From Streptococcus thoraltensis DSM 12221 (GTDB taxonomy: Bacteria; Bacillota; Bacilli; Lactobacillales; Streptococcaceae), in the NCBI RefSeq assembly GCF_000380145.1, contig NZ_KB904631.1:1-62564 (forward strand): 62,564 bases of DNA, written 5' to 3'. This document shows, piece by piece, positions 1 through 62,564 of the stretch. The first letter of the stretch is position 1. Each line of letters starts with the position of its first letter. Under the pieces are notes generated by a model, which saw only the letters and a program-made list of their open reading frames with translations, was not told where the DNA came from and ran no database searches. Made by a program: the position numbers and the translations under genes.

Positions 1-424
1 TTTATCGAGAATATGGTCGCTCCTTGAAAGGTCAGTTGATAAAAGGTAAGGTCTCTGGAAGAAGATACCAGCGGATATCTTTAGTTGCAGGTCTTATAAA
101 TGGTGAGCTTATAGCTCCGATGACTTATAAAGATACTATGACTAGTGATTTTTTCGAAGCTTGGTTCCAAAAATTCTTACTACCCACTTTGGAGACGCCA
201 TCAGTTATCATTATGGATAATGCAAAGTTTCATAGAATGAGCAGGCTAAAGGCCTTGTCTAAGGAGCAGGGGCATAGAATTTTACCACTTCCTCCGTACT
301 CACCTGAGTACAATCCCATTGAGAAAACATGGGCTCACATTAAAAAACACCTCAGAAAAATATTGCCAAATGGCCATACTTTCATTGAGGCACTTTTGTC
401 CTGCTCTTGTTTCAGTTGACTATA
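1..424 (+). mobile_element. IS630-family element, right end
   Basis: This is the 3' part of an IS630-type insertion sequence; the left end lies outside the window. The element appears to end at 424 in ...TTGACTATA, whose reverse complement TATAGTCAACTGAA resembles the ends of the RUP-like MITEs elsewhere in the window. The stop codon of the transposase lies inside this terminal repeat. Immediately after it comes half of a BOX/MITE composite repeat (425-539), so the IS seems to have inserted into that repeat at a TA dinucleotide. Confidence 0.8.
3..419 (+). CDS. IS630-family transposase, C-terminal part
   Basis: Partial DDE transposase that is open at the window edge; residues before the first ATG (24) are in frame from base 3. 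The catalytic core is visible: the second acidic region VIIMDNAKFH and the third, PPYSPEYNPIEKTWAHIK, are the typical IS630/Tc1-like D...DxxxxxPxxNPIE arrangement. The protein ends in ...CSCFS just inside the right terminal repeat. It could mobilise the RUP-like MITEs in trans, as IS630-Spn1 is thought to do for pneumococcal RUP (family knowledge; inference here). Whether the full gene is intact cannot be judged from this window. Confidence 0.9.
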   Translation, partial: YREYGRSLKGQLIKGKVSGRRYQRISLVAGLINGELIAPMTYKDTMTSDFFEAWFQKFLLPTLETPSVIIMDNAKFHRMSRLKALSKEQGHRILPLPPYSPEYNPIEKTWAHIKKHLRKILPNGHTFIEALLSCSCFS

Positions 425-539
425 ATGACCTTCAGTTCTATCTGCTATCTGTGTCGCCTAGTCTGCTTTTGATTTTCATTGAATATGCGTAGAGCAAGTC
501 GAAAGTATAGATGTGTCAAAATTAATGTAAAAGACTATA
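425..539. repeat. Truncated BOX-in-MITE composite repeat (copy A)
   Basis: Right half of a BOX-like element (ends GATTTTCATTGAATATG near 485) joined to the right half of a RUP-like MITE (CAAGTCGAAAG ... AAAAGACTATA, ending 539). The left half is missing because the IS630 end abuts at 424. Same family as 9113-9328 and 48181-48396. Confidence 0.75.
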
Positions 540-912
540 TCGCGGAAATAAGTTTTGATTAGAACTGGCTTGCTAAGTCAATTTTTTCTTCCTGAACTTA
601 GCAACGGTAAGAGCACCCGAAACTACTTCGTCTACATGCTAAAAAGGACCGGAAAAAGTCCTTTTTTGTCTTTATTAATCAAATAAATAGTTGTGAGTCA
701 TAACAGGCATTGTCACTAGTGATAAGAAGTCTGTCAAGCTGATGTGGCTAGGCTGAATTACTAAAACTGCTAGAACGTTTTCGTAAAAACAACTCATAAT
801 AGAGTACCTGATGTAGCATAAGCAATGACAATAACACAAACAACTAAGAGGCAATAGCGATTAGAAAGATTGGCAACAATTCTATACACGTTAAAGCGCG
901 TCTATGTTCTCT
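540..912. other. Intergenic region with terminator and decayed coding trace
   Basis: No intact gene is seen. A hairpin AAAAAGGACC/GGAAAAAGTCCTTTTTT lies at 641-668. On the minus strand, 794-900 reads as a short hydrophobic stretch (contains RIVANLSNRYCLLVVCVIVIA) ending in TGA, which looks like the remnant of a membrane-protein gene. It is too short and isolated to name. Confidence 0.35.
641..668 (+). terminator. Rho-independent terminator
   Basis: Stem AAAGGAC / GTCCTTT with loop CGGAAAAA, followed by a T-run. It is not obviously linked to an intact upstream gene, so it may be left over from a deleted one. Confidence 0.55.
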
Positions 913-1521
913 TTAGTCAGGTGCCTGCCCATCGTGAGCTTGCCATTGGCATTCTCCATAATCAAAATGGCTAAAAATAGCCGTAAAACTGGATTCTTCA
1001 GGTGAACAAGCATAGATACCAAAATGAACTGTTCCAGTTGTTTCATGAAGGTGACAGATGCGCATCTGCTGGAAAGTCACACCATCTACAGAAGATTCAA
1101 TGCAAAAATCTTGATTGCGACGACTCAAGCGATACCACATGCTCTTGACCTGTGTCGGAATTTCCGTCGTGGCCCAATCAGAGTAACCGTGATTGGTTAC
1201 CACACTGCCCAAGTGCTGAAAGTTTTCATTTTCGTACTCGATAGACCCTTTAATCCAGTTCTCACTATCTTGGTAGAGAATAACACCACATTGGTCAAAA
1301 CGATGGTGACTATCTTCAAAATTTGTTTTAACCGTAAATGAAAAATACTTGTCTTGCGTTGCCATCTGAAAAAGTGGTGCATTGTCATTAACAAAATGAT
1401 AGTAGGTTTTTTGCCACAAGTCTGTATGTGGCTCTGTCGTGATGGACACTTGATGATCGCTCACCTTATAATTTTTTGGTGGACGCGTCCATTGGAAATG
1501 CTTCAAATTAGGTGTTGTCAT
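913..1521 (-). CDS. DUF1349 family protein
   Basis: 202-residue soluble protein with no signal peptide or membrane segment. Sequence character (CGVILYQDSENWIKGSIEYE, SMWYRLSRRNQDFCIESS, HFGIYACSPEES) matches the DUF1349 / concanavalin-like lectin fold family. Members are cytosolic and lack a firmly assigned reaction; the fold suggests carbohydrate binding. The ATG has an AAGAAAGGA ribosome site 8-10 nt upstream. The VOC pseudogene ends 16 nt upstream on the same strand, so the two were probably one operon. Function in this organism is unknown. Confidence 0.75.
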   Translation of the reverse strand: MTTPNLKHFQWTRPPKNYKVSDHQVSITTEPHTDLWQKTYYHFVNDNAPLFQMATQDKYFSFTVKTNFEDSHHRFDQCGVILYQDSENWIKGSIEYENENFQHLGSVVTNHGYSDWATTEIPTQVKSMWYRLSRRNQDFCIESSVDGVTFQQMRICHLHETTGTVHFGIYACSPEESSFTAIFSHFDYGECQWQAHDGQAPD

Positions 1522-1537
1522 AAAAAATTTTCCTTTC

Positions 1538-1921
1538 TTAGATAGTTCGTTCTAACTGGTTGCTTTCTGGGTCAAAAATCACCGCTTCATAATAACCATC
1601 CTCGGTGGTTCGTGGGGCATTTACGCTAGGAACCACCTTGCCCTCTATGGCATAATAGAAGGCATCTGCCGCTTCTTTTAAAGCCGATGAAAAGGCTAGC
1701 TGTGTTAAACCAAACGTCGCTTCATCACCGTATTTACTGTCAGTGCGGTGGCACAATGCCAAACATACACCTGATGAGAAGGCTAAAAAGTAAGATGAAA
1801 AATCAGGCTTTGGATGGTGATATTTTTCTGATAATCTGGTCTTAAAATAAGTTTCATAAAAGGCACGCCTAGCTTCTAAATCCTGTCACCATAGTCAAAT
1901 ACGTTCGATTGAACGGTTCAC
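1538..1921 (-). pseudogene. VOC/glyoxalase-family protein, broken by two in-frame TGA codons
   Basis: Reading from a GTG at 1921 (upstream AAGAGG ribosome site) gives NRSIERI-stop-LW-stop-QDLEARRAFYETYF..., which is the start of a vicinal-oxygen-chelate (glyoxalase/bleomycin-resistance-like) domain. The stops are at 1895-1897 and 1886-1888, three codons apart and both TGA. After them the frame is open to the natural end ...FDPESNQLERTI at 1538. About 127 residues would be the normal single-domain length. Translation from an internal TTG at 1762 would give only the C-terminal half, so the gene is most likely inactive. Sequencing error would need two independent changes. Confidence 0.8.
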
Positions 1922-1990
1922 AAAAATACCTCTTATTATAGAACTATCTCAAAAAACGTGGTAGTGTTATAAACGCATTTTGATACTAGC

Positions 1991-2959
1991 TTATGATTTT
2001 CGTCTGCCTTTGAAAACCATTTTAAGAAACTGTTTGAAGCCCATCAGGAAAGATTTTCCCATCATGTAAGTCAAGATTTTAGACATAATCCCCCATAAAA
2101 ACATGGACAAAAGAATGACCAAAATCCAGCCGTATTTGCTCTGGGTAAAAACAGTCGGTAGCGGTACATTAATCCCAAAGAAGCCTGTCACGATACTTGG
2201 AATAGTCATGAGAAGAGACACGATTGTCAGCATGGTCATGGTATCGTTTAGGTCATTGTTTAGGATGTTATTATAAGTTGCGCTTAATTGCCCCAAAATC
2301 TCCGAAGTCATCTCGGTCATTTCAACCAGTTGCTTAGCTTCAACCAAGGCATCATCTAGTTGCTCTTTTTCTTCTTCGTTTAGCTTAAAATATAAGGATT
2401 GGTTCTTGATACGCTCAATACTAACAGCATTTTGACGGCAGGCAGAAGCTAAAAAGACATTACCTGTCTCAATATCGGATAGGGCTAACAGTCCTTGTTT
2501 AGTCGTCTTAGCACGAAGTTGATGGTTAATCACTTGACGTTCGTGTGTCAATTTTTCAATAACTGAAAAATAATGCGTTGAGATTTCCACAAGACCAGAG
2601 AAAAGAAAATCATACAGACTCATGTCATGATTATCCTGTGCTAAAGTTTGCAAGCGTCTGACAATGTAGTCGGTGTCCTTGGTAGACATGCTAATAAGAC
2701 GATCTCCCTGAGCGATAAAGGTGATGGGGACTGTCTGGAAATTGTTATCCTCTTTAATCAATTTTAACACATTGTAAATCAAAAGTAATTGGCCTGTTTT
2801 GCGACTGTATTCCACATGGGCAAGTTCATTTTTGTCTAGGGCATAGGCAGCTACTTCTGGGTCAATACCGTAGTCCATGGCAATTTTCTCAGCATCTCTA
2901 ACTTCATCAATATCAATATCAATCCAGCTAAAGCTGTCGAAATGTTCTCTTGTTATCAT
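1991..2959 (-). CDS. corA: CorA family Mg2+/divalent cation transporter
   Basis: 322 residues from the ATG at 2959, chosen because GACGAGG lies just upstream; an earlier in-frame ATG at 3022 has no such site. The N-terminal two thirds is the charged cytosolic funnel. The C-terminus has two transmembrane helices with the family pore motif present as GFFGINVPLP, i.e. GIN in place of the canonical GMN. Met to Ile variants occur in CorA-like proteins of this group. CorA proteins form pentameric channels for Mg2+ (sometimes Co2+/Ni2+). Monocistronic, with no terminator or partner that I can see. Selectivity cannot be deduced from sequence. Confidence 0.85.
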   Translation of the reverse strand: MITREHFDSFSWIDIDIDEVRDAEKIAMDYGIDPEVAAYALDKNELAHVEYSRKTGQLLLIYNVLKLIKEDNNFQTVPITFIAQGDRLISMSTKDTDYIVRRLQTLAQDNHDMSLYDFLFSGLVEISTHYFSVIEKLTHERQVINHQLRAKTTKQGLLALSDIETGNVFLASACRQNAVSIERIKNQSLYFKLNEEEKEQLDDALVEAKQLVEMTEMTSEILGQLSATYNNILNNDLNDTMTMLTIVSLLMTIPSIVTGFFGINVPLPTVFTQSKYGWILVILLSMFLWGIMSKILTYMMGKSFLMGFKQFLKMVFKGRRKS

Positions 2960-3148
2960 TAGAAACCTCGTCACTTTCTGACTTCTAGTATAACATGAGA
3001 CTACTAAAGTTTCTGCTATCAATTACTAGAATTTAGTCTGGAATTTAGAAATGTGATAAAAAAGAAGACTGATAACAAACAAAAACAAATGATATTTTAA
3101 AAATCCTTCCAATGACTAAGTATTATGCAAAAAACGGTATTGACAGAT

Positions 3149-3202
3149 AGGTGAGTGCTAACTAAAACTTGCCGTTGTGATAGCAGTAGTTAAAACTCAC
3201 CT
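3149..3202. repeat. Imperfect inverted repeat, 16-bp arms
   Basis: AGGTGAGTGCTAACTA at 3149-3164 and TAGTTAAAACTCACCT at 3187-3202 pair at 14 of 16 positions around a 22-nt spacer. There is no T-run after it, so it is not a simple terminator. It could be an operator, an RNA structure or the remains of a small mobile element. Confidence 0.6.
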
Positions 3203-3324
3203 ACTAGAAAGTTCTGAGACCCTTGAGTCACTCTTTAAGTGTAACATTTCATAAAAAATCGTGCCGCCCGTCATCACTGTCAAATGAAGACTTTGGATTT
3301 AATATGAAGACTTTCTAAACTATT

Positions 3325-3402
3325 TACTTAAGGCTTTCCTAACGCTTACTTAAGATTTAGTTAAGAAATAACTTACGAATACTTAAGGTTACTTCTTACA
3401 AT
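3325..3402 (+). promoter_or_regulatory. Promoter with phased TTAA half-site array, probable SaeR operator
   Basis: Half-sites start at 3327 (CTTAAG), 3338 (CCTAAC), 3349 (CTTAAG), 3360 (GTTAAG), 3372 (CTTACG) and 3382 (CTTAAG), i.e. every 10-12 bp, one helical turn. The -10 TACAAT is at 3397-3402 and the last half-site occupies the -35 region, which has no good -35 of its own. Staphylococcal SaeR boxes are two GTTAA half-sites 11 bp apart (family knowledge). Inference: a SaeR-like regulator activates the downstream surface protein from here. Confidence 0.6.
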
Positions 3403-3432
3403 AGAGGTATCACAAAAAGTAAGGAGAAGTTT

Positions 3433-4692
3433 ATGTCAAACTTATCAACAAACAAAACAAAGGAATCATTCATGAAATGGTCACTCCATCATGGCAAGGT
3501 TAGTTTAGCTTCAATGATTATCGCTAGCGGAGGTGTTCTTGTCTTAGCACAGGGAAATCAGGTTAGGGCTGACGACATGAGCAATCAACCAGCATCCAGT
3601 GTAACTACTACAAGTCCAAGTGCTGATGCCACTACAGAAATGAGCATGGAAATGTCAGACATGAAAGTTGCTAATCAGCCAACAATGACGCCTGATATGC
3701 CTAATACTTCTGAAACAAAACCTATGGAAGAAATGTCAGAAGCAATGTATTCTCAGCCAAAAGCTAGCTCTGATGACATGTCCACTACTAAAATGACCGA
3801 AACTACTGTTACAACTCCTGAAGCAGTCAAATCAGCTGTTGAACAGGCTATTCATGAAGACATTACTGTTCCTAAATCCTATATTCAAAATGCCAACTTC
3901 CCTGGATCATTCACTGCCGGTGTCAATCAAGTGATTCCATTCGAAGCTTTCGGGGGCGACGGTATGTTAACACGCCTACTCTTAAAATCTTCTGATGGCG
4001 CCGCTTGGTCTGATAATGGCACAGCCATGAATCCCGCCTTACTTCCTCTGAAAAATCTTTCAAAAGGACAATATTTCTACAGCTTAGAGCTTACTGGATC
4101 GCTTCAAGGAAAAATGGACAGTGATCTTTTAAAAGCCTTAAAAGCAATGACCGATGAAACCATCACAGGTAAGATTCTTGTCTATGCAGCCAAAGATAAT
4201 ATGCCAGATTTATCCAACATCATTGCTAGCAAAATGGTCACCATACATTCGAATAAAGAAAAAATGATGGAAGACAATAATACTGGTAAAAATATGGATA
4301 ACAAAATGGATGACAATAATACCGGTAAAAACATGAATAACAAAATGGATGACAATAATACCGGCAAAAACATGAATAACAAAATGGATGACAATAATAC
4401 CGGTAAAAATATGGATAACAAGATGGATGAGCAAACAATGAACAAGAAGAACATGCCTAAAAAAGAAAGCATGCCGTCTGCTCAATCCAATGATGATATG
4501 TCATCTAAAATGATGAAAACAAATCAAAAATCTGACATGATGGATCAAGGTAAAAAAGAAATGGCCAAAAATAACCTCCCTATGACTGGTGAATCAAACC
4601 GTCACTTGTTAACTGGATTTGGACTCGTCACTCTTTTAGTAGCCTTTGGGATTTCCCTTAAAAGTTTTCTATCTAAGAAAAAAGAGAGCTAA
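3433..4692 (+). CDS. Methionine-rich SSURE-domain LPxTG surface protein (PbsP-like)
   Basis: 419 residues. Residues ~15-47 form a Sec signal peptide (hydrophobic SLASMIIASGGVLVLA, likely cleavage after VRA). Residues ~50-130 are Met/Ser/Thr-rich (MSMEMSDM, MEEMSEAM). Residues ~145-275 are one SSURE-type domain (FTAGVNQVIPFEAFGGDGML, ALLPLKNLSKGQYFYSLEL), a streptococcal fibronectin/plasminogen-binding module. Four 13-residue D/N/K/M-rich repeats follow (DNNTGKNMDNKMD), then a Met/Lys-rich stretch and a sortase signal LPMTGE with a hydrophobic helix and KKK tail. The plan matches GBS PbsP (SSURE plus Met/Lys-rich region), but with a single SSURE domain. The saeRS-like genes follow directly, as expected for a SaeR target. 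Ligands are inferred from the family. Confidence 0.85.
   Translation: MSNLSTNKTKESFMKWSLHHGKVSLASMIIASGGVLVLAQGNQVRADDMSNQPASSVTTTSPSADATTEMSMEMSDMKVANQPTMTPDMPNTSETKPMEEMSEAMYSQPKASSDDMSTTKMTETTVTTPEAVKSAVEQAIHEDITVPKSYIQNANFPGSFTAGVNQVIPFEAFGGDGMLTRLLLKSSDGAAWSDNGTAMNPALLPLKNLSKGQYFYSLELTGSLQGKMDSDLLKALKAMTDETITGKILVYAAKDNMPDLSNIIASKMVTIHSNKEKMMEDNNTGKNMDNKMDDNNTGKNMNNKMDDNNTGKNMNNKMDDNNTGKNMDNKMDEQTMNKKNMPKKESMPSAQSNDDMSSKMMKTNQKSDMMDQGKKEMAKNNLPMTGESNRHLLTGFGLVTLLVAFGISLKSFLSKKKES
4273..4428 (+). repeat. Four tandem 39-bp repeats inside the surface-protein gene
   Basis: Units begin GACAATAATAC at 4273, 4312, 4351 and 4390 and encode DNNTGKNM(D/N)NKMD. Differences are mostly single bases (GGT/GGC, AAT/AAC, GAT/AAT). 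Period 39 keeps the frame, so copy number can change by slippage without breaking the protein. Confidence 0.9.
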
Positions 4693-4714
4693 ACGCCCTC
4701 AATAAACAAATTTT

Positions 4715-4741
4715 AAAAGACCTTATTTGCTAAGGTTTTAC
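4715..4741 (+). terminator. Terminator-like hairpin after the surface-protein gene
   Basis: Stem ACCTTA/TAAGGT extended by AAAAG / TTTTA, loop TTTGC. Located 23 nt after the stop codon. The T-tract is short (TTTTA), so termination may be partial. Confidence 0.5.
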
Positions 4742-4771
4742 AACTAAAAAAACCGCTTGGTCTTATATCAG

Positions 4772-4805
4772 AATAGTGTTATACTTAGCAAAGTATAGCA
4801 CTATT
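4772..4805. promoter_or_regulatory. 34-bp near-perfect palindrome between surface-protein gene and saeR-like gene
   Basis: AATAGTG-T-TATACTT-AGCA-AAGTATA-G-CACTATT: 14 of 15 positions pair around a 4-nt loop, followed by TTTTAAC. It may terminate surface-protein transcripts, act as an operator at the saeRS promoter, or protect the 3' end. Its left arm includes GTTATACTTA, which could serve as a -10. Confidence 0.6.
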
Positions 4806-4853
4806 TTAACTACGTCTTCGACACATTTCATTTGAAAAATAAGGATTATAACT

Positions 4854-5546
4854 ATGACACATTCTATTCTCTTGGTTGATGATGAACCTGACATTATCGA
4901 CATCAACAAACGTTATTTGAATCAAGCTGGTTTTGAGGTGTTGACCGCAAATAATGGTCTTGAGGCGCTAGAGATTTTCCAAAAGCATCCTGTTGACCTC
5001 ATTATTAGTGACATCATGATGCCCCAGATGGATGGATATGATTTTATTTCAGAAGTATTGAGTATCAAGGAGGAGCAAGCCTTCCTTTTCATCACAGCTA
5101 AAACTGCCGAGCCTGATAAGATTTATTCTCTAAGTTTGGGAGCTGATGATTTTATTTGTAAACCTTTTAGTCCGAGAGAGTTGGTTCTTAGAGTCACCAA
5201 TATTTTAAAGAGACTTTATGGTAGACAACAAGCTCAAGAAGAGTTGCTTATTGGTGATTTAGTCATTAACCACCAAACACGAGCCGTTTCGGTCAACGGG
5301 CATTCTCTTGAATTAACCAATAAGGCATTCGACATCCTGTGGCTTTTAGCCCATCAAAAAAATCGTGTCTTTTCCAAGTCAGAATTATACGAAAGTGTCT
5401 GGGATGAAACTTTTATCGAAGATACCAATACGCTCAATGTTCATATCCACGCTTTGCGAAATGACTTAGCCAGACACAGCACTCCCCAAACGCCAAGCAT
5501 CAAAACGGTTTGGGGATTGGGTTACAAACTCGAGGTGGCACCATGA
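4854..5546 (+). CDS. saeR: OmpR-family response regulator, SaeR-like
   Basis: 230 residues: receiver domain (acidic pocket DDE at 9-11, phosphoacceptor Asp53 in LIISDIMMP, conserved Lys in FITAKT) followed by a winged-helix DNA-binding domain (~130-228, ending KTVWGLGYKLE). The stop overlaps the start of the kinase gene (ATGA), so the two are translationally coupled. Position directly after a PbsP-like gene, pairing with a short-loop kinase, and the phased TTAA sites upstream of that gene support a SaeR role, a regulator of host-binding surface proteins in GBS. The symbol is by context; other OmpR regulators look similar. Confidence 0.75.
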   Translation: MTHSILLVDDEPDIIDINKRYLNQAGFEVLTANNGLEALEIFQKHPVDLIISDIMMPQMDGYDFISEVLSIKEEQAFLFITAKTAEPDKIYSLSLGADDFICKPFSPRELVLRVTNILKRLYGRQQAQEELLIGDLVINHQTRAVSVNGHSLELTNKAFDILWLLAHQKNRVFSKSELYESVWDETFIEDTNTLNVHIHALRNDLARHSTPQTPSIKTVWGLGYKLEVAP

Positions 5547-6586
5547 CACTCAGATATTACTTAATCACAGGGCACCTGATAGCTATCTTGATTACCTTAA
5601 TTGGGGTTTTCATCGGTCTCAATTATATGTTTATCGAGCAAAAGCAAGTTATTTTCATTATGACAATCGTTATCCTTGCCAGCCTTTTAGGAGCGCTCTT
5701 TAGCCTGCTGTTACTTAATAAAATCATTAAATCCTTGTCATTACTCGTTTCAAGAATGAATGACATCTCGCAAAGAGATTTTCAAGGTGACATCAATATC
5801 ACTTCGCCACTGGAGTTTGCCCAGTTGGGCACGGCTTTTAGTCGTATGGCACAATCTTTAGAAGAAGCCTTTGATTCCCTCATTGAAAGTGAACGTGATA
5901 AAGCCTTGATGATTGCTCAGCTATCGCATGACATCAAAACCCCCATTACCTCCATCCAATCAGGAATTGAGGGCATACTTGATGGGGTCATTCCACATGA
6001 TGACGTGCCTCGTTACTTGCAAACCATCCATAGACAGACAGGACGGTTAAACCATCTCGTTGAAGAATTAGATTTTGTTGCTTCGAAAGTCTACGATACA
6101 GAACCACGTCTTGAAAAGCCAGAAGTCATTTATTTAGACAAGTTGATTTTAGATATTTTATCAGAATTTCACTTACAAATTTCTGAGGAAAAAAGAGATA
6201 TTGATATTTCCGTGCAGCCTGAATCTGCCTATATTATCAGTAGCTATCATAAATTGTATCGCATTCTTCAAAACTTGGTGAGTAATGCTTTCAAGTATTC
6301 TCCTGCTAAGACACCAATTGCTATCAATCTTATCAAAGATAAGGAGAATCTCACCGTCACCGTCTCTGACGAAGGCATAGGGATTGCCCCAGAGAATCAA
6401 GCTAAAATTTTCAACCGCCTTTATCGTGTGGAAAGTTCTCGAAATATGACAACAGGCGGACATGGTTTAGGACTTTACATTGCTCAAGAATTAGCGCAGC
6501 AACTTGGCGGTTCTATTAGCGTTGATAGCCAAAAGGCTAAAGGCAGCAAATTCTCTCTATCAATTCCTATCAATAAAATATCATAA
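5543..6586 (+). CDS. saeS: Sensor histidine kinase, SaeS-like
   Basis: 347 residues from the ATG at 5543 (overlaps the saeR stop; GAGG 6-9 nt upstream). Two transmembrane helices (~8-29 and ~36-58) are separated by a very short extracellular link around FIEQKQ, the plan of intramembrane-sensing kinases such as staphylococcal SaeS. Then come a HAMP-like linker (~60-112), the dimerisation domain with His129 in LSHDIKTPI, and the ATPase domain with N-box LVSNAFKYSP, DEGIGI and GGHGLGLYIAQE. The stimulus cannot be a folded external ligand-binding domain because none exists. Ends 15 nt before a series of hairpins. Confidence 0.8.
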   Translation: MTLRYYLITGHLIAILITLIGVFIGLNYMFIEQKQVIFIMTIVILASLLGALFSLLLLNKIIKSLSLLVSRMNDISQRDFQGDINITSPLEFAQLGTAFSRMAQSLEEAFDSLIESERDKALMIAQLSHDIKTPITSIQSGIEGILDGVIPHDDVPRYLQTIHRQTGRLNHLVEELDFVASKVYDTEPRLEKPEVIYLDKLILDILSEFHLQISEEKRDIDISVQPESAYIISSYHKLYRILQNLVSNAFKYSPAKTPIAINLIKDKENLTVTVSDEGIGIAPENQAKIFNRLYRVESSRNMTTGGHGLGLYIAQELAQQLGGSISVDSQKAKGSKFSLSIPINKIS

Positions 6587-6601
6587 AGATTGAAAATAAC
6601 T

Positions 6602-6722
6602 AAAGAGCCGTATCCAAACGGTTCTTCAGATTGAAGAAAAAGTCGACTTTGGACATTTTTCTCCAATCTTTTTTTGGATTCAAAAATAAAAATTTCCAAA
6701 ACTGTTGAAACAACAGTTTTTT
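6602..6722 (+). terminator. Three consecutive hairpins after saeS-like gene
   Basis: Hairpin 1: AAGAGCCGT/ACGGTTCTT (6602-6624). Hairpin 2: AGATTGAAGAAAAA ... TTTTTCTCCAATCT with a T-run (6628-6676). Hairpin 3: AAAACTGTT/AACAGTTTT then TTGG (6698-6722). Hairpin 2 belongs to a sequence family also seen at 48544-48585. The two-component operon ends here. Confidence 0.7.
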
Positions 6723-6909
6723 GGGTGTTTAATGATTATCCATCGTGCAAGATGTCCCATTCATCAAAGTTTCAAGGTTTGTCTACGTTCAGGTTCTTTT
6801 AGAAAGGAACTCTCTCTACTGTCAACTTTCTATCAAACTATAGTTGCTTTAAGCTAATCTGAAAAAATGATAGTATAATAGAAATACTATAAAATCGGAG
6901 GTGCTATCT

Positions 6910-7050
6910 ATGGCCATTTCATATAAAAAAGACGATAAACTAGAAAGCATGTTTGCCAGTTTTGCCAAATTGCCCGACAATATGGATTCAGATCCTAAAA
7001 AAGGGAAAAAAGACGATGGCAAAAAAGAGAAAAATAAGGCATTATCCTAA
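6910..7050 (+). CDS. SPJ_0845-like small protein
   Basis: 46 residues, highly charged, beginning MAISYKKDDKLESMFASFAK and ending in a Lys/Asp-rich tail. It resembles the SPJ_0845 family of very small streptococcal proteins of unknown role (recognised by the N-terminal pattern, moderate certainty). Clear ribosome site CGGAGG 9 nt before the ATG and a TATAAT at 6874-6879. No signal peptide or membrane segment. The next small open frame starts inside its 3' end. Confidence 0.7.
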   Translation: MAISYKKDDKLESMFASFAKLPDNMDSDPKKGKKDDGKKEKNKALS

Positions 7051-7147
7051 AATTGCCCCTACATTTTATATGGTTATTGGAGGATTAAGTGCATTTCTAT
7101 CAGAGATCTTGCCATGGTCATTTTCTATCAATTTGTCAATTTCCTAG
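7016..7147 (+). CDS. Possible 43-residue membrane peptide overlapping the upstream small gene
   Basis: Starts at an ATG inside the Lys-rich end of the preceding gene, in another frame, and reads MAKKRKIRHYPKIAP followed by a hydrophobic segment (TFYMVIGGLSAFLSEILPW). Basic N-terminus plus one helix fits a small membrane peptide. No independent strong ribosome site is seen, but the overlap allows translational coupling. Not recognised as a known family and may be chance. Confidence 0.4.
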   Translation: MAKKRKIRHYPKIAPTFYMVIGGLSAFLSEILPWSFSINLSIS

Positions 7148-7182
7148 ATAACAGCATTAGCCTGTTATCTAGGAAGTCTTTT
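7141..7182 (+). terminator. Perfect 14-bp stem hairpin, terminator-like
   Basis: TTCCTAGATAACAG / CTGTTATCTAGGAA around a 7-nt loop, followed by GTCTTTTCC. It overlaps the stop codon of the small frame and lies before the permease pair, so it separates the two transcription units or acts as an attenuator. Confidence 0.55.
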
Positions 7183-7218
7183 CCATTATCTTAAATACTG
7201 GATAAAGTGAGGTTGCTC

Positions 7219-8124
7219 GTGTCTTTTTTTAATCATTTACCTGACAGCGTGCTTCAATGGATGGCTATTTTCATGTCCATTATCATTGAGGCACTCCCTT
7301 TTGTTCTTTTAGGTGCTATTTTAACAGGCTTTATCGAAGTTTACGTCACCCCTGATAAAGTGACCAAACACCTTCCCAAAAATCGCTTTTTGCGTATTTT
7401 GTTCGGTACTTTTATTGGGATTATTTTTCCCTCTTGTGAGTGTGGTATTGTCCCCATTGTCAATCGTCTCATGGAGAAAAAAGTGCCCAGTTATACAGCT
7501 GTTCCCTTTTTGGCTACGGCTCCGGTGATTAATCCCATTGTTATTCTGGCGACTTATTCTGCTTTTGGGAATTCTTGGCAGTTTGTCATCTGGCGCTTAA
7601 CGGGTGCTATTCTGGTCGCAGTTGCTCTGGGAGTACTCTTAGCCTACCTAACGGATGAAGATATTCAAAATCCTTCAAAAGAAGCCCTGCATTTTCATGA
7701 TTACAGTGGGCATAGCCACCTGAAAAAAATCTTTTACTCCCTGTCTCATGCCATTGATGAATTCTTCGACACAGGACGCTATCTGATTTTTGGGACTCTG
7801 ATTGCCTCTGCCATGCAGATTTACCTGCCAACTCGCATTCTGACATCTTTGGCTGGAAACTCTTTAACAGCAATCTTGGTCATGATGGCCTTAGCCTTTG
7901 TCCTTTCACTTTGTAGTGAAGCGGATGCCTTTATCGGTGCCAGCCTCCTCTCTAGCTTTGGAGCAGCACCTGTCATGGCTTTTCTACTCATCGGTCCCAT
8001 CATTGACATCAAAAACCTAATGATGATGTGGACGAGTTTTAAAAAGGGCTTCATCCTTCAGTTTATCGCGGTTTCTGCTGTTATCGTGTCCCTTTATTGT
8101 CTCGCTTTAGGAGTTCTTACATGA
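7219..8124 (+). CDS. UPF0718/ArsP-type permease (YcgR-like)
   Basis: 301 residues from a GTG at 7219, preferred over the GTG at 7207 because TGAGGT lies 7 nt before it. Around eight hydrophobic helices. The family motif FPSCECGIVP (~72-81) and TAPVINPIVI are present. A cytosolic or external loop at ~154-168 is His-rich (HFHDYSGHSH). The family (PF03773) is predicted to transport small ions or metalloids; the precise substrate is unknown. The stop overlaps the start of the next gene by ATGA, so the two proteins are coupled and probably form one complex, as in Bacillus ycgR-ycgQ. Confidence 0.8.
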   Translation: MSFFNHLPDSVLQWMAIFMSIIIEALPFVLLGAILTGFIEVYVTPDKVTKHLPKNRFLRILFGTFIGIIFPSCECGIVPIVNRLMEKKVPSYTAVPFLATAPVINPIVILATYSAFGNSWQFVIWRLTGAILVAVALGVLLAYLTDEDIQNPSKEALHFHDYSGHSHLKKIFYSLSHAIDEFFDTGRYLIFGTLIASAMQIYLPTRILTSLAGNSLTAILVMMALAFVLSLCSEADAFIGASLLSSFGAAPVMAFLLIGPIIDIKNLMMMWTSFKKGFILQFIAVSAVIVSLYCLALGVLT

Positions 8125-8936
8125 TTCGATTTTTAATCCTAACTGGTTATTTTGAGCTTAGTATGTATCTTTACCTGTCGGGTAAATTAGACCAGTACAT
8201 TAATACTCACTACTCATATCTTGCTTTTATCGCCATGATATTATCTTTTATTTTAGCTGTGGTTCAGCTGATGATCTGGATGAAAAATCTCAAGCTCCAT
8301 TCTCATTTATCTGGAAAAATAGCAAAGCTGACCAGTCCGATGATTCTAGTATTTCCAGTCTTAGTTGGTTTGCTTGTCCCCACTGTAACCCTTGATTCTA
8401 CAACTGTTTCGGCTAAGGGGTACACCTTTCCAACGGCTGTCGGATCTGTCGGAAAAGGGGCATCAGATGATGGTACCCGCGTTCAATACCTAAAACCTGA
8501 TACCAGTCTTTATTTCACCAAAAATGCCTATCAGAAGGAGATGAAACGCGAGTTAAAAACTTATCAAAACCTTGATACGATTGAGATTACGACCCAAAAC
8601 TATATGGAAATTATGGAATTGATTTATCTCTATCCTGATGTTTTTACTGGTAAACAGATTTCCTATACAGGCTTTGTCTATAACGAGCCTGGTCATCAAG
8701 GTTATCAATATCTCTTCCGCTTTGGGGTCATTCATTGTATCGCCGACTCCGGTGTCTACGGTCTTTCTACGACCGGTAACCCTAAGACATTTGATAACAA
8801 TACTTGGGTAAGGGTATCTGGTACCATTTCAACCGAATACAATAACCAACTCGAAGAAACCCTGCCTGTTCTCCATATTGAAGACAGTCAAGAAGTTTCT
8901 CAACCAGACAATCCATATGTTTATCGTGTGTTTTAA
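8121..8936 (+). CDS. TIGR03943/DUF1980 family permease partner (YcgQ-like)
   Basis: 271 residues from the ATG at 8121 overlapping the upstream stop. Two or three N-terminal helices (ILTGYFELSMYLYL, YLAFIAMILSFILAVVQLMI, a third near MILVFPVLVGLLVP), then a ~180-residue extracytoplasmic domain ending NPYVYRVF. The C-terminal half contains GKQISYTGFVYNEP and FRFGVIHCIADSGVYG, which match the DUF1980 domain. It is almost always found next to UPF0718 permeases (family knowledge). The role is unknown; an accessory subunit for export or substrate capture is the usual inference. Confidence 0.8.
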   Translation: MIRFLILTGYFELSMYLYLSGKLDQYINTHYSYLAFIAMILSFILAVVQLMIWMKNLKLHSHLSGKIAKLTSPMILVFPVLVGLLVPTVTLDSTTVSAKGYTFPTAVGSVGKGASDDGTRVQYLKPDTSLYFTKNAYQKEMKRELKTYQNLDTIEITTQNYMEIMELIYLYPDVFTGKQISYTGFVYNEPGHQGYQYLFRFGVIHCIADSGVYGLSTTGNPKTFDNNTWVRVSGTISTEYNNQLEETLPVLHIEDSQEVSQPDNPYVYRVF

Positions 8937-8952
8937 TGGTTCTTCACAATAA

Positions 8953-9106
8953 GAGTCTAGACAAAAGTCTGACACAAAATATCAAAAAACGAACAAGATA
9001 GCATTCCGGCCAACAAAAAACTATCTTGTTCGTTTTTTATAGTCTTATCAACTTCATACATCCAGATAGTAAAGCATTTCTAAAGAAAAATCTTTTTGCT
9101 CCAGAC
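8953..9106. repeat. Intergenic repeat with GAGTCTGGGACAAAA-type ends
   Basis: About 154 bp bounded by GAGTCTAGACAAAAG and TCTTTTTGCTCCAGAC. Inside is a strong hairpin ACGAACAAGATAG / CTATCTTGTTCGT with flanking A- and T-runs (8988-9041), which can terminate transcription in both directions, including that of the permease pair. A second copy is at 16518-16675. Confidence 0.65.
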
Positions 9107-9112
9107 GTTTTA

Positions 9113-9328
9113 TATAATCAAATGAATTACCTTTCAGACAAGGAACAAAAAAGACGCAAACAGTGCTTGGGTACTCAATGAAAATCAAAAGCAGACTAGG
9201 CGACACAGATAGCAGATAGAACTGAAGGTCATCACATCAAGTCAACAAGGTCTGCTTTGGATTTTCAAAGAGTATGAATGCGGCAAGTCGAAAGTGACCA
9301 TGCATCAACATTAATTCAAAAGACTGCA
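9113..9328. repeat. BOX-in-MITE composite repeat (copy B, 216 bp)
   Basis: MITE ends TATAATCAAATGAATTA (9113) and TTAATTCAAAAGACTGCA (9328). A BOX-like element occupies ~9171-9276 (TACTCAATGAAAATC ... GATTTTCAAAGAGTATG), inserted in the MITE at its GAGTA site. The BOX orientation relative to the MITE is opposite to copy G at 48181. Confidence 0.8.
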
Positions 9329-9383
9329 TCCAATCGATTGAACCCAAAAGGCTCAAACTTCTGATAAAAAATGAATTAGCATA

Positions 9384-9415
9384 AAAATCGCCTGAGAGAA
9401 ACTTCAGGCGATTTT
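9384..9415. terminator. Bidirectional terminator after ilvA-like gene
   Basis: Perfect stem AAAATCGCCTGA / TCAGGCGATTTT with loop GAGAAACT. A/T runs on both sides let it work for the minus-strand ald-ilvA operon. Confidence 0.85.
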
Positions 9416-9431
9416 ATGTTTGTTATACTGT

Positions 9432-10439
9432 TTAGTGTTCCTCGTCATTAGCAATAAGGAAATGGTCAACAATGTCTTCAATACGAGCCAAGTCAACATT
9501 ACCTCCAGAGACGATTGCAACAGTTTTCTTACCGTTGACATAGTCATCAACTTTTCCAGCAAGGATGGCTGCGGTTGTTAAGGCACCAGCTCCTTCAACG
9601 ACAATCTTAGTACGTTGGATTAAGTCCTTAATGGCAACTTCAATTTCTTCTTCTGTTACCAAGACCATATTGTCAACAATTTGATTTACAACATCAAATG
9701 TCAATTCACCTGGAAAGGCTACATGACAACCGTCTGCTATTGTTGGTGCTTCATCATGGAAAACTTTTTTACGTTCTTTAAATGATGCTGTCATACCATG
9801 ACAATTTTCAGCCTGCACACCAATAACTTTAATGTTAGGGTTAAATGATTTCAAGGCGACTGCTACACCAGAAATCAAACCACCACCACCAACAGGTACT
9901 AGAACAGTGTCTACATCCCAGAGATTTTCTAAAATTTCAAGACCGATAACACCTTGTCCTGCCATGACTTCTGAATCATCATAAGGAGGGATGTAAGTAA
10001 TGTTATGTTCCTTAGCATAGGCTTCACAGAATGCTTTGGAATCATCGAATTGTTCCCCTTCAAGCATTACTTCTGCACCATAGCCACGTGTTGCATCAAC
10101 TTTTGCTTGTGGTGCACCTTTAGGCATTACAATAATACTTTTAATACCTAGCAGTTTTGATGTTAAGGCAACACCTTGTGCATGGTTCCCTGCTGAACAG
10201 GCAATAACACCACGATCTTTTTCTTCCTGTGTTAGTTGAGCGATTTTGTTAAAAGCCCCTCTAAATTTAAAAGAACCAGTGAGTTGCATGTTTTCCAGTT
10301 TCAAATAGACTTCACCACCTGTTTTAGCGGTCAAAAACATTGACTGAATGAGTGGTGTTTCTCGTGCGTATCGTTTAATAACATTTTGTGCACTTTTCAC
10401 ATCCTTAATTGAAATTGGTAAATTAGTTACATTTGACAT
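9432..10439 (-). CDS. ilvA: Catabolic threonine dehydratase (threonine ammonia-lyase)
   Basis: 335 residues from the ATG at 10439; GAGGAG is 7 nt upstream of it and only 1 nt from the earlier ATG at 10445. A single PLP-dependent fold type II domain: Lys58 in GSFKFRGAF is the Schiff-base lysine, SAGNHAQGVA binds the cofactor phosphate environment and VGGGGLISG is the Gly-rich loop. There is no C-terminal ACT regulatory domain, so it matches the short catabolic type (TdcB-like) rather than the biosynthetic IlvA. Converts L-threonine to 2-oxobutyrate plus ammonia. It follows the alanine dehydrogenase gene by 23 nt in one operon, divergent from kbl-tdh, giving a threonine/alanine degradation locus. 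Confidence 0.88.
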   Translation of the reverse strand: MSNVTNLPISIKDVKSAQNVIKRYARETPLIQSMFLTAKTGGEVYLKLENMQLTGSFKFRGAFNKIAQLTQEEKDRGVIACSAGNHAQGVALTSKLLGIKSIIVMPKGAPQAKVDATRGYGAEVMLEGEQFDDSKAFCEAYAKEHNITYIPPYDDSEVMAGQGVIGLEILENLWDVDTVLVPVGGGGLISGVAVALKSFNPNIKVIGVQAENCHGMTASFKERKKVFHDEAPTIADGCHVAFPGELTFDVVNQIVDNMVLVTEEEIEVAIKDLIQRTKIVVEGAGALTTAAILAGKVDDYVNGKKTVAIVSGGNVDLARIEDIVDHFLIANDEEH

Positions 10440-10462
10440 AGTCATTCTCCTCACCCTTCTTT

Positions 10463-11557
10463 TTAAAACTCTGAATAGGCAACATCAATTGAATCAGCAA
10501 GTGCTTTAGAAACAACTTTTCCTTTATAAACACTCAAGCCAGAGAAGAGTTCTTCATCTTTCAAAGCCTCATCTAAGCCTTTAGTGCTAATAGCTTTTAG
10601 GAATGAAATATTACCTTGAGCAAGAGCAATTGTAGCTGTACGTGGTGTAGCACCCGGCATATTTGGTACCGCATAGTGAATAACACCGTGCTTAATAAAC
10701 ACTGGATCAGCATGATTTGTAGCATGATCAATTGTTTCAACAGTACCACCTTGGTCAATCGCAATATCCACAAGTACAGAACCTGGTTTCATTGACTCAA
10801 CCATATATTCTTTCACCAATTTTGGTGGTTTAGCTCCTGGAATCAAGATGGTTGAGATGAAGATATCAGCAATTTTGATATTTTCTTCTAAAGCTTCAGT
10901 GGTTGATTTAACAATTTCAACTGTCTTACCTGCATAGTGTTCTTTCAATTGAGCGATACGTTCGTCACCAAGTTCAATGATAATAACTTTGCACCCAAGA
11001 GCTACTGCCATATCCGCAGCATTCTCCGCAGCGTTACCACCACCGAAAATAACGACTGTTCCAGCTTCAATTCCTGGTATACCAGGTAGAAGAATTCCTT
11101 GACCTTCATGTTGTTTTTCAAGGTAATATTGCCCAATATTTACAGCTCGACGTCCGGCAATAGCAGACATCGGTTTAAGTAATTCAAGCACACCATTAAT
11201 TGAGATGTTTTCTCCTGAAATAGCTGTTACGCCAACTTCCATCATTTTTTCAACACAGGCTTTATTAGCTGCTAAATGAAGGAAGCCCCAAATAATTTGG
11301 CCAGGTTTGAAATATTTATATTCTGACTCCATTGGCTCTTTAACTTTAACAATTAAATCAGCTTCCCAAGCTGTCTCAGTATCTACGATCTTACCTCCAG
11401 CTGCTTCATATAAATCATTTGTAAATCCGCAACCAGCTCCTGCATTACTATCTACTAGAACCTCATTACCTGCTTCAACTAAAATCTTTACATTTTCAGG
11501 GGTCATCCCTACACGTGCTTCACCTTGTTTTGGATCTTTAATAACACCAATTCTCAT
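10463..11557 (-). CDS. ald: Alanine dehydrogenase
   Basis: 364 residues from the ATG at 11557 with AAAGGAG upstream; the frame extends further but that part covers the promoter. N-terminal substrate domain carries KEARVG-like PKQGEARVGMTPENV, VKVKEP and the catalytic-type His in WGFLHLAAN. The Rossmann NAD domain shows IFGGGNAAENAADMA (~168-182). C-terminal NMPGATPRTAT is diagnostic of Ald. Interconverts L-alanine and pyruvate plus ammonia with NAD. First gene of the ald-ilvA operon; a TTGACA/TATCAT promoter and a dyad lie upstream. Streptococci lacking Ald are common, so this marks an amino-acid-catabolic capacity. Confidence 0.9.
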   Translation of the reverse strand: MRIGVIKDPKQGEARVGMTPENVKILVEAGNEVLVDSNAGAGCGFTNDLYEAAGGKIVDTETAWEADLIVKVKEPMESEYKYFKPGQIIWGFLHLAANKACVEKMMEVGVTAISGENISINGVLELLKPMSAIAGRRAVNIGQYYLEKQHEGQGILLPGIPGIEAGTVVIFGGGNAAENAADMAVALGCKVIIIELGDERIAQLKEHYAGKTVEIVKSTTEALEENIKIADIFISTILIPGAKPPKLVKEYMVESMKPGSVLVDIAIDQGGTVETIDHATNHADPVFIKHGVIHYAVPNMPGATPRTATIALAQGNISFLKAISTKGLDEALKDEELFSGLSVYKGKVVSKALADSIDVAYSEF

Positions 11558-11594
11558 AATTGATTCTCCTTTAAAAATATTTGTTTTCGAAGAA

Positions 11595-11654
11595 ATGATA
11601 GCACTTACAAAATTTCGTGTCAATGAATTTGTGAAGTAATTCCTTTTTCACAAA
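11595..11654 (-). promoter_or_regulatory. ald-ilvA promoter with upstream dyad
   Basis: On the minus strand TTGACA (11618-11623) and TATCAT (11595-11600) are 17 bp apart. Just upstream, TTTGTGAA (11628-11635) and TTCACAAA (11647-11654) form a perfect 8-bp dyad with 11-bp spacer, a plausible binding site for a regulator. Which regulator is not known. Confidence 0.65.
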
Positions 11655-11887
11655 CTTAATTTTTGAGAAAGACCAAAACAGCGATAAGTCTTGCTATATC
11701 AGCTATTACCTATATATTTTTGTCAAAAACAAAAGAAATAGATACTGGTATTTTTAATTTTAATTTTATAGTTCTTTTTTATAGGCCTATAAGTTTTTCT
11801 TTTTAAATAAAAAATAAAAAGATAAAAATAAAGTTTTGTCAGATTATTTAGATAATTTTTCGCTTCAAGTAAAATTACAGTATCTCT

Positions 11888-12012
11888 TGAAAACGTTATC
11901 TTTTTTTGTTGATGAATTCTTATTTAGTTATTATTTTTGGATTATTTTTTATTTTTCGAACATTTCACAAATGGGTATATGGCGCTTTTTCTACATTGAT
12001 TAAGCGCTTTCA
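11888..12012 (+). promoter_or_regulatory. Two CcpA cre-like sites upstream of kbl
   Basis: TGAAAACGTTATCT at 11888-11901 matches TGWAANCGNTNWCA at 13 of 14. ATTAAGCGCTTTCA at 11999-12012 has the symmetrical AAGCGCTT core of strong cre sites. The second lies ~60 bp before the kbl start, where CcpA would block transcription. Inference: carbon catabolite repression of threonine breakdown. Confidence 0.6.
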
Positions 12013-12070
12013 CAATGTTAGAATACAAATTGTCAAGAGCAAGAAGCTCAAAAAAATTAAGGAGGTCATT

Positions 12071-13264
12071 ATGACATCTAAACAGTTAGAAGAATTTTTA
12101 GATTTTAATCTAAATGACTTGGAGAGTCGCGGTCTCTTAAACACAATTGATGTGGTTGAGGGAGGAAATGGTCCTGTGATCACTGTTGAAGGTAGGGAAT
12201 TAATCAATTTTGCTTCCAACAACTACCTCGGTTTTGCGACTTATGATGACATTATTGCTGCTGATATCGCGGCAACTGAAAAATACGGTGCTGGTGCTGG
12301 TGCTGTTCGCACAATCAATGGTACACTCGACATCCATAGAACATTAGAAGAAAAGTTAGCTGAGTTTAAAGGAACTGAAGCAGCTATCGCCTTTCAATCT
12401 GGTTTTAATGGAAACATGGGGGGCATTCCTGCTGTAATGAAAAAAGGCGATGCCATTCTCTCTGATGAATTGAACCATGCTTCTATTATTGACGGTTGTC
12501 GTTTATCTGGTGCAAAAATTATTCGTGTTAAACACCAAGATATGGAAGATCTTGAAGCTAAAGCTAAAGAGGCAACTGAAAGTGGCGAATACAATAAAAT
12601 AATGTACATCACTGATGGCGTCTTCTCAATGGATGGGGATGTTGCAAAAATTGATGAAATTGTTAAGATTGCTGAAAAATATAACCTCATCACTTACGTC
12701 GATGATGCTCACGGTACTGGTGTTATGGGACATGGACATGGTACTGTGAAACATTTCGGTATGCAAGATCACATTGATATGCAGCTTGGTACTCTCTCAA
12801 AAGGGATTGGGGTTGTTGGCGGTTATATCGCTGGTTCTGGCAAACTCATTAAATGGCTCAAATCTCAAGCACGTCCATTCCTATTTTCTACCTCATTAAC
12901 ACCTGGCGCTGCTGGAGCAATTATCAAAGCTATTGAATTAATTGAAACCAAGCCTGAACTTGTTGATCGTCTTTGGGAAAATGCTAATTACTTCAAATCA
13001 GAATTAAAACGTATCGGTTATGATATTGGGGTTTCTGAAACACCAATCACTCCTGTTATTGTTGGTGATGAAAAATTGGCTCAACAATTCTCTAAAAAAT
13101 TGATTGAAAATGGTGTTTACGTAAAACCAATCGTTTACCCAACTGTTCCACTTGGAACTGGTCGAGTTCGGAATATGCCAAATGCATCTCATACAAAAGA
13201 AATGATTGATCAAGCTATTACCATCTACGAAAAAGTTGGTAAAGAACTTGGTATTCTCAAATAA
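12071..13264 (+). CDS. kbl: Glycine C-acetyltransferase (2-amino-3-ketobutyrate CoA ligase)
   Basis: 397 residues from the ATG at 12071, which has a full AAGGAGG site; the open frame continues upstream through the promoter but family length supports this start. Alpha-oxoamine synthase fold: SNNYLGFA near 45, [12 protein letters not shown] with the PLP-binding Asp/His, and the Schiff-base lysine in [12 protein letters not shown]. Cleaves 2-amino-3-oxobutyrate with CoA to glycine and acetyl-CoA. The next gene, 35 nt downstream, makes its substrate from threonine, so the pair is the complete threonine-to-glycine route. AONS or serine palmitoyltransferase is unlikely because of the tdh neighbour. 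Confidence 0.93.
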
Positions 13265-13299
13265 TTGATAATCTTAACTATAGAAAAGAGGACTATTAA

Positions 13300-14280
13300 A
13301 TGAAAAAAGTATTGATTACAGGATCACTCGGACAAATCGGTTCAGAACTTGCAGAACGTCTTCGTAAAGATCTTGGAGTAGATAACGTTATTGCTTCAGA
13401 TATTCGAAAACCTGAAAATAATAAAACCGTTGAAGGCGGTATCTTTGAAACTCTTGATGTAACAGATTATGAAGCATATCTAGCAATCGCTAAAAAATAC
13501 GAAGTTGATACGATTGTTCATTTAGCAGCGCTACTTTCTGCTACTGCAGAAGCACGTCCTGCATTTGCTTGGGGGCTAAATATGGGTGGTTTAATGAACG
13601 CTCTTGAAGTAGCACGTGAAATGGACGCGCTATTCTTTGCTCCTTCTTCTATTGCGGCATTTGGTCCTAACTCTCCAGCGGACAATACGCCACAAGATAC
13701 TATCATGCGTCCAACAACGATGTACGGGGTTACCAAAGTTGCTGGTGAATTATTAGAAGATTACTATCATACTAAATATGGTGTTGATACACGCTCTGTA
13801 CGTTTCCCAGGTCTCATCTCCTATAAAGTTGAGCCAGGTGGAGGAACTACCGACTACGCTGTAGATATTTACTACGAAGCACTCAAAAACAAATCATACA
13901 AATCATTCATTGATAAAGGCACTTACATGGATATGATGTACATGGATGATGCTATCGATGCTATTGTTGATTTGTTGAATGCCGATCCTGAGCGTTTAGA
14001 ACATCGAAATAGTTTCAATATTACTGCTATGTCATTTGATCCTGAAGAAATCGCTGCTTCAATCAAAAAATTCATTCCAGATTTTGAAATGGGCTACGAA
14101 GTTGATCCTGTTCGTCAAGGAATTGCAAATTCATGGCCAAATTCAATTGATGCAAGTTGTGCTAAAAAAGAGTGGGATTTCAACCCTAAATTTGATCTCG
14201 ATAAAATGACTGAAGAGATGCTTAAACAATTATCAAAAAAATTCGCTGATGAAGGTATTGATACAAAAGTATCATTTTGA
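13300..14280 (+). CDS. tdh: L-threonine 3-dehydrogenase, epimerase (SDR) type
   Basis: 326 residues. Extended short-chain dehydrogenase: NAD site TGSLGQIGSELA (~7-18), catalytic YGVTKVAGE (YxxxK, ~142-150) with the upstream Ser/Thr in APSSIAAFG, and the family-specific substrate region VRFPGLISYKVEPGGGTTDY. Differs from the zinc-dependent Tdh of E. coli and matches the NAD-epimerase-like threonine dehydrogenases. Oxidises threonine to 2-amino-3-oxobutyrate. Ribosome site AGAGGA 8 nt upstream; operon with kbl. UDP-glucose 4-epimerase is a common mis-annotation for this family. Confidence 0.9.
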   Translation: MKKVLITGSLGQIGSELAERLRKDLGVDNVIASDIRKPENNKTVEGGIFETLDVTDYEAYLAIAKKYEVDTIVHLAALLSATAEARPAFAWGLNMGGLMNALEVAREMDALFFAPSSIAAFGPNSPADNTPQDTIMRPTTMYGVTKVAGELLEDYYHTKYGVDTRSVRFPGLISYKVEPGGGTTDYAVDIYYEALKNKSYKSFIDKGTYMDMMYMDDAIDAIVDLLNADPERLEHRNSFNITAMSFDPEEIAASIKKFIPDFEMGYEVDPVRQGIANSWPNSIDASCAKKEWDFNPKFDLDKMTEEMLKQLSKKFADEGIDTKVSF

Positions 14281-14319
14281 TAATTTCGTATAATAAGGTA
14301 TACTTAAGTTCTGTTTTAT

Positions 14320-14354
14320 GCTAGCAGTGATCACACGAAAGCTGCTAGCTTTTT
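14320..14354 (+). terminator. Terminator/attenuator between tdh and permease gene
   Basis: GCTAGCAG / CTGCTAGC stem around a 14-nt loop followed by five T. A TATAAT-like -10 (14290) lies upstream of it, so the hairpin ends kbl-tdh transcripts and may also attenuate a permease-specific transcript. Confidence 0.8.
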
Positions 14355-14381
14355 AATGAATATTATTTGGAGGATTTTCCT

Positions 14382-15734
14382 ATGTCGGAAATGAATGGCC
14401 CTCAAAATGTAGGGAGTCAACAACACAATGAACTTGAAAGAACCATGACTTTCTTTCCAGCTCTCTCAACGGTTATGGGAACTGTTATTGGAGCAGGTGT
14501 TTTCTTTAAGGCAGCTAGTGTTTCAAGTGCAACAGGTTCCACTAGTCTGCACATGCTCGTCTGGGTTCTAGCTGGTATCATTTCACTTTGCGCTGGTTTA
14601 ACAGGAGCTGAACTCGCTGCTGCAATCCCTGAAACAGGGGGAATGATTCGTTATATTGAACGAGCTTATGGTAAATTCCCTGCGTTTCTTCTTGGTTGGG
14701 CACAAGTCATTATTTACTTTCCTGCTAATATCGCTGCTTTAGCAATTATCTTTGCAACTCAAGTTAAAAATTTATTTGGTTTAGATGGTGCCATGCTGAT
14801 ACCAATTGCTATTTTAGCAGCAGTATCTATTACTCTCATTAACTTTTTAGGTGCAAAAGCTAGTGGGGCGTTCCAATCTATAACGCTTGTTGCTAAATTG
14901 ATTCCAATCGGTGCAATCATTGTTTTTGGTCTTTTCTCAAACGCTGCTGTCGAAGTTAGTCTTTTCCCAGTTCAAGCCGGTGCAAACACAGGTGGTATGG
15001 TAACTGCTTTAGGTGCTGGCTTACTAGCAACCATGTTCGCTTATGATGGTTGGATTCATGTCGGAAATATTGCTGGAGAATTAAAAAATCCAGCTCGTGA
15101 CCTACCTAGGGCTATCGGTCTAGGAATGCTAGGCATTATGATTGTTTATGGCTTGATTAACTTTGCCTACCTCAAGGCTATGCCTGTTGAACAATTAGCT
15201 GGAAACGATGCTGCCGCTATGCAAGTTGCTCAGCACTATTTTGGACCAATCGGTGGAAAAATTATCACTATTGGTATCTTAATTTCTGTTTACGGTACAA
15301 TCAATGGTTATACAATGACAGGAATGCGTCTACCATACACAATGGCTCGTGAAAACACTCTTCCTTTCTCAAATTATTTAGCAAAATTAAACAACAATAA
15401 AGTTCCACATATCGCAGGTTGGTTACAAGTTCTCATTGCAGTTATCATGGTTTGCCTTGGTGGTTTCAATGTCTTGACAGATATGTTGATCTTCGTTATT
15501 TGGATTTTCTACACACTTGTCTTCTTTGCAGTTATCAAACTTAGAAAAGATGAGCCAAACCTCGAACGTCCATATAAAGTACCATTTTATCCTGTCGTTC
15601 CAATAATAGCTATCATTGGTGGTATTTTCATCCTTGTATTGACACTTAAGAGTCAATTTATGTTAGCCATGATTGGTATCTTACTCACTGCTATCGGTAT
15701 TCCAGTTTATCTTTATAAACAAAAAAATGCTTAG
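14382..15734 (+). CDS. APC-family amino acid permease
   Basis: 450 residues from the ATG at 14382 (TTGGAGGA upstream; an in-frame TTG at 14367 overlaps that site). About 12 transmembrane helices with the APC hallmark at the start, STVMGTVIGAGVFFKAA, and the helix 6 region ATMFAYDGWIHVGNIAGE. Closest in style to the SteT-like serine/threonine exchangers (family inference). Location right after kbl-tdh suggests threonine uptake or exchange for the catabolic genes. Ends 95 nt before a strong terminator. Confidence 0.85.
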   Translation: MSEMNGPQNVGSQQHNELERTMTFFPALSTVMGTVIGAGVFFKAASVSSATGSTSLHMLVWVLAGIISLCAGLTGAELAAAIPETGGMIRYIERAYGKFPAFLLGWAQVIIYFPANIAALAIIFATQVKNLFGLDGAMLIPIAILAAVSITLINFLGAKASGAFQSITLVAKLIPIGAIIVFGLFSNAAVEVSLFPVQAGANTGGMVTALGAGLLATMFAYDGWIHVGNIAGELKNPARDLPRAIGLGMLGIMIVYGLINFAYLKAMPVEQLAGNDAAAMQVAQHYFGPIGGKIITIGILISVYGTINGYTMTGMRLPYTMARENTLPFSNYLAKLNNNKVPHIAGWLQVLIAVIMVCLGGFNVLTDMLIFVIWIFYTLVFFAVIKLRKDEPNLERPYKVPFYPVVPIIAIIGGIFILVLTLKSQFMLAMIGILLTAIGIPVYLYKQKNA

Positions 15735-15828
15735 CAATAAAAAAAACTCCTTATGAAACAATAATAGTAAAAAAGCGCAAAAAATTACTCCCTGTGCTAT
15801 ACTGACATTGAAAATTTTTTAAGTTTCA

Positions 15829-15863
15829 GTGCTAGAACTGTTACCACAGTCCTAGCACTTTTT
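15829..15863 (+). terminator. Terminator after APC permease
   Basis: GTGCTAGAACTGT / ACAGTCCTAGCAC stem (12 of 13 paired) around TACC, followed by TTTTT. Confidence 0.88.
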
Positions 15864-15946
15864 GATTGTTGTCGATTTGTTGGTATTTATGCTAAATAAA
15901 AAATCAAAAAATAAATGCCATCCCGACTTCTATAAACAATCGATTT

Positions 15947-16161
15947 TATACTCAATAACGATCCAAATCAGGTATGGCGACGCCGATGCAGATAAAACGC
16001 TAGTCTTTTGAATTAACTTTGGTATATCGTCACTTTCGACTTGCCGTACTCAAGTACTGTCCGCATCTTCCGTACCTTGTCTGAAAGTTAATTCATTTGA
16101 CTATAAAATGAAATTCATCATATCCAGCCAACAAAGTCTAGATGTGATTTTCGAAGAGTAT
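15947..16161. repeat. MITE-in-BOX composite repeat (copy C)
   Basis: Outer BOX-like element runs TATACTCAATAACGATC (15947) to GATTTTCGAAGAGTAT (16161). It is interrupted at ~16000-16105 by a RUP-like MITE with ends TAGTCTTTTGAATTAACTTT and AAAGTTAATTCATTTGACTA. Nesting order is the reverse of copies B, F and G. Confidence 0.75.
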
Positions 16162-16517
16162 TAAGCCAGACTAAGGCAAAAGTTTCGAAAGACTTATACA
16201 GTTTATCACTCACTTCATCAAGCGTCTGAAAAGCCTATTCTTAAGATTTTGTGGTGCAGTGGCAATATCTAAAAACATTAAGCCCTCATAGCCTAGAAGA
16301 ACCCATGGACTAAATCTGTGGTAGAAACCATAAGACTTGGTTTTTATGCTTGTTTTCATTCATTTCATCATTAAAAAAATGCTTTAGTTTCACAGTAGGT
16401 ATGATATATCTATTTTTGTTCAGTATTGGTAGACCAGCCAGACTACGACACACAGGGGATTTCTAGAGGACATCATTACCACGGCAAGTTTCAATCATGA
16501 CTTCCCTATAAAAAATG

Positions 16518-16675
16518 AGTCTGGGAAAAAATCCAACCCTAAATATAAAAAGCAAACAAGACAGAATTCTGAGTGTCAGAAAACTAATTTTGTTCGCTTT
16601 TTATATTTAATTTATCAATTTTAAGAATGGATGATAAAGAATTTCAAAAATCAAAATCTTTTTTGTCCTAGACTC
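16518..16675. repeat. Intergenic repeat with GAGTCTGGGACAAAA-type ends, copy 2
   Basis: Bounded by GAGTCTGGGAAAAAAT and ATCTTTTTTGTCCTAGACTC. Inside is a hairpin around AGCAAACAAGA / TTTTGTTCGCT with flanking A/T runs (16545-16607). Homologous to 8953-9106. Confidence 0.65.
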
Positions 16676-16883
16676 CTTAGTTATCATTTTATAGTCAAAT
16701 ACCCAAGGCGTAGTCGGGTTAGCTCATAACTCCTACTTATCCAGCATTTTGGTACAGGTTAGGTAAAGCTCTATTTACGGATACGGATTTGTATTGTTCA
16801 ACGTCATTATAAGCCGATTATTATTTTCTGTCATGAGTTAGCAGGCGACAGCTGCTTAGTATTTTTGTGTCAGCTAACAACAC

Positions 16884-18599
16884 TTAAATCAAGCCTTCTA
16901 ATAAACTCTGCATGAAATTCTCTGAATTGAATTGTCCGATGTCATCGATTTTTTCGCCAAAACCAATCAACTTAACGGGAATATCCAACTCTTGGCGGAT
17001 AGCCAGAACGACACCACCTTTGGCAGTTCCATCAATTTTGGTTAGGACTAATCCTGTTAGTGGAGTGATTTTTGAAAATTCTTTAGCCTGACTAAGGGCG
17101 TTTTGACCAGTTGAAGCGTCTAAAGCTAAGAGCGTTTCGTGTGGTGCTTCTGGAATAACACGTTTGATAATACGACCAATTTTCTCCAGCTCTTTCATAA
17201 GATTATCCTTATTCTGCAAACGACCCGCCGTATCAATCATAAGAACATCAACACCTTCAGCCACAGCGCGTTCCATCCCATCAAAGACAACTGAAGCTGG
17301 ATCGACTTTCTCCGGACCTGTCACTACCGGCACATCAACGCGACGTCCCCACTCAACCAGCTGAGCAACCGCTCCTGCACGGAAGGTATCTGCAGCAACT
17401 AGCATCACTTTTTTACCTTGATTCTTGTATTGATAAGCTAATTTCCCAATAGTAGTCGTTTTACCAACACCATTAACGCCTACAAAGAGCATGACGGTCA
17501 AATCGTCTTGGAAATTAATGTTTTCTTTATAAATACCATCTTTTTCGTAGATGTCTACCAGTTTCTCAATGACTACTTGTCGTAAATCGTCTGGTTTTTT
17601 AGCATTTTCTAGGCGTGCTTCTTGACGTAGGTCTTCAGTTAACTGCGTTGCAACAGTCACTCCGACGTCAGACATGATGAGCATTTCTTCTAATTCTTCA
17701 AAGAATTCCTCATCAACTTTACGGAAATTCGCAAAAAATTCATTGAGGCGAGCGGCAAATCCTGTTCGCGTTTTTTTCAAACTGCGATTATATTTTTCTT
17801 CAGTCGTTTCTTCGATTTCTGGCGTGCTTGCCGGAGCATTTTCTTTAGAGAGTTCCTCGATTTGGCGTGTTGGCATGGCGTCAAAACTTAAGGTCTCACC
17901 ACGCTCAGCAGCCTCAGCAACGGCAGCTTTTTTCGCATAGTAATCTGCCATAATGGATTCGAAACGAGGGTCATTCGATTGTGATGCTACTTCACTAACA
18001 GATACACTGTCTACTTCGCTACTAGAAAGTTCTGATGAATCACCTTGTTCATCAAAAGATGGCGATGACTTATCCAGACTTTGACTAGATGGCTCTGATG
18101 AGTCTTGCTCCTCAGTGTCTCTTGTTTCTTCTTGGCTCAGTTCAACTGCTATCTCATCTTTCCACTCAACTGATGAATCCCTTTGGTATTTTGGCACAGC
18201 CTTGTCAGATGTAGGACGACTATCAGAGTCTGTTTCTTTTGAATCTTCAAAATCGAACTCATCTTTCCACTCAACTGGCTCAGAATCTTCTAAAACGAGG
18301 TCCGTTGCAACTGCTTCAAAACTTGCTTCACTGTCATTATTAGCCTCATCAAGAGCAGAATCGACTTGCGTCACAAAATCATCCTCTGATGATTGGCTGA
18401 TTCTGTCATCTTTTTCTGAAACAATAACCAGGCTTTCTTGCTCGGAAGAGGTATTCTCTACAATCTCTTCTTGAATAGCTTCTTGCTCTGCTTGATGAGA
18501 CTCTATAGCCACATTTTCCTGATTTTCAAACGCTTCTTGATTAAGCTCTTGCTCTTTTGTTTTTTCTTTTTTTCCAAATAAACGGTCAAATAATCCCAT
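16884..18599 (-). CDS. ftsY: Signal recognition particle receptor FtsY
   Basis: 571 residues from the ATG at 18599 (MGLFDRLFGKKEK; GGTGGAG upstream within the end of the previous gene, one base apart). Residues ~1-255 are a long, acidic, repetitive A-domain (two VEWKDE copies, many S/E/D), longer than in most bacteria but usual for streptococci. Residues ~275-571 are the NG GTPase: GVNGVGKTTTIGKLA (P-loop), DTFRAGA, DTAGR, and LTKIDGTAKGG. Acts at the membrane as docking partner of Ffh for co-translational insertion. Operon with two Cof phosphatases. Confidence 0.95.
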   Translation of the reverse strand: MGLFDRLFGKKEKTKEQELNQEAFENQENVAIESHQAEQEAIQEEIVENTSSEQESLVIVSEKDDRISQSSEDDFVTQVDSALDEANNDSEASFEAVATDLVLEDSEPVEWKDEFDFEDSKETDSDSRPTSDKAVPKYQRDSSVEWKDEIAVELSQEETRDTEEQDSSEPSSQSLDKSSPSFDEQGDSSELSSSEVDSVSVSEVASQSNDPRFESIMADYYAKKAAVAEAAERGETLSFDAMPTRQIEELSKENAPASTPEIEETTEEKYNRSLKKTRTGFAARLNEFFANFRKVDEEFFEELEEMLIMSDVGVTVATQLTEDLRQEARLENAKKPDDLRQVVIEKLVDIYEKDGIYKENINFQDDLTVMLFVGVNGVGKTTTIGKLAYQYKNQGKKVMLVAADTFRAGAVAQLVEWGRRVDVPVVTGPEKVDPASVVFDGMERAVAEGVDVLMIDTAGRLQNKDNLMKELEKIGRIIKRVIPEAPHETLLALDASTGQNALSQAKEFSKITPLTGLVLTKIDGTAKGGVVLAIRQELDIPVKLIGFGEKIDDIGQFNSENFMQSLLEGLI

Positions 18600-18600
18600 C

Positions 18601-19422
18601 TTACTCTCCACCTAATACGTATTTTTCAATGGCTTCTGCCACTCCTGAATGGTTATTATCTTTGTTTGTGACGACGTTAGCTGTTTCTTTGACAATGAGC
18701 GCAGCATTTTTCATGGCAACTCCTAACCCCGCCCAGTCAATCATGGTCAAATCATTTTCCTCGTCGCCGACAGTCATGACATTTTCTCGGTCAATGGCTA
18801 AGAGATTGCATAGTTTAGCTAAACCAGATGCCTTATGAACACCTTTTGGCATGATTTCAAAGATAATTTCTCGTGATTTAAAAGCTTCAAAATCATCAAA
18901 AATCATGGCTGGCATTTCCTTGATTTTGTCATCTAAGAAGTCCTTATCCGTCACAACGACTATCTTATTATAAATGATGTCTTCTGGTAAATCAGCCAAT
19001 CGATCCAAGTTTTTAAAGGTCAATAAAGGGTTGGCTTCTGGGTAGCGAGATGGACGGTCTGGCTCAGATAGGCTATAAACCGTCTCTTCACTCAAGATGT
19101 CAACCGGCAAGCCCATCGCAGATAGTTGCTGATAGAGATTGGTTACCTCATCTCGCGACAAAGCCTGCTGAGCCAAGATATGCCCATCATTGCGCTGAAT
19201 CAGCCCTCCATTAAAGGTCACACTGTAATCCATAGGATGATTAAGGTCTAACTCCTCCAGCAAATCACCAATGGCTTTCAAAGGACGACCTGTTGTAATC
19301 ACAACCTTGACACCTAATTGTGTGGCTTTCTTGATAGCTTCTTTATTAGCCTTTGACACCTTCTTCTCATCGTCAAAAAGAGTATTATCTAAATCTAAAG
19401 CAACTAATTTTATCTCTGTCAT
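18601..19422 (-). CDS. Cof-type HAD phosphatase
   Basis: 273 residues. HAD motif I LVALDLDNTLFDDE (nucleophile Asp10), motif II VVITTGRP, and C-terminal motif III/IV VMTVGDEENDLTMIDWAGLGVAM. The C2b cap in the middle makes it a Cof/YidA-type sugar-phosphate or nucleotide phosphatase; substrate not predictable. Note DxDNT rather than DxDGT in motif I. The preceding gene of the same family ends one base before its start, and ftsY follows at once. Confidence 0.88.
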   Translation of the reverse strand: MTEIKLVALDLDNTLFDDEKKVSKANKEAIKKATQLGVKVVITTGRPLKAIGDLLEELDLNHPMDYSVTFNGGLIQRNDGHILAQQALSRDEVTNLYQQLSAMGLPVDILSEETVYSLSEPDRPSRYPEANPLLTFKNLDRLADLPEDIIYNKIVVVTDKDFLDDKIKEMPAMIFDDFEAFKSREIIFEIMPKGVHKASGLAKLCNLLAIDRENVMTVGDEENDLTMIDWAGLGVAMKNAALIVKETANVVTNKDNNHSGVAEAIEKYVLGGE

Positions 19423-19423
19423 C

Positions 19424-20212
19424 TCAAACCAAACTTTCCAAATAGCTCAAAACAGCATCTGTGCTGTTATCTCCAATAACCTCTTCAGCTAATTCTTTTG
19501 CAGCTTCAACAGCATTTTCAGGTACGACGGCTGTCCGTGCAAACTTTAGCATCTCAAGGTCATTATAGTTATCCCCAAAAGCATACACATCAGAGGCTGA
19601 CAAACCTAGTTTGCCACAAAGTACTGCCAAGCCAGTTGATTTGTCATATGCTTTTGGAATAATATCCATTCCATCAAAGCCAGTAACAACAGCTTGAAAA
19701 TCGGCTAAACGGCCATTTAAATGCTTCGAAAAATCATGAATCTTATCTGAATCAAATCGAGCAGTCACTTTTAAAATCTTATCAGTCACCTTATTGAGGT
19801 CGGCTCGCTGAACATTGGCATAAAAATAGTTTGCCCTTTGAATATAGTCATCTGAAGCATCCAAAGCAGCATAAGCTCCATTCTCACCAGATAAAAGATA
19901 GCCCTGACAATCAGGATGAGCACGTAATTCAGCCAAAATAAGCTGGTAGTCCTCAGGCATCATCTCAGCCTCAAAAATAACCTGCCCCGCGCATTCAACA
20001 ATGCAACCATTTTCAGCGATAAAAGCCATCTTATCTTTAAATTCATGGAACAATCCTTTCAAAGTTAAGAGTGACCTGCCGCTAGCGGCTACAAAAAGAT
20101 AACCTGCTTCAGTCAGTTTGTCCAGAAGTGCCGCAAATCTTTCTTTATCATAAGACCCATCCGGTCTTAAAAAAGTCCCATCCATATCGGACGCTACTAT
20201 TTTTTTAAACAC
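19424..20212 (-). CDS. Cof-type HAD phosphatase
   Basis: 262 residues from a GTG at 20212 with GGAGGT five bases upstream; an ATG at 20233 lies before that site and is less likely. HAD motifs: IVASDMDGTFLR (Asp nucleophile), AASGRS, and VYAFGDNYNDLEMLKFA. Belongs to the same family as the next gene but is clearly divergent in sequence, so an old paralogue. First gene of the Cof-Cof-ftsY run. Substrate unknown. Confidence 0.88.
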   Translation of the reverse strand: MFKKIVASDMDGTFLRPDGSYDKERFAALLDKLTEAGYLFVAASGRSLLTLKGLFHEFKDKMAFIAENGCIVECAGQVIFEAEMMPEDYQLILAELRAHPDCQGYLLSGENGAYAALDASDDYIQRANYFYANVQRADLNKVTDKILKVTARFDSDKIHDFSKHLNGRLADFQAVVTGFDGMDIIPKAYDKSTGLAVLCGKLGLSASDVYAFGDNYNDLEMLKFARTAVVPENAVEAAKELAEEVIGDNSTDAVLSYLESLV

Positions 20213-20256
20213 GTCATACCTCCAGCTTTTCAATACTATCCTATTGTTTTTTAGTC

Positions 20257-20467
20257 ATACTCTTTGAAAATCAACATTAGGCAGTGCCGACTTAATTTGA
20301 TAAACTGCAGTTCTATCTGCATCAGCCTTGCCTGTTCTGATTTTATAGTCTTTTGAATTAACTTTACTACATCGCCATTTTTGACTTGTCCTACTCAAGT
20401 ACTGTCCGCGTCTTTTCTGTTCCTTATCTGAAAGTTAATGCATTTGACTATGATTCTCATTGAGTAT
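20257..20467. repeat. MITE-in-BOX composite repeat (copy D)
   Basis: Outer BOX from TACTCTTTGAAAATCAA (~20257) to GATTCTCATTGAGTAT (20467). MITE at 20344-20451 (TATAGTCTTTTGAATTAACTTT ... AAAGTTAATGCATTTGACTAT) inserted at a TA near the BOX right end. Confidence 0.75.
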
Positions 20468-20522
20468 CGGCTATATAATCCCTACCATTGTACCAAAAAA
20501 TCCGCTTACAAGGAAATAGTTA

Positions 20523-20552
20523 GAAGAAAAAGAGCTAGCCACTGCTAACTCT
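20523..20552 (-). terminator. Terminator of rnc-smc operon
   Basis: On the minus strand AGAGTTAGC / GCTAGCTCT around AGTG, followed by TTTTTC. Located 27 nt after the smc stop. Confidence 0.75.
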
Positions 20553-20578
20553 TATCATCTTCTATCAAAAAGAATGCT

Positions 20579-23500
20579 CTAATCTACACCCTTAATCTGC
20601 TCTGCTTCTTTCAACTTAACTGACAGAATTTGTGACACACCTGATTCCTGCATGGTCACACCATAAATACTATCAGCTGCTGCCATTGTTCCCTTACGGT
20701 GAGTGACTACGATAAATTGACTAGATTTGTCAAAACGATTGAGATAATCACCAAAGCGTTTAACGTTGGCTTCATCAAGGGCAGCTTCGACCTCATCCAA
20801 AATAACAAATGGAATGGTTTTTACACGGATAATGGCAAAAAGTAAAGCCAGAGCCGACAAGGCTTTTTCACCACCCGACATGAGGTTGAGTGACTGGATT
20901 TTCTTACCGGGAGGTTGAACCGAAATCTCAACTCCTGCAGAAAGCAAGTTCCCATCCGTCAATAACAAGTCAGCTGAACCTCCACCAAACATCTGAGTGA
21001 AAGTCTCTTTAAAGGAATTCCGAATCGCTTCAAAAGTCGTTTTAAAGCGGCTGGTTACCTCTTCATTCATCTCAGAAATCGTCTCTAAAAGCAAGTCCTT
21101 CGCCTTATCCAAGTCAGCTTTCTGATCAGACAAGAAAGTCAAGCGTTGCCCAACTTCATCGTATTGTTCAATGGCATCCAGATTAACTGGTCCCAAGGCT
21201 TTAATGGCTTTTTGCAAATCCTTGAGGGTTAATCTAGCCTGATTAATATCTTCAAGTGAAGCAACCTGCTCTTGTGCTTCTGAGAAAGAGAGTTGATACG
21301 AATCAACCAAATCTTGCGCCAATGACTGCAAGCTCTGTTTCACCTGCTTTTCTTGTGTCTCCAGTTCAGCCTGACGGCGGATATAGGTTTCATTTTGCTG
21401 GCTTAATTTTTGCAAATGCTCTGCAATATCTTCACCTTGCGCTTCCAAATCTTCCAGTTCAAAACGCAGACGAATCTGTTCTTGTTCCAACACTGTCTTA
21501 CGTTCCTTGGCTTCCTCTAGTTGTCTCTGCCACTCAGGAATTTTGTCCGCCTCTAAAGTATCATTATGGTGCGAAAGACTATAAGCTAAATTCTCAGCCA
21601 GCTCTCTAGCTTGTTGCAAATCTTCTTTCTGCTTGTCTAAATCACGGGAAAGATACTGCCTTTCTCCCTGAAGTTCACGCTCTGACAATCTTAATTCAGA
21701 TAAGGAGTCTTGCAGTTCCTGACGTTTCGCCTCAATACTATCTTTATCAGTCTTGATTGCTTCAATATCTTGATTAAGTTGGTCTTTCTGAGAACGAATC
21801 CTTTCTAACTGAACTTGCAAGTCTTCCTTGAGCTGACTATCATCTGACGATGTCAAACCTTTCTGATTAGCAAGTTTAGCTTGGTAGAGCTTATTGAGAT
21901 CAGCAACCTGACTAGCAGCTTGTTGATAGGCAAAATCTGCTTTTTGTTCGGCTAGTCTGGCTTCTTCACCGTCTTGTTTCAATTCTGATAACTGTCGGCG
22001 TGATTGGTCTAAAACATCTTTCAAGCTAGCTAAAGTTTCTTCATCAGCTTTTATTTCAGAAGACATTTGCGCTATTTCGGTCTCTAATTGATCCAATTCT
22101 GGTTTAACAAAGGTCGTGTTCTTCTGACGATTGGCACCACCTGCAAAAGAGCCACCCGGACGCAATTCAGTACCATCAAGTGTGACAATGCGCACTTGAT
22201 ACTGAGAATCACGCGCAGCCTGATTTGCATGATCAATAGTGTCAAAAATCGCTGTCATCCCCAAAAGATTACCCATAATATTGTTCAAACGGCTATCATA
22301 GCTAACCAAATCTTTAGCCAATCCAAGAAATCCAGCTTGTTGCAATAATTTATCTTTAAAGGCAGGCTTCAAATAACGCTCTTTTATGGTTGTCAAAGGA
22401 AGGAAAGTCGCACGACCATGGCGCCCCTCTTTCAAGAACTGAATGGCCTTTTTAGCCGTCCTCTCATCTTCAACAATGATATTTTGCGCTGCCCCACCCA
22501 ACACAATTTCCATCGCTGTTTGATGCTCTGGTTTGAAGCTCAAGTGCTCACTAACAGCACCAACGATGCCACCAATACGCTCGCTATTTTGCAAGACAGC
22601 TTTGACTCCAGCAAAGAACTGACTGTGGTTTTTTTGGATAGCCTCTAAACTATTACGACGAGCCGTCTTGCCCTTTAAACTATCATACTTATCAAAAAGA
22701 GCCTTCTGCTTTTTTTGATACGTTTCTTCATACTTTTTAACTTCCTCAAGTTGCTTTTGGTAATCATCCAACAAAGCTTTAACAGCTTCCTTAGCTGCTT
22801 CAAAATTAGCCAAGGTTTCTTTAGCCATCTCAGTCATTGATAACCGACGGTCTTCCAAGTCTAGTAATTCAGCTTGGGCTTGTTCAGACTGTTGTTTTTC
22901 CTGTAAGAGTCTGTTTTCCAAAGCGGTCAATTGGTTAGATAAATCAGCTTCCTGACTCATGAGATCCACAAACTGCTCACGCAAACTTTCGATAATCTGA
23001 TCAGGTGATTGGGCAAAGTCTTTCAAATCAGCTTCTCGCTGTTTAATCGCACTTGCTTTTTCCTGACTCTCACTGAGAACTGTGGTCAGCTTTTCCTCTA
23101 AATCTCTTATGAAAACTTCCAAATTGCTAATCAGCGTCTCTTGCTCTTTTAGACGAGCTTTTAAATCACTTTCTTTTTCTTGCGATTGTGACTGTTGTAG
23201 CTGGCTCACTTGGATTTGCTTCTCTAAGTCCGCAATCAAGCTAGTCAAAGCAACCAAATCATCCTGATGTCGCCTAGAATCTTGGGAGAGCTGATGACGC
23301 TTGGTCTTGAGACTTTGATTGGACGTTTCCAGTTTTTGACGTTCCTGATAGTAAGTCTCAAGGTTGACCCTAACCTCACTTAATCGATCAGCTAGCACTT
23401 GTAGCTCTTTCTTACCTGTGGAAATATCATGAACAAGAACCTGCAAATGTAGTTCTTTACGTTCCTCGTCCAAGGCTAGAAACTGTCTAGCCGTTTGCGC

Positions 23501-24124
23501 TTGTTTCTCCAAAGGACGAATCTGCTGCTCCAATTCATAGATAATATCTTCCAAGCGGTCTAGATTATCCTGAGTCTGAGCTAATTTTGCTTCAGTTTCT
23601 TTTTTACGAGTCTTGTATTTTAAAACTCCAGCGGCCTCTTCAAAAATAGCACGACGGTCTTCAGCCTTACTGTTAAAAATCGCCTCAACACGACCTTGGG
23701 AAATAATCGAGAAAGAGTCGCGACCCAAACCAGTATCCATAAAGAGATCATGAATATCACGCAAGCGAACTTTTTTGCCTTCAATCAAATAATCACTATC
23801 TCCATTACGGTAGATATGACGTTCAACTGACAACTCCTGCGGTGCATCCTTGATAAAGCCATCACTATTATCAAGAGTGACACGAACTTGAGCATAATTA
23901 AGAGGGCGACGCGTCTCAGTTCCTGCAAAGATGACATCAGGCATTTTACCGCCACGCAGACTCTTAGCAGAGGATTCCCCCAGCGCCCATCGTAAACTTT
24001 CTGTAATATTTGATTTACCCGACCCGTTAGGTCCTACGACAGCCGTCACTCCTTGGTCAAAGGTGACTTTAGTCTTATCCGCAAAGGATTTAAACCCTTG
24101 AATTTCAATTTCTTTTAAATACAT
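20579..24124 (-). CDS. smc: Chromosome segregation ATPase SMC
   Basis: 1181 residues from the ATG at 24124 (MYLKEIEIQGFKSFADKT), one base after the rnc stop; a longer in-frame start inside rnc is not needed. Head: Walker A VVGPNGSGKSNITE (~30-43); C-terminal signature LNLMSGGEKALSALALLFAI and Walker B PFVILDEVEAALDE. Between are two long coiled coils and a hinge at ~505-660 (GIVGAVSEHLSF ... RPGGSFAGG). Works with ScpA/ScpB in chromosome organisation. Length is the normal ~1180. Coupled to rnc, as in other streptococci. Confidence 0.96.
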   Translation of the reverse strand: MYLKEIEIQGFKSFADKTKVTFDQGVTAVVGPNGSGKSNITESLRWALGESSAKSLRGGKMPDVIFAGTETRRPLNYAQVRVTLDNSDGFIKDAPQELSVERHIYRNGDSDYLIEGKKVRLRDIHDLFMDTGLGRDSFSIISQGRVEAIFNSKAEDRRAIFEEAAGVLKYKTRKKETEAKLAQTQDNLDRLEDIIYELEQQIRPLEKQAQTARQFLALDEERKELHLQVLVHDISTGKKELQVLADRLSEVRVNLETYYQERQKLETSNQSLKTKRHQLSQDSRRHQDDLVALTSLIADLEKQIQVSQLQQSQSQEKESDLKARLKEQETLISNLEVFIRDLEEKLTTVLSESQEKASAIKQREADLKDFAQSPDQIIESLREQFVDLMSQEADLSNQLTALENRLLQEKQQSEQAQAELLDLEDRRLSMTEMAKETLANFEAAKEAVKALLDDYQKQLEEVKKYEETYQKKQKALFDKYDSLKGKTARRNSLEAIQKNHSQFFAGVKAVLQNSERIGGIVGAVSEHLSFKPEHQTAMEIVLGGAAQNIIVEDERTAKKAIQFLKEGRHGRATFLPLTTIKERYLKPAFKDKLLQQAGFLGLAKDLVSYDSRLNNIMGNLLGMTAIFDTIDHANQAARDSQYQVRIVTLDGTELRPGGSFAGGANRQKNTTFVKPELDQLETEIAQMSSEIKADEETLASLKDVLDQSRRQLSELKQDGEEARLAEQKADFAYQQAASQVADLNKLYQAKLANQKGLTSSDDSQLKEDLQVQLERIRSQKDQLNQDIEAIKTDKDSIEAKRQELQDSLSELRLSERELQGERQYLSRDLDKQKEDLQQARELAENLAYSLSHHNDTLEADKIPEWQRQLEEAKERKTVLEQEQIRLRFELEDLEAQGEDIAEHLQKLSQQNETYIRRQAELETQEKQVKQSLQSLAQDLVDSYQLSFSEAQEQVASLEDINQARLTLKDLQKAIKALGPVNLDAIEQYDEVGQRLTFLSDQKADLDKAKDLLLETISEMNEEVTSRFKTTFEAIRNSFKETFTQMFGGGSADLLLTDGNLLSAGVEISVQPPGKKIQSLNLMSGGEKALSALALLFAIIRVKTIPFVILDEVEAALDEANVKRFGDYLNRFDKSSQFIVVTHRKGTMAAADSIYGVTMQESGVSQILSVKLKEAEQIKGVD

Positions 24125-24125
24125 C

Positions 24126-24827
24126 TTAGTCCTCACCCAACTGGTGGAGCGCTTTTTTAGCAGCTTCCTGCTCTGCCATTTTTTTAGAACGCCCTTTTCC
24201 ACTGCTCAATTCTTTACCGTTTGCAGTGACACGAACTTCGAACCACTTGGCATGGGCAGGCCCTTCTTCGCCGATAACTTCGTAGCGAATTTTGATGTCA
24301 CCATCAACTTGAAGTTCTTCTTGAAGGGCTGTTTTGTAATCTTTGACTTGTTCGTACTGCCCCTTTTCTACTTTAGGTATCATCACCAAATAAAGGAAAG
24401 TCTTAACTGCCTCTACACCTTTATCTAAGAGCAAAGCCCCTAAAAAGGCTTCAAAAAGGTCTCCAAGGATTGTTTCACGATGACGACCCCCAGACTTTTC
24501 TTCTCCCTTGCCTAGTTTGATAAAAGCATCAAAGCCACAATCTTTAGAAAATCCTGCCAAACTCTCCTCACGAACAATCATAGAGCGTTGTTTAGACAAA
24601 TCTCCCTCTGGCTTGTTAGGGTATTTTCGATACAAATAATCTGAAATAATCAATTGTAGAACGGCGTCTCCTAAAAACTCCAAACGCTCATTGTGTGAAA
24701 TGTTTAGGAGGCGATGCTCATTAGCGTATGACGTGTGGGTGAAGGCAGTATCAAGCAAACCACCGTCCGCAAATTCAATTTGAAAATCTGCTTTTAATTT
24801 TGCTTTTAGCCCTTCTAACTGTTCCAT
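24126..24827 (-). CDS. rnc: Ribonuclease III
   Basis: 233 residues. N-terminal RNase III domain with signature [15 protein letters not shown] (~45-59; catalytic Glu/Asp) and a second catalytic set in [14 protein letters not shown]-terminal dsRNA-binding domain at ~160-230 ([11 protein letters not shown] ... [18 protein letters not shown]). Cleaves double-stranded RNA in rRNA processing and regulatory RNA turnover. AGAGGA ribosome site before the ATG. One base separates its stop from the smc start. Confidence 0.96.
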
Positions 24828-24919
24828 AAGATTCCTCTTTTCTACTTAAAAATGCGTTTCACTCAAACATTTTTTAAAAGCGACCATAACTTATCATCAT
24901 AATCCTTTCCATTATACCA

Positions 24920-24950
24920 AAAAAATAGTCTAGCTATTATAGCCAGACTG
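24920..24950 (-). terminator. Terminator of vicRKX operon
   Basis: On the minus strand AGTCTGGCT / AGCTAGACT around ATAAT, followed by ATTTTTTT. Lies 12 nt after vicX and before the rnc promoter. Confidence 0.85.
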
Positions 24951-24961
24951 TAAATTCTACA

Positions 24962-25771
24962 TTAAATATCTGTTAATGGCGTTGCCGTATCAGGGGATGT
25001 ATCCAATACTTTGAAATCATGATTAACACCCAAATCAGCCTGCATGAGATTGGATTCCATAGTCATATGAGCTAACTCTTTGATATTGTTTTCCTTACTC
25101 AAGTGTCCCAAGTAAATCTTCTTGGTACGATTTCCAAGGGTATCAATCATAGCTTGAGCTCCTGCCTCATTGGACAAATGCCCAAAATCAGAAAGAATCC
25201 GTTGTTTGGTTTTCCATGGATAAGAACCAGCTCTAAGAATTTCAATGTCATGATTAGATTCAATCAGATAGCCATCTGCATTAGCCACAATCCCAGCCAT
25301 TCGATCGCTAACATAGCCCGTGTCAGTTAACATGACAAAACTTTTGTCATCTTTCATAAAACGGTAAAACTGAGGATCAACCGCATCGTGACTGACACCG
25401 AAAGACTCAATATCAATATCTCCAAAAGTTATCATTTTTTCACGAGAAAAAATATGTTTTTGACTGTTATCAACCTTACCAATCATGTTACGAGCATCTA
25501 TAGCTTCCCATGTCTTTTCATTAGCGTACAAATCAAGATTGTATTTACGAGCCAAGACGCCAACACCTTTGATGTGGTCTGAATGTTCGTGCGTAATTAA
25601 TATGGCATCTAAATCTTCAGGACGTCGATTAATTTCAGCTAAAAGACTGGTAATCTTCTTACCAGTCAAGCCAGCATCAATCAAAAGACGTTTTTTCGGT
25701 GTTTCCAGATAAAAAGCATTACCTGTCGACCCTGAAGCTAAAATACTGTACTTAAATCCTTTATCAGTCAC
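24962..25771 (-). CDS. vicX: MBL-fold hydrolase VicX (YycJ-like)
   Basis: 269 residues of metallo-beta-lactamase fold: SGSTGNAFYLET near the start and the zinc motif ITHEHSDHIKGVGVL (~59-73), with later ligands in MLTDTGYVSD and YLGHLSKENN. VicX/YycJ is the third gene of the essential vicRKX operon and affects competence and oxidative stress in streptococci (family knowledge); it is probably a nuclease. One base separates it from vicK. Confidence 0.93.
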   Translation of the reverse strand: MTDKGFKYSILASGSTGNAFYLETPKKRLLIDAGLTGKKITSLLAEINRRPEDLDAILITHEHSDHIKGVGVLARKYNLDLYANEKTWEAIDARNMIGKVDNSQKHIFSREKMITFGDIDIESFGVSHDAVDPQFYRFMKDDKSFVMLTDTGYVSDRMAGIVANADGYLIESNHDIEILRAGSYPWKTKQRILSDFGHLSNEAGAQAMIDTLGNRTKKIYLGHLSKENNIKELAHMTMESNLMQADLGVNHDFKVLDTSPDTATPLTDI

Positions 25772-25772
25772 C

Positions 25773-27119
25773 TTAGTCTTCAGTTACCTCCCATTCTTCA
25801 TCTACTTCTAAAATATTCTTCTCATACGGTAAGACTATGGTAAACGTTGAGCCCTTACCATAATCACTTTTAGCCCAAATAAAGCCATTGTGTTGTTTAA
25901 TAATCTCTTTAGCAATGGCAAGCCCCAGACCTGTACCACCTTGTGCACGGCTGCGAGCCTTGTCAACGCGGTAAAATCGATCAAAAATAAGCGGTAAATC
26001 TTTTTTAGGAATCCCCAAACCTTGATCGGAAATCGAAATAATCACCTGGGTGTCAGTCGTTCGCATGCTAACTGTAATCTCACCACCATCAGGTGAATAC
26101 TTAATAGCATTATTAATGATATTGTCAATAACCTGTGTCATCTTATCGTTATCAATCTCAATCCAAACAGGGACTAAGGGATAATTTCGGATAATATCAT
26201 AGGATTTGCCAGCTTGAGTTTCCTGAAGTTTAATCTGATCGAAACGATTAAGAATGTAGGTAATAAAGGCTGTAAAGTTAGTCAATTCAACTTCTAAATG
26301 CGAGTTGTTATTGTCAATCCGTGACAGAGAAAGCAAATCGGTAATCATCCGCATCATTCGATTCGTCTCATCCAGAGACACACGAATAAAACCAGGTGCG
26401 ACCGACTCCTTAAGAGCACCTTCATCAAGAGCTTCCAAGTAGGACTTTACTGAGGTTAGAGGGGTTCGTAATTCATGACTAACATTAGAAACAAAGAGAC
26501 GACGTTCACGCTCTTCTTTTTCCTGTTCAGTTGTATCATGAAGGACTGCAACCAAACCGGAAATAAAGCCACTTTCTCGTTTAATCAGGGCAAAATTAAC
26601 CCTTAAAACGGTAAACTCACCAAACTCATCGACACGATTGAGCGTTACTTCAGGCGTTTTCGTAATCAAATCATGATACGTATAAGAAGTTTCTTCCAAT
26701 AACGTCATGATATTGACAGAAACTTCCTCTTCATCTGTCAGGTTCAACTGTTGTTTCGCCATGTCATTAATCATGATAATATTGCCGCGACGATCCGTCG
26801 CCAACACACCATCACTCATATAAGAAAGAATGCTGGCAAGTCGGTTTTTTTCTTGCCCCAGATTCTCATGAGTCAACCGAAAGACCTCTGACAAATCATT
26901 AAGATGCTCCGCCAAAGTCCTAACCTCTGCCGAACCACGTGTTACTTGATTAACAACGTACTCACCTGAAATCAATGACTGAACCTGTTCCGTCAACTGC
27001 TGCACCCGCCGACTATTTAGCGTGTCATTAATAATCAAGAAAACATAAATCAGGACTAAAATAGACATTAGTCCTGCAATAATCAAATCTCGAAAAGTAA
27101 AAATAAATTGATCAGTCAT
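25773..27119 (-). CDS. vicK: Sensor histidine kinase VicK (WalK)
   Basis: 448 residues. A single N-terminal transmembrane helix (~10-29) with no extracellular domain, as in streptococcal but not Bacillus WalK. HAMP (~30-85), PAS (~90-200, [15 protein letters not shown]), HisKA with [12 protein letters not shown], and ATPase motifs [29 protein letters not shown]. Phosphorylates VicR to control cell-wall hydrolases. The start overlaps the vicR end by 8 nt (translational coupling). Confidence 0.95.
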
Positions 27120-27819
27120 GAGCTTTCATAAAGTAACCCACTCCACGGCGAGTTAAAATATATTCTGGGCGACTCGGTGTCGTTTCGATTTTTTCACGTA
27201 GACGACGAATGGTCACGTCAACTGTACGAACATCACCAAAATAATCATAGCCCCAAACGGTTTCAAGCAAGTGTTCACGCGTCATCACCTGACCAATATG
27301 CTGCGCTAAATGATAGAGCAACTCAAACTCACGGTGGGTTAATTCAACTTCCTCTCCGTTCTTTTTAGCAATAAATGCTTCTGGCAAAATCTGCAGATTA
27401 CCTATTTCAAGCTCAGTCGGTGAGGACTGAAGTGACTCCTCAGCAACTGTTTCAATAGTCTCTACACGACGTAATTGTGCCTTAACACGTGCCAGTAACT
27501 CACGATTAGAGAAAGGTTTTGTGACATAGTCATCTGCACCAATTTCTAATCCGATAACTTTATCAAATTCAGAATCCTTAGCTGACAGCATGATAATAGG
27601 CGTATGACTTGTTTTACGAATTTCTTTAGCAACTTCAAGCCCATCGATACCTGGAAGCATCAAGTCTAGGATAACTAAGTCCGGCTTAACTTCTTCAAAC
27701 TTTTGAACGGCTTCATTGCCATCGAAAGCTGTCTCGATGTTATATCCTTCCTTACTGAGATTAAATTTAATAATGTCTGAGATGGGTCTTTCATCATCCA
27801 CGACAAGAATTGTTTTCAT
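27112..27819 (-). CDS. vicR: Essential response regulator VicR (WalR)
   Basis: 235 residues: receiver with Asp52 in [13 protein letters not shown], conserved Thr/Lys in IIMLSAKD, and an OmpR winged helix ([15 protein letters not shown] ... [22 protein letters not shown]). Regulates peptidoglycan hydrolase and surface genes and is usually essential in streptococci. First gene of vicRKX; TATAAT on the minus strand at 27842-27847 supplies a promoter ~23 nt before the start. Confidence 0.95.
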
Positions 27820-27841
27820 ATTAATACCTACCTTTTTTCTG

Positions 27842-27847
27842 ATTATA
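27842..27847 (-). promoter_or_regulatory. vicRKX -10 element
   Basis: TATAAT on the minus strand in GTTATAATC, an extended -10 context; the -35 (TTTCCA region) is weak. No other promoter is visible before vicR. Confidence 0.55.
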
Positions 27848-27946
27848 ACAGATTATCCTTTAAATGGAAAATATTGACTATAAAAAGCCTTATATCATAG
27901 ACTTTTATCACCTTTTTTAAAAAATAGACAACCGTATTTTATATTA

Positions 27947-28002
27947 ATTTTTCAGAATATTTCAAACGATGAGTTGACAAGTTAAATCCGATATGTTATA
28001 TT
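27947..28002 (+). promoter_or_regulatory. Promoter of amino acid ABC operon with CodY-like box
   Basis: TTGACA (27974-27979) and TATATT (27997-28002) with 17-bp spacing form a good sigma-A promoter. ATTTTTCAGAATATT at 27947-27961 differs from the CodY consensus AATTTTCWGAAAATT at two positions and lies 12 bp before the -35. CodY control is an inference suited to an amino acid importer. Confidence 0.6.
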
Positions 28003-28058
28003 AACTTATCTATGTTATGTTTTCTAACGTAACAATTTAATATTAAAAGGAGTTTCTA

Positions 28059-28841
28059 ATGGCACTTATCGAATATAAAAATGTTGAAAAATATTACGGT
28101 GACTACCATGCTCTTCGTAACATTAACTTAGAGATTGAAAAAGGTCAGGTCGTTGTTCTCCTAGGTCCTTCAGGATCAGGTAAATCAACACTTATCCGTA
28201 CCATGAATGCTCTTGAATCCATTGAAACAGGTAGCTTAAAAGTAAACGGTCATGAATTAGCCAATGCTAGCAGTAAGGATTTGGTTCAACTTCGAAAGGA
28301 AGTTGGCATGGTCTTCCAACACTTTAACCTCTATCCTCATAAAACAGTGTTAGAAAATGTTACTTTGGCACCTATTAAAGTTTTAGGAATGTCTCGTACT
28401 GAAGCCGAAACTGTTGCTGAAAAATACTTGACCTACGTAAACATGTGGGATCGCAAGGATTCCTACCCAGGCATGCTCTCTGGGGGGCAAAAACAACGTA
28501 TCGCTATCGCTCGCGGACTCGCTATGAATCCTGAACTACTTCTTTTTGACGAACCAACTTCTGCCCTTGACCCAGAAACAATCGGCGATGTTCTGGCTGT
28601 TATGCAAAACCTAGCTGCTGAAGGGATGAACATGGTTGTTGTGACTCACGAAATGGGCTTCGCCCGTGAAGTAGCTGATCGTATCATTTTCATGGCTGAA
28701 GGCCAAATCTTAGAAGATACTACTGATGTCCACGGCTTCTTTGATCATCCAAAAGAGCCACGCGCACAGCAATTCCTCAGCAAAATTATTAATCATGCCA
28801 GTGAAAAAGTTCCTGCCAAGAAAAAAGAGCGCAAAGCGTAA
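28059..28841 (+). CDS. glnQ: Polar amino acid ABC transporter, ATP-binding protein
   Basis: 260 residues. Walker [15 protein letters not shown] (~34-47), Q-loop [12 protein letters not shown], signature [14 protein letters not shown], Walker [16 protein letters not shown]-loop VVTHEMGFA. This is the PAAT (GlnQ/HisP) subfamily, with ~15 extra basic residues ([12 protein letters not shown]) at the C-terminus. Strong ribosome site AAAGGAG. First gene of a four-gene operon with a binding protein and two permeases. Glutamine or glutamate is likely but not provable from sequence. Confidence 0.9.
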
Positions 28842-28857
28842 GCAAGGAGGATGTAAG

Positions 28858-29685
28858 ATGAAATCAATCAAACAACTTCTAATAGCTTGCTTATCCTTAA
28901 CTCTTGTCTTGTCTGTTATTGCCCTTTCACCAAAAGTTAAGGCAGAAACAAACGAGCAGCTACTGTCTTCTAAAGTCATTGAACGTATAAAAAAGGCTGG
29001 CGTTCTAAAAGCTGGGGTTAAACAGGATGTTCCCAATTTTGGTTACTTTAGTGCTGAAACAAATAGCTACGAAGGTATGGAAATTGACATTGCTCGTAAA
29101 ATTGCCAAAAGTCTTGGGGTTAAGGTAGAATTCACTGCTGTGACAGCTCAGACTCGCGAAGCTGTTATTGATAACGGCCAAGTTGACATCGTTATTGGTA
29201 CCTACACCATCACCCCTGAACGTCAAGCATCTTATAGTTTTAGCGATCCTTATTACACTGATGAAGTGGGCTTCTTGGTTAATAAATCTAGCAACTATTC
29301 ATCGATCAAAGACATGGATGGCGCAACAATCGGTGTTGCGCAAGGTTCTACCACAAAGATGGCTATTGAAGAATATGCTAAAGCTAATGATTTACACTTT
29401 GACTATGTTCAATTGGGTTCTTATCCTGAATTAGCTATCTCGCTTTATTCAAAACGTATTCAAGCCTTCTCAGTTGATAAATCAATTCTAACAGGCTACC
29501 GCAGCAAGAAAACTGAAATTCTTGAGCAAGGATTCAATACGCAAAGTTACGGTATTGCCAGCAAACAAAGCAATAAAGCCTTAACAAATTACATCAACAA
29601 CCTCCTATCAGACTGGTCCAAAGATGGTAGTTTGGCAGAAATCTACAAAAAATACGATTTAAAACCAGCTAAGGCACAAAATTAA
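28858..29685 (+). CDS. Polar amino acid ABC transporter, substrate-binding protein
   Basis: 275 residues from the ATG at 28858 (AAGGAGG upstream; the frame before it overlaps the ATPase gene). N-terminal signal sequence KQLLIACLSLTLVLSVIALS with likely cleavage after KVKA; the only Cys, at position 11, is too close to the start to be a lipobox. SBP_bac_3 domain follows (GVLKAGVKQDVPNFGYF ... GMEIDIARKIAKSLG ... DIVIGTYTITPERQ). Most streptococcal members are lipoproteins, so retention by the permease or another mode is implied. Ligand: probably Glu/Gln/Asp family. Confidence 0.88.
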   Translation: MKSIKQLLIACLSLTLVLSVIALSPKVKAETNEQLLSSKVIERIKKAGVLKAGVKQDVPNFGYFSAETNSYEGMEIDIARKIAKSLGVKVEFTAVTAQTREAVIDNGQVDIVIGTYTITPERQASYSFSDPYYTDEVGFLVNKSSNYSSIKDMDGATIGVAQGSTTKMAIEEYAKANDLHFDYVQLGSYPELAISLYSKRIQAFSVDKSILTGYRSKKTEILEQGFNTQSYGIASKQSNKALTNYINNLLSDWSKDGSLAEIYKKYDLKPAKAQN

Positions 29686-29704
29686 GAGAAAGGAAGAATT
29701 ATTT

Positions 29705-30400
29705 ATGAACTATTTAGTGACAAGTCCATTCGCCCTTTCTCGCTGGGGTGACTTTTTCGCCAACTTCGGTGATTTCGCCAAAGGTTTCGCATATACCTTA
29801 GGCATGTCAATTGGCGCCCTACTTCTCTCCCTTATCCTAGGGCTAATTTTTGGCGCCATGTCATCTTCTAAAAATAAAACCTTAAGAACTATCGCTCGTG
29901 TTTATGTTGAACTCTATCAAAACACACCACTTCTGGTCCAATTTGTCGTTGTTTATTACGGTTTGGCAATCATGACTAACGGTTTCGTTATGATTTCAGC
30001 CTTCTGGACAGCAGTTATTTGTGTTGGTCTTTATCACGGTGCCTACATATCAGAAGTTATCCGTTCTGGGATTGAAGCCGTTCCCAAAGGTCAAACCGAA
30101 GCTGCACTTTCTCAAGGATTTACCTACAAAGAAACCATGCAACTCATCATCCTTCCGCAAGCTATTCGGACTATCTTACCTCCTATGACCAACCAAGTGG
30201 TTAACTTGATTAAAAATACGTCAACAGTTGCCATTATTTCAGGAGCTGATATTATGTTCGTTTCAAAAGCATGGGCCTATGAAACCACTAACTACGTGCC
30301 TGCCTTTGCCGGCGCTGCACTACTCTACTTCATCGTCTGCTTCCCACTTGCAACTTGGGCACGACGCAAAGAAGAAGAAAATAAAAAAGCATACACTTAG
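29705..30400 (+). CDS. Polar amino acid ABC transporter, permease 1
   Basis: 231 residues with about five transmembrane helices (GFAYTLGMSIGALLLSLILG, PLLVQFVVVYYGLAIM, FWTAVICVGLYHGAYISE, C-terminal ALLYFIVCFPLATWA). The EAA loop reads EAALSQGFTYKETMQLIILP, which contacts the ATPase. Starts 20 nt after the binding protein with AAAGGAAG upstream; followed by a second permease, implying a heterodimeric membrane channel. Confidence 0.9.
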   Translation: MNYLVTSPFALSRWGDFFANFGDFAKGFAYTLGMSIGALLLSLILGLIFGAMSSSKNKTLRTIARVYVELYQNTPLLVQFVVVYYGLAIMTNGFVMISAFWTAVICVGLYHGAYISEVIRSGIEAVPKGQTEAALSQGFTYKETMQLIILPQAIRTILPPMTNQVVNLIKNTSTVAIISGADIMFVSKAWAYETTNYVPAFAGAALLYFIVCFPLATWARRKEEENKKAYT

Positions 30401-30408
30401 GAGGATAA

Positions 30409-31059
30409 ATGATGTCAGTTTTAACACCAACTAATATTAGCTTTATCCTTCAAGGACTTTGGTTGACACTTTACATCTCATTCTTATCAATTGTATTTTC
30501 AACCATTATTGGAACAATTTTAGCCGTTATGCGTAACGGGAAGAATCCAATCCTTCGCTGGGTATCAAGCATCTACATTGAATTTGTTCGTAACGTTCCC
30601 AATCTTCTTTGGATTTTCATTATTTTCTTGGTTTTCCAAATGAAATCAACACCAGCAGGTATCACATCCTTTACCGTCTTCACCTCAGCTGCTCTTGCAG
30701 AAATCATCCGAGGTGGTTTAAACGGTGTGGATCACGGTCAAACCGAAGCTGGTTTATCGCAAGGAATGACACACTGGCAGATTTTCATTTACATTGTCTT
30801 TCCACAAGCTGTCCGTAAAATGCTGCCAGCTATTATTTCACAATTCGTAACAGTCATCAAGGACACCTCGCTCCTTTATTCTGTTATCGCTTTACAAGAG
30901 CTTTTCGGAAAAAGCCAAATTCTTATGGGGAAATACTTTGAACCAAGCCAAGTGTTCACTCTTTACCTCATCATCACAGCCATCTACTTTGTCATCAACT
31001 TCGCCATATCGACCTATTCCCGTCGACTTGCTAAGAAGTGGGCACAAGGGGCTGAATAA
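30409..31059 (+). CDS. Polar amino acid ABC transporter, permease 2
   Basis: 216 residues beginning with two Met codons; GGAGG lies 5-8 nt upstream. HisM/GlnP-type permease: FILQGLWLTLYISFLSIVFS, a central TxxLLWIF-like stretch NVPNLLWIFIIFLVF, and the EAA loop EAGLSQGMTHWQIFIYIVFP. Last gene of the operon, followed after 3 nt by the terminator whose right arm begins the flanking direct repeat of the sugar island. Confidence 0.9.
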   Translation: MMSVLTPTNISFILQGLWLTLYISFLSIVFSTIIGTILAVMRNGKNPILRWVSSIYIEFVRNVPNLLWIFIIFLVFQMKSTPAGITSFTVFTSAALAEIIRGGLNGVDHGQTEAGLSQGMTHWQIFIYIVFPQAVRKMLPAIISQFVTVIKDTSLLYSVIALQELFGKSQILMGKYFEPSQVFTLYLIITAIYFVINFAISTYSRRLAKKWAQGAE

Positions 31060-31061
31060 AG

Positions 31062-31103
31062 ACAAAATCCACATGAACGTAATCATCATGTGGATTTTGT
31101 TTT
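31062..31103 (+). terminator. Terminator of amino acid ABC operon
   Basis: Perfect 15-bp stem ACAAAATCCACATGA / TCATGTGGATTTTGT followed by TTT. The right arm and what follows is repeated at 39379, so the second copy of this sequence is only half a terminator. Confidence 0.92.
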
Positions 31104-31353
31104 GCATCAACTAAGGCTACCAACTTTATTAGCATTATCAGTTTTTTATGACTCAATCCAGTCTTTTTCTTTGACAATCGTCACGGTTTCAATGCTAGCA
31201 TTGACTTTCTTTTCCGACGGGGCAAAAAATATAGTCTTTTGAATTAACTTTGATACACGGTCACTTTCGACCTGCCCTACTCATACTCTTCTAAAACCAA
31301 GTACTTTCCGCACCTTAGTTCCTTGTTCTGAAAGGTAATTCATGTGACTCTAT
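31086..31353. repeat. Left flanking direct repeat of sugar island (with MITE copy E)
   Basis: Nearly identical to 39379-39733, with only a few base differences apart from one internal deletion. Contains ~140 bp of unique sequence, whose minus strand ends a reading frame (...SIETVTIVKEKDWIES-stop), then a RUP-like MITE at 31230-31353. The MITE still carries a fragment of a BOX element (ATACTCTTCTAAAA), whose rest has been deleted relative to the other copy. Homology stops exactly at the MITE right end. Confidence 0.85.
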
Positions 31354-31435
31354 TTTTAAATTTATCAAAAATCCATAGGAAATCTGAAAGGAACATCAAA
31401 ATTCTAGTCTTATTTATAAATATTATTATTTCTCA

Positions 31436-32917
31436 TCAACTCATCACAGTTTTAGAAGCCTTATAAACTTTTTGATATTTGCTATAAATTTCTTGATATT
31501 CTGCTACATTTTCTGATATTGGAACAAATCGCCTTTTGATTTTCACCCAATCACGAATAATTTGCTCATATGATAAATACCAATTTAGTCCAATAGCAGC
31601 AAGCATGGCCGCTCCCATAGCTGGTCCTTGTTCTTCTTCTAAACAGACGATTTCTTTATTGAAAATATCAGCCTGCATTTGAAGCCAATAATCACTTCTT
31701 GCTCCTCCACCAATCGAAACAATTTCTTTAAATGCCGAATCCCTCTCTTTCTCTATAAGTTCCAAGCAATCTTTCAACGAGTAAGTGATCCCCTCAACAA
31801 CTGCTCTAGTAAAATGAGGAAGACTGTGATGCCTATCTATACCAATAAATGATCCTCGTATTTTAGAATCTGAATAGGGTGTTCTTTCCCCATCTATATA
31901 CGGTGAAAATAATAGCCCTGCAGCTCCTATCGCTATCCTTTTTGAAGCGTTAAGCAATTCATCAAAAGAAGAGGTCGGAGTCATTAAATTTTTATACCAT
32001 GATAAAGCACTACCAGCTGCTAAAGTTACTCCCATTGAATAAATCGTCGATGGAATTGTATGATAAAAATGATGTATCTTGCCATCTGCAATAGTCTTTT
32101 TGTATTGATCAATGCCCAGAATTACTCCAGAAGTCCCAATTGAACAAAGTCCAGTATCATTTGATAAAACTCCAGCTCCCAGTGCTGCACAGGCATTGTC
32201 TGCCCCACCCGCAAAAACGTCTATCTTATTTAAGAATTTATATTTCTTACTTATTGATCCTTTTAATTTCCCCACATATTGTTGAGATTTGAGTAAATTC
32301 GGTAAATAATCTATAGGAATATTATAATTACTGGTGATATTTTTCGACCATGTGTTACTCTCCAAATCTAATAGTAAAGTCCCTGATGCGTCAGAAAGGT
32401 CAATTCCCAGTGTGCCAGTCAAGCGAAAACGCACATAATCCTTAGGAAGAAGTATATGCCGAACCTTGCTCCATAATTCGGGCTCATTCTCTTGAACCCA
32501 CATTATTTTAGGTAAAGTAAAACCTTCCAATGCTTTATTTTTAGTAATAAATAAAAGTTCCTCGCCATAATACTTCATTAATTTGTCACATTGCTTTGTG
32601 GAGCGAGTGTCATTCCAAAGAATAGCATTTCTAACAACATCCATATTTTCATCTAATAGCACCAGAGAATGCATCTGACCAGAAAAAGCTATACCTTCAA
32701 GATTATCTGCAAAATCATCGACTCTTTTACAAAAATCATCAAATACTGACTCAGTTGCCAAATACCAATCTTCAGGATTTTGTTCAGAATAACCCTTGTA
32801 TGGAGTGTATACCTTGTATGGAGCAGCTGAATCAGTAATTACTTTTCCATTTTGGTCTACAAGAATTCCTTTTAAGGAACTTGTGCCTATATCTATGCCT
32901 AAAACGTATTTTGACAT
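31436..32917 (-). CDS. xylB: Xylulokinase (FGGY family)
   Basis: 493 residues. FGGY carbohydrate kinase: N-terminal phosphate motif GIDIGTSSLKGILVD (5-19), EQNPEDWYLAT, substrate region GIAFSGQMHSLVLLD, FGGY signature 2 area SIGGGARSDYWLQMQADI, and EEEQGPAMGAAMLAAIG. The QMHSLV pattern and length fit xylulokinase, giving D-xylulose 5-phosphate; other ketopentoses are possible. Last gene of the nine-gene minus-strand island operon, 12 nt after the epimerase gene. AGGAGG before the ATG. Confidence 0.85.
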   Translation of the reverse strand: MSKYVLGIDIGTSSLKGILVDQNGKVITDSAAPYKVYTPYKGYSEQNPEDWYLATESVFDDFCKRVDDFADNLEGIAFSGQMHSLVLLDENMDVVRNAILWNDTRSTKQCDKLMKYYGEELLFITKNKALEGFTLPKIMWVQENEPELWSKVRHILLPKDYVRFRLTGTLGIDLSDASGTLLLDLESNTWSKNITSNYNIPIDYLPNLLKSQQYVGKLKGSISKKYKFLNKIDVFAGGADNACAALGAGVLSNDTGLCSIGTSGVILGIDQYKKTIADGKIHHFYHTIPSTIYSMGVTLAAGSALSWYKNLMTPTSSFDELLNASKRIAIGAAGLLFSPYIDGERTPYSDSKIRGSFIGIDRHHSLPHFTRAVVEGITYSLKDCLELIEKERDSAFKEIVSIGGGARSDYWLQMQADIFNKEIVCLEEEQGPAMGAAMLAAIGLNWYLSYEQIIRDWVKIKRRFVPISENVAEYQEIYSKYQKVYKASKTVMS

Positions 32918-32929
32918 TTAATTTACCTC

Positions 32930-33895
32930 CTACTCAATAGTATATTTTGTCCTTGCATGATAATGGCTAATTAGTGGGTGACTCTTTGTTTGGAGATGAT
33001 TTGGTCTTTCCTGAGTTTCAAAAGTAATGCCATTGTATTTTGTAATAATCCCTCCATCCTTTATCTTAAGTCGTTCATTAATTTTATTAAGGGTATATAT
33101 AACCGCACATTCCCTATCGGTAGTAATGCGCAATACATTTTCTTTATCAAAACTTTGTAATACTATCTCTGGGAAATCCGTGTCAAAAATATACGCCAAG
33201 TCAATACCATCGGCACAAATTTTGGAAAGTTCATTAGAAATTCTAAAGGCATCTCCAATTTTTCTTTTTTCTGTAAAATCAAAAGACGAATAATACTTTG
33301 AAGACATATCACTATATTCTTCTGTTGGAACAAATGTGTCATTTATGATCTGCAGTTTAGTCGGTGTCATTTGTAACCAGTGTGCTTCAATTCCATCTCT
33401 TTTGTCTTTATTCAAATTAAAATAGGTATGATTAGTAAGGTTGCAAACAGTTGGTTCATCTGAGAAACCAAAATACTCAAGAATAAATGAATTATCCTCA
33501 ATACGATAACGAATTTTTAAAAGCATTTCTTCATAATGTGAATCGGTGTCATTATATGTCAATTCATAAGTATCCTTATCAATTAGATTAACGTCCCAAT
33601 ACTGTTTGTGGAGTCCTTCATTTCCGCCATGAAGATTTAATAAATCTTCATTGATGTCCAGATTAATGACATCGCCCTTTGAATTTTTATAATTTGGAGG
33701 AAAAGTTCTACCAGCTGTCCTACCAATGGTTGCACCAAAATAATATGGATTTCTTTCATAATTAGTAAAGTCTTCATAAGATAACACATAGTTAATATTA
33801 TTTGATTTTTTAATTATAGCAGTAATGATACCACCATAATCAAGAAACTTTATACATATTTTGTCATTTTCAAGAATGTATTCTTTCATTTTCAT
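32930..33895 (-). CDS. Aldose 1-epimerase family protein
   Basis: 321 residues, galactose-mutarotase fold: YFGATIGRTAGRTFP near 55, LHGGNEGLHKQYWDV, NLTNHTYFNLN (catalytic His) and GITFETQERPNHL (catalytic Glu). Interconverts alpha and beta anomers of an aldose; in this operon the aldose is presumably D-lyxose or a related sugar. Starts M-K-M at 33895/33889; AGAAATG context lacks a strong ribosome site. Separated from the isomerase gene by a hairpin (33904-33950). Confidence 0.85.
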   Translation of the reverse strand: MKMKEYILENDKICIKFLDYGGIITAIIKKSNNINYVLSYEDFTNYERNPYYFGATIGRTAGRTFPPNYKNSKGDVINLDINEDLLNLHGGNEGLHKQYWDVNLIDKDTYELTYNDTDSHYEEMLLKIRYRIEDNSFILEYFGFSDEPTVCNLTNHTYFNLNKDKRDGIEAHWLQMTPTKLQIINDTFVPTEEYSDMSSKYYSSFDFTEKRKIGDAFRISNELSKICADGIDLAYIFDTDFPEIVLQSFDKENVLRITTDRECAVIYTLNKINERLKIKDGGIITKYNGITFETQERPNHLQTKSHPLISHYHARTKYTIE

Positions 33896-33903
33896 TTCTC
33901 TTT

Positions 33904-33950
33904 ATCTTAAAAAAGAAAAGCTAAGTCAGATATACCCGACCTAGCTTAGG
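33904..33950 (-). terminator. Intra-operon hairpin with U-rich tail
   Basis: On the minus strand AAGCTAGGTC / GACTTAGCTT (9 of 10 paired) around GGGTATATCT, then TTCTTTTTT. It lies between the isomerase stop and the epimerase start, so it probably lowers expression of the last two genes. Confidence 0.65.
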
Positions 33951-33951
33951 T

Positions 33952-34470
33952 TTACCGTTTAATATTCGGGTTTGTAAAAATATCTGAAGCATCATCACTC
34001 TGTGACGAAAATTCTGAAACAATTGCGCCTTCTGACCCAGCTTGGAACCAGTGTTTAATATCTGGTTTTATAGTATACTGTTCTCCCGCTTGAAGCACTA
34101 CCTCGTGAAAAATAGTGTAAAAATCTTTCGACTTTTCAGGAATTACAGCAGAAATCGTATCTGTTTCATTCCCTTCCACATAGAGATAAACTAGACCTTT
34201 CCTCACACGGAATGTCTCCTGCTTGCCCTCAATTTCCAAATGATTTCCTCGTCTTGGGTGGCGATGCTCAGGACATGTTTGACCTGGAAGTAAAACCATC
34301 TCCTTAGCACAATAGCGGTCATTGTTGACATATACGATGAGATTAAGTCCTTCTTGCTCAATATTATTTAAACCAAAATCAGCAAATTCAATATTTGATA
34401 ATTCATTTTCGCTAAATACAACACCTGATTCTTCATAAAATTTAAGCACACGTTCTTTGTAATTCATCAC
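33952..34470 (-). CDS. D-lyxose isomerase, cupin type
   Basis: 172 residues. Cupin core with metal ligands visible in PEHRHPRRGNHLE (His, His, Glu) and a later His in IKPDIKHWFQAG. Length and sequence match the bacterial D-lyxose ketol-isomerases (the E. coli O157 sugar isomerase EcSI family), which convert D-lyxose to D-xylulose and also act on D-mannose. Xylulokinase two genes on would take the product. Some annotations call this family simply 'sugar isomerase'. Confidence 0.82.
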   Translation of the reverse strand: MMNYKERVLKFYEESGVVFSENELSNIEFADFGLNNIEQEGLNLIVYVNNDRYCAKEMVLLPGQTCPEHRHPRRGNHLEIEGKQETFRVRKGLVYLYVEGNETDTISAVIPEKSKDFYTIFHEVVLQAGEQYTIKPDIKHWFQAGSEGAIVSEFSSQSDDASDIFTNPNIKR

Positions 34471-34488
34471 TAAAACCTCTCTTAGAAA

Positions 34489-35589
34489 TTAGCTAATTTT
34501 CAAATCACTAAAGTCAATATCTTCTTCCTTAATGATTTCCTCGAATGACTCATTCGGATCAACGGGTTTCATTAATACGATAAAGGTAATAGCATGGGCA
34601 ATAGAACCAATTAGAAGCGCAATGACAAACATCATTCCATGATTACCAGTCATAGTAGGAACAGCAAACATGCCTGAGGCAGGAATGTGGGAATCAGCAC
34701 CCCAATACATTGAAAGAGCACCAAATACGCCCCCACCTACACCTGTAGCAATCATATTTTTAAGCCAGTTTTTAAATACGATTGGGAAACAACCTTCAGT
34801 AATTTGACAAAATCCCATAGGAATAGCTGATTTTAGGGTGTCAACATCTTGTTTGTCAAAGACATTTTTCCCTACGATTTTTTGTAAAATATATGCCACA
34901 CCATATCCAAAAGGTGTAATCATAGATGCACCAATCAGAACTGTAAGTGGCTCATAAATTGACTCTGAAAACATTGCAAATACTACAGCAAATACTGTTT
35001 TATTAATTGGTCCACCATAATCAATACTTGAAAGAATTCCAATAATGAGACCATACAAAATTAATTGAGAGCTATTCAATCCTTGCAAATAAGTGGTTAA
35101 GAGTCCAACTAGGTAATTGATAGGAGAGCCAAGAACATAATACATAACCATTCCAGCAAAGAAGGATGAAATAAATGGTACAACAAGTGTTGGCATTAAG
35201 CCTTCCATCCATTTAGGAACTTTTATATTTGTATAAAGTAATAAGGTTATAATCCCCGATACAAATCCTGCAGCAATACCCCCAATAAATCCAGTATTAA
35301 TTCCGTGGGCAACAAAACCTACAATCAGTCCTGGGGCAATACCAGGTTTATCTGCTATAGAATAAGCAATCGCTACGGATACAATCATCGGCAAATAGCC
35401 TAGACCATATCCACCCATCGTTGTCATCGTATCTGCAAAATTAAAACCTGCTGAGAAGTCCGTAATAGATGTTCCCCCCATTATATTTCCAATTGCTAGC
35501 AAGAATCCTGCAGCACAGACAACTGGTAAGAAAAATGAGATTGCTGTCATCAAATGTTTTTTAAAGCCTAAATTTGATAAAGAATTCAT
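34489..35589 (-). CDS. PTS fructose-type EIIC
   Basis: 366 residues, about 9-10 helices, fructose/mannitol-family EIIC (GYLPMIVSVAIAYSIADKPG, GFVSGIITLLLYTNIKVP, GMFAVPTMTGNHGMM). It forms the membrane channel; the sugar is phosphorylated at C1 during entry, if the substrate is a ketose. There is no fused IIA or IIB; those are separate genes here. Lies 2 nt after the EIIB gene, so co-translated. Substrate unknown; context suggests a C5 ketose or hexulose. Confidence 0.87.
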   Translation of the reverse strand: MNSLSNLGFKKHLMTAISFFLPVVCAAGFLLAIGNIMGGTSITDFSAGFNFADTMTTMGGYGLGYLPMIVSVAIAYSIADKPGIAPGLIVGFVAHGINTGFIGGIAAGFVSGIITLLLYTNIKVPKWMEGLMPTLVVPFISSFFAGMVMYYVLGSPINYLVGLLTTYLQGLNSSQLILYGLIIGILSSIDYGGPINKTVFAVVFAMFSESIYEPLTVLIGASMITPFGYGVAYILQKIVGKNVFDKQDVDTLKSAIPMGFCQITEGCFPIVFKNWLKNMIATGVGGGVFGALSMYWGADSHIPASGMFAVPTMTGNHGMMFVIALLIGSIAHAITFIVLMKPVDPNESFEEIIKEEDIDFSDLKIS

Positions 35590-35591
35590 GG

Positions 35592-35906
35592 CTAATCTCC
35601 TTTATTTATTTCTTCAAGTTTTTCGATTAACTTATTAGGTGACTTCACAACTAGACTAGTTGGAACCTCAACAACCTTTTTATTTTCAAAACGGTCACGA
35701 CCATTAATTTTTATATCAGCAGCAATGATGACAATATCAGCTTTGGCAATCTCCTCATCAGTTAATGAATCTTGTCTTCCAGCTAAACCTTGTGTTTCAA
35801 TATGTACGTTATGTCCTCGAGATAGACCTGCTTGTACTAATTTTTCTTTAGCAATATAAGTATGTGCAATACCTGCTGTACATGCAGCAATTCCAACAAT
35901 ATTCAT
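35592..35906 (-). CDS. PTS fructose-type EIIB
   Basis: 104 residues. Phosphocysteine loop GIAACTAGIAHTYIAKE with Cys9, the typical position for fructose EIIB, and the following DIVIIAADIKINGRDRFENK, also family-typical. Accepts phosphate from a EIIA and gives it to the sugar bound in EIIC. AGGAGG site upstream; 40 nt after the aldolase gene. Confidence 0.9.
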   Translation of the reverse strand: MNIVGIAACTAGIAHTYIAKEKLVQAGLSRGHNVHIETQGLAGRQDSLTDEEIAKADIVIIAADIKINGRDRFENKKVVEVPTSLVVKSPNKLIEKLEEINKGD

Positions 35907-35946
35907 GATGCTTTACCTCCTATTCTTGATAGCAATTTAATAGTTT

Positions 35947-36822
35947 TTATTGGAAATAATATTTAGCCTTATCTACTGCATTAAATAATTCATTTTTAGC
36001 TCGTACGACTTTTTCTGTTTCAATCATTGGTTCTGGGAAAATCACATTTGGCTCACGTTTTTCAAGGTTTCCATCATTCAAAAGTTCTCTAAGCTTCTCA
36101 GCAAATACAATTTTTATATCACTTGAGATATTAATTTTTGAGATACCATGTTCAACAGCTGAACTAATTTCTGCATCTGGGTTACCAGAACCTCCATGAA
36201 GGACGAGGGGCACTGAAACTTTGCTTACGATTTCGTCTAAAATATCAATTCTAAGTTTTGGCTTGATATCTTTCGGATATAAACCGTGCGAAGTTCCAAT
36301 ACCAATTGCCAGACTATCACACCCAGTTTGTTCAACAAAGTCTCTAGCAACATCTGGTTCAGTATAAATCCCTTCTTCTAGACCACCTTCAACATTATTA
36401 CCTGTGTTACCAATTGTTCCAAGTTCTGCTTCAACGGAAACACCTACAGCATGAGCAGCTTCTACTACTTTTTTTGTCATTTCAACATTTTTCTCATAAG
36501 GTGCCAACGACTGGTCAATCATAACTGACGTAAAACCGAGCTGAATCGCATGAATAACCTGTTCATAACTTGCACCATGATCAAGGTGAATGGCAACTGG
36601 TACTTTTGCTTTATGAGCTTCGTCAATACATTGTGCAACAAAACTGTCTGTCAAAAAGCTTAATTCATCTGGGTGAATCGCAATAATAAACGGCGTCTTT
36701 GTTTCCTCACATGCTTTCACAGTAGCATTAAGTAGTTGACCTGAACCACAGTTATATGCTGGAATTGCAAAGTGATTATTTTGAGCAACTGTCAATAATT
36801 CTTTTCCTGATACTAAAACCAT
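35947..36822 (-). CDS. Class II ketose-phosphate aldolase
   Basis: 291 residues, TIM-barrel zinc aldolase of the fructose/tagatose-bisphosphate family: AIPAYNCGSGQLLNA, VAIHLDHGASYEQV (catalytic/zinc Asp-His), AELGTIGN, TSHGLYP, VLHGGSG and KINISSDI. Cleaves a ketose mono- or bisphosphate to dihydroxyacetone phosphate plus an aldehyde. Lying within a PTS operon, it may act on the ketose 1-phosphate made by this PTS. Exact substrate (fructose-1,6-bisP, tagatose-bisP, xylulose-1-P) cannot be told from sequence. Confidence 0.85.
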   Translation of the reverse strand: MVLVSGKELLTVAQNNHFAIPAYNCGSGQLLNATVKACEETKTPFIIAIHPDELSFLTDSFVAQCIDEAHKAKVPVAIHLDHGASYEQVIHAIQLGFTSVMIDQSLAPYEKNVEMTKKVVEAAHAVGVSVEAELGTIGNTGNNVEGGLEEGIYTEPDVARDFVEQTGCDSLAIGIGTSHGLYPKDIKPKLRIDILDEIVSKVSVPLVLHGGSGNPDAEISSAVEHGISKINISSDIKIVFAEKLRELLNDGNLEKREPNVIFPEPMIETEKVVRAKNELFNAVDKAKYYFQ

Positions 36823-36849
36823 AATATATTTCCTCTTTTCTAAATTTTT

Positions 36850-37329
36850 TTATTTGTTAGCTGTAAATAGTTCGTGCAACTCATCTTTAGATTTGACTCT
36901 TACAAGTTCATCAACAAACTCTTCATGAGCTAAGAGTTTGGCAATTTCTTGTAATAATAAGATATGTGTCATATTCGTATCGTGGTCGGTTACGGCAAAC
37001 ATGATGACTACCTTGACGGGCTTACCATCTAGAGTCTCCCATTCAATTTCATTTTCAAGTACCGCTACTGCTATTGTGGTCTCATTGACAGCATTAGATT
37101 TACCATGAGGTATCGCAATACCTTGACCAATCCCTGTCATCCCTTCAGTTTCCCTAACATACACATCATCGATAAAAGCCTCCTCATCAGAAGTGTATCC
37201 TTGCTTAAATAATAAACTTCCTAATTCATGTATGACATCATCCTTAGTTTTTGAAGCAGAAGGTACAATCATCAACTCTTTATGAACCACTTGATCCAAG
37301 ATTATTCCGTCCTTCTCCGCTACACCCAT
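36850..37329 (-). CDS. PTS EIIA, fructose/mannitol type
   Basis: 159 residues. EIIA-2 domain with phosphohistidine in GIGQGIAIPHGKSNAV (~70), then VIMFAVTDHDTN and HILLLQEIAKLL, the usual family pattern. Receives phosphate from HPr. The neighbouring gene encodes a second, more divergent EIIA. AGGAGG site at 37333-37338 overlaps the end of that gene. Confidence 0.88.
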   Translation of the reverse strand: MGVAEKDGIILDQVVHKELMIVPSASKTKDDVIHELGSLLFKQGYTSDEEAFIDDVYVRETEGMTGIGQGIAIPHGKSNAVNETTIAVAVLENEIEWETLDGKPVKVVIMFAVTDHDTNMTHILLLQEIAKLLAHEEFVDELVRVKSKDELHELFTANK

Positions 37330-37332
37330 ATA

Positions 37333-37803
37333 TTACCTCCTTATATCTCCTTGTATTAAGTACGTTTCTAAAATGTTAACAATATCTTTACTATTTTTTA
37401 TAGACTCTATGCTATTAGTAAATTTTTCTGACGCAAGAGACTGCATTATCGAAATCATTCTTTTTACATTTTCAGTTTCTGGACTTCTACTATGTGGAGT
37501 AATTAGACAAAATACTTTATTAACTTTGCTTCCATCAACACACCTCCAATCAATCACAGATTTGTCGAACGTTAAGATAGCCAGATGCACATCTCTGACA
37601 ATATCATTGGTGAGAAATACATGTGGAACTGCAATTCCTTTTTCCAGTCCTGTACTAGAAATTTCTTCTCTTTCGACCATGCTATTAAAAATCACATTTG
37701 TATCCGCTTCCAATTTATCTGATAAAAATAATGCAACTTTATATAAAGCTCCATTTTTATCATAGATACCATTCAAATCACCTGATAGTAAGAAATCAAC
37801 CAT
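37333..37803 (-). CDS. PTS EIIA-like protein, divergent
   Basis: 156 residues of EIIA-2 type: GLEKGIAVPHVFLTND keeps the His but has Val in place of the usual Gly after it, and KVFCLITPHSRSPE replaces the usual VxxxVAPxDxxxH region. Overlaps the regulator gene by 8 nt, so made together with it. Possibly a dedicated phosphate donor that senses transport and modifies the PRD regulator, while the other EIIA serves the transporter. Inference only. Confidence 0.8.
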   Translation of the reverse strand: MVDFLLSGDLNGIYDKNGALYKVALFLSDKLEADTNVIFNSMVEREEISSTGLEKGIAVPHVFLTNDIVRDVHLAILTFDKSVIDWRCVDGSKVNKVFCLITPHSRSPETENVKRMISIMQSLASEKFTNSIESIKNSKDIVNILETYLIQGDIRR

Positions 37804-39271
37804 TATTTACAATCTCCTCAATGACATGGGTTAAAGACTCTATATCCCTATTTGTCAGAATAGAGCTAACCAGAACTATCGGAATGTCCACTTGCTGTAT
37901 GATTGGTATGGTAGTTATTAGTAAATCAATCTGCTCGTCCATACATTCTACGATTTTTTGAATGGCTATGCTGGAAGTGACTCCAACAATTTTAAGCATT
38001 GGAAATGATTTGCGAACTTTAACCGCAATGAGTTCAGAAGTTCCTATTCCCGTTGTACATACAATATAAGCATTTACTTTTTTCCTCTCTAATTCTATAT
38101 ACCTAGCAAAATATAAACAGATAAATCCAGACTCATCTTCCGATATTTTTGATAGATGAAATTCTTCTTCAACTTCAAGGGAGGACTCAGAAACTGCTCT
38201 AAAAATATCTCCATACTCCACTTGAATGTCACTTAACAAGGCATTAGGGAGATAAACCTGATTTGATAAACGTTGAAGTAAGTATTTAATATGATTTTCA
38301 AGTTCTTGGAATAATTCCCGAGAAAACTTTTTATTCAGTTTTTTTGAAACTCTTTCTATAAAACTTAGTGCGACTTGATTAGATTTTGGAATATAAATAC
38401 GTTCTGTAGCATCATCAGATATTCGAGCTGTGCTAAGATATTCGAAAAGATAAACTACTTCAGAGTCGTTTGGAACAACACCGATATACTGTCCAATATT
38501 GTCAACAATTTTCTTACAAACACTGTAAATTTCGGGTGAGAACAGTTTTTCTTCCCGGAGAAGGATTGTCGCTTGATCGTGAGGACTGATGTGACGAAAC
38601 AGTCTTATTCGTTCAATTAAAACGTAGATGTGAGCAAACAAACTAATATTGTATGGGTAGTTGATAGATATTCCTAAGGCTGTTGAAGCATATTCAATTT
38701 GTTGTATGGTAAAAAGAAAGTCCTCTGAACTATTAAGCCCATTAGAGTATTCTTCCAAGGCAGAAATATCTGTCGTTTGATTGAGGTTTAAAACAGTTTC
38801 CATAATTGCTGCACGGATATCTTTCTCATTCCCTTCAATTGACATATGCCGATTGCTTCTGACTAAGTTAAGACCCCACTTTTCAATTTTCTTTGAAATT
38901 ATCATCCTATCTTTAGAAATGACCGATTCACTAACATAAAATTTTTCATACAAATCGTAAGTTCTTTTTCGTTTTGGTGCAACAAAAAGTAACTCTTTAA
39001 TAATTTCATTGCACCTCTCTTCAATTGCCGACTCCTCAGTCATGTTATCTTGTTTCAAATAAACTCCCTGATTTAGCTTAAAACCTCTGCCTCTTTTAGA
39101 AAGAATTGTTTGAGTATCCCCTGCCCCTCTGAATTGTGAATTAATCTCTTTAATATGCCTTGATACCGTAGCCTTAGAGACAGCAAGTTCAATTGCAATT
39201 TGTTCAGAGGTAACAAAATCTGATTGATGATTCAAAAAGTTAATGATTTCTTGATTTAACTGCCGCTTCAT
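37796..39271 (-). CDS. BglG/MtlR-type PRD transcriptional activator
   Basis: 491 residues. N-terminal HTH (~8-65, ELAVSKATVSRHIKEINSQF), a second HTH-like segment (~85-150, YEKFYVSESVISKDRMIISK), PRD domains at ~175-375 with His residues such as ISPHDQ and LENHIKYL, then an EIIB-like domain with Cys in AYIVCTTGIGTSELIAVKVR. No complete EIIA domain is fused, consistent with the adjacent separate EIIA. Such proteins activate their PTS operon when dephosphorylated by transport. It is first in the operon, so likely autoregulated; a perfect dyad lies in its promoter. RNA antitermination is less likely because an N-terminal HTH is present. Confidence 0.85.
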   Translation of the reverse strand: MKRQLNQEIINFLNHQSDFVTSEQIAIELAVSKATVSRHIKEINSQFRGAGDTQTILSKRGRGFKLNQGVYLKQDNMTEESAIEERCNEIIKELLFVAPKRKRTYDLYEKFYVSESVISKDRMIISKKIEKWGLNLVRSNRHMSIEGNEKDIRAAIMETVLNLNQTTDISALEEYSNGLNSSEDFLFTIQQIEYASTALGISINYPYNISLFAHIYVLIERIRLFRHISPHDQATILLREEKLFSPEIYSVCKKIVDNIGQYIGVVPNDSEVVYLFEYLSTARISDDATERIYIPKSNQVALSFIERVSKKLNKKFSRELFQELENHIKYLLQRLSNQVYLPNALLSDIQVEYGDIFRAVSESSLEVEEEFHLSKISEDESGFICLYFARYIELERKKVNAYIVCTTGIGTSELIAVKVRKSFPMLKIVGVTSSIAIQKIVECMDEQIDLLITTIPIIQQVDIPIVLVSSILTNRDIESLTHVIEEIVNNG

Positions 39272-39295
39272 CGTTCATCCTCCTCTTCAACTATT

Positions 39296-39362
39296 ATTAT
39301 ATCTCACTTTAAATACGTTAAATTGTCATAGAATGAGTTTAGCAAAACGCATTCTATGACAA
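39296..39362 (-). promoter_or_regulatory. Island operon promoter with 13-bp perfect dyad
   Basis: Minus-strand -10 TATAAT at 39296-39301, 25 nt before the regulator start, with a weak -35. Immediately upstream, TTGTCATAGAATG (39323-39335) and CATTCTATGACAA (39350-39362) form a perfect 13-bp inverted repeat with a 14-nt spacer. Placement over and upstream of the -35 suits an activator site for the PRD regulator. Confidence 0.65.
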
Positions 39363-39378
39363 CTGAAGATGTTCACAC

Positions 39379-39733
39379 TCATGTGGATTTTGTCTTGCTC
39401 ATATAAGGCTACCAACTTTATTAGCATTATCAGTTTTTTATGACTCAATCCAGTCTTTTTCTTTGACAATCGTCACGGTTTCAATGCTAGCATTGACTTT
39501 CTTTTCCAACGGGGCAAAAAATATAGTCTTTTGAATTAACCTTGATACACGGTCACTTTCGACCTGCCCTACTCATACTCTTCTAAAATCAAAAGCAGAC
39601 TTTGCTGACCTGATTTGATGAACTTCAATTCTATCTGAATCGGCTTCGCATAGTCTGCTTTTGATTTTCCTTGAGTATCAAGTACTTTCCACACCTTAGT
39701 TCTTTGTTCTGAAAGGTAATTCATGTGACTATA
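39379..39733. repeat. Right flanking direct repeat of sugar island (with BOX-in-MITE copy F)
   Basis: Second copy of 31086-31353. Starts within the half terminator sequence TCATGTGGATTTTGT and ends at the MITE terminus GTGACTATA (39733). The MITE spans 39522-39733 and contains a full BOX-like element (~39575-39679, TACTCTTCTAAAATC ... GATTTTCCTTGAGTAT). The reading-frame remnant ending VKEKDWIES-stop is also present here, with Leu for Ser near its start. Confidence 0.85.
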
Positions 39734-39777
39734 AATCAACAAGCGGAAAAATTTTGATAGGTCATCATGCTACTTAC

Positions 39778-42009
39778 TTATCGCACTGTTTCAACTTTCC
39801 AACGAGATACTCCTCTATAACGAATAGCCCCCTCTTGGTCTGTACGATAGGTTGTCATTTTCTCTACCTCAAATCGTTCCAACGTTTCATCATTGGGATG
39901 ATGGTAACGGTTATTAAGACCTGCTGAGACTAAAGCTACTTTTGCGTTGATATGTTTTAAAAATGCTGGATCAGAAGACCCTTTCGACCCGTGGTGACCC
40001 GCTTTTAAAACATCTACTGGCAAGTTTGGATATTGGGAAAGCAAGGCTTTTTCCCCTTCAACCTCCAAATCACCAGTAAAAAGAAACCGTTTATCAAGCA
40101 ATTGACCATAGAGGACAAGTGAATCATTGTTACCTCCATCCCCTTGAGACCACGGGTAGAGAACACGAAGAGATGACCCCATAATAGCAATCTGATCTCC
40201 TGCCTGAATCAAGCGCACTTTTATTTTTAAGGCTTGTAGTTCTTTCACAAAAGATGACTTCGTCATCGCCCCAGGACTAATCAAAATTTCCTTAATCTTA
40301 AAGTGCTTGGCTAAAACGGTCATATCGCCCATATGATCGGTGTCAGTGTGGGTAATTAAAAGTTGGTCAATAGTTGAAATCCCACGACTTTTCAAATATG
40401 GTATTGAAGTCTTTTCAGCATTAGCCGTTACCTGTCGTTTGCGCCATTCCTCTTTCTGGGTAAAATCAACTCGACCTCCAGTATCGATTAAAAGCGTCTT
40501 CCCTCTCATATCCCTTATCAAAATGGAATCACCTTGCCCAATATCCATGACGGTCACTTCATTTTCCAAAGGATTTTTCGTCACAGCAAACAAAAAGATG
40601 ATGCCTAACAAAAGCCAAAGTCTGAGCTTTTTTTCTTTACCAAAATCATGCAAAACAGCTAAAAGAACAAGCATTAAGACGAGAACTGCTGAGTTAGGAC
40701 TGCCAAAAACCAGAGGTTTAGGCGATAGCTGATCCGCCCACTTAATAACTAATTCTAAAAAAGAAAAGAAGGGATTAAAAAAGTTTAGAGGCACCAAAGG
40801 ACTCGCTAATAAAACCAGACTTAACAAGGGTAAAATGAACACATCAAAAATCGCTGAAAAGCAGGCTGTTAAAAGGATCGATAAGGGCTGAAAAGTCCCA
40901 AAGTAAAAGATAAGTAAGGGCAAGATACCAAAGGATAAAACCAAACTCTCAGCGACTGCTTTGCGGCAACCTGAGAGTGACTCTAAATCCAGTCTTGACA
41001 ATATAAAAGCATAGGCAAAAGATAACACACCACCTATAGTCTCAAGAAAATGAGGCGAAAGGAAAAAGAGTATCAGCATCGTCAGACCTAAATTATCCCA
41101 CTTACGAAAACCAAACTGCCTAAGGATAACTTGAAGTAAACTACGCACAACAGAGATGGTAAAACCAGTTAAACCAGCATAAAGAAAAGAAAATGGTAAG
41201 AGAAAATAGATAAAATGCTCTCTCAAAATGCCTAATCGCAGAAGGATTGTCCGGAAAATTCCTATAAAAAAGCCCACCTGCATGCCTGAAAGAGCAAAGA
41301 GATGAATAATCCCCAAGTCCGTGTAAATATCACTCATCTCATCAAAAGACTTGTCCAAATAGCCCAATAAAAGCCCCGTCATATAATGCTTCATAGGTGG
41401 AAGAAAGTTTTGATTGATATGAACGAGGAGCTGTCGCCGCCATAATCTAACCCATTCACTTGGATTTTTAGGATTATCTGATTTGATTGACTCAATAGCT
41501 TTGACTTGCGCAATGCCATAAATTCCCTCACGCTTCAAGTAAGCGGCATAGTCAAATCCCTTGAAATTGCGTTGACCAACCGGCTTCTCAACTCTTGCTG
41601 CTACTTTTAAAATAACCACTTGATTAAGCTCTTGAAAATACGTTTTCTCCGATATGGACTGCAGTTGATAATAAAGCTGATAAGTTTGCTTCCCCTGAAC
41701 AGCACGCGCCGAAAGCAAATCACCGTCTACCGAGAGACTATCAGGAATTAAGCGTAATTCTGAAACCTGACTGGGTAAATTCTTCTCTAACTTATCTTGT
41801 CTGTGGTCGATGAAAGCAAAATAAAGCGAAAATGAAACGATAATAACTACAGTCTGCCAAATCGTCTTTTTATGGTATTGTTTGATAAGACATGTAAAAG
41901 CAATCATTGCCAATAAAATGGCTAGCCAAGATTTGGTAAAAATAATGAAGTAGCTCAAAGCTACTAAAAAAGCCAAATACATTGGCTTTAGCGTCATATT
42001 TTCAATCAA
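39778..42009 (-). CDS. comEC: Competence DNA channel ComEC
   Basis: 743 residues. N-terminal helices and an OB-like DUF4131 domain, the Competence domain (~190-480; LFALSGMQVGFFIGIFR, GLTGFTISVVRSLLQVILRQ) and a C-terminal metallo-beta-lactamase domain (~500-740) with TVMDIGQGDSILI, LITHTDTDHMGDM and VLKAGHHGSKGSSD. Forms the membrane pore for single-stranded DNA during transformation; the MBL part may degrade the other strand. Overlaps comEA by 8 nt. Full length, so DNA uptake machinery here looks intact. Confidence 0.94.
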   Translation of the reverse strand: MIENMTLKPMYLAFLVALSYFIIFTKSWLAILLAMIAFTCLIKQYHKKTIWQTVVIIVSFSLYFAFIDHRQDKLEKNLPSQVSELRLIPDSLSVDGDLLSARAVQGKQTYQLYYQLQSISEKTYFQELNQVVILKVAARVEKPVGQRNFKGFDYAAYLKREGIYGIAQVKAIESIKSDNPKNPSEWVRLWRRQLLVHINQNFLPPMKHYMTGLLLGYLDKSFDEMSDIYTDLGIIHLFALSGMQVGFFIGIFRTILLRLGILREHFIYFLLPFSFLYAGLTGFTISVVRSLLQVILRQFGFRKWDNLGLTMLILFFLSPHFLETIGGVLSFAYAFILSRLDLESLSGCRKAVAESLVLSFGILPLLIFYFGTFQPLSILLTACFSAIFDVFILPLLSLVLLASPLVPLNFFNPFFSFLELVIKWADQLSPKPLVFGSPNSAVLVLMLVLLAVLHDFGKEKKLRLWLLLGIIFLFAVTKNPLENEVTVMDIGQGDSILIRDMRGKTLLIDTGGRVDFTQKEEWRKRQVTANAEKTSIPYLKSRGISTIDQLLITHTDTDHMGDMTVLAKHFKIKEILISPGAMTKSSFVKELQALKIKVRLIQAGDQIAIMGSSLRVLYPWSQGDGGNNDSLVLYGQLLDKRFLFTGDLEVEGEKALLSQYPNLPVDVLKAGHHGSKGSSDPAFLKHINAKVALVSAGLNNRYHHPNDETLERFEVEKMTTYRTDQEGAIRYRGVSRWKVETVR

Positions 42010-42673
42010 CAGTCACTTCCTCACGCAGTTTTTCAAGCGTCTTCTCACCAATACCAGAGACATTTGAGAGGTCATCCACCGATTTAAAGCCGCCGTTGCT
42101 ATCACGATAGTCTAAAATATCCTGAGCTCGCTTTTGACCAATACCAGAAATAGTCTGTAAATCAGCTAGCGTAGCCTTATTGAGGTTGACTTTGTCGGCA
42201 GAGCCTTCTGAGAAGTCAGTTGCGTTTGAAGGGGCAGCGCTTGATGTAATGACTGAGATATTTTCGCCTTGACTCGCCACATAAATAACGGCTTCATCAC
42301 TTAATTTCTGAGCAAAATTGACAGACTTTCGGTCTGCCTCTTCTTTTAACCCACCCGCTAATAAAATAGCATCATTGACACGACTGCCAGTTGGTAAGTC
42401 GTAAACCCCAGGATTTTTGACCGCTCCTTTGACATCAATAGTTATCATATCCGATGATTGTGATTTTTCCTCTTGAGAAGATTTTTCTGAAGACATGGCT
42501 GTGCTTCTGAAATTTTCTGACTGTCCTGACCATGATGGTAACAGCTCTTCCTGAGCTTTCTTTGAAGGATTTACCAGAAGAAAAAGACAGACTACAAAGA
42601 GTAAAGCAACTAATCCTCCCAGCCCCACGATAACTTTGTTGGTACGGATTTTTTCTAAAATATCCTCAAACAT
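42002..42673 (-). CDS. comEA: Competence DNA receptor ComEA
   Basis: 223 residues. One N-terminal membrane anchor (~15-34, VIVGLGGLVALLFVVCLFLLV), a Ser/Glu-rich stalk, a SLBB domain (~75-140, MITIDVKGAVKNPGVYDLP) and a C-terminal helix-hairpin-helix pair (~160-220, VNLNKATLADLQTISGIGQK ... LSNVSGIGEKTLEKL) that binds double-stranded DNA. Delivers DNA to ComEC. AGGAGG site upstream of the ATG. Confidence 0.94.
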   Translation of the reverse strand: MFEDILEKIRTNKVIVGLGGLVALLFVVCLFLLVNPSKKAQEELLPSWSGQSENFRSTAMSSEKSSQEEKSQSSDMITIDVKGAVKNPGVYDLPTGSRVNDAILLAGGLKEEADRKSVNFAQKLSDEAVIYVASQGENISVITSSAAPSNATDFSEGSADKVNLNKATLADLQTISGIGQKRAQDILDYRDSNGGFKSVDDLSNVSGIGEKTLEKLREEVTVD

Positions 42674-42709
42674 GATTTTCCTCCTACTTATTTATTCGAA
42701 AGAAAAACA

Positions 42710-42737
42710 AAAAAAACTCCAGACAATCTGAAGTTTT
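42710..42737 (-). terminator. Terminator after plsC
   Basis: On the minus strand AACTTCAGA / TCTGGAGTT (8 of 9 paired) around TTG, followed by TTTTTT. Lies 6 nt after the acyltransferase stop. Confidence 0.78.
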
Positions 42738-42742
42738 GCGCA

Positions 42743-43492
42743 TCATGGTTTTTTGACAGTCCGTTCAGGATTCCAAATGAAGCTAGCAATGAAACTAAAA
42801 ACAAGGGTTAGAAAGACAGCAAACAGAGCCACAATTCCTAATGGGATACGATAGATTAAGGTCAATGGGTTGCGCTTTTTTTTTGACGTACGGAAACTGT
42901 CATTTTCAGCGTCAAGGCGATCAAATTCTGCTTGAATGCGACGTGCTACTTCAGCGATTCCTTCATCATTCATACGACGAATATCCGAAACATCGATAGG
43001 ATTTCCGAAGTTCATATCCACTCGTTCACCATTTAAAAGACCGCCAGGGGTCATTGGACCAGCATAGGCAGCTGGCATGATTTTAGCTTTAGCCATCTTA
43101 GCAATGACAGCAACACCACCCTTAACGTCTTGCGAATGGCGACTGCCACTTGGAAACATAACCAGCGAACGGTCAGCCTTTTTGAGCATGTTAACAGGAT
43201 ACTTGATTGCTTCTTGACCTGGATTGTCACGGTCAATTGGAAAAGCACCACACATGCGAATCCACCAACCAAAGATACGATTGGTAAACAGTTCTTTCTT
43301 AGCCATAAAGATAAACTCTTTGGGACGTGCTGCAAACGCCATGTAAACCGGATCCCAGAAAGTTCTGTGAGGTGCTACTAAGATATAATTGTCATCAGCG
43401 GGTAAAATTTTCTCTTCATTGTGGTAGTGAGCATTGCCATTAAAAACCCATAGCAAAAAAACCACTAAACCACGTAAATAGGCATAAAACAT
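42743..43492 (-). CDS. plsC: 1-acyl-sn-glycerol-3-phosphate acyltransferase
   Basis: 249 residues from the ATG at 43492 (GGAGGAAG upstream); the frame continues upstream without reason. Acyltransferase motif I is APHRTFWDP (HxxxxD), followed by FIDRD-like GAFPIDRDNP and motif III MFPSGSRHSQ (usually EGTR, here SGSR, as in other streptococcal PlsC). One C-terminal helix (~225-245). Makes phosphatidic acid from lysophosphatidic acid at the membrane. Confidence 0.9.
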   Translation of the reverse strand: MFYAYLRGLVVFLLWVFNGNAHYHNEEKILPADDNYILVAPHRTFWDPVYMAFAARPKEFIFMAKKELFTNRIFGWWIRMCGAFPIDRDNPGQEAIKYPVNMLKKADRSLVMFPSGSRHSQDVKGGVAVIAKMAKAKIMPAAYAGPMTPGGLLNGERVDMNFGNPIDVSDIRRMNDEGIAEVARRIQAEFDRLDAENDSFRTSKKKRNPLTLIYRIPLGIVALFAVFLTLVFSFIASFIWNPERTVKKP

Positions 43493-43649
43493 GTTACTTC
43501 CTCCATACACAGTCTTACTATTATAACATGTTATGGATTTTTGGAAAATAGCCGAACTGTAAGAAAATATCATGCTGTTCTCACTTGACTATTGAAAGCC
43601 TTTTCTATATGATGACAGTAAGTAGGAAATCACTAAAGGAGGAAGTTTT

Positions 43650-43838
43650 ATGAATCAATTCGAAGCGTTTAAAGCAACTCTCTCAGAAGATAGTCTCAGA
43701 GCTATTTACGATGAAACAAAACTTGAAGTTGCTGGTGATAACTTAGAAGGCACAGAGAGCTTTTCAGCAGCCTTAGCCACCCACATGGCAATCAATCTTG
43801 TTGAAAAGTACCATGAATGGCTCAATAGTAAGCCCTAA
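43650..43838 (+). CDS. Conserved small acidic protein, unknown function
   Basis: 62 residues, acidic N-terminal half and helical character (MNQFEAFKATLSEDSLRAIY ... AALATHMAINLVEKYHEWL). Excellent AAAGGAGGAAG ribosome site and its own terminator, so it is very likely expressed. No signal peptide, membrane helix or recognised domain. Convergent with the methyltransferase gene. Confidence 0.7.
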   Translation: MNQFEAFKATLSEDSLRAIYDETKLEVAGDNLEGTESFSAALATHMAINLVEKYHEWLNSKP

Positions 43839-43866
43839 ACTTAGGTCAGCGGACCTAAGTTTTTTT
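43837..43866. terminator. Bidirectional terminator
   Basis: AAACTTAGGTC / GACCTAAGTTT around AGCG, with T-run on the plus strand and A-run on the other side. Serves the small acidic protein gene and the convergent methyltransferase gene, whose stop it nearly touches. Confidence 0.9.
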
Positions 43867-43867
43867 A

Positions 43868-44404
43868 TTACTCTTGATTTACACGTGTATTAGGAATGAT
43901 TACTTCTGCCAAAAGACGATTCTCCTCGCGAATGCGAAGCATCAAAGCAATAACATAGAATGGAAGAATAATCATTGCTGATATCCATGCATGCCCCAAA
44001 AGGCAGATACCAATTAACTCCGGCATAATATTCAAATAATAATTAGGATGTTTGACGGTCTTAAATAACCAATGATCTACAAACTGATGGTCATTAACCA
44101 ACATCAATTTAATCGTCCAAATATCCCCTAACAAACTTGTGACTACTTTCAAGATAACAACTGAAAAAATCATCAATGCTAAGCCTAATAAGGATAGCGC
44201 ATCAAAGGCGGGTTGGCGAAGATAGATTTCAATAGCTACAGCTAGGTAAAAGCTAATATGCAAAATGGTAATTGCCTTAGAAACTTTCTCCCCGTATTCT
44301 CGACCACCGTTTGCTAGAATCGCTTTTTCGTTTCGAATAGATAAACGTAAAAAGAGCAAACGAATCACAAACATTAAGCATAGAAATAAATATATTAAAG
44401 ACAT
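43868..44404 (-). CDS. Isoprenylcysteine carboxyl methyltransferase family membrane protein
   Basis: 178 residues, five or so helices, with the family's SAM-binding C-terminal pattern KHPNYYLNIMPELIG (NxxY/H-P-xY type) and RIREENRLLAE. In bacteria these act on small hydrophobic substrates or polyketides, not prenylated proteins; the substrate here is unknown. GGAGA ribosome site 5 nt before the ATG. No operon partner. Confidence 0.75.
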   Translation of the reverse strand: MSLIYLFLCLMFVIRLLFLRLSIRNEKAILANGGREYGEKVSKAITILHISFYLAVAIEIYLRQPAFDALSLLGLALMIFSVVILKVVTSLLGDIWTIKLMLVNDHQFVDHWLFKTVKHPNYYLNIMPELIGICLLGHAWISAMIILPFYVIALMLRIREENRLLAEVIIPNTRVNQE

Positions 44405-44659
44405 AGACTCTCCTTTTGAGCAAATATATGGAAAATTTTAGTGGAAATTAGTTTAACTGTCAAGGTAAATTTTGCCCTTAGAATCTGACAACTTCCCATT
44501 TAGAATCTTTTAGGTATACTCCAAACCAATTTATCAAAGAAAGTAGGACTTTAACTTTTCTGAATTCCACATCTTTTTTTAAAAATTTTAATCATAACAT
44601 AATAAGGATGAAAAACAACTATCAAGTACAGTCAGCCTAATTTTTGCTATAATAAGGTC

Positions 44660-45424
44660 ATGTCTCAAATTCTACTAAAAGAGGGAGAGCGCATCGATCA
44701 GCTCTTCTCAACAGATGTTAAAATCATTCAGAATAAGGCTGTTTTCAGCTATTCCATTGACAGCGTACTATTATCTCGCTTTCCAAAAATTCCATCAAAA
44801 GGGCTTATTGTAGACCTCTGTTCAGGAAATGGTGCTGTCGGTCTTTTTGCTAGCACAAGAACTAAAGCTCCAATTACCTTGGTTGAACTCCAAGAACGGC
44901 TGGCTGATATGGCAGAACGCTCCATCCAGCTCAATCAACTAACAGAGCAAGTGACAATGGTTCAAGATGACCTCAAAAACCTCCTAGAACACGTGCCTCG
45001 CTCTCAGGTTGATCTTATCCTCTGCAATCCGCCTTATTTCAAATCAACCGAAACATCCAAGAAGAATCTCTCGAAGCACTACCTTCTAGCACGACATGAG
45101 ATTACGACCAATTTGGAAGAAATTTGCCAGGTTTCAAGACATGCTCTTAAGTCTAATGGTCGGTTAGCCATGGTGCATCGCCCCGATCGTTTTTTGGACA
45201 TCCTTGATACCCTAAGACGTTATAACTTAGCGCCCAAGCGTGTTCAGTTTGTCTATCCTAAAATGGGAAAAGATGCTAATATGCTCTTGATTGAAGCCAT
45301 CAAAGATGGCTCTACCGATGGTTTGAAAATCCTACCACCACTCTTTGTTCACAAAGATAATGGCGATTATACTGACGACATTTTTGAGATTTACTTCGGC
45401 AAAAAAGGACAGAGCCATGACTGA
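44660..45424 (+). CDS. trmN6: tRNA1(Val) (adenine37-N6)-methyltransferase-like protein
   Basis: 254 residues. Rossmann methyltransferase: SAM motif [19 protein letters not shown] (~48-65) and catalytic motif [11 protein letters not shown] (~123-131), characteristic of the YfiC/TrmN6 and other N6-adenine enzymes. Modifies A37 next to the anticodon of tRNA-Val in E. coli; the tRNA target in streptococci is assumed. TATAATAAGG lies 8 nt before the start, so the leader is very short or absent. Overlaps the next gene by 8 nt. Confidence 0.85.
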
Positions 45425-45677
45425 AACAAAAGCCTACATGTACGTCTTAGAATGTGCCGACAAGACCCTCTATACTGGCTATACGACAGATATTGAACGA
45501 CGCCTAAAAACCCATAATGCTGGCAAAGGCGCCAAATATACCAGAGCTCGCTTACCCGTAAAACTACTCTATCAAGAAAGCTTCACCAGTAAACAAGAGG
45601 CACAAAGCGCCGAAGCCCATTTCAAACAAAAAACACGACGGCAGAAATTAGAATATATAAAAAAAAATAAGATGTGA
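45417..45677 (+). CDS. GIY-YIG domain protein (UPF0213/YhbQ-like)
   Basis: 86 residues from the ATG at 45417, overlapping trmN6. Single GIY-YIG domain: [20 protein letters not shown] (Y..Y-TGYT), Arg in [11 protein letters not shown] and Glu in [12 protein letters not shown]. Small stand-alone members are nuclease-like proteins of unclear role. The pair trmN6-GIY-YIG is a common gene order in Firmicutes. Confidence 0.88.
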
Positions 45678-45727
45678 GGTCATGATGACTATATCTGCCG
45701 CCATCTTATTTTTTAATAAAAAGACAA

Positions 45728-45768
45728 ATCAAAACCAGCAATCCTCTCTCCTTGATTGCTGGTTTTAT
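45728..45768. terminator. Bidirectional terminator
   Basis: AAAACCAGCAATC / GATTGCTGGTTTT, perfect 13-bp stem around CTCTCTCCTT, with T-rich tail. Shared by the GIY-YIG gene and the convergent cshA gene. Confidence 0.9.
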
Positions 45769-45805
45769 ACGATTTGTAGATGTTACTTTGAGTTTTCCTA
45801 CTTAT

Positions 45806-47362
45806 TTATCTCTCACCTTTGTTGCGAATAACAAATCCTGTTTTCTTTTCGCTTGAGGTATTTTTGTGTGATTTTTTATTATCTTGGCGACGGTTATCTT
45901 TTTTGAACTTATCGTCACGACGTTTGAAATCACGACGTCCGCCACGACGACGGTCATTATCACGACCACCACGGTTGCGATCACGATTACCTCGTGCGCC
46001 TTTGCCTTTACCACCACCTGATGGTTTGAATGGTAATGGTTTTTCACGCGCAATTTCAACAGCTGGCATGCTTTCTGGATCTTGAACCGTTAGACTCAAG
46101 ACATAGAGCGCCAATTCTTCAGGAGTGAATTCCTGCGCCAATTGGATAGCATCACCTTTGAATTTTTCAAAGTTTGCTCGGATAGATTCATCCTTAAAAT
46201 CACGTTCAATTTTCTTAAGGGCTACTTTTTTCTTAGCTTGGAAGGCTTCTTCTGCTGTTGCAGGTTTTAGCCCCTTCATAGCTTTTTTAGTCAATTTTTC
46301 AATCATTGACAAGTAACCCATCTCATTTGGTGAAACAAATGTGATTGACTCACCTGATTTTCCAGCACGGCCTGTACGACCAATACGGTGGACATAGCTT
46401 TCTGGATCCTGTGGAATATCATAATTGTAAACATGTGTAACACCAGAAATGTCCAAACCACGTGCTGCTACATCTGTCGCAACAAGAATATCAATTTGGT
46501 CATTTTTGAAATCACGGATAACACGAAGACGTTTATTTTGATCCAAATCACCATGGATACCCTCTGCACGGAAACCACGAAGTTTCAAACCACGTGTCAG
46601 TTCATCAACACGGCGTTTTGTACGACCAAAGACAATTGATAACTCCGGTTGATCAACGTCCATAAGACGAGTCATCGTATCAAATTTTTCATGCTCTTTA
46701 ACACGAACATAGTATTGGTCAACGTTTACATTGGTTAATTCTTTAGCTTCAATCCTAACATGCTCAGGTTCTCTCATGAACTTAACCCCAATACGTTTGA
46801 TAGCATCAGGCATTGTCGCTGAGAAAAGAAGGGTTTGGCGATTTTCTGGAACGCGACTGATAATGGCTTCGATGTCTTCCAAGAAGCCCATATTAAGCAT
46901 TTCATCAGCTTCGTCAAGGATCAAGGTTTCGACATTATCCAACTTCAATGCTTTACGTTTAATCAAATCAAGCAAACGCCCCGGAGTACCGACCACAACA
47001 TGGGCACCTGATTTTAGAGCTTTGATTTGTTTTTCAATGGATGATCCACCGTATACTGAGCGAACTTTCACACCTTTATCACGTCCAAAACGGAAAAGTT
47101 CTTCTTGTGATTGAACGGCTAACTCACGTGTTGGCGCAATGACAAGAGCTTGAATGACATTTCTATCAGTCGAAATTTTATTAAGTGTGGGCAAACCAAA
47201 AGCAGCGGTTTTACCTGTACCAGTTTGAGCTTGACCAATCACGTCTTTTCCTTCAAGTGCAAGTGGAATCGTCAACTCTTGGATAGGTGATGCTTTTTCA
47301 AAACCAGCGGTTACAACGGCTGCTTGGATATTTTCACTAAGGTTTAATTCTGTAAATTTCAA
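45806..47362 (-). CDS. cshA: DEAD-box RNA helicase CshA
   Basis: 518 residues from a TTG start (AAAGAGA site upstream), the usual start for this streptococcal gene. Helicase motifs: Q motif GFEKASPIQE, AQTGTGKTAA, PTRELA, DEADEM, SAT, and in domain 2 HIGRTGRAGKSG. C-terminal ~90 residues are Arg/Gly/Asp-rich (GNRDRNRGGRDNDRRRGGRR), an RNA-binding tail that looks low-complexity. Unwinds RNA in ribosome biogenesis and mRNA decay at low temperature. Length is typical. Confidence 0.94.
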   Translation of the reverse strand: MKFTELNLSENIQAAVVTAGFEKASPIQELTIPLALEGKDVIGQAQTGTGKTAAFGLPTLNKISTDRNVIQALVIAPTRELAVQSQEELFRFGRDKGVKVRSVYGGSSIEKQIKALKSGAHVVVGTPGRLLDLIKRKALKLDNVETLILDEADEMLNMGFLEDIEAIISRVPENRQTLLFSATMPDAIKRIGVKFMREPEHVRIEAKELTNVNVDQYYVRVKEHEKFDTMTRLMDVDQPELSIVFGRTKRRVDELTRGLKLRGFRAEGIHGDLDQNKRLRVIRDFKNDQIDILVATDVAARGLDISGVTHVYNYDIPQDPESYVHRIGRTGRAGKSGESITFVSPNEMGYLSMIEKLTKKAMKGLKPATAEEAFQAKKKVALKKIERDFKDESIRANFEKFKGDAIQLAQEFTPEELALYVLSLTVQDPESMPAVEIAREKPLPFKPSGGGKGKGARGNRDRNRGGRDNDRRRGGRRDFKRRDDKFKKDNRRQDNKKSHKNTSSEKKTGFVIRNKGER

Positions 47363-47644
47363 ATGTTTCTCTTTTCTAAAAGTGGTACGAAGCCACTCTA
47401 TTAGGCTGGTGCAGATAATTGGCTCACTAAAAGCCAGTTCAAATCCTTATTTAATGATAAAAATTTGGCAAATCAAAGTTTTGTAACTTTTCTAGCCAAC
47501 ACATCTGCTAGTAATTATGACAACTTATCTAGTGTAACACAATCTGTTTCAAATTGATAGAAATTCTTTTCATAAAGATTATAAATACGTTTTCATAGAG
47601 GACTTTATTCTCTTTAAAAATCCTTTTTCAGATACTGAACTGGA

Positions 47645-47977
47645 CTATAAAACTAAATGCTGTACGACATAGGCAAATAATCTAAAAAGAATGATTACTA
47701 AAACAATATAATTTAAGATAAATAAGCACCGCTTTAACTGTGATAAGGTTTTAAATGGAACATTGGCTACAACTACCAAGCCGGTAAGGGCTGCTAAGAG
47801 GCTTAACCATTGGCAAATATAAATGAAGTTTAAACTATTAGCAAGCATCAAAAATAGAACTGACCATAAAAATAATAATTTAATCTTCTTCAATGATCGA
47901 CAAGACTTGGTCGTGTGTGGCATCAGTGCGAAACATCCAATTATCGCAAGCAAATATAAGATTTTTAAAAATAGCAT
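47645..47977 (-). CDS. Hypothetical small membrane protein
   Basis: 110 residues with three or four hydrophobic segments (MLFLKILYLLAIIGCFALM, LLFLWSVLFLMLANSLNFIY, WLSLLAALTGLVVVANV, CLFILNYIVLVIILFRLFAYV). No recognised family and no good ribosome site, so it may depend on coupling to the overlapping upstream frame. The sequence pattern (membrane helices joined by basic loops) favours a real gene. Confidence 0.5.
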   Translation of the reverse strand: MLFLKILYLLAIIGCFALMPHTTKSCRSLKKIKLLFLWSVLFLMLANSLNFIYICQWLSLLAALTGLVVVANVPFKTLSQLKRCLFILNYIVLVIILFRLFAYVVQHLVL

Positions 47978-48077
47978 TTCTAATGCTGGCCTCTCTCTTT
48001 ATTTGTAAAATCATCTCATCTCCAATCGCATGTCTAATAGAAATGTCAACTGTTAATTCGACTTTTTTCACTGACAT
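47880..48077 (-). CDS. Hypothetical 65-residue protein overlapping the membrane-protein gene
   Basis: Reads MSVKKVELTVDISIRHAIGD ... DATHDQVLSIIEED. It overlaps the following gene by 98 nt in another frame. TATACT lies 7 nt before the ATG, implying a leaderless mRNA or a chance frame. The soluble sequence is not recognised. Either this and the next gene are a coupled pair or one is spurious. Confidence 0.35.
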   Translation of the reverse strand: MSVKKVELTVDISIRHAIGDEMILQIKREASIRNAIFKNLIFACDNWMFRTDATHDQVLSIIEED

Positions 48078-48180
48078 CGTCTAGTATAACATCTTTTCAT
48101 TCCCTTTTTCAACATCTTTTTGAAATATTTGTAACAATAATGAAATATAATATTCTAAAAACTCTCTATTTTTTCGAAAC

Positions 48181-48396
48181 TATAGCCAAATGAATTAACT
48201 TTCAGAACAAGAAACAAAAAAGACGCAAACAGTGCTTAATACTCTTCGAGAATCAAAAAGAGACCTTGTTGACTTGATACGATGAGCTTCAGTTCTATCT
48301 GCTATCTGTGTCGCCTAATCTGCTTTTGATTCTCATTGAATATGACTACAACAAGTCGAAAGTGACCATGTAGCAAAAATAATTCAAAAGACTATA
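48181..48396. repeat. BOX-in-MITE composite repeat (copy G, 216 bp)
   Basis: MITE ends TATAGCCAAATGAATTAACT (48181) and AATTCAAAAGACTATA (48396). BOX at ~48239-48344 (TACTCTTCGAGAATC ... GATTCTCATTGAATATG), at the same internal MITE site as in copy B but in the opposite BOX orientation. Confidence 0.85.
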
Positions 48397-48543
48397 AAAG
48401 AAAGTTGATACGACTCAGAATGTAGATAACTTTCTGAAAAAGTGCTATTTGGGGAAAGCTTCCAGGGATACAGATAATCATTAAACTTTTAGAACTACTG
48501 TTATGTCAACGTTTTGAAGAGTTTTTTTGACTGCAAAGAAAAA

Positions 48544-48585
48544 AGATTGAAGAAAAGTGTCCAAGATGGACTTCTTCTTCAATCT
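48544..48585. terminator. Palindromic terminator-like hairpin
   Basis: AGATTGAAGAAAAGTGTCCA ... TGGACTTCTTCTTCAATCT, an 18-19 bp imperfect stem, flanked by A-rich sequence. Related to 6628-6672. The T-tract is lacking on the plus strand, so it may act as an RNA structure or a minus-strand terminator. Confidence 0.5.
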
Positions 48586-48766
48586 AAAGGAAGTAAAAAG
48601 GAACTCTAATAAAAAATATAGACCTCACTCCTTGGTTTCTAGGTTCAAGCTAAAACAATCCGTTGAATCATTTACTCCCACCGCACAGCTGGTGATACTA
48701 ACTTTGGAACTTAAAAAGCAAACCTCATGACAAGAAGCCGCTACTGTGCCAATTTGATTTTACTAG

Positions 48767-48816
48767 AATAAGTTGGAGAGGATGGGCTTGAACCTAGCCT
48801 CTTCAACTTATTTCAA
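48767..48816 (-). terminator. Terminator of PH-domain gene
   Basis: AATAAGTTGGAGAGG / CCTCTTCAACTTATT (14 of 15 paired) around a 17-nt loop; the right arm includes the end of the gene. On the minus strand it is followed by CTAGTAAAATC, so T-poor; termination is likely but not certain. Confidence 0.5.
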
Positions 48817-49188
48817 GACGGCTGCTGCCAAGGCTTGTTGAATCTGAACGACATTTTTATCACTCTTAAACTGCAATACCTCTGCTGGTTCCAGTGCAGA
48901 TGAAATCCAAATCTTTAACTCCGCATCCAAATCAAAATGTCCAGATGTTTCAACGCTAAATCGCGAAATGGAACGATAAGGAATTGATTTATAGGAAGTT
49001 TTCTTTCCAGTCATTCCTTGTTTATCCACTAAAATAAGACGCTTTTCAGTAAATACAACTAAATCACGAATCAAAGCAAATGCTAATTCCACTTGTTCTC
49101 CTGAAACAAGCACATCCCGCAATTGCTCCTCAACCTTGTCATTATCTTTTTGCGATGCATTTCCTAAAAGACCAGAAAATAAACCCAT
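48808..49188 (-). CDS. PH domain-containing protein (bPH type)
   Basis: 126 residues from the ATG at 49188 (GAGG 7 nt upstream; ATG ATG tandem, the first at 49191 is closer to the site). N-terminal hydrophobic GLFSGLLGNA, then a bacterial pleckstrin-homology fold (~30-120: VELAFALIRDLVVFTEKRLI, YKSIPYRSISRFSVETSGHF). These bPH proteins are soluble, oligomeric and of unknown function, often linked to envelope stress. Monocistronic. Confidence 0.8.
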   Translation of the reverse strand: MGLFSGLLGNASQKDNDKVEEQLRDVLVSGEQVELAFALIRDLVVFTEKRLILVDKQGMTGKKTSYKSIPYRSISRFSVETSGHFDLDAELKIWISSALEPAEVLQFKSDKNVVQIQQALAAAVLK

Positions 49189-49257
49189 CATCTTTCCTCG
49201 CTTTATCTTTATTTCTACCATTGTATCAAAAATAAAAACAAGATTCTGACTTTTACT

Positions 49258-49290
49258 GTCAAAAAATACCTGACTAAGCCAGGTATTGGG
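49258..49290 (-). terminator. Hairpin upstream of PH-domain gene / downstream of prfC
   Basis: On the minus strand AATACCTG / CAGGTATT around GCTTAGT, followed by TTTTTTG. It lies 267 nt after prfC and ~70 nt before the PH gene, so it separates the two units. The 49291-49556 stretch holds no other feature. Confidence 0.75.
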
Positions 49291-49556
49291 AGGTGATGAA
49301 AAAATATTATTTATAGTTTTTTGAATAAGGTTCGATAAATAATGGGACTTTAAAAAAGACTAAGTGAGTTACCAAAAATACTAACCTTTACAAATGATTT
49401 ACTGTGTATTTTTCACTAGCTAGGATAATAAACAAATCTTATCACAGTAGGCCTTAACCAATCCAACCATCACTTTCTATCACTTGAATTCTTGGGAAGT
49501 CATAACAAAACAAAGACGTCACAATCATCTTCCTTGATTGCTAATCTCGTCTTTCG

Positions 49557-51101
49557 CTACATCTTCTCTTCTAGCGCTACTTCTGGGTATTTGTCTGCGA
49601 ACCAACGAAGAGCAAAGTCGTTTTCAAATAAGAAGACTGGCTGGTCATAGCGGTCTTTGGCTAGGATGTTTCGACTTGAACTCATGCGTTCATCAAGGTC
49701 TTCTGGTTTAATCCAACGAACCGTCTTTTTACCCATTGGAGTCATAACGACTTCTGCATTGTATTCACCCTCCATGCGGTGCTTGAAGACTTCAAATTGC
49801 AATTGTCCAACAGCACCAAGCATGTATTCTCCTGTCTGGTAATTTTTGTAAAGTTGGATAGCTCCTTCTTGTACCAGCTGCTCAATTCCCTTATGGAAAG
49901 ATTTTTGTTTCATGACGTTTTTAGCTGCAACCTTCATGAAAATCTCTGGCGTAAAGGTTGGCAATGGTTCAAATTCAAATTTATTTTTACCAACTGTTAG
50001 AGTGTCTCCAACTTGGTAAGTCCCCGTATCATAGACACCGATAATATCGCCAGCAACGGCATTTTCAACATTTTCACGAGATTCTGCCATAAATTGCGTG
50101 ACATTGGAAAGTTTAGCGCCTTTTCCTGTACGTGGAAGATTAACACCCATTCCGCGCTCAAATTCACCTGAAACAATACGTACAAAGGCGATACGGTCAC
50201 GGTGGCGAGGGTCCATATTTGCCTGAATTTTAAAAACAAAACCAGAAAAATCCTTGTCCAGCGGATCAATCAGCTTATCTTCAGTTGTCTTGTGACCATG
50301 TGGTTCTGGCGCAAATTCCAAGAAAGTATCAAGGAAAGTTTGTACACCAAAATTAGTAAGGGCTGAGCCGAAAAACACTGGCGTCAAATCACCATCAAGG
50401 ATTGCTTCTTGAGAAAATTCATTACCAGCCTCACTTAACAGTTCAATATCTTCTTTTGCTTGCTCATAGAAAGGATTATTTGCAAAGAGAGTATCGCCAT
50501 CAGCAATTTCTGCAAAACGTTCATCACCTTTGTAAAGTTCCAAGCGTTGATTGTGAATATCGTAAAGTCCTTCAAAAGCTCGACCCATACCGATTGGCCA
50601 GTTCATCGGATAGGAGGCGATTCCCAAGACTTCTTCTAACTCTTCTAGAAGGTCCAGCGGTTCACGACCATCTCGGTCTAATTTATTGATAAAAGTAAAA
50701 ACTGGAATGTTACGGTGCTTAACAACTTCAAAAAGTTTTTTGGTTTGAGCCTCGATACCTTTGGCAGAGTCTACCACCATGACAGCAGCGTCCACAGCCA
50801 TAAGGGTACGATAAGTATCCTCTGAGAAATCCTCGTGACCAGGCGTGTCCAAGATATTGACGCGTTTACCTGCGTAGTCAAATTGCATGACAGATGACGT
50901 TACAGAGATACCGCGTTGTTTCTCGATGTCCATCCAGTCAGATTTAGCAAAGTTACCTGTTTTCTTTCCTTTGACGGTACCAGCTTCACGAAGCTCACCA
51001 CCGAAATAGAGTAATTGTTCTGTAATTGTCGTTTTACCAGCATCCGGGTGAGAGATGATGGCAAAGGTACGACGGCGTTTAATTTCGTCTTGAATTGACA
51101 T
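49557..51101 (-). CDS. prfC: Peptide chain release factor 3
   Basis: 514 residues. Translational GTPase: P-loop [16 protein letters not shown] (~17-32), switch [26 protein letters not shown] and SAKG. Domain 2 beta-barrel (~290-380) and the RF3-specific C-terminal domain (VRWIKPEDL ... [12 protein letters not shown]). Recycles RF1/RF2 after termination. Length is standard. Monocistronic. Confidence 0.95.
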
Positions 51102-51135
51102 AGTTATCCTTTTCTAGTCTGTTAAATAATTATTT

Positions 51136-51241
51136 TATACTCAATGAAAATCAAAAATAGACTGAGCGACACAGATAGCAGATAGAACTGTCTTCATCAA
51201 ATCAAGGCAACAACGTCTGCTTTTGCTTTTCGAAGAGTATT
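51136..51241. repeat. Solo BOX-like element (copy H, 106 bp)
   Basis: TATACTCAATGAAAATCAAA (51136) to GCTTTTCGAAGAGTAT (~51240). Terminal inverted repeats are partly complementary, and the interior GACACAGATAGCAGATAGAACTG is the shared core. No surrounding MITE, so this is the free form. Resembles pneumococcal BOX (boxA/boxC ends) in plan. Confidence 0.8.
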
Positions 51242-51285
51242 AGATTACTGTTTTTAATTGATTTACTTGCTTTAGGCGCAACATA

Positions 51286-51310
51286 AAAAGAGCTGCACTA
51301 TCTGCAACTC
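51286..51310 (-). terminator. Terminator of murF-ywaF transcript
   Basis: On the minus strand GAGTTGCA / TGCAGCTC around GATAG, followed by TTTTTATG. Lies 35 nt after the membrane-protein gene. Confidence 0.75.
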
Positions 51311-51344
51311 CTTTATTATAGCTAAATAAGGATAGTCTAGCAAG

Positions 51345-52031
51345 TCAGACTCTCACTGTCAGACGCTCAATTTCTCTTGACATGATTCCTTGAATCAGTG
51401 TCATTAAAATCGAAATGACCAGACTAACGATTAAAAGATTAAACATGCCATTCTTACTTGCTAAAATCGGTGTCTCACGTAAAAATCCATAGTTGGCTTG
51501 AAAGATTAGATCAACCACACCAATAACGACATTCATCAAAAATGTCATTTGAAGAATGTTTTTAAACGAAAGTTGAATACTAGCTTCATTTTGATACAGA
51601 TAAGTTAGACAGTTAATTAGCAAAGCCATATGCCCAATAACATAAGACAAAATGGTCAGATGAGGGAATGGATAGGGATCAAAAACAGGGTAGCAAAGGG
51701 CACAGATAGCTCCTGCTATTCCGAGATAGGCAAAATAAGTCTTAAGTCTTCCCTTCGGTAGAAAAAGAATGGCTAGCGTAGCCATTCTACAATGGTAAAA
51801 AGGGAGGCATTCTACCACATCAAAATGAGCAAAGAGGTACCAAGAATACAAAGAAATGATTTGAAGGTATTGTATCTTCTTCCAAAAAGTCTGATAGCCA
51901 GACATGCTACAGCAAATCCGAGTCATTCCAATAGAAAGAATCACTAACGTCACAAGAAAGCTACATACCACAGGCGTAACCCTAGGCGCATGACTAGCCG
52001 TACCAGTTATCATCGATTGAATTGTAAACAT
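51345..52031 (-). CDS. YwaF/TIGR02206 family membrane protein
   Basis: 228 residues, six predicted helices. The PFYHCRMATLAILFL segment (~76-90) and PYPFPHLTILSYVIGHMALL match the TIGR02206 family, which places conserved H/C residues in a helix. Function unknown. It follows murF by 10 nt, so likely in the same transcript. Start ATG at 52031 with a weak upstream site. Confidence 0.75.
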   Translation of the reverse strand: MFTIQSMITGTASHAPRVTPVVCSFLVTLVILSIGMTRICCSMSGYQTFWKKIQYLQIISLYSWYLFAHFDVVECLPFYHCRMATLAILFLPKGRLKTYFAYLGIAGAICALCYPVFDPYPFPHLTILSYVIGHMALLINCLTYLYQNEASIQLSFKNILQMTFLMNVVIGVVDLIFQANYGFLRETPILASKNGMFNLLIVSLVISILMTLIQGIMSREIERLTVRV

Positions 52032-52041
52032 AATTACCTAC

Positions 52042-53409
52042 CTAGTTTGTTTCTAGACTTGCCACAATATTAGCCAATTTCATCGAATTGCTACCCTTGA
52101 GTAAAATTTGATCATTTTTCTCTAAATTGTCAAGGATAGCTTCAGATAATGCTTCAAAGTCATCCTTATCAGCAGATTTCTCAAAGAAGAACACTTGATT
52201 CTCTGGAAATTTTTCTATAGCTAAGTCTGATAGAGACCTAATATCATCTCCATAGAAGAAAAGCATGTCGAGACTTTCAGGAGATAGGCTCTCAATAACA
52301 CTTTCATGAAGAGCAATTGAAGCATCACCAAGCTCTTTCATATCAGCAAGAACAGCAAGTTTTCTCCCACCCTCATTTTTAGGGATGCTTGAGAAAGTTT
52401 CTAAAATCAGTTTCATTGCTGTTGGATTGGCGTTGTAGACATCTGATAGAATATCAGCACCATTTGCAGCTTTTTTCCACTCAGTACGATTTTTAGTGAG
52501 TTCTAAGTTTCGGAATGCTTGATAGATATCTTGATCTGTGACCATCAATAATTTAGCCACATAGGCTGCCACCATAGCATTTGTGGCATTGTATTTTCCG
52601 GTAATTGGTAGAAACACTGACTCCTCTAGGAAGTTGGTTTTAAAACTCAAAGATTCTTTTGCTTCTTGAAGTTCTGTGATAAAAATGTCTTCATCCGCTC
52701 CAAAACGAATGGTTGTCTGGTTTTCAGGGAGGTAAGGATTGATGATGACATCCGCTGGGGCAATCAAAATACCATCGCTGTCAATGCCATCAGTGATTTG
52801 CATCTTACCTTCTGCAATCTTGTCACGACTGCCAAAAAACTCCAGATGGGCTTCTGCTACCAAGGTTACAACTCCAATATGTGGTCTGGCTATTTCTGAT
52901 AACAATTTAATGTCACCCAAATGATCCTGTCCCATTTCCAAAACAAGCTTTTCTGTATTGTCTGGCATGTGAAGGACAGTATAAGGCAGTCCAATCTCGT
53001 TATTGTAATTCCCTTGTGTTTTATAAGTATTATAAGTTGTTGCAAGAAGTTGGGCAATCATATCCTTAGTCGTTGTTTTACCATTTGAACCCGTTACCGC
53101 AATGACATCAACCCGACTACGCTCAATATAATAACTGGCTAGCGTTTGAAAGGCTGTTAGACAATCATCAACCAAGATATAAGGGTGACCTTCAACCACT
53201 TTTTCTGAAAAAGTGGCTAGGGCACCATTTTCAAAGGCTATCTCAATAAAGTCATGACCATCACGCGCACCTTTTAGAGGAAGAAAGAGATCCCCTACTG
53301 TAATTTTCCGCGAATCAAATTCAATCTGACTCAGGTCCACATCTTCAAATTCTGTAATATCATTTTTTGCGCCGACAACTTTGGCGACTTCATGTAATCG
53401 CAATTTCAT
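52042..53409 (-). CDS. murF: UDP-N-acetylmuramoyl-tripeptide--D-Ala-D-Ala ligase
   Basis: 455 residues from the ATG at 53409 (AAGGGTTGTAAG upstream). Mur ligase: N-terminal UDP-binding region, ATP loop VIAVTGSNGKTTTKDMIAQL (~105), central domain YNNEIGLPYTVL, EMGQDHLGDI, and C-terminal DVYNANPTAMK. Adds D-Ala-D-Ala to the cell-wall precursor in the cytosol. The Ddl gene for its substrate is 1.4 kb away on the same strand, separated by the convergent/divergent folT. Confidence 0.94.
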   Translation of the reverse strand: MKLRLHEVAKVVGAKNDITEFEDVDLSQIEFDSRKITVGDLFLPLKGARDGHDFIEIAFENGALATFSEKVVEGHPYILVDDCLTAFQTLASYYIERSRVDVIAVTGSNGKTTTKDMIAQLLATTYNTYKTQGNYNNEIGLPYTVLHMPDNTEKLVLEMGQDHLGDIKLLSEIARPHIGVVTLVAEAHLEFFGSRDKIAEGKMQITDGIDSDGILIAPADVIINPYLPENQTTIRFGADEDIFITELQEAKESLSFKTNFLEESVFLPITGKYNATNAMVAAYVAKLLMVTDQDIYQAFRNLELTKNRTEWKKAANGADILSDVYNANPTAMKLILETFSSIPKNEGGRKLAVLADMKELGDASIALHESVIESLSPESLDMLFFYGDDIRSLSDLAIEKFPENQVFFFEKSADKDDFEALSEAILDNLEKNDQILLKGSNSMKLANIVASLETN

Positions 53410-53559
53410 CTTACAACCCTTCTTGTTGTTCAGTAATGTTTCCATTATATCATAATTTTTAAAAGAACTTTTAATGAGAAAAAGTCCCACTTGTCCAACT
53501 TATTTCATAAACTTTGTCACATCTTGCTATTTTGAAGACTTATGATATGATATATAAGA

Positions 53560-53720
53560 TTATTCTTATAATCAACTGTGTAAACGATTTGCGTCATGTG
53601 TCTGTAAATGAGATGACATCACATACCAAATCGTGCGATTAATCATTGCAGCTGCTGTTAGCTATGTTCAACGTTCTCATAAAAAGAGACCTGAATAGGC
53701 ATTAACAGCCCTACTATTTT
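53560..53720 (+). promoter_or_regulatory. Tetrahydrofolate (THF) riboswitch upstream of folT
   Basis: The region from ~53574 carries the THF-I core GCGTCATGTGTC ... GAGATGACATCACATACC ... TTAATCATTGCAGCTG, matching the class I layout (P2, P3, pseudoknot) as I recall it. TATAAT at 53567 starts the transcript. The 3' side GCTGTTA (53654-53660) can pair with TAACAGC (53703-53709), an alternative structure near the ribosome site. folT is a known target of this riboswitch in streptococci. Confidence 0.8.
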
Positions 53721-53737
53721 TTCAAGGATCTTTTATC

Positions 53738-54304
53738 ATGAAAACTTTATTCACTTTTCCAAAGCTAAGCGTGCGTCGCTTAGCAACTATCGGCATTTTG
53801 CTTGCTCTGAACTACTTGGTTGGACGGTTTTCCATCACTATTATCCCGAAACAACTAGTAATTAGTTTCACCTTTATCTTCGAAAGCATTATTGGTAGTA
53901 TTACTGGTCCTCTACTAGGATTTTTAACTTTGGGGCTTTTTGATATTATCGATACCCTCTTTTCTGAGAAAGCTGGCATGTTCCTCATTGGTTGGACCAT
54001 TATGGAAGCCATTATGGGATTCCTCTACGGAGCCTTCTTTTACGGCAAGTCGTTTACCTGGTCGTCTAAGAAAGACTGGCTTTATGTCTCCTTAGCTATG
54101 ACTGTCATCACAATCTTAGGGAGTTTCATTATGACCCCTTGGTTGATTCAACACTATTACCATGTTCCTATTGTGGCACAATTCGTCGCAGGACGTTGGA
54201 TCAAAATCTTTGAAATCCCCATTCGTATCTTGGTGACTATGGCAATCTTGCCCCAGTTAACCCGTATACCAGAATACCGCAAACTCTTAAATCCAAAAAA
54301 TTAG
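53738..54304 (+). CDS. folT: ECF transporter S component for folate
   Basis: 188 residues, six helices. N-terminal LSVRRLATIGILLALNYLVG and GPLLGFLTLGLFDIIDTLF match the FolT-type substrate-binding S component. It docks to the shared EcfAA'T module encoded elsewhere. Preceded by a THF riboswitch, which confirms the folate assignment. CAAGGA lies 12 nt before the ATG. Confidence 0.9.
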   Translation: MKTLFTFPKLSVRRLATIGILLALNYLVGRFSITIIPKQLVISFTFIFESIIGSITGPLLGFLTLGLFDIIDTLFSEKAGMFLIGWTIMEAIMGFLYGAFFYGKSFTWSSKKDWLYVSLAMTVITILGSFIMTPWLIQHYYHVPIVAQFVAGRWIKIFEIPIRILVTMAILPQLTRIPEYRKLLNPKN

Positions 54305-54351
54305 TAAGCTATCAAGCCCTCAGCCTAGGCTGAAAAAAGTTACACTTAGAA

Positions 54352-54402
54352 AACAAGTTGAAGACAACATCCATTTTGGTCAATTTTCTTCAACTTGTTT
54401 TA
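54352..54402 (+). terminator. Terminator after folT
   Basis: AACAAGTTGAAGA / TCTTCAACTTGTT, 13-bp stem around a ~20-nt loop followed by TTATTTTTT. Similar in sequence style to the AGATTGAAGAAA hairpins at 6628 and 48544. Confidence 0.8.
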
Positions 54403-54437
54403 TTTTTTGGGGTAAAGAAAAACTCTCAAAAAGCTTA

Positions 54438-54683
54438 CTAATCCTTTTCGAAAATCAATTTCAGACCTTGTTGACCTGATTTGATGAAGACAGTTCTATC
54501 AACATCGGCGTCGCCTTTTCTGATTTTGATTTGAATTGAATATAAAGTAACACTTCTAAGAGTTCGTTTTATTTATAGTCTTTTGAATTAACTTTGAGAC
54601 ATGATCACTTTCGACTCACCCTACTCAAGTACTGTTTCGCGTCTTTTTCTGTTCCTTGTCTGAACGCTAATTCTTTGACGACA
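54438..54683. repeat. BOX-like and MITE repeats side by side (copy I)
   Basis: Degenerate BOX at ~54446-54543 (CTTTTCGAAAATCAA ... GATTTGAATTGAATATA) followed 30 bp later by a separate MITE at 54574-54683 (TATAGTCTTTTGAATTAACT ... GCTAATTCTTTGACGACA). Here the two are not nested. Confidence 0.65.
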
Positions 54684-54765
54684 CAATCAGGTCTTACATT
54701 TTCAAATTCTCTATCATTTTAGAGAGTTTGCCTACATTTAGAAGTTTCCTGTTGGAAACTTTTTC

Positions 54766-55812
54766 TTATTGTAGATGACTTTCGCGTTTATCATACATCT
54801 CTTTAGCCAGACTTACCAATTCTTCAATCAAATCAGAATAAGCCAAGCCCATGTTCTCCCATAACAATGGGTACATTGACCACTGGGTAAAGCCAGGCAT
54901 AGTGTTAAGTTCGTTTAAGAAAATATCACCAGACTCTGTATAGAAGAAATCACAGCGTGATAAACCGCAACCACCAATAGCTTTAAATGCCTTTGATGCA
55001 TAGGCACGCATTTGATCCTTCACTTCTACAGGTATAGACGCTGGAATAGCCATGGTAATTTTGTTATCAATATATTTAGCCTTGTAATCATAAAAAGCTA
55101 CATCTTTGACTACTTCACCAGGCTCAGTTGTTTTGACATCTGTATTTCCCAAGAGACCAACTTCAATCTCACGCGCATTGACCCCTTGTTCAATCAAGAT
55201 ACGGCTGTCAAACTTGAGGGCTTCAGCAATAGCCTCGCGAAGTTCCACTTCATCTTCGGCTTTAGAAATCCCAACAGATGACCCCATATTAGCTGGTTTA
55301 ACAAAGATGGGGAATGTCAATTTTGCCATGCTTTCAGCAACAGCTTTTTCCAAATCATCACCTTCGATATAAACCGTGTAGGCAACTTGAGGAACACCTG
55401 CATGTTCGAGAACTTGTTTTGTTGTGATTTTATCCATAGCAACACTTGAAGAAAGAACATTTGTGCCAACGTATGGCATTCCCAGAACTTCTAGGAAACC
55501 CTGCATAGAACCATCTTCTCCCATAGGACCATGAAGCACTGGGAAAACAACTGCATTGTCTTCGTAGATGTCTGAAGGTTTGATTTTTTGTTCCAAGTTG
55601 ATCGTCTGGTTAGTCATCAAACTTTCATTCTCATCAGGCTGGCTAGTGAACTCTTGCGTTTTAATGAATTCACCCTTTTGAGAGATAAAGTATGTCTTAA
55701 CTTGAAATTTATCATAATTTACAGCCCGCATTACACTCTGAGCAGACAATACAGAAACTTCACGCTCAGCCGAACGGCCACCATAAAGCAATACTAGTGT
55801 TTGTTTAACCAT
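54766..55812 (-). CDS. ddl: D-alanine--D-alanine ligase
   Basis: 348 residues. ATP-grasp ligase: N-terminal [50 protein letters not shown] and C-terminal [20 protein letters not shown] (Mg-binding Glu/Asn). Makes the D-Ala-D-Ala dipeptide used by MurF. The active-site YDYKAKY (Tyr/Phe position) is of the D-Ala-D-Ala, not D-Lac, type. Monocistronic. Confidence 0.94.
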
Positions 55813-55839
55813 AATTACTCTTTTCTATCATTAGTTTAA

Positions 55840-55945
55840 ATATAGTCTTTTGAATTAACTTTGAGACATGGTCACTTTCGACTTGCCCTACTCAAGTGCT
55901 GTCCGCATCTCAACTCCTTATCTGAAAGCTAATTCATTTAACTAT
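55840..55945. repeat. Solo RUP-like MITE (copy J, 106 bp)
   Basis: TATAGTCTTTTGAATTAACTT (55840) to AAGCTAATTCATTTAACTATA (55945). Terminal inverted repeats of ~22 bp match at most positions. It keeps the uninterrupted centre CTACTCAAGTGCTGTCCGC into which BOX is inserted in copies B, F and G. Length matches pneumococcal RUP (~107 bp). Confidence 0.88.
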
Positions 55946-56079
55946 AATATGAGAATCCGAAAACATGATACTTGGATGAACTAACGCTCCTTATTTCAGT
56001 AACGTCTCAATCCTTTTTATCATATCATAATTCGAATAAAAGACAAAGTTAAGCATAAGCATTTTTGAATTCTTTGCAG

Positions 56080-56112
56080 AGAAAAAAGATTCCAAATGCT
56101 CTTTGGAATCTT
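56080..56112 (-). terminator. Terminator of pbp2b-recR
   Basis: On the minus strand AAGATTCCAAA / TTTGGAATCTT around GAGCA, followed by TTTTCTC. Lies 6 nt after recR. Confidence 0.88.
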
Positions 56113-56118
56113 ATCATT

Positions 56119-56715
56119 TTAAAGTTCTGTTCGGTTTTCAATCGCTCGTAGCAAGGTTACCTCATCCGCATATTCAATATCTGAACCGACAGCTAAACCA
56201 CGTGCCAAACGAGTGACTTTAATCCCTGCTGGTTTCAGCACACGAGAGATATACATCGAAGTTGCTTCTCCATCTGCTGTGGCATTTGTCGCAATGATAA
56301 CTTCATTAATATCACCATCCATCAGGCGAGTAATAAGCGGCTTTAGATTGATGTCATCAGGACCAATGCCATTCATAGGAGAAATCAAGCCATGTAAAAC
56401 ATGGTAAAGTCCGTGATATTCTTGGATTTTCTCCATGGCTGAAACGTCCTTAGACTCTTCAACCACGAGAAGTACTGAACGATCACGGCTTTCATCCGTA
56501 CAAATATTACAAGGATCGTCGTCTGTCAAATTCCCACAAACACAACAGTAGGTTAACTCACGTTTTGCCGCTAATAAATTTTTAGCGAATTCATTAACAT
56601 CTTCATCAGACATCCCGATAGTGTAAAAGGCTAGACGGGTTGCTGTTTTGATACCAATACCTGGTAACTTTGAAAAGCTATCTATCAATTTAGCTATTGG
56701 TGTTGGGTATAACAC
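56119..56715 (-). CDS. recR: Recombination mediator RecR
   Basis: 198 residues. Helix-hairpin-helix [17 protein letters not shown] (~16-32), C4 zinc finger [16 protein letters not shown] (~57-72), Toprim domain (~78-175, [15 protein letters not shown] ... [19 protein letters not shown]) and a Walker B-like C-term. Loads RecA with RecO/RecF at gaps. Follows pbp2b by 21 nt, the standard streptococcal order. Confidence 0.95.
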
Positions 56716-56736
56716 GTTGTTCTCCTTCTATCAAAA

Positions 56737-58803
56737 TTATTGAGCAAAGCTTGAGACATAGAGATCAATGATGTCACGCGCAATGTATTGATGGGCTTTT
56801 GAAAGGTAATTAGAAGAGTTAGGATACATGACGCCCACGGCAATTTGGTTGTTTTGATCATAAGCCACAACATTGAGGTTAACAGTGCTAACCGTCTGAC
56901 CTCTTGTATCTTTTGTAAAGGTTTCTGCAGTACCCGTTTTACCGCTAATAACTGTATTTCTGCCCCTCATATCAGAACCAGTCGCAAGACTACTGTTACT
57001 ATTAACAACATCGTAGAAACCTTGGCGAATAATTCCCATCTGATCCGGGGTGATATTGACCTTGTTTAAAGATTTGACATCTGTTGACTTGGTCAAGTCC
57101 CCCAAACTACCATCAGGTTTATCTCCATAAATCCCTTCCACTAAATGTGCAGACATGCGATTACCATTATTAGAAACCGTTGCTGCATACTGGGCTAATT
57201 GCAAGGTATTATAGTTATCAAACTGACCGAATGATTCTGTTAAGGTGTTTGATACCGTGAAACCTTTTGGGACAAATCCTTCTGTTACATTTGGAAGGTC
57301 GATACCAGTTGATGTCCCCATACCGTATTCTGCGTATGTGTTACGCAATTTTTCCATAGTTTCCTTATAGCCTGCCTCCGTCAAGGGCATGTTGTAGCTA
57401 TAATTTTGCCCCATCATTCGAAGAGCTAATTGAACCATGTAAGTATTGGATGAATATTCCAAAGCCTGCGTCGCTGAGATTGGCATAGAACCATTCGTAA
57501 ACCAAGACTTGATGCTAGTGCTGTCACCTGCAAAAACAATCGGCATGTCCATCATGATTTCATTGCCAGACAGAACACCATTTTGCCAACCAGATGTCAA
57601 AGTGGCTCCCTTGACCACAGAACCGGGTGTGAAGACCTCGTTGATAGTTCCCAAGACATCTTCTTCTGTTTTCCCACTACCTTTGTCATGAGAGAGACCT
57701 GCCATTGATAGAATTGCTCCTGTTTTAGGGTTCATGGCAACGGCATAAATACCATCTGAATAAACCGCATTTCCTGAACCGATTTCCGATTGATAATAGC
57801 GACGAAGAATGTCTTCAACACCAGCTTGGAAATCCGAGTCAATCGTTAATTTCAGATTTTCACCCTTGCTTCCTTCGGATGTTGTCTGCTCGTCGATGAC
57901 TTTACCATTCTTATTAACAGTAATTGTCTTAGATTGATGTTTACCTTGCAGTACAGATTCGTATTGTTTTTCAAGATAAGATGTTCCGACACGATCATTC
58001 ATCGAATAACCCTTTTTTAAGTATTCTTCAGCGTCTTCTTGTGGGAGACCTGTTTTCTCACTAGAAATACGTCCCAGAAGCGGCGCTAAAGAACTAGAGC
58101 TATCCTCTCTGTCCCAACCATCTGACACTGTCACACCAAGCAATTCAGAAGCATGGTCAGTGACTTGTTTGATTTGTTCCTCTGTTAAATCTTCAACAAT
58201 CAATCGACTTGTGTCAAATGTAGCTGTTCCATTCATCTGACTAAAAATAGCTACTTTTTTCAAGGTTTCTTCATCAAAAGCAATTGCCTCCTCTGGAACT
58301 GCTGCGACTGCATTCGCGTATATTTCCGTTGATGATAAACTATTATTAAATTTATCGTACTTCTGTTTATGAGGAAGTTTATCAACCACCTTGTCAAAAT
58401 TAATATCGCTAGCCAAGTAATAATCAATCTTATCACGCTCAGAAACCTTAGTCTCAGTAAAGGTTACAATTTCAGCTAGTTTCTGAGTAATGTCTTTTAA
58501 ATCTTCAGCAGTCATCGTATTACTACGCGTAAAGGTTAAGACTTTTTTTGACGTGTTTTTAACCAGAGGTTTACCCTTAGCATCATATATTTGACCACGT
58601 TCCGTTGATGTTGAAACAGTATAGGTCGTCGTAGCTTTTAACTTTTGAAGGTAAAAATCGCCGTTAATCAGTTGCATATTAGCTAAACGAATAATTAAAA
58701 TGGTAAAAAGCATTACAACTGTCAAAAAAATCAAATAAAGTCTCCTTGCAATCAAAGGAAAGTTTCGATAACTAGATAATAGACTGTTTAATAATTGCTT
58801 CAA
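56737..58803 (-). CDS. pbp2b: Penicillin-binding protein 2B
   Basis: 688 residues from a TTG start with GGAGAAG upstream. One N-terminal helix (~22-43), dimerisation domain, then transpeptidase: SxxK in TPGSVVKGATL, SxN in LEYSSNTYMV and KTG in ISGKTGTAETF. Builds septal/peripheral peptidoglycan and is the key beta-lactam target in streptococci. The SSN and KSG/KTG surroundings show no obvious resistance signature by eye; that would need alignment. Operon with recR. Confidence 0.93.
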   Translation of the reverse strand: MKQLLNSLLSSYRNFPLIARRLYLIFLTVVMLFTILIIRLANMQLINGDFYLQKLKATTTYTVSTSTERGQIYDAKGKPLVKNTSKKVLTFTRSNTMTAEDLKDITQKLAEIVTFTETKVSERDKIDYYLASDINFDKVVDKLPHKQKYDKFNNSLSSTEIYANAVAAVPEEAIAFDEETLKKVAIFSQMNGTATFDTSRLIVEDLTEEQIKQVTDHASELLGVTVSDGWDREDSSSSLAPLLGRISSEKTGLPQEDAEEYLKKGYSMNDRVGTSYLEKQYESVLQGKHQSKTITVNKNGKVIDEQTTSEGSKGENLKLTIDSDFQAGVEDILRRYYQSEIGSGNAVYSDGIYAVAMNPKTGAILSMAGLSHDKGSGKTEEDVLGTINEVFTPGSVVKGATLTSGWQNGVLSGNEIMMDMPIVFAGDSTSIKSWFTNGSMPISATQALEYSSNTYMVQLALRMMGQNYSYNMPLTEAGYKETMEKLRNTYAEYGMGTSTGIDLPNVTEGFVPKGFTVSNTLTESFGQFDNYNTLQLAQYAATVSNNGNRMSAHLVEGIYGDKPDGSLGDLTKSTDVKSLNKVNITPDQMGIIRQGFYDVVNSNSSLATGSDMRGRNTVISGKTGTAETFTKDTRGQTVSTVNLNVVAYDQNNQIAVGVMYPNSSNYLSKAHQYIARDIIDLYVSSFAQ

Positions 58804-58894
58804 TTTTCTTCTCCATAGCTGACAGTTACCTCTTATTCTATCACAAATATGTTCTGATAACGATAATGCAGATGCAATAAACCAAAAGATTTTT

Positions 58895-58928
58895 TATAAA
58901 AAAGAACCAGCTCAAGCCAGTCCTTTTA
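58895..58928 (-). terminator. Terminator of gpmA
   Basis: On the minus strand AAGGACTGGCT / AGCTGGTTCTT around TG (9 of 11 paired, G-U allowed), followed by TTTTAT. Lies ~110 nt after gpmA. Confidence 0.75.
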
Positions 58929-59035
58929 ACTATTTTCACGGAAAATCATCCTTAGATGAACCCGGTCCTCATATATAGCAACATATAGCCGAGTGCCATC
59001 AAAAGGTTTTCTGATGAAAGTTCCAAGAATAGAAA

Positions 59036-59731
59036 TTATTCACCGCCAAGGTAGTATTCTGCAGTAACGTTTAATTTTTCGTCAAATTCAAATACAAGTG
59101 GTGGGAAGTTAGGAATTTCAACGTCCATGATTTCATCATCGTTCAATTGTTTGATGTGTTTCACAAGGGCACGGATTGAGTTACCGTGTGCACCAATAAA
59201 GACGTTTTTGCCTTCTTTAAGAGCTGGAGCAATTTTATCTTCCCAATATGGAAGCGCACGCTCAAGAGTTACTTTCAAGTTTTCAGCATCTGGAATAACT
59301 GAATCGTCAAGCAAAGCATAACGACGGTCAGTGTGTGCTGAATGCTCGTCATCTTTTGCCATTTCTGGAGGCAATACATCATATGAACGACGCCAGATGT
59401 GAACTTGTTCATCACCGAATTGTTCTGCTGCTTCTGCTTTGTTTTTACCAGTCAATCCACCGTAATGACGTTCGTTTAAACGCCATGATTTTTCAGTTGG
59501 TACCCAAAGTTGATCAGCTGCTTCAAGAGCCAAGTTAGTAGTTTTGATGGCACGTTTCAATACTGATGTGAAAGCAAGGTCAAATTCGATACCAGCTTCT
59601 TTAATCAATTTACCAGCATCAATTGCTTGTTGTGTTCCTTTTTCTGAAAGATCTACGTCAGCCCAACCAGTGAAAAGGTTAGCTTTGTTCCATTCTGACT
59701 CACCGTGGCGAGCGAAAACTAATTTTACCAT
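59036..59731 (-). CDS. gpmA: 2,3-bisphosphoglycerate-dependent phosphoglycerate mutase
   Basis: 231 residues. Histidine-phosphatase fold: [19 protein letters not shown] (catalytic His11), [12 protein letters not shown] (Glu) and [13 protein letters not shown] (second His). Interconverts 3- and 2-phosphoglycerate in glycolysis. AGGAGT site upstream and strong codon bias, as for glycolytic genes. Monocistronic. Confidence 0.95.
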
Positions 59732-60025
59732 TAGAGTAACTCCTTTAGATTTTACGGATTAAGATCATCCTTAATCACATATTCTTGGCTAATGCCAATT
59801 ACTCCTATATTTTACCCAAAAAAGCGCTAAAAAGCTAGCAAAATCACAATTTTCTCCATGATAACGTTTCCTCAATACCGGTGCCGCTTTGATTGTATTT
59901 TTGAAAAACACGAACTTTTTATTTTTTTCTTCAAAAAAGACTTGCTCATCTCATTTCTCGGTGATAGAATAGAAAAAATTTGTCTAAAATACGGCGCTAT
60001 GCCTTTGTTTTTACAGGAGGAAATC

Positions 60026-60961
60026 ATGACTTCAACAGCAACACAAATTGGTAACTTTCATTTTGATAACTGCCTTATGAACGCAGCTGGTGTTCGCTGC
60101 ATGTCTATCGAGGATTTAGAAGCAATTCGCCATTCCAAAGCCGGTGCCTTTGTGACCAAAACAGCTACCTTGGAAGAGCGTGCTGGAAATCCTTCACCAC
60201 GTATGGCAAGCACACCATTAGGAACAATCAATTCAATGGGACTACCAAATAAAGGTTTTCCTTATTACTTAGACTATGTCTTATCACTTCAAAAGGAAAA
60301 TGCTAAGCAATCTAACGTTTTATCTGTCGTTGGCATGTCTCAGCTGGAAACACATGTTATTCTACAAACCATTCAAAACAGTGACTACCAAGGACTTGTT
60401 GAACTCAATCTCTCCTGTCCAAATGTTCCAGGCAAACCTCAAATTGCTTATGATTTTGAAACAACGGAAACACTTTTAGCAGAAATTTTTACCTATTACA
60501 AAAAACCTCTCGGTGTCAAACTCCCCCCTTATTTTGACATCGTCCATTTCGACCAAATGGCTGATATTTTAAACAAATTCCCACTTACCTTTATCAACAG
60601 TGTTAATTCTATCGGAAACGGCTTAGTTATTAATGATGAAACTGTTGTTATCAAACCCAAAAATGGCTTTGGTGGTATCGGTGGGGATTACATCAAGCCA
60701 ACTGCCTTGGCTAATGTCCATGCCTTTTACCAACGCTTAAAACCATCGATTCAAATCATCGGAACTGGAGGCGTTAAGTCTGGACGAGACGCCTTCGAAC
60801 ACATCCTCTGTGGCGCTAGTATGGTACAGATTGGATCAGCTTTTGGATATGAAGATGTTGCCATTTTCGAGCGAGTTCAAAAAGAATTGCAAGCCATTAT
60901 GGAAGAAAAAGGCTACAAAACTCTCGAAGATTTCCGCGGTAAATTACACTATCTAGACTAA
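60026..60961 (+). CDS. pyrD: Dihydroorotate dehydrogenase, class 1A (fumarate)
   Basis: 311 residues from the ATG at 60026 with AGGAGG upstream; an in-frame upstream extension of 56 codons is not family-like. FMN barrel: [11 protein letters not shown] (with class 1 Cys elsewhere), [33 protein letters not shown] (active Cys131-type) and [20 protein letters not shown]. Converts dihydroorotate to orotate using fumarate; soluble homodimer without PyrK. It stands alone rather than in a pyr cluster. Confidence 0.94.
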
Positions 60962-60963
60962 GC

Positions 60964-61003
60964 AAAAAAGAGTTGACTTATTCAAGGAGTCAACTCTTTT
61001 TTT
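60964..61003. terminator. Bidirectional terminator after pyrD
   Basis: AAAGAGTTGACT / AGTCAACTCTTT perfect 12-bp stem around TATTCAAGG, followed by TTTT and preceded by AAAA. Confidence 0.92.
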
Positions 61004-61076
61004 ACTGTTTTGGCTCATTGTCCACTGTAACGAGAATAAATCATTAAGATTCTCTCTTATCAAAGCAAGGAATCCC

Positions 61077-61271
61077 TTAAAACAAGGAATCATCCTCCGC
61101 TTCGTCTTCTTCTTGACGTAATTCGTCTTCGGTTTTTGATGGCACTTCTTCTGCTTCAGCATTGGGATCTGGTTTGAAAATATTGAACACCTTAACTAAC
61201 GCAATGGCTTTAACAATCGAAAAGACAAGTAGAATGAGGGCAATAATTTGAATAGATGACACGTTTCTCAT
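61077..61271 (-). CDS. Small single-pass membrane protein next to perR
   Basis: 64 residues from the ATG at 61271 (overlaps the perR stop as ATGA; AGAGAGG upstream inside perR). One helix at ~6-26 (IQIIALILLVFSIVKAIALV), then an acidic tail (EAEEVPSKTEDELRQEEDEA). Translationally coupled to perR. Not recognised as a named family; probably conserved in streptococci. Function unknown. Confidence 0.65.
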   Translation of the reverse strand: MRNVSSIQIIALILLVFSIVKAIALVKVFNIFKPDPNAEAEEVPSKTEDELRQEEDEAEDDSLF

Positions 61272-61729
61272 AACCTCTCTTCTTGTTCTTTTTGACAATT
61301 TTCACAAATGCCGTAAATCAGAAATTGGCTCTTGGTAATATGATAACCCGTTTGAGAAGCCACTTCATGAGCAATATCTGGTAGTTCAACTTCCAAATCA
61401 CTGATTTTTCCACAATTCTCACAAATAACATTAATATGATCATGCCCCTTATAGTCAAAATAAGTGGTTTTGTCATTGGTCACTTTTATCTCCGTTACAA
61501 AACCTTCATCAACCAAGACACGGAGATTATTATAAACAGTTGCCAAACTAAGACTGGGGTACTTGAAACTCAAGTCCTTGTAAACCTGTTCAGCACTAGG
61601 ATGGTGATTTGCAGCAATCATGTAAGCTAGAATCGCTTTTCTAGACTCAGTAATACGACTATGTTTTTTACGAAAATGCGCTAGAACAGCCTGATATTCT
61701 ACTTCTAGCTCTTCTGTTAAGTCAATCAT
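61268..61729 (-). CDS. perR: Peroxide-responsive regulator PerR (Fur family)
   Basis: 153 residues from the ATG at 61729 (TAGGAGG 8 nt upstream; an earlier GTG at 61738 lies too near). Winged helix (~15-80, HHPSAEQVYKDLSFKYPSLS, TVYNNLRVL), metal-sensing His-rich KGHDHINVICENCGK and second CxxC in GICENCQKEQ. In streptococci the single Fur homologue is PerR, sensing peroxide via Fe/Mn-His oxidation. Could control its own operon; no clear Per box was located by eye. Followed by a 64-residue membrane protein gene. Confidence 0.9.
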   Translation of the reverse strand: MIDLTEELEVEYQAVLAHFRKKHSRITESRKAILAYMIAANHHPSAEQVYKDLSFKYPSLSLATVYNNLRVLVDEGFVTEIKVTNDKTTYFDYKGHDHINVICENCGKISDLEVELPDIAHEVASQTGYHITKSQFLIYGICENCQKEQEERL

Positions 61730-61797
61730 CACTATCACCTCCTACCTTGTCGTTTTTCTATTATACGTTATTGCTTTTGAAAAAGAAACCTTATCGC

Positions 61798-62563
61798 TTA
61801 ATGGTCTCTCTTAAGAAAATGAAATCCAACCAAACTATAGGCAATAATCATCGTAAAAATCAAAAGATGAACAAGCAGTGATTTTAAGTCAACTTTCTTC
61901 TCCACAGAGGAAAAATTATTTGTTGTTTCATCAAATAGATTCACATCATTATAATCTTTATTAATGACTTTTTTAGCTGCTGTTGATTTCTGTGATTTTT
62001 TATTATTGCTTTGTTCGAACTCGTTTTGATCAGATGGCGCATGATTTCTTTGCTCGGAGAAATAAGTTGAAGCACTAAAATAATCTAAAACGTTTTGAGC
62101 AATTTTTACTGACACTTCTAAATTGTTCAAAGTAAAAGTTACAGGAACAGTTGTTACATTGGTCAAGCGACTTTGAGTGTGATTATCATTACCTTTAGAG
62201 TTTGGGAGTTTAGTTGCTATTGTCTTTGGAGACGACTTAGCCAAAGGAGTGTCATTTATCGCGTCCACTACTTTTTCTGGACTATCATCTGTCAGAGGCT
62301 CATTAGAATTAGAAGGAGCTCCATGAGCACCATCTGGCATGATATTAGAAAGAAGGGAATCGTTACCAAATACTTCTTCATCACTGTCTGATGAGACTTC
62401 AGAAGTAGCAACTGGAGGCTGCAGTGACGGATCAGCCTCTTCAGGGGTAGAATCTACAGGAACTTCCGATTCGGGGGAATCTGGAACAGTCTCTGGATGC
62501 GATTCAGGTTTAGTATTGGAATCGCTAGCAACTGGCTCATTATCACCATCTGATGAACCTTCA
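61798..62563 (-). CDS. Acidic surface-like protein, C-terminal part (continues past window)
   Basis: The frame is open to the window edge; about 255 residues are visible. The N-terminal ~115 are Pro/Ser/Asp/Glu-rich (PDSPESEVPVD, ATSEVSSDSDEE), a wall-spanning-type stalk. Then comes TVPVTFTLNNLEVSVKIAQN, a Lys/Asn/Ser-rich segment, and one C-terminal helix (SLLVHLLIFTMIIAYSLVGF) with HFLKRDH tail. There is no LPxTG, so anchoring is by the helix, not sortase. A stand-alone start at 62340 is possible but the composition continues upstream. Family not recognised. Confidence 0.7.
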   Translation of the reverse strand, partial: EGSSDGDNEPVASDSNTKPESHPETVPDSPESEVPVDSTPEEADPSLQPPVATSEVSSDSDEEVFGNDSLLSNIMPDGAHGAPSNSNEPLTDDSPEKVVDAINDTPLAKSSPKTIATKLPNSKGNDNHTQSRLTNVTTVPVTFTLNNLEVSVKIAQNVLDYFSASTYFSEQRNHAPSDQNEFEQSNNKKSQKSTAAKKVINKDYNDVNLFDETTNNFSSVEKKVDLKSLLVHLLIFTMIIAYSLVGFHFLKRDH

Positions 62564-62564
62564 G

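What the first reader, a model, noticed from the sequence alone, without database searches (positions are those of the whole stretch)
3325..3402. Six TTAA half-sites phased at one helical turn upstream of a SaeR-linked adhesin
Half-sites at 3327, 3338, 3349, 3360, 3372 and 3382 are 10-12 bp apart and run into the -35 region of the only visible promoter. Known SaeR boxes (GTTAA-N6-GTTAA) have 11-bp spacing, and a saeRS-like pair lies directly downstream. An array of three tandem boxes would allow cooperative, graded activation and is longer than the classic two-half-site box.
Basis: partly seen in the sequence, partly recalled or inferred. Interest (0 to 1): 0.75.

Follow-up and report, generated by a model that had tools for sequence, protein, structure and literature searches.

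The report
Six-site SaeR switch before adhesin gene
In front of a bacterial surface-adhesin gene lies a row of six short DNA signals that sits at the same place in nearly every sampled streptococcus carrying the neighbouring SaeRS sensor system, and it is likely the docking site through which SaeR would switch the adhesin on.

Summary
Six half-sites lie at 3327, 3338, 3349, 3360, 3372 and 3382 (four exact TTAA cores, one CTAA, one TTAC), spaced 11, 11, 11, 12 and 10 bp. Nine bases further on comes a TACAAT -10 box without a good -35. The array is not peculiar to this genome: all six positions are filled, within 1 bp, in 62 of 63 promoters (one genome counted twice), including a Gemella and BvaP-like genes. 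A sequence-only model trained without this window finds the array as the only strong hit in this 2.4 Mb genome. In a likely S. agalactiae genome its top two hits precede pbsP-like and bvaP-like genes, the published strong SaeR targets besides saeRS. Of 147 sampled genomes, 70 of 71 with the regulator and 1 of 76 without it have a hit at E 1e-3. It is very probably a SaeR operator, three times the classic box; binding and cooperativity are untested. The regulator/adhesin pair and a two-half-site motif were already published; the fixed six-site geometry was not in the text I could read. In passing: a conserved RNA hairpin carrying the likely saeR -10 lies between adhesin and saeR.

The parts
3327..3332 (+). 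half-site 1, CTTAAG (core 3328-3331)
   Evidence: position filled in 63 of 63 promoters
3338..3343 (+). half-site 2, CCTAAC (core CTAA 3339-3342); CTAA also in 4 of the other 10 diverged promoters
3349..3354 (+). half-site 3, CTTAAG (core 3350-3353); TTAA in 11 of 11 diverged promoters, the most conserved half-site
3360..3365 (+). half-site 4, GTTAAG (core 3361-3364)
3372..3377 (+). half-site 5, CTTACG (core TTAC 3373-3376), lies where a -35 would be
   Evidence: position filled in 62 of 63 promoters
3382..3387 (+). half-site 6, CTTAAG (core 3383-3386)
3397..3402 (+). -10 box TACAAT; best -35 match 3 of 6
3433..4692 (+). SSURE-domain, LPMTG-anchored surface protein (PavB/PbsP kind) with Met/Lys-rich repeats
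   Evidence: PF11966 E 2.3e-53
4771..4806 (+). conserved 16-bp RNA hairpin followed by a T-run; left arm contains TATACT, the likely -10 of the saeR promoter
4854..5546 (+). OmpR-family response regulator, SaeR/RR08-type
5510..6586 (+). histidine kinase (listed ORF; an ATG at 5543 overlaps the regulator's stop), two N-terminal hydrophobic stretches with a very short loop, SaeS-like
   Evidence: loop judged by eye

Best explanation
The six half-sites at 3327-3387 form an array kept at one distance (within 1 bp) from the -10 box in the sampled streptococcal saeRS loci, and the array is likely the operator at which the SaeR-type regulator encoded just downstream activates the adhesin gene. Inferred mechanism: phosphorylated SaeR binds head-to-tail as up to three dimers, one protomer per 11 bp on one face of the DNA. 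The strongest and least variable half-site (number 3) would nucleate binding. Sites 5 and 6 occupy the place of the missing -35, so their filling would bring SaeR into contact with RNA polymerase, as PhoB is thought to do (recalled) and as the position of CiaR boxes suggests. Because sites 2 and 5 are off-consensus in a conserved way, full activation would need a high level of phosphorylated SaeR and would be steep. Read-through past a conserved hairpin into saeRS would add positive feedback, as published for GBS.
For: Array non-random in the window. Eleven diverged promoters (below 80% identity) laid without gaps on the -10 have TTAA-like cores at -70, -59, -48, -37, -25 and -15. All six filled in 62 of 63 promoters and 10 of 11 diverged ones; sliding the register by 3-6 bp gives 0 of 11. 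Invariant columns of the training alignment cluster on half-sites and the -10; half-site columns carry 0.78 bits against 0.43 in spacers. Model R1, which held out the window, the likely GBS genome and the bvaP-type promoters, finds only this strong site in the window's genome (E 2.4e-5) and, in the likely GBS genome, bvaP-like (4.4e-8) and pbsP-like (1.9e-4) as top two, next 0.016. pbsP and bvaP are the published strongly SaeR-activated genes besides saeRS (PMC11502775 passages, which also report partial CovR-regulon activation). Array hit at E 1e-3 or better in 70 of 71 regulator-positive and 1 of 76 regulator-negative genomes. Regulator DNA-binding domain best matches SaeR in the PDB. The 11-bp period equals GTTAA-N6-GTTAA.
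Against: No binding or expression data exist here for this species. Genomes in the co-occurrence count share ancestry, and many held-out promoters are nearly identical to training ones. The 1e-3 cut was mine: between 1e-3 and 1e-2 nine more regulator-negative genomes have a weak hit. Weaker TTAA-like peaks also lie at -41 (7 of 11) and -30 (6 of 11) between the sites. One SaeR residue reported critical for DNA binding (R199) is alanine here, although K174, H198, R201 and W218 are kept (alignment, residues). None of the 25 regulator models shown by NCBIfam passes its cut-off. CovR binds the pbsP promoter in GBS, with an AT-rich motif ATTA(A/G)A(A/T), and RR01 overexpression also induces pavB in pneumococcus. 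R1 hits of similar phasing (E 7e-5 to 0.0063) lie before ABC-transporter genes near a different two-component system in five genomes, so the geometry is not SaeR-exclusive. The regulator frames of G125 and G077 contain a stop, yet their arrays persist.
Confidence: 0.85

Rival explanations
1. The array is a shared operator: SaeR uses only the central box (sites 3-4), while outer sites serve another regulator such as CovR or the BceR/RR01 regulator.
For: CovR binds and represses pbsP in GBS, with an ATTA(A/G)A(A/T) motif enriched in its peaks; RR01 overexpression induces pavB; the published pavB repeat is a single pair, matching sites 3-4 of the pavB-type promoters.
Against: All six sites keep the same phase, and the array follows presence of the SaeR gene; bvaP-type promoters keep the same six positions. 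Whether CovR or RR01 presence tracks the array was not tested.
Confidence: 0.08
2. The sites belong to CiaR, whose box NTTAAG-N5-TTTAAG has the same 11-bp period and sits 10 nt before the -10.
For: Sites 3-4 (CTTAAG-N5-GTTAAG) are one mismatch from the CiaR consensus.
Against: The pair next to the -10 is CTTACG-N4-CTTAAG-N9, not the CiaR arrangement; CiaR boxes are two half-sites. Within 1 mismatch a CiaR-type box occurs 161 times in the genome against 221 for the reversed control, so the short box alone means little.
Confidence: 0.03
3. Phased TTAA steps act through DNA shape alone (bent or easily melted promoter DNA) without a dedicated regulator.
For: AT-rich, one helical turn apart, directly upstream of a -10 without a -35.
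Against: Several positions have their own conserved letters, and strong array hits are nearly confined to genomes with the regulator.
Confidence: 0.02

Closest known systems
SaeR binding sequence of Staphylococcus aureus (GTTAA-N6-GTTAA; coa and saeP1 promoters with two boxes)
   Same: TTAA half-sites in direct repeat with 11-bp period; adhesin and secreted-protein targets; several boxes in some promoters (PMC5083920 passages).
   Different: There the layout varies among promoters: one, one and a half or two boxes, and three listed for ssl8nm, where boxes stand in opposite orientation; here six half-sites hold one layout across species.
Pneumococcal TCS08-pavB and GBS SaeRS-pbsP/bvaP promoters
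   Same: The same gene order and orthologous genes; SaeR-like repeat upstream of pavB (PMC5956151 passages) and a GLAM2 candidate RR08 motif (PMC11034029 passages).
   Different: The passages read describe a pair of half-sites (TTTAA-N7-TTTAA); a six-site array is not described in them. Figures 6 and 8 of those papers could not be seen.
CiaR box of streptococci (NTTAAG-N5-TTTAAG-N10-TATAAT)
   Same: Direct repeat of period 11 replacing the -35 at nearly the same distance from the -10 (PMC3091779 passages).
   Different: Two half-sites only; different regulator.
OmpR at ompF and PhoB pho boxes (recalled)
   Same: Tandem OmpR-family protomers about one per helical turn, several boxes filled in order.
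   Different: Different half-site sequences and signals; recalled, not tested here.

Membership tests
SaeR operator | direct TTAA repeats with 11-bp period (GTTAA-N6-GTTAA) | tested here: met
   spacings 11, 11, 11, 12, 10; four exact TTAA and two one-off cores
SaeR operator | occurs where the SaeR-type regulator occurs | tested here: met
   70 of 71 regulator-positive against 1 of 76 regulator-negative genomes at E 1e-3 or better; at E 1e-2 it is 10 of 76; not corrected for phylogeny
SaeR operator | precedes known SaeR-activated genes | tested here: met
   top two hits in the likely GBS genome precede bvaP-like and pbsP-like genes (targets from PMC11502775); species and gene labels are inferred
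SaeR operator | bound by phosphorylated SaeR | not testable with these tools
   no binding data here; SaeR binding to the GBS pbsP promoter is reported by others
CiaR operator | NTTAAG-N5-TTTAAG placed 10 nt before the -10 | tested here: not met
   proximal pair is CTTACG-N4-CTTAAG-N9-TACAAT (definition)
SaeRS (TCS08) two-component system | OmpR-family regulator with SaeR-like DNA-binding domain and a kinase beside it | tested here: met
   PF00072 and PF00486, HisKA and HATPase_c; best PDB matches of the DNA-binding domain are three SaeR sequences, E 1.3e-25 to 4.4e-22; full-length best match is RegX3, the SaeR entries found being DNA-binding domains only
PavB (NCBIfam NF038031) | PavB N-terminal model over its cut-off | tested here: not met
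   23.3 bits against a cut-off of 225
SSURE-domain LPxTG adhesins | SSURE domain and sortase motif | tested here: met
   PF11966 180 bits; LPMTG seen in the translation

The most novel reading that the evidence does not exclude
Streptococci and Gemella share one fixed promoter machine for SaeR: a six-half-site array with conserved, deliberately weak positions that replaces the -35, coupled to a terminator-like hairpin that carries the next promoter's -10 inside its own stem. Together they would make one adhesin gene answer to SaeR as a steep switch and meter how much of that signal feeds back into saeRS.
Probability: 0.4. Interest if true: 0.65.

Novelty: new variant of a known kind. Interest (0 to 1): 0.52.

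Why it matters
SaeRS controls adhesins in streptococci that colonise people and animals, yet the passages read describe its streptococcal site only as a pair of half-sites. A fixed six-site array gives an exact operator to test, suggests how a promoter without a -35 could be silent and then strongly induced, and yields a genome-scale marker for SaeR targets: in a likely GBS genome its two best hits are the two expected ones. The conserved hairpin offers a concrete candidate for control of the reported read-through feedback.

Tried and rejected
Chance: rejected by shuffles, slid registers and genome-wide E-values. An eight-site chain: two extra upstream matches in the window are not conserved (3 of 11 diverged promoters at -81, up to 5 of 11 at -83 with 1 bp of play). 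CiaR: see rivals. Further targets in this genome: none found. Secondary and weak R1 hits in other genomes: of ten fetched, six precede ABC-transporter genes and four other genes; by eye their repeats differ (TTTAGA type in several), and I count none as a SaeR target. The R1-positive, regulator-negative genome G030 has its adhesin gene cut by a contig end, and its best regulator match is only 38% identical (E 1.7e-37); left unexplained. The genome search with a BvaP-like protein found only its own genome, 1 of 147. Scoring with the -10 as a rigid anchor put the window 1 bp out of register (total P 0.47); allowing 1 bp per site corrected this (0 of 4000 shuffles). The G071 SSURE promoter scored weakly with the anchor I chose (P 0.012), has a transposase-like gene between it and the adhesin, and was left out, as were L148 (start misassigned), L162 (decayed gene) and L031 (contig end). 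Of 70 other regulator-positive genomes I fetched 60. Papers not held: PMC5865029, PMC3370622, PMC2849438; they are known to me only through others. PMC10150079 (passages) had nothing on the motif.

Full report
What is there. Between a CorA-type gene on the minus strand and a surface-protein gene starting at 3433, the sequence holds six hexamers: CTTAAG 3327, CCTAAC 3338, CTTAAG 3349, GTTAAG 3360, CTTACG 3372 and CTTAAG 3382. Core spacings are 11, 11, 11, 12 and 10 bp. Nine bases after the last hexamer comes TACAAT (3397-3402), 30 bp before the start codon. No -35 better than 3 of 6 lies at spacer 15-19 (two of the other 15 promoters tested there reach 4 of 6). Shuffles do not reproduce the chain: 0 of 60 for the whole window, 0 of 2000 for the intergenic region.

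The neighbours. The gene encodes a 419-aa protein with one SSURE domain (PF11966) and an LPMTG anchor; among the 120 of 4549 relatives listed, the closest named full-length one is from Streptococcus halotolerans, 64% identical. The regulator at 4854 is OmpR-family; among solved structures its DNA-binding domain is closest to three SaeR sequences (E 1.3e-25 to 4.4e-22; the next, another OmpR-family protein, 2.6e-14). Of the five residues that a review names as critical in SaeR (K174, H198, R199, R201, W218; PMC5083920 passages), the alignment keeps four and has alanine for R199. Streptococcal TCS08-pavB and SaeRS-pbsP are the known counterparts (PMC5956151, PMC11389388 and PMC11502775, passages read).

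Comparison. A regulator ortholog at E 1e-60 or better occurs in 71 of 147 sampled genomes of the genus. I fetched the surroundings in 60 of the other 70, and three named relatives came from the contig scan, one of them apparently a genome already fetched. In 57 of these 63 loci an SSURE gene lies in the locus. In five more a short secreted protein lies directly before the regulator, and the sixth is cut by a contig end. I call these five BvaP-like because four have repeats and all resemble the readable part of the G012 gene discussed below; I compared them with no BvaP record, and BvaP itself is known to me from PMC9769775 passages. I resolved 63 promoters: the window, the fetched loci less three (L148, L162, L031), a BvaP-like promoter of G012 and the G030 promoter. 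With 1 bp of play, all six positions carry a TTAA-like core (at least 3 of 4) in 62; the exception, L118, lacks site 5. Without the record counted twice that is 61 of 62. After removing promoters 80% or more alike, 10 of 11 keep all six; letter-shuffled promoters do so at a rate of 0.0043, and registers slid by 3 to 6 bp never do. Weaker peaks between the sites exist at -41 and -30 (7 and 6 of 11). The spacing 11, 11, 11, 12, 10 seen in the window is also that of L113, L171, L159, L122 and the G012 BvaP-like promoter. Site 3 is TTAA in 11 of 11 diverged promoters; site 2 is CTAA (5) or ATAA (6) in all 11; site 5 is TTAC in 5 and exact TTAA in only 1. Some weak positions are thus themselves conserved.

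An independent search. Model R1 is a sequence-only profile of nine promoters that excludes the window, G012 and all BvaP-type loci. In the window's own genome its only strong hit is the array (E 2.4e-5, next 0.5). G012 is probably S. agalactiae: its SSURE gene and regulator are 112 bp apart, as reported for GBS pbsP-saeRS, the protein is Met/Lys-rich with two SSURE domains, and a BvaP-like gene is present, partly withheld. There the top two hits precede the BvaP-like and pbsP-like genes (4.4e-8 and 1.9e-4), and the next is 0.016. [quoted passage not shown] Over the genus sample, hits at E 1e-3 or better occur in 70 of 71 regulator-positive and 1 of 76 regulator-negative genomes; of 63 regulator-positive genomes not used in training, 62 have one (that search scored about 31 first-look candidates per genome in the rows shown). 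Between 1e-3 and 1e-2 nine more regulator-negative genomes have a hit. The missing regulator-positive genome, G143, has a regulator frame with two stops, but G125 and G077, with one stop each, keep the array. Two cautions apply: related species are not independent, and many held-out promoters nearly equal training ones. The strongly diverged held-out cases are the window, both G012 promoters and the BvaP-type promoters of G071, G091, G033, G051 and G125.

How it likely works. Shown: positions, phase, conservation, absence of a good -35 in the window, and association with the regulator. Inferred: SaeR occupies the array head-to-tail, one protomer per turn. Site 3, the richest in information (6.07 bits against 4.1 to 4.8 for the others in a fixed-column count of nine promoters), would be filled first. 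Sites 5 and 6, lying over and beside the missing -35, would provide the contact with polymerase. The arrangement next to the -10 resembles that of CiaR-activated promoters, whose box ends 10 nt before the -10 (PMC3091779 passages). In S. aureus, promoters with two boxes are described as low-affinity class I targets needing more SaeR-P; three boxes would extend that logic, but this is untested.

A second conserved element. Between adhesin and regulator lies a 16-bp hairpin followed by a T-run (4771-4806; -17.5 kcal/mol, z -5.5). The AGTGNTATAC arm was found before the regulator in 62 of 64 loci; of the two misses, one had a misassigned start and shows the motif in the sequence printed, and the other has withheld letters there. 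In a 19-sequence alignment 93.4% of cells pair, against 25 to 56% for slid versions, with changes on both sides at four pairs (shuffles reaching the observed value: 9 of 500 for the percentage paired, 1 of 500 for the covariation score, 5 of 500 for cells changed on both sides, 50 of 500 for pairs so changed, 292 of 500 for further pair types). The left arm contains TATACT, which by distance should be the -10 of the saeR promoter whose start site is reported 31 bp before the gene in GBS. That paper reports no canonical terminator there and describes read-through feedback. The hairpin is a candidate leaky terminator; its function is untested, and Rfam has no match over the gathering score in 2900-7000.

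Known or new. The paired system, the SaeR-type motif upstream of pavB (TTTAA-N7-TTTAA) and a GLAM2 candidate motif for RR08 are in print. A 2022 paper states that the bvaP and pbsP promoters share large identical regions (PMC9769775 passages). In the passages read, and in the listings of searches, I saw no description of six half-sites in a fixed register; figures and supplements were not available, so earlier drawings of it cannot be excluded. I file it as a new variant of a known kind of operator.

Noticed in passing
window 4771-4806: 16-bp RNA hairpin plus T-run between adhesin and saeR, conserved in streptococci and Gemella, with the likely saeR -10 box inside its left arm.
   Followed up: partly
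window 4267-4430: About four 39-bp tandem repeats (92% matches) encode part of the Met/Lys-rich stretch of the adhesin; copy number could vary between strains.
   Followed up: no
L198-L202, L204 (genomes G040, G008, G017, G027, G102, G114): Repeats of roughly 11-bp phase but different sequence (TTTAGA/TTGATG type) before a -10 precede ABC-transporter genes; in L198-L202 a different two-component system lies nearby (by eye). The geometry may be common among streptococcal OmpR-family regulators.
   Followed up: partly
L194 887-3388 (genome G071): A transposase-like gene (by eye) lies between the SSURE gene's array and the gene itself, and the SSURE gene lacks a visible anchor; this genome has a BvaP-like gene beside saeRS instead.
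   Followed up: no
L112-L115, L120: In five species a BvaP-like secreted protein, not an SSURE adhesin, sits before saeRS with the same six-site promoter.
   Followed up: yes
window 7207-8936: ArsP_1/DUF1980 permease pair downstream of the kinase; not examined for co-regulation.
   Followed up: no
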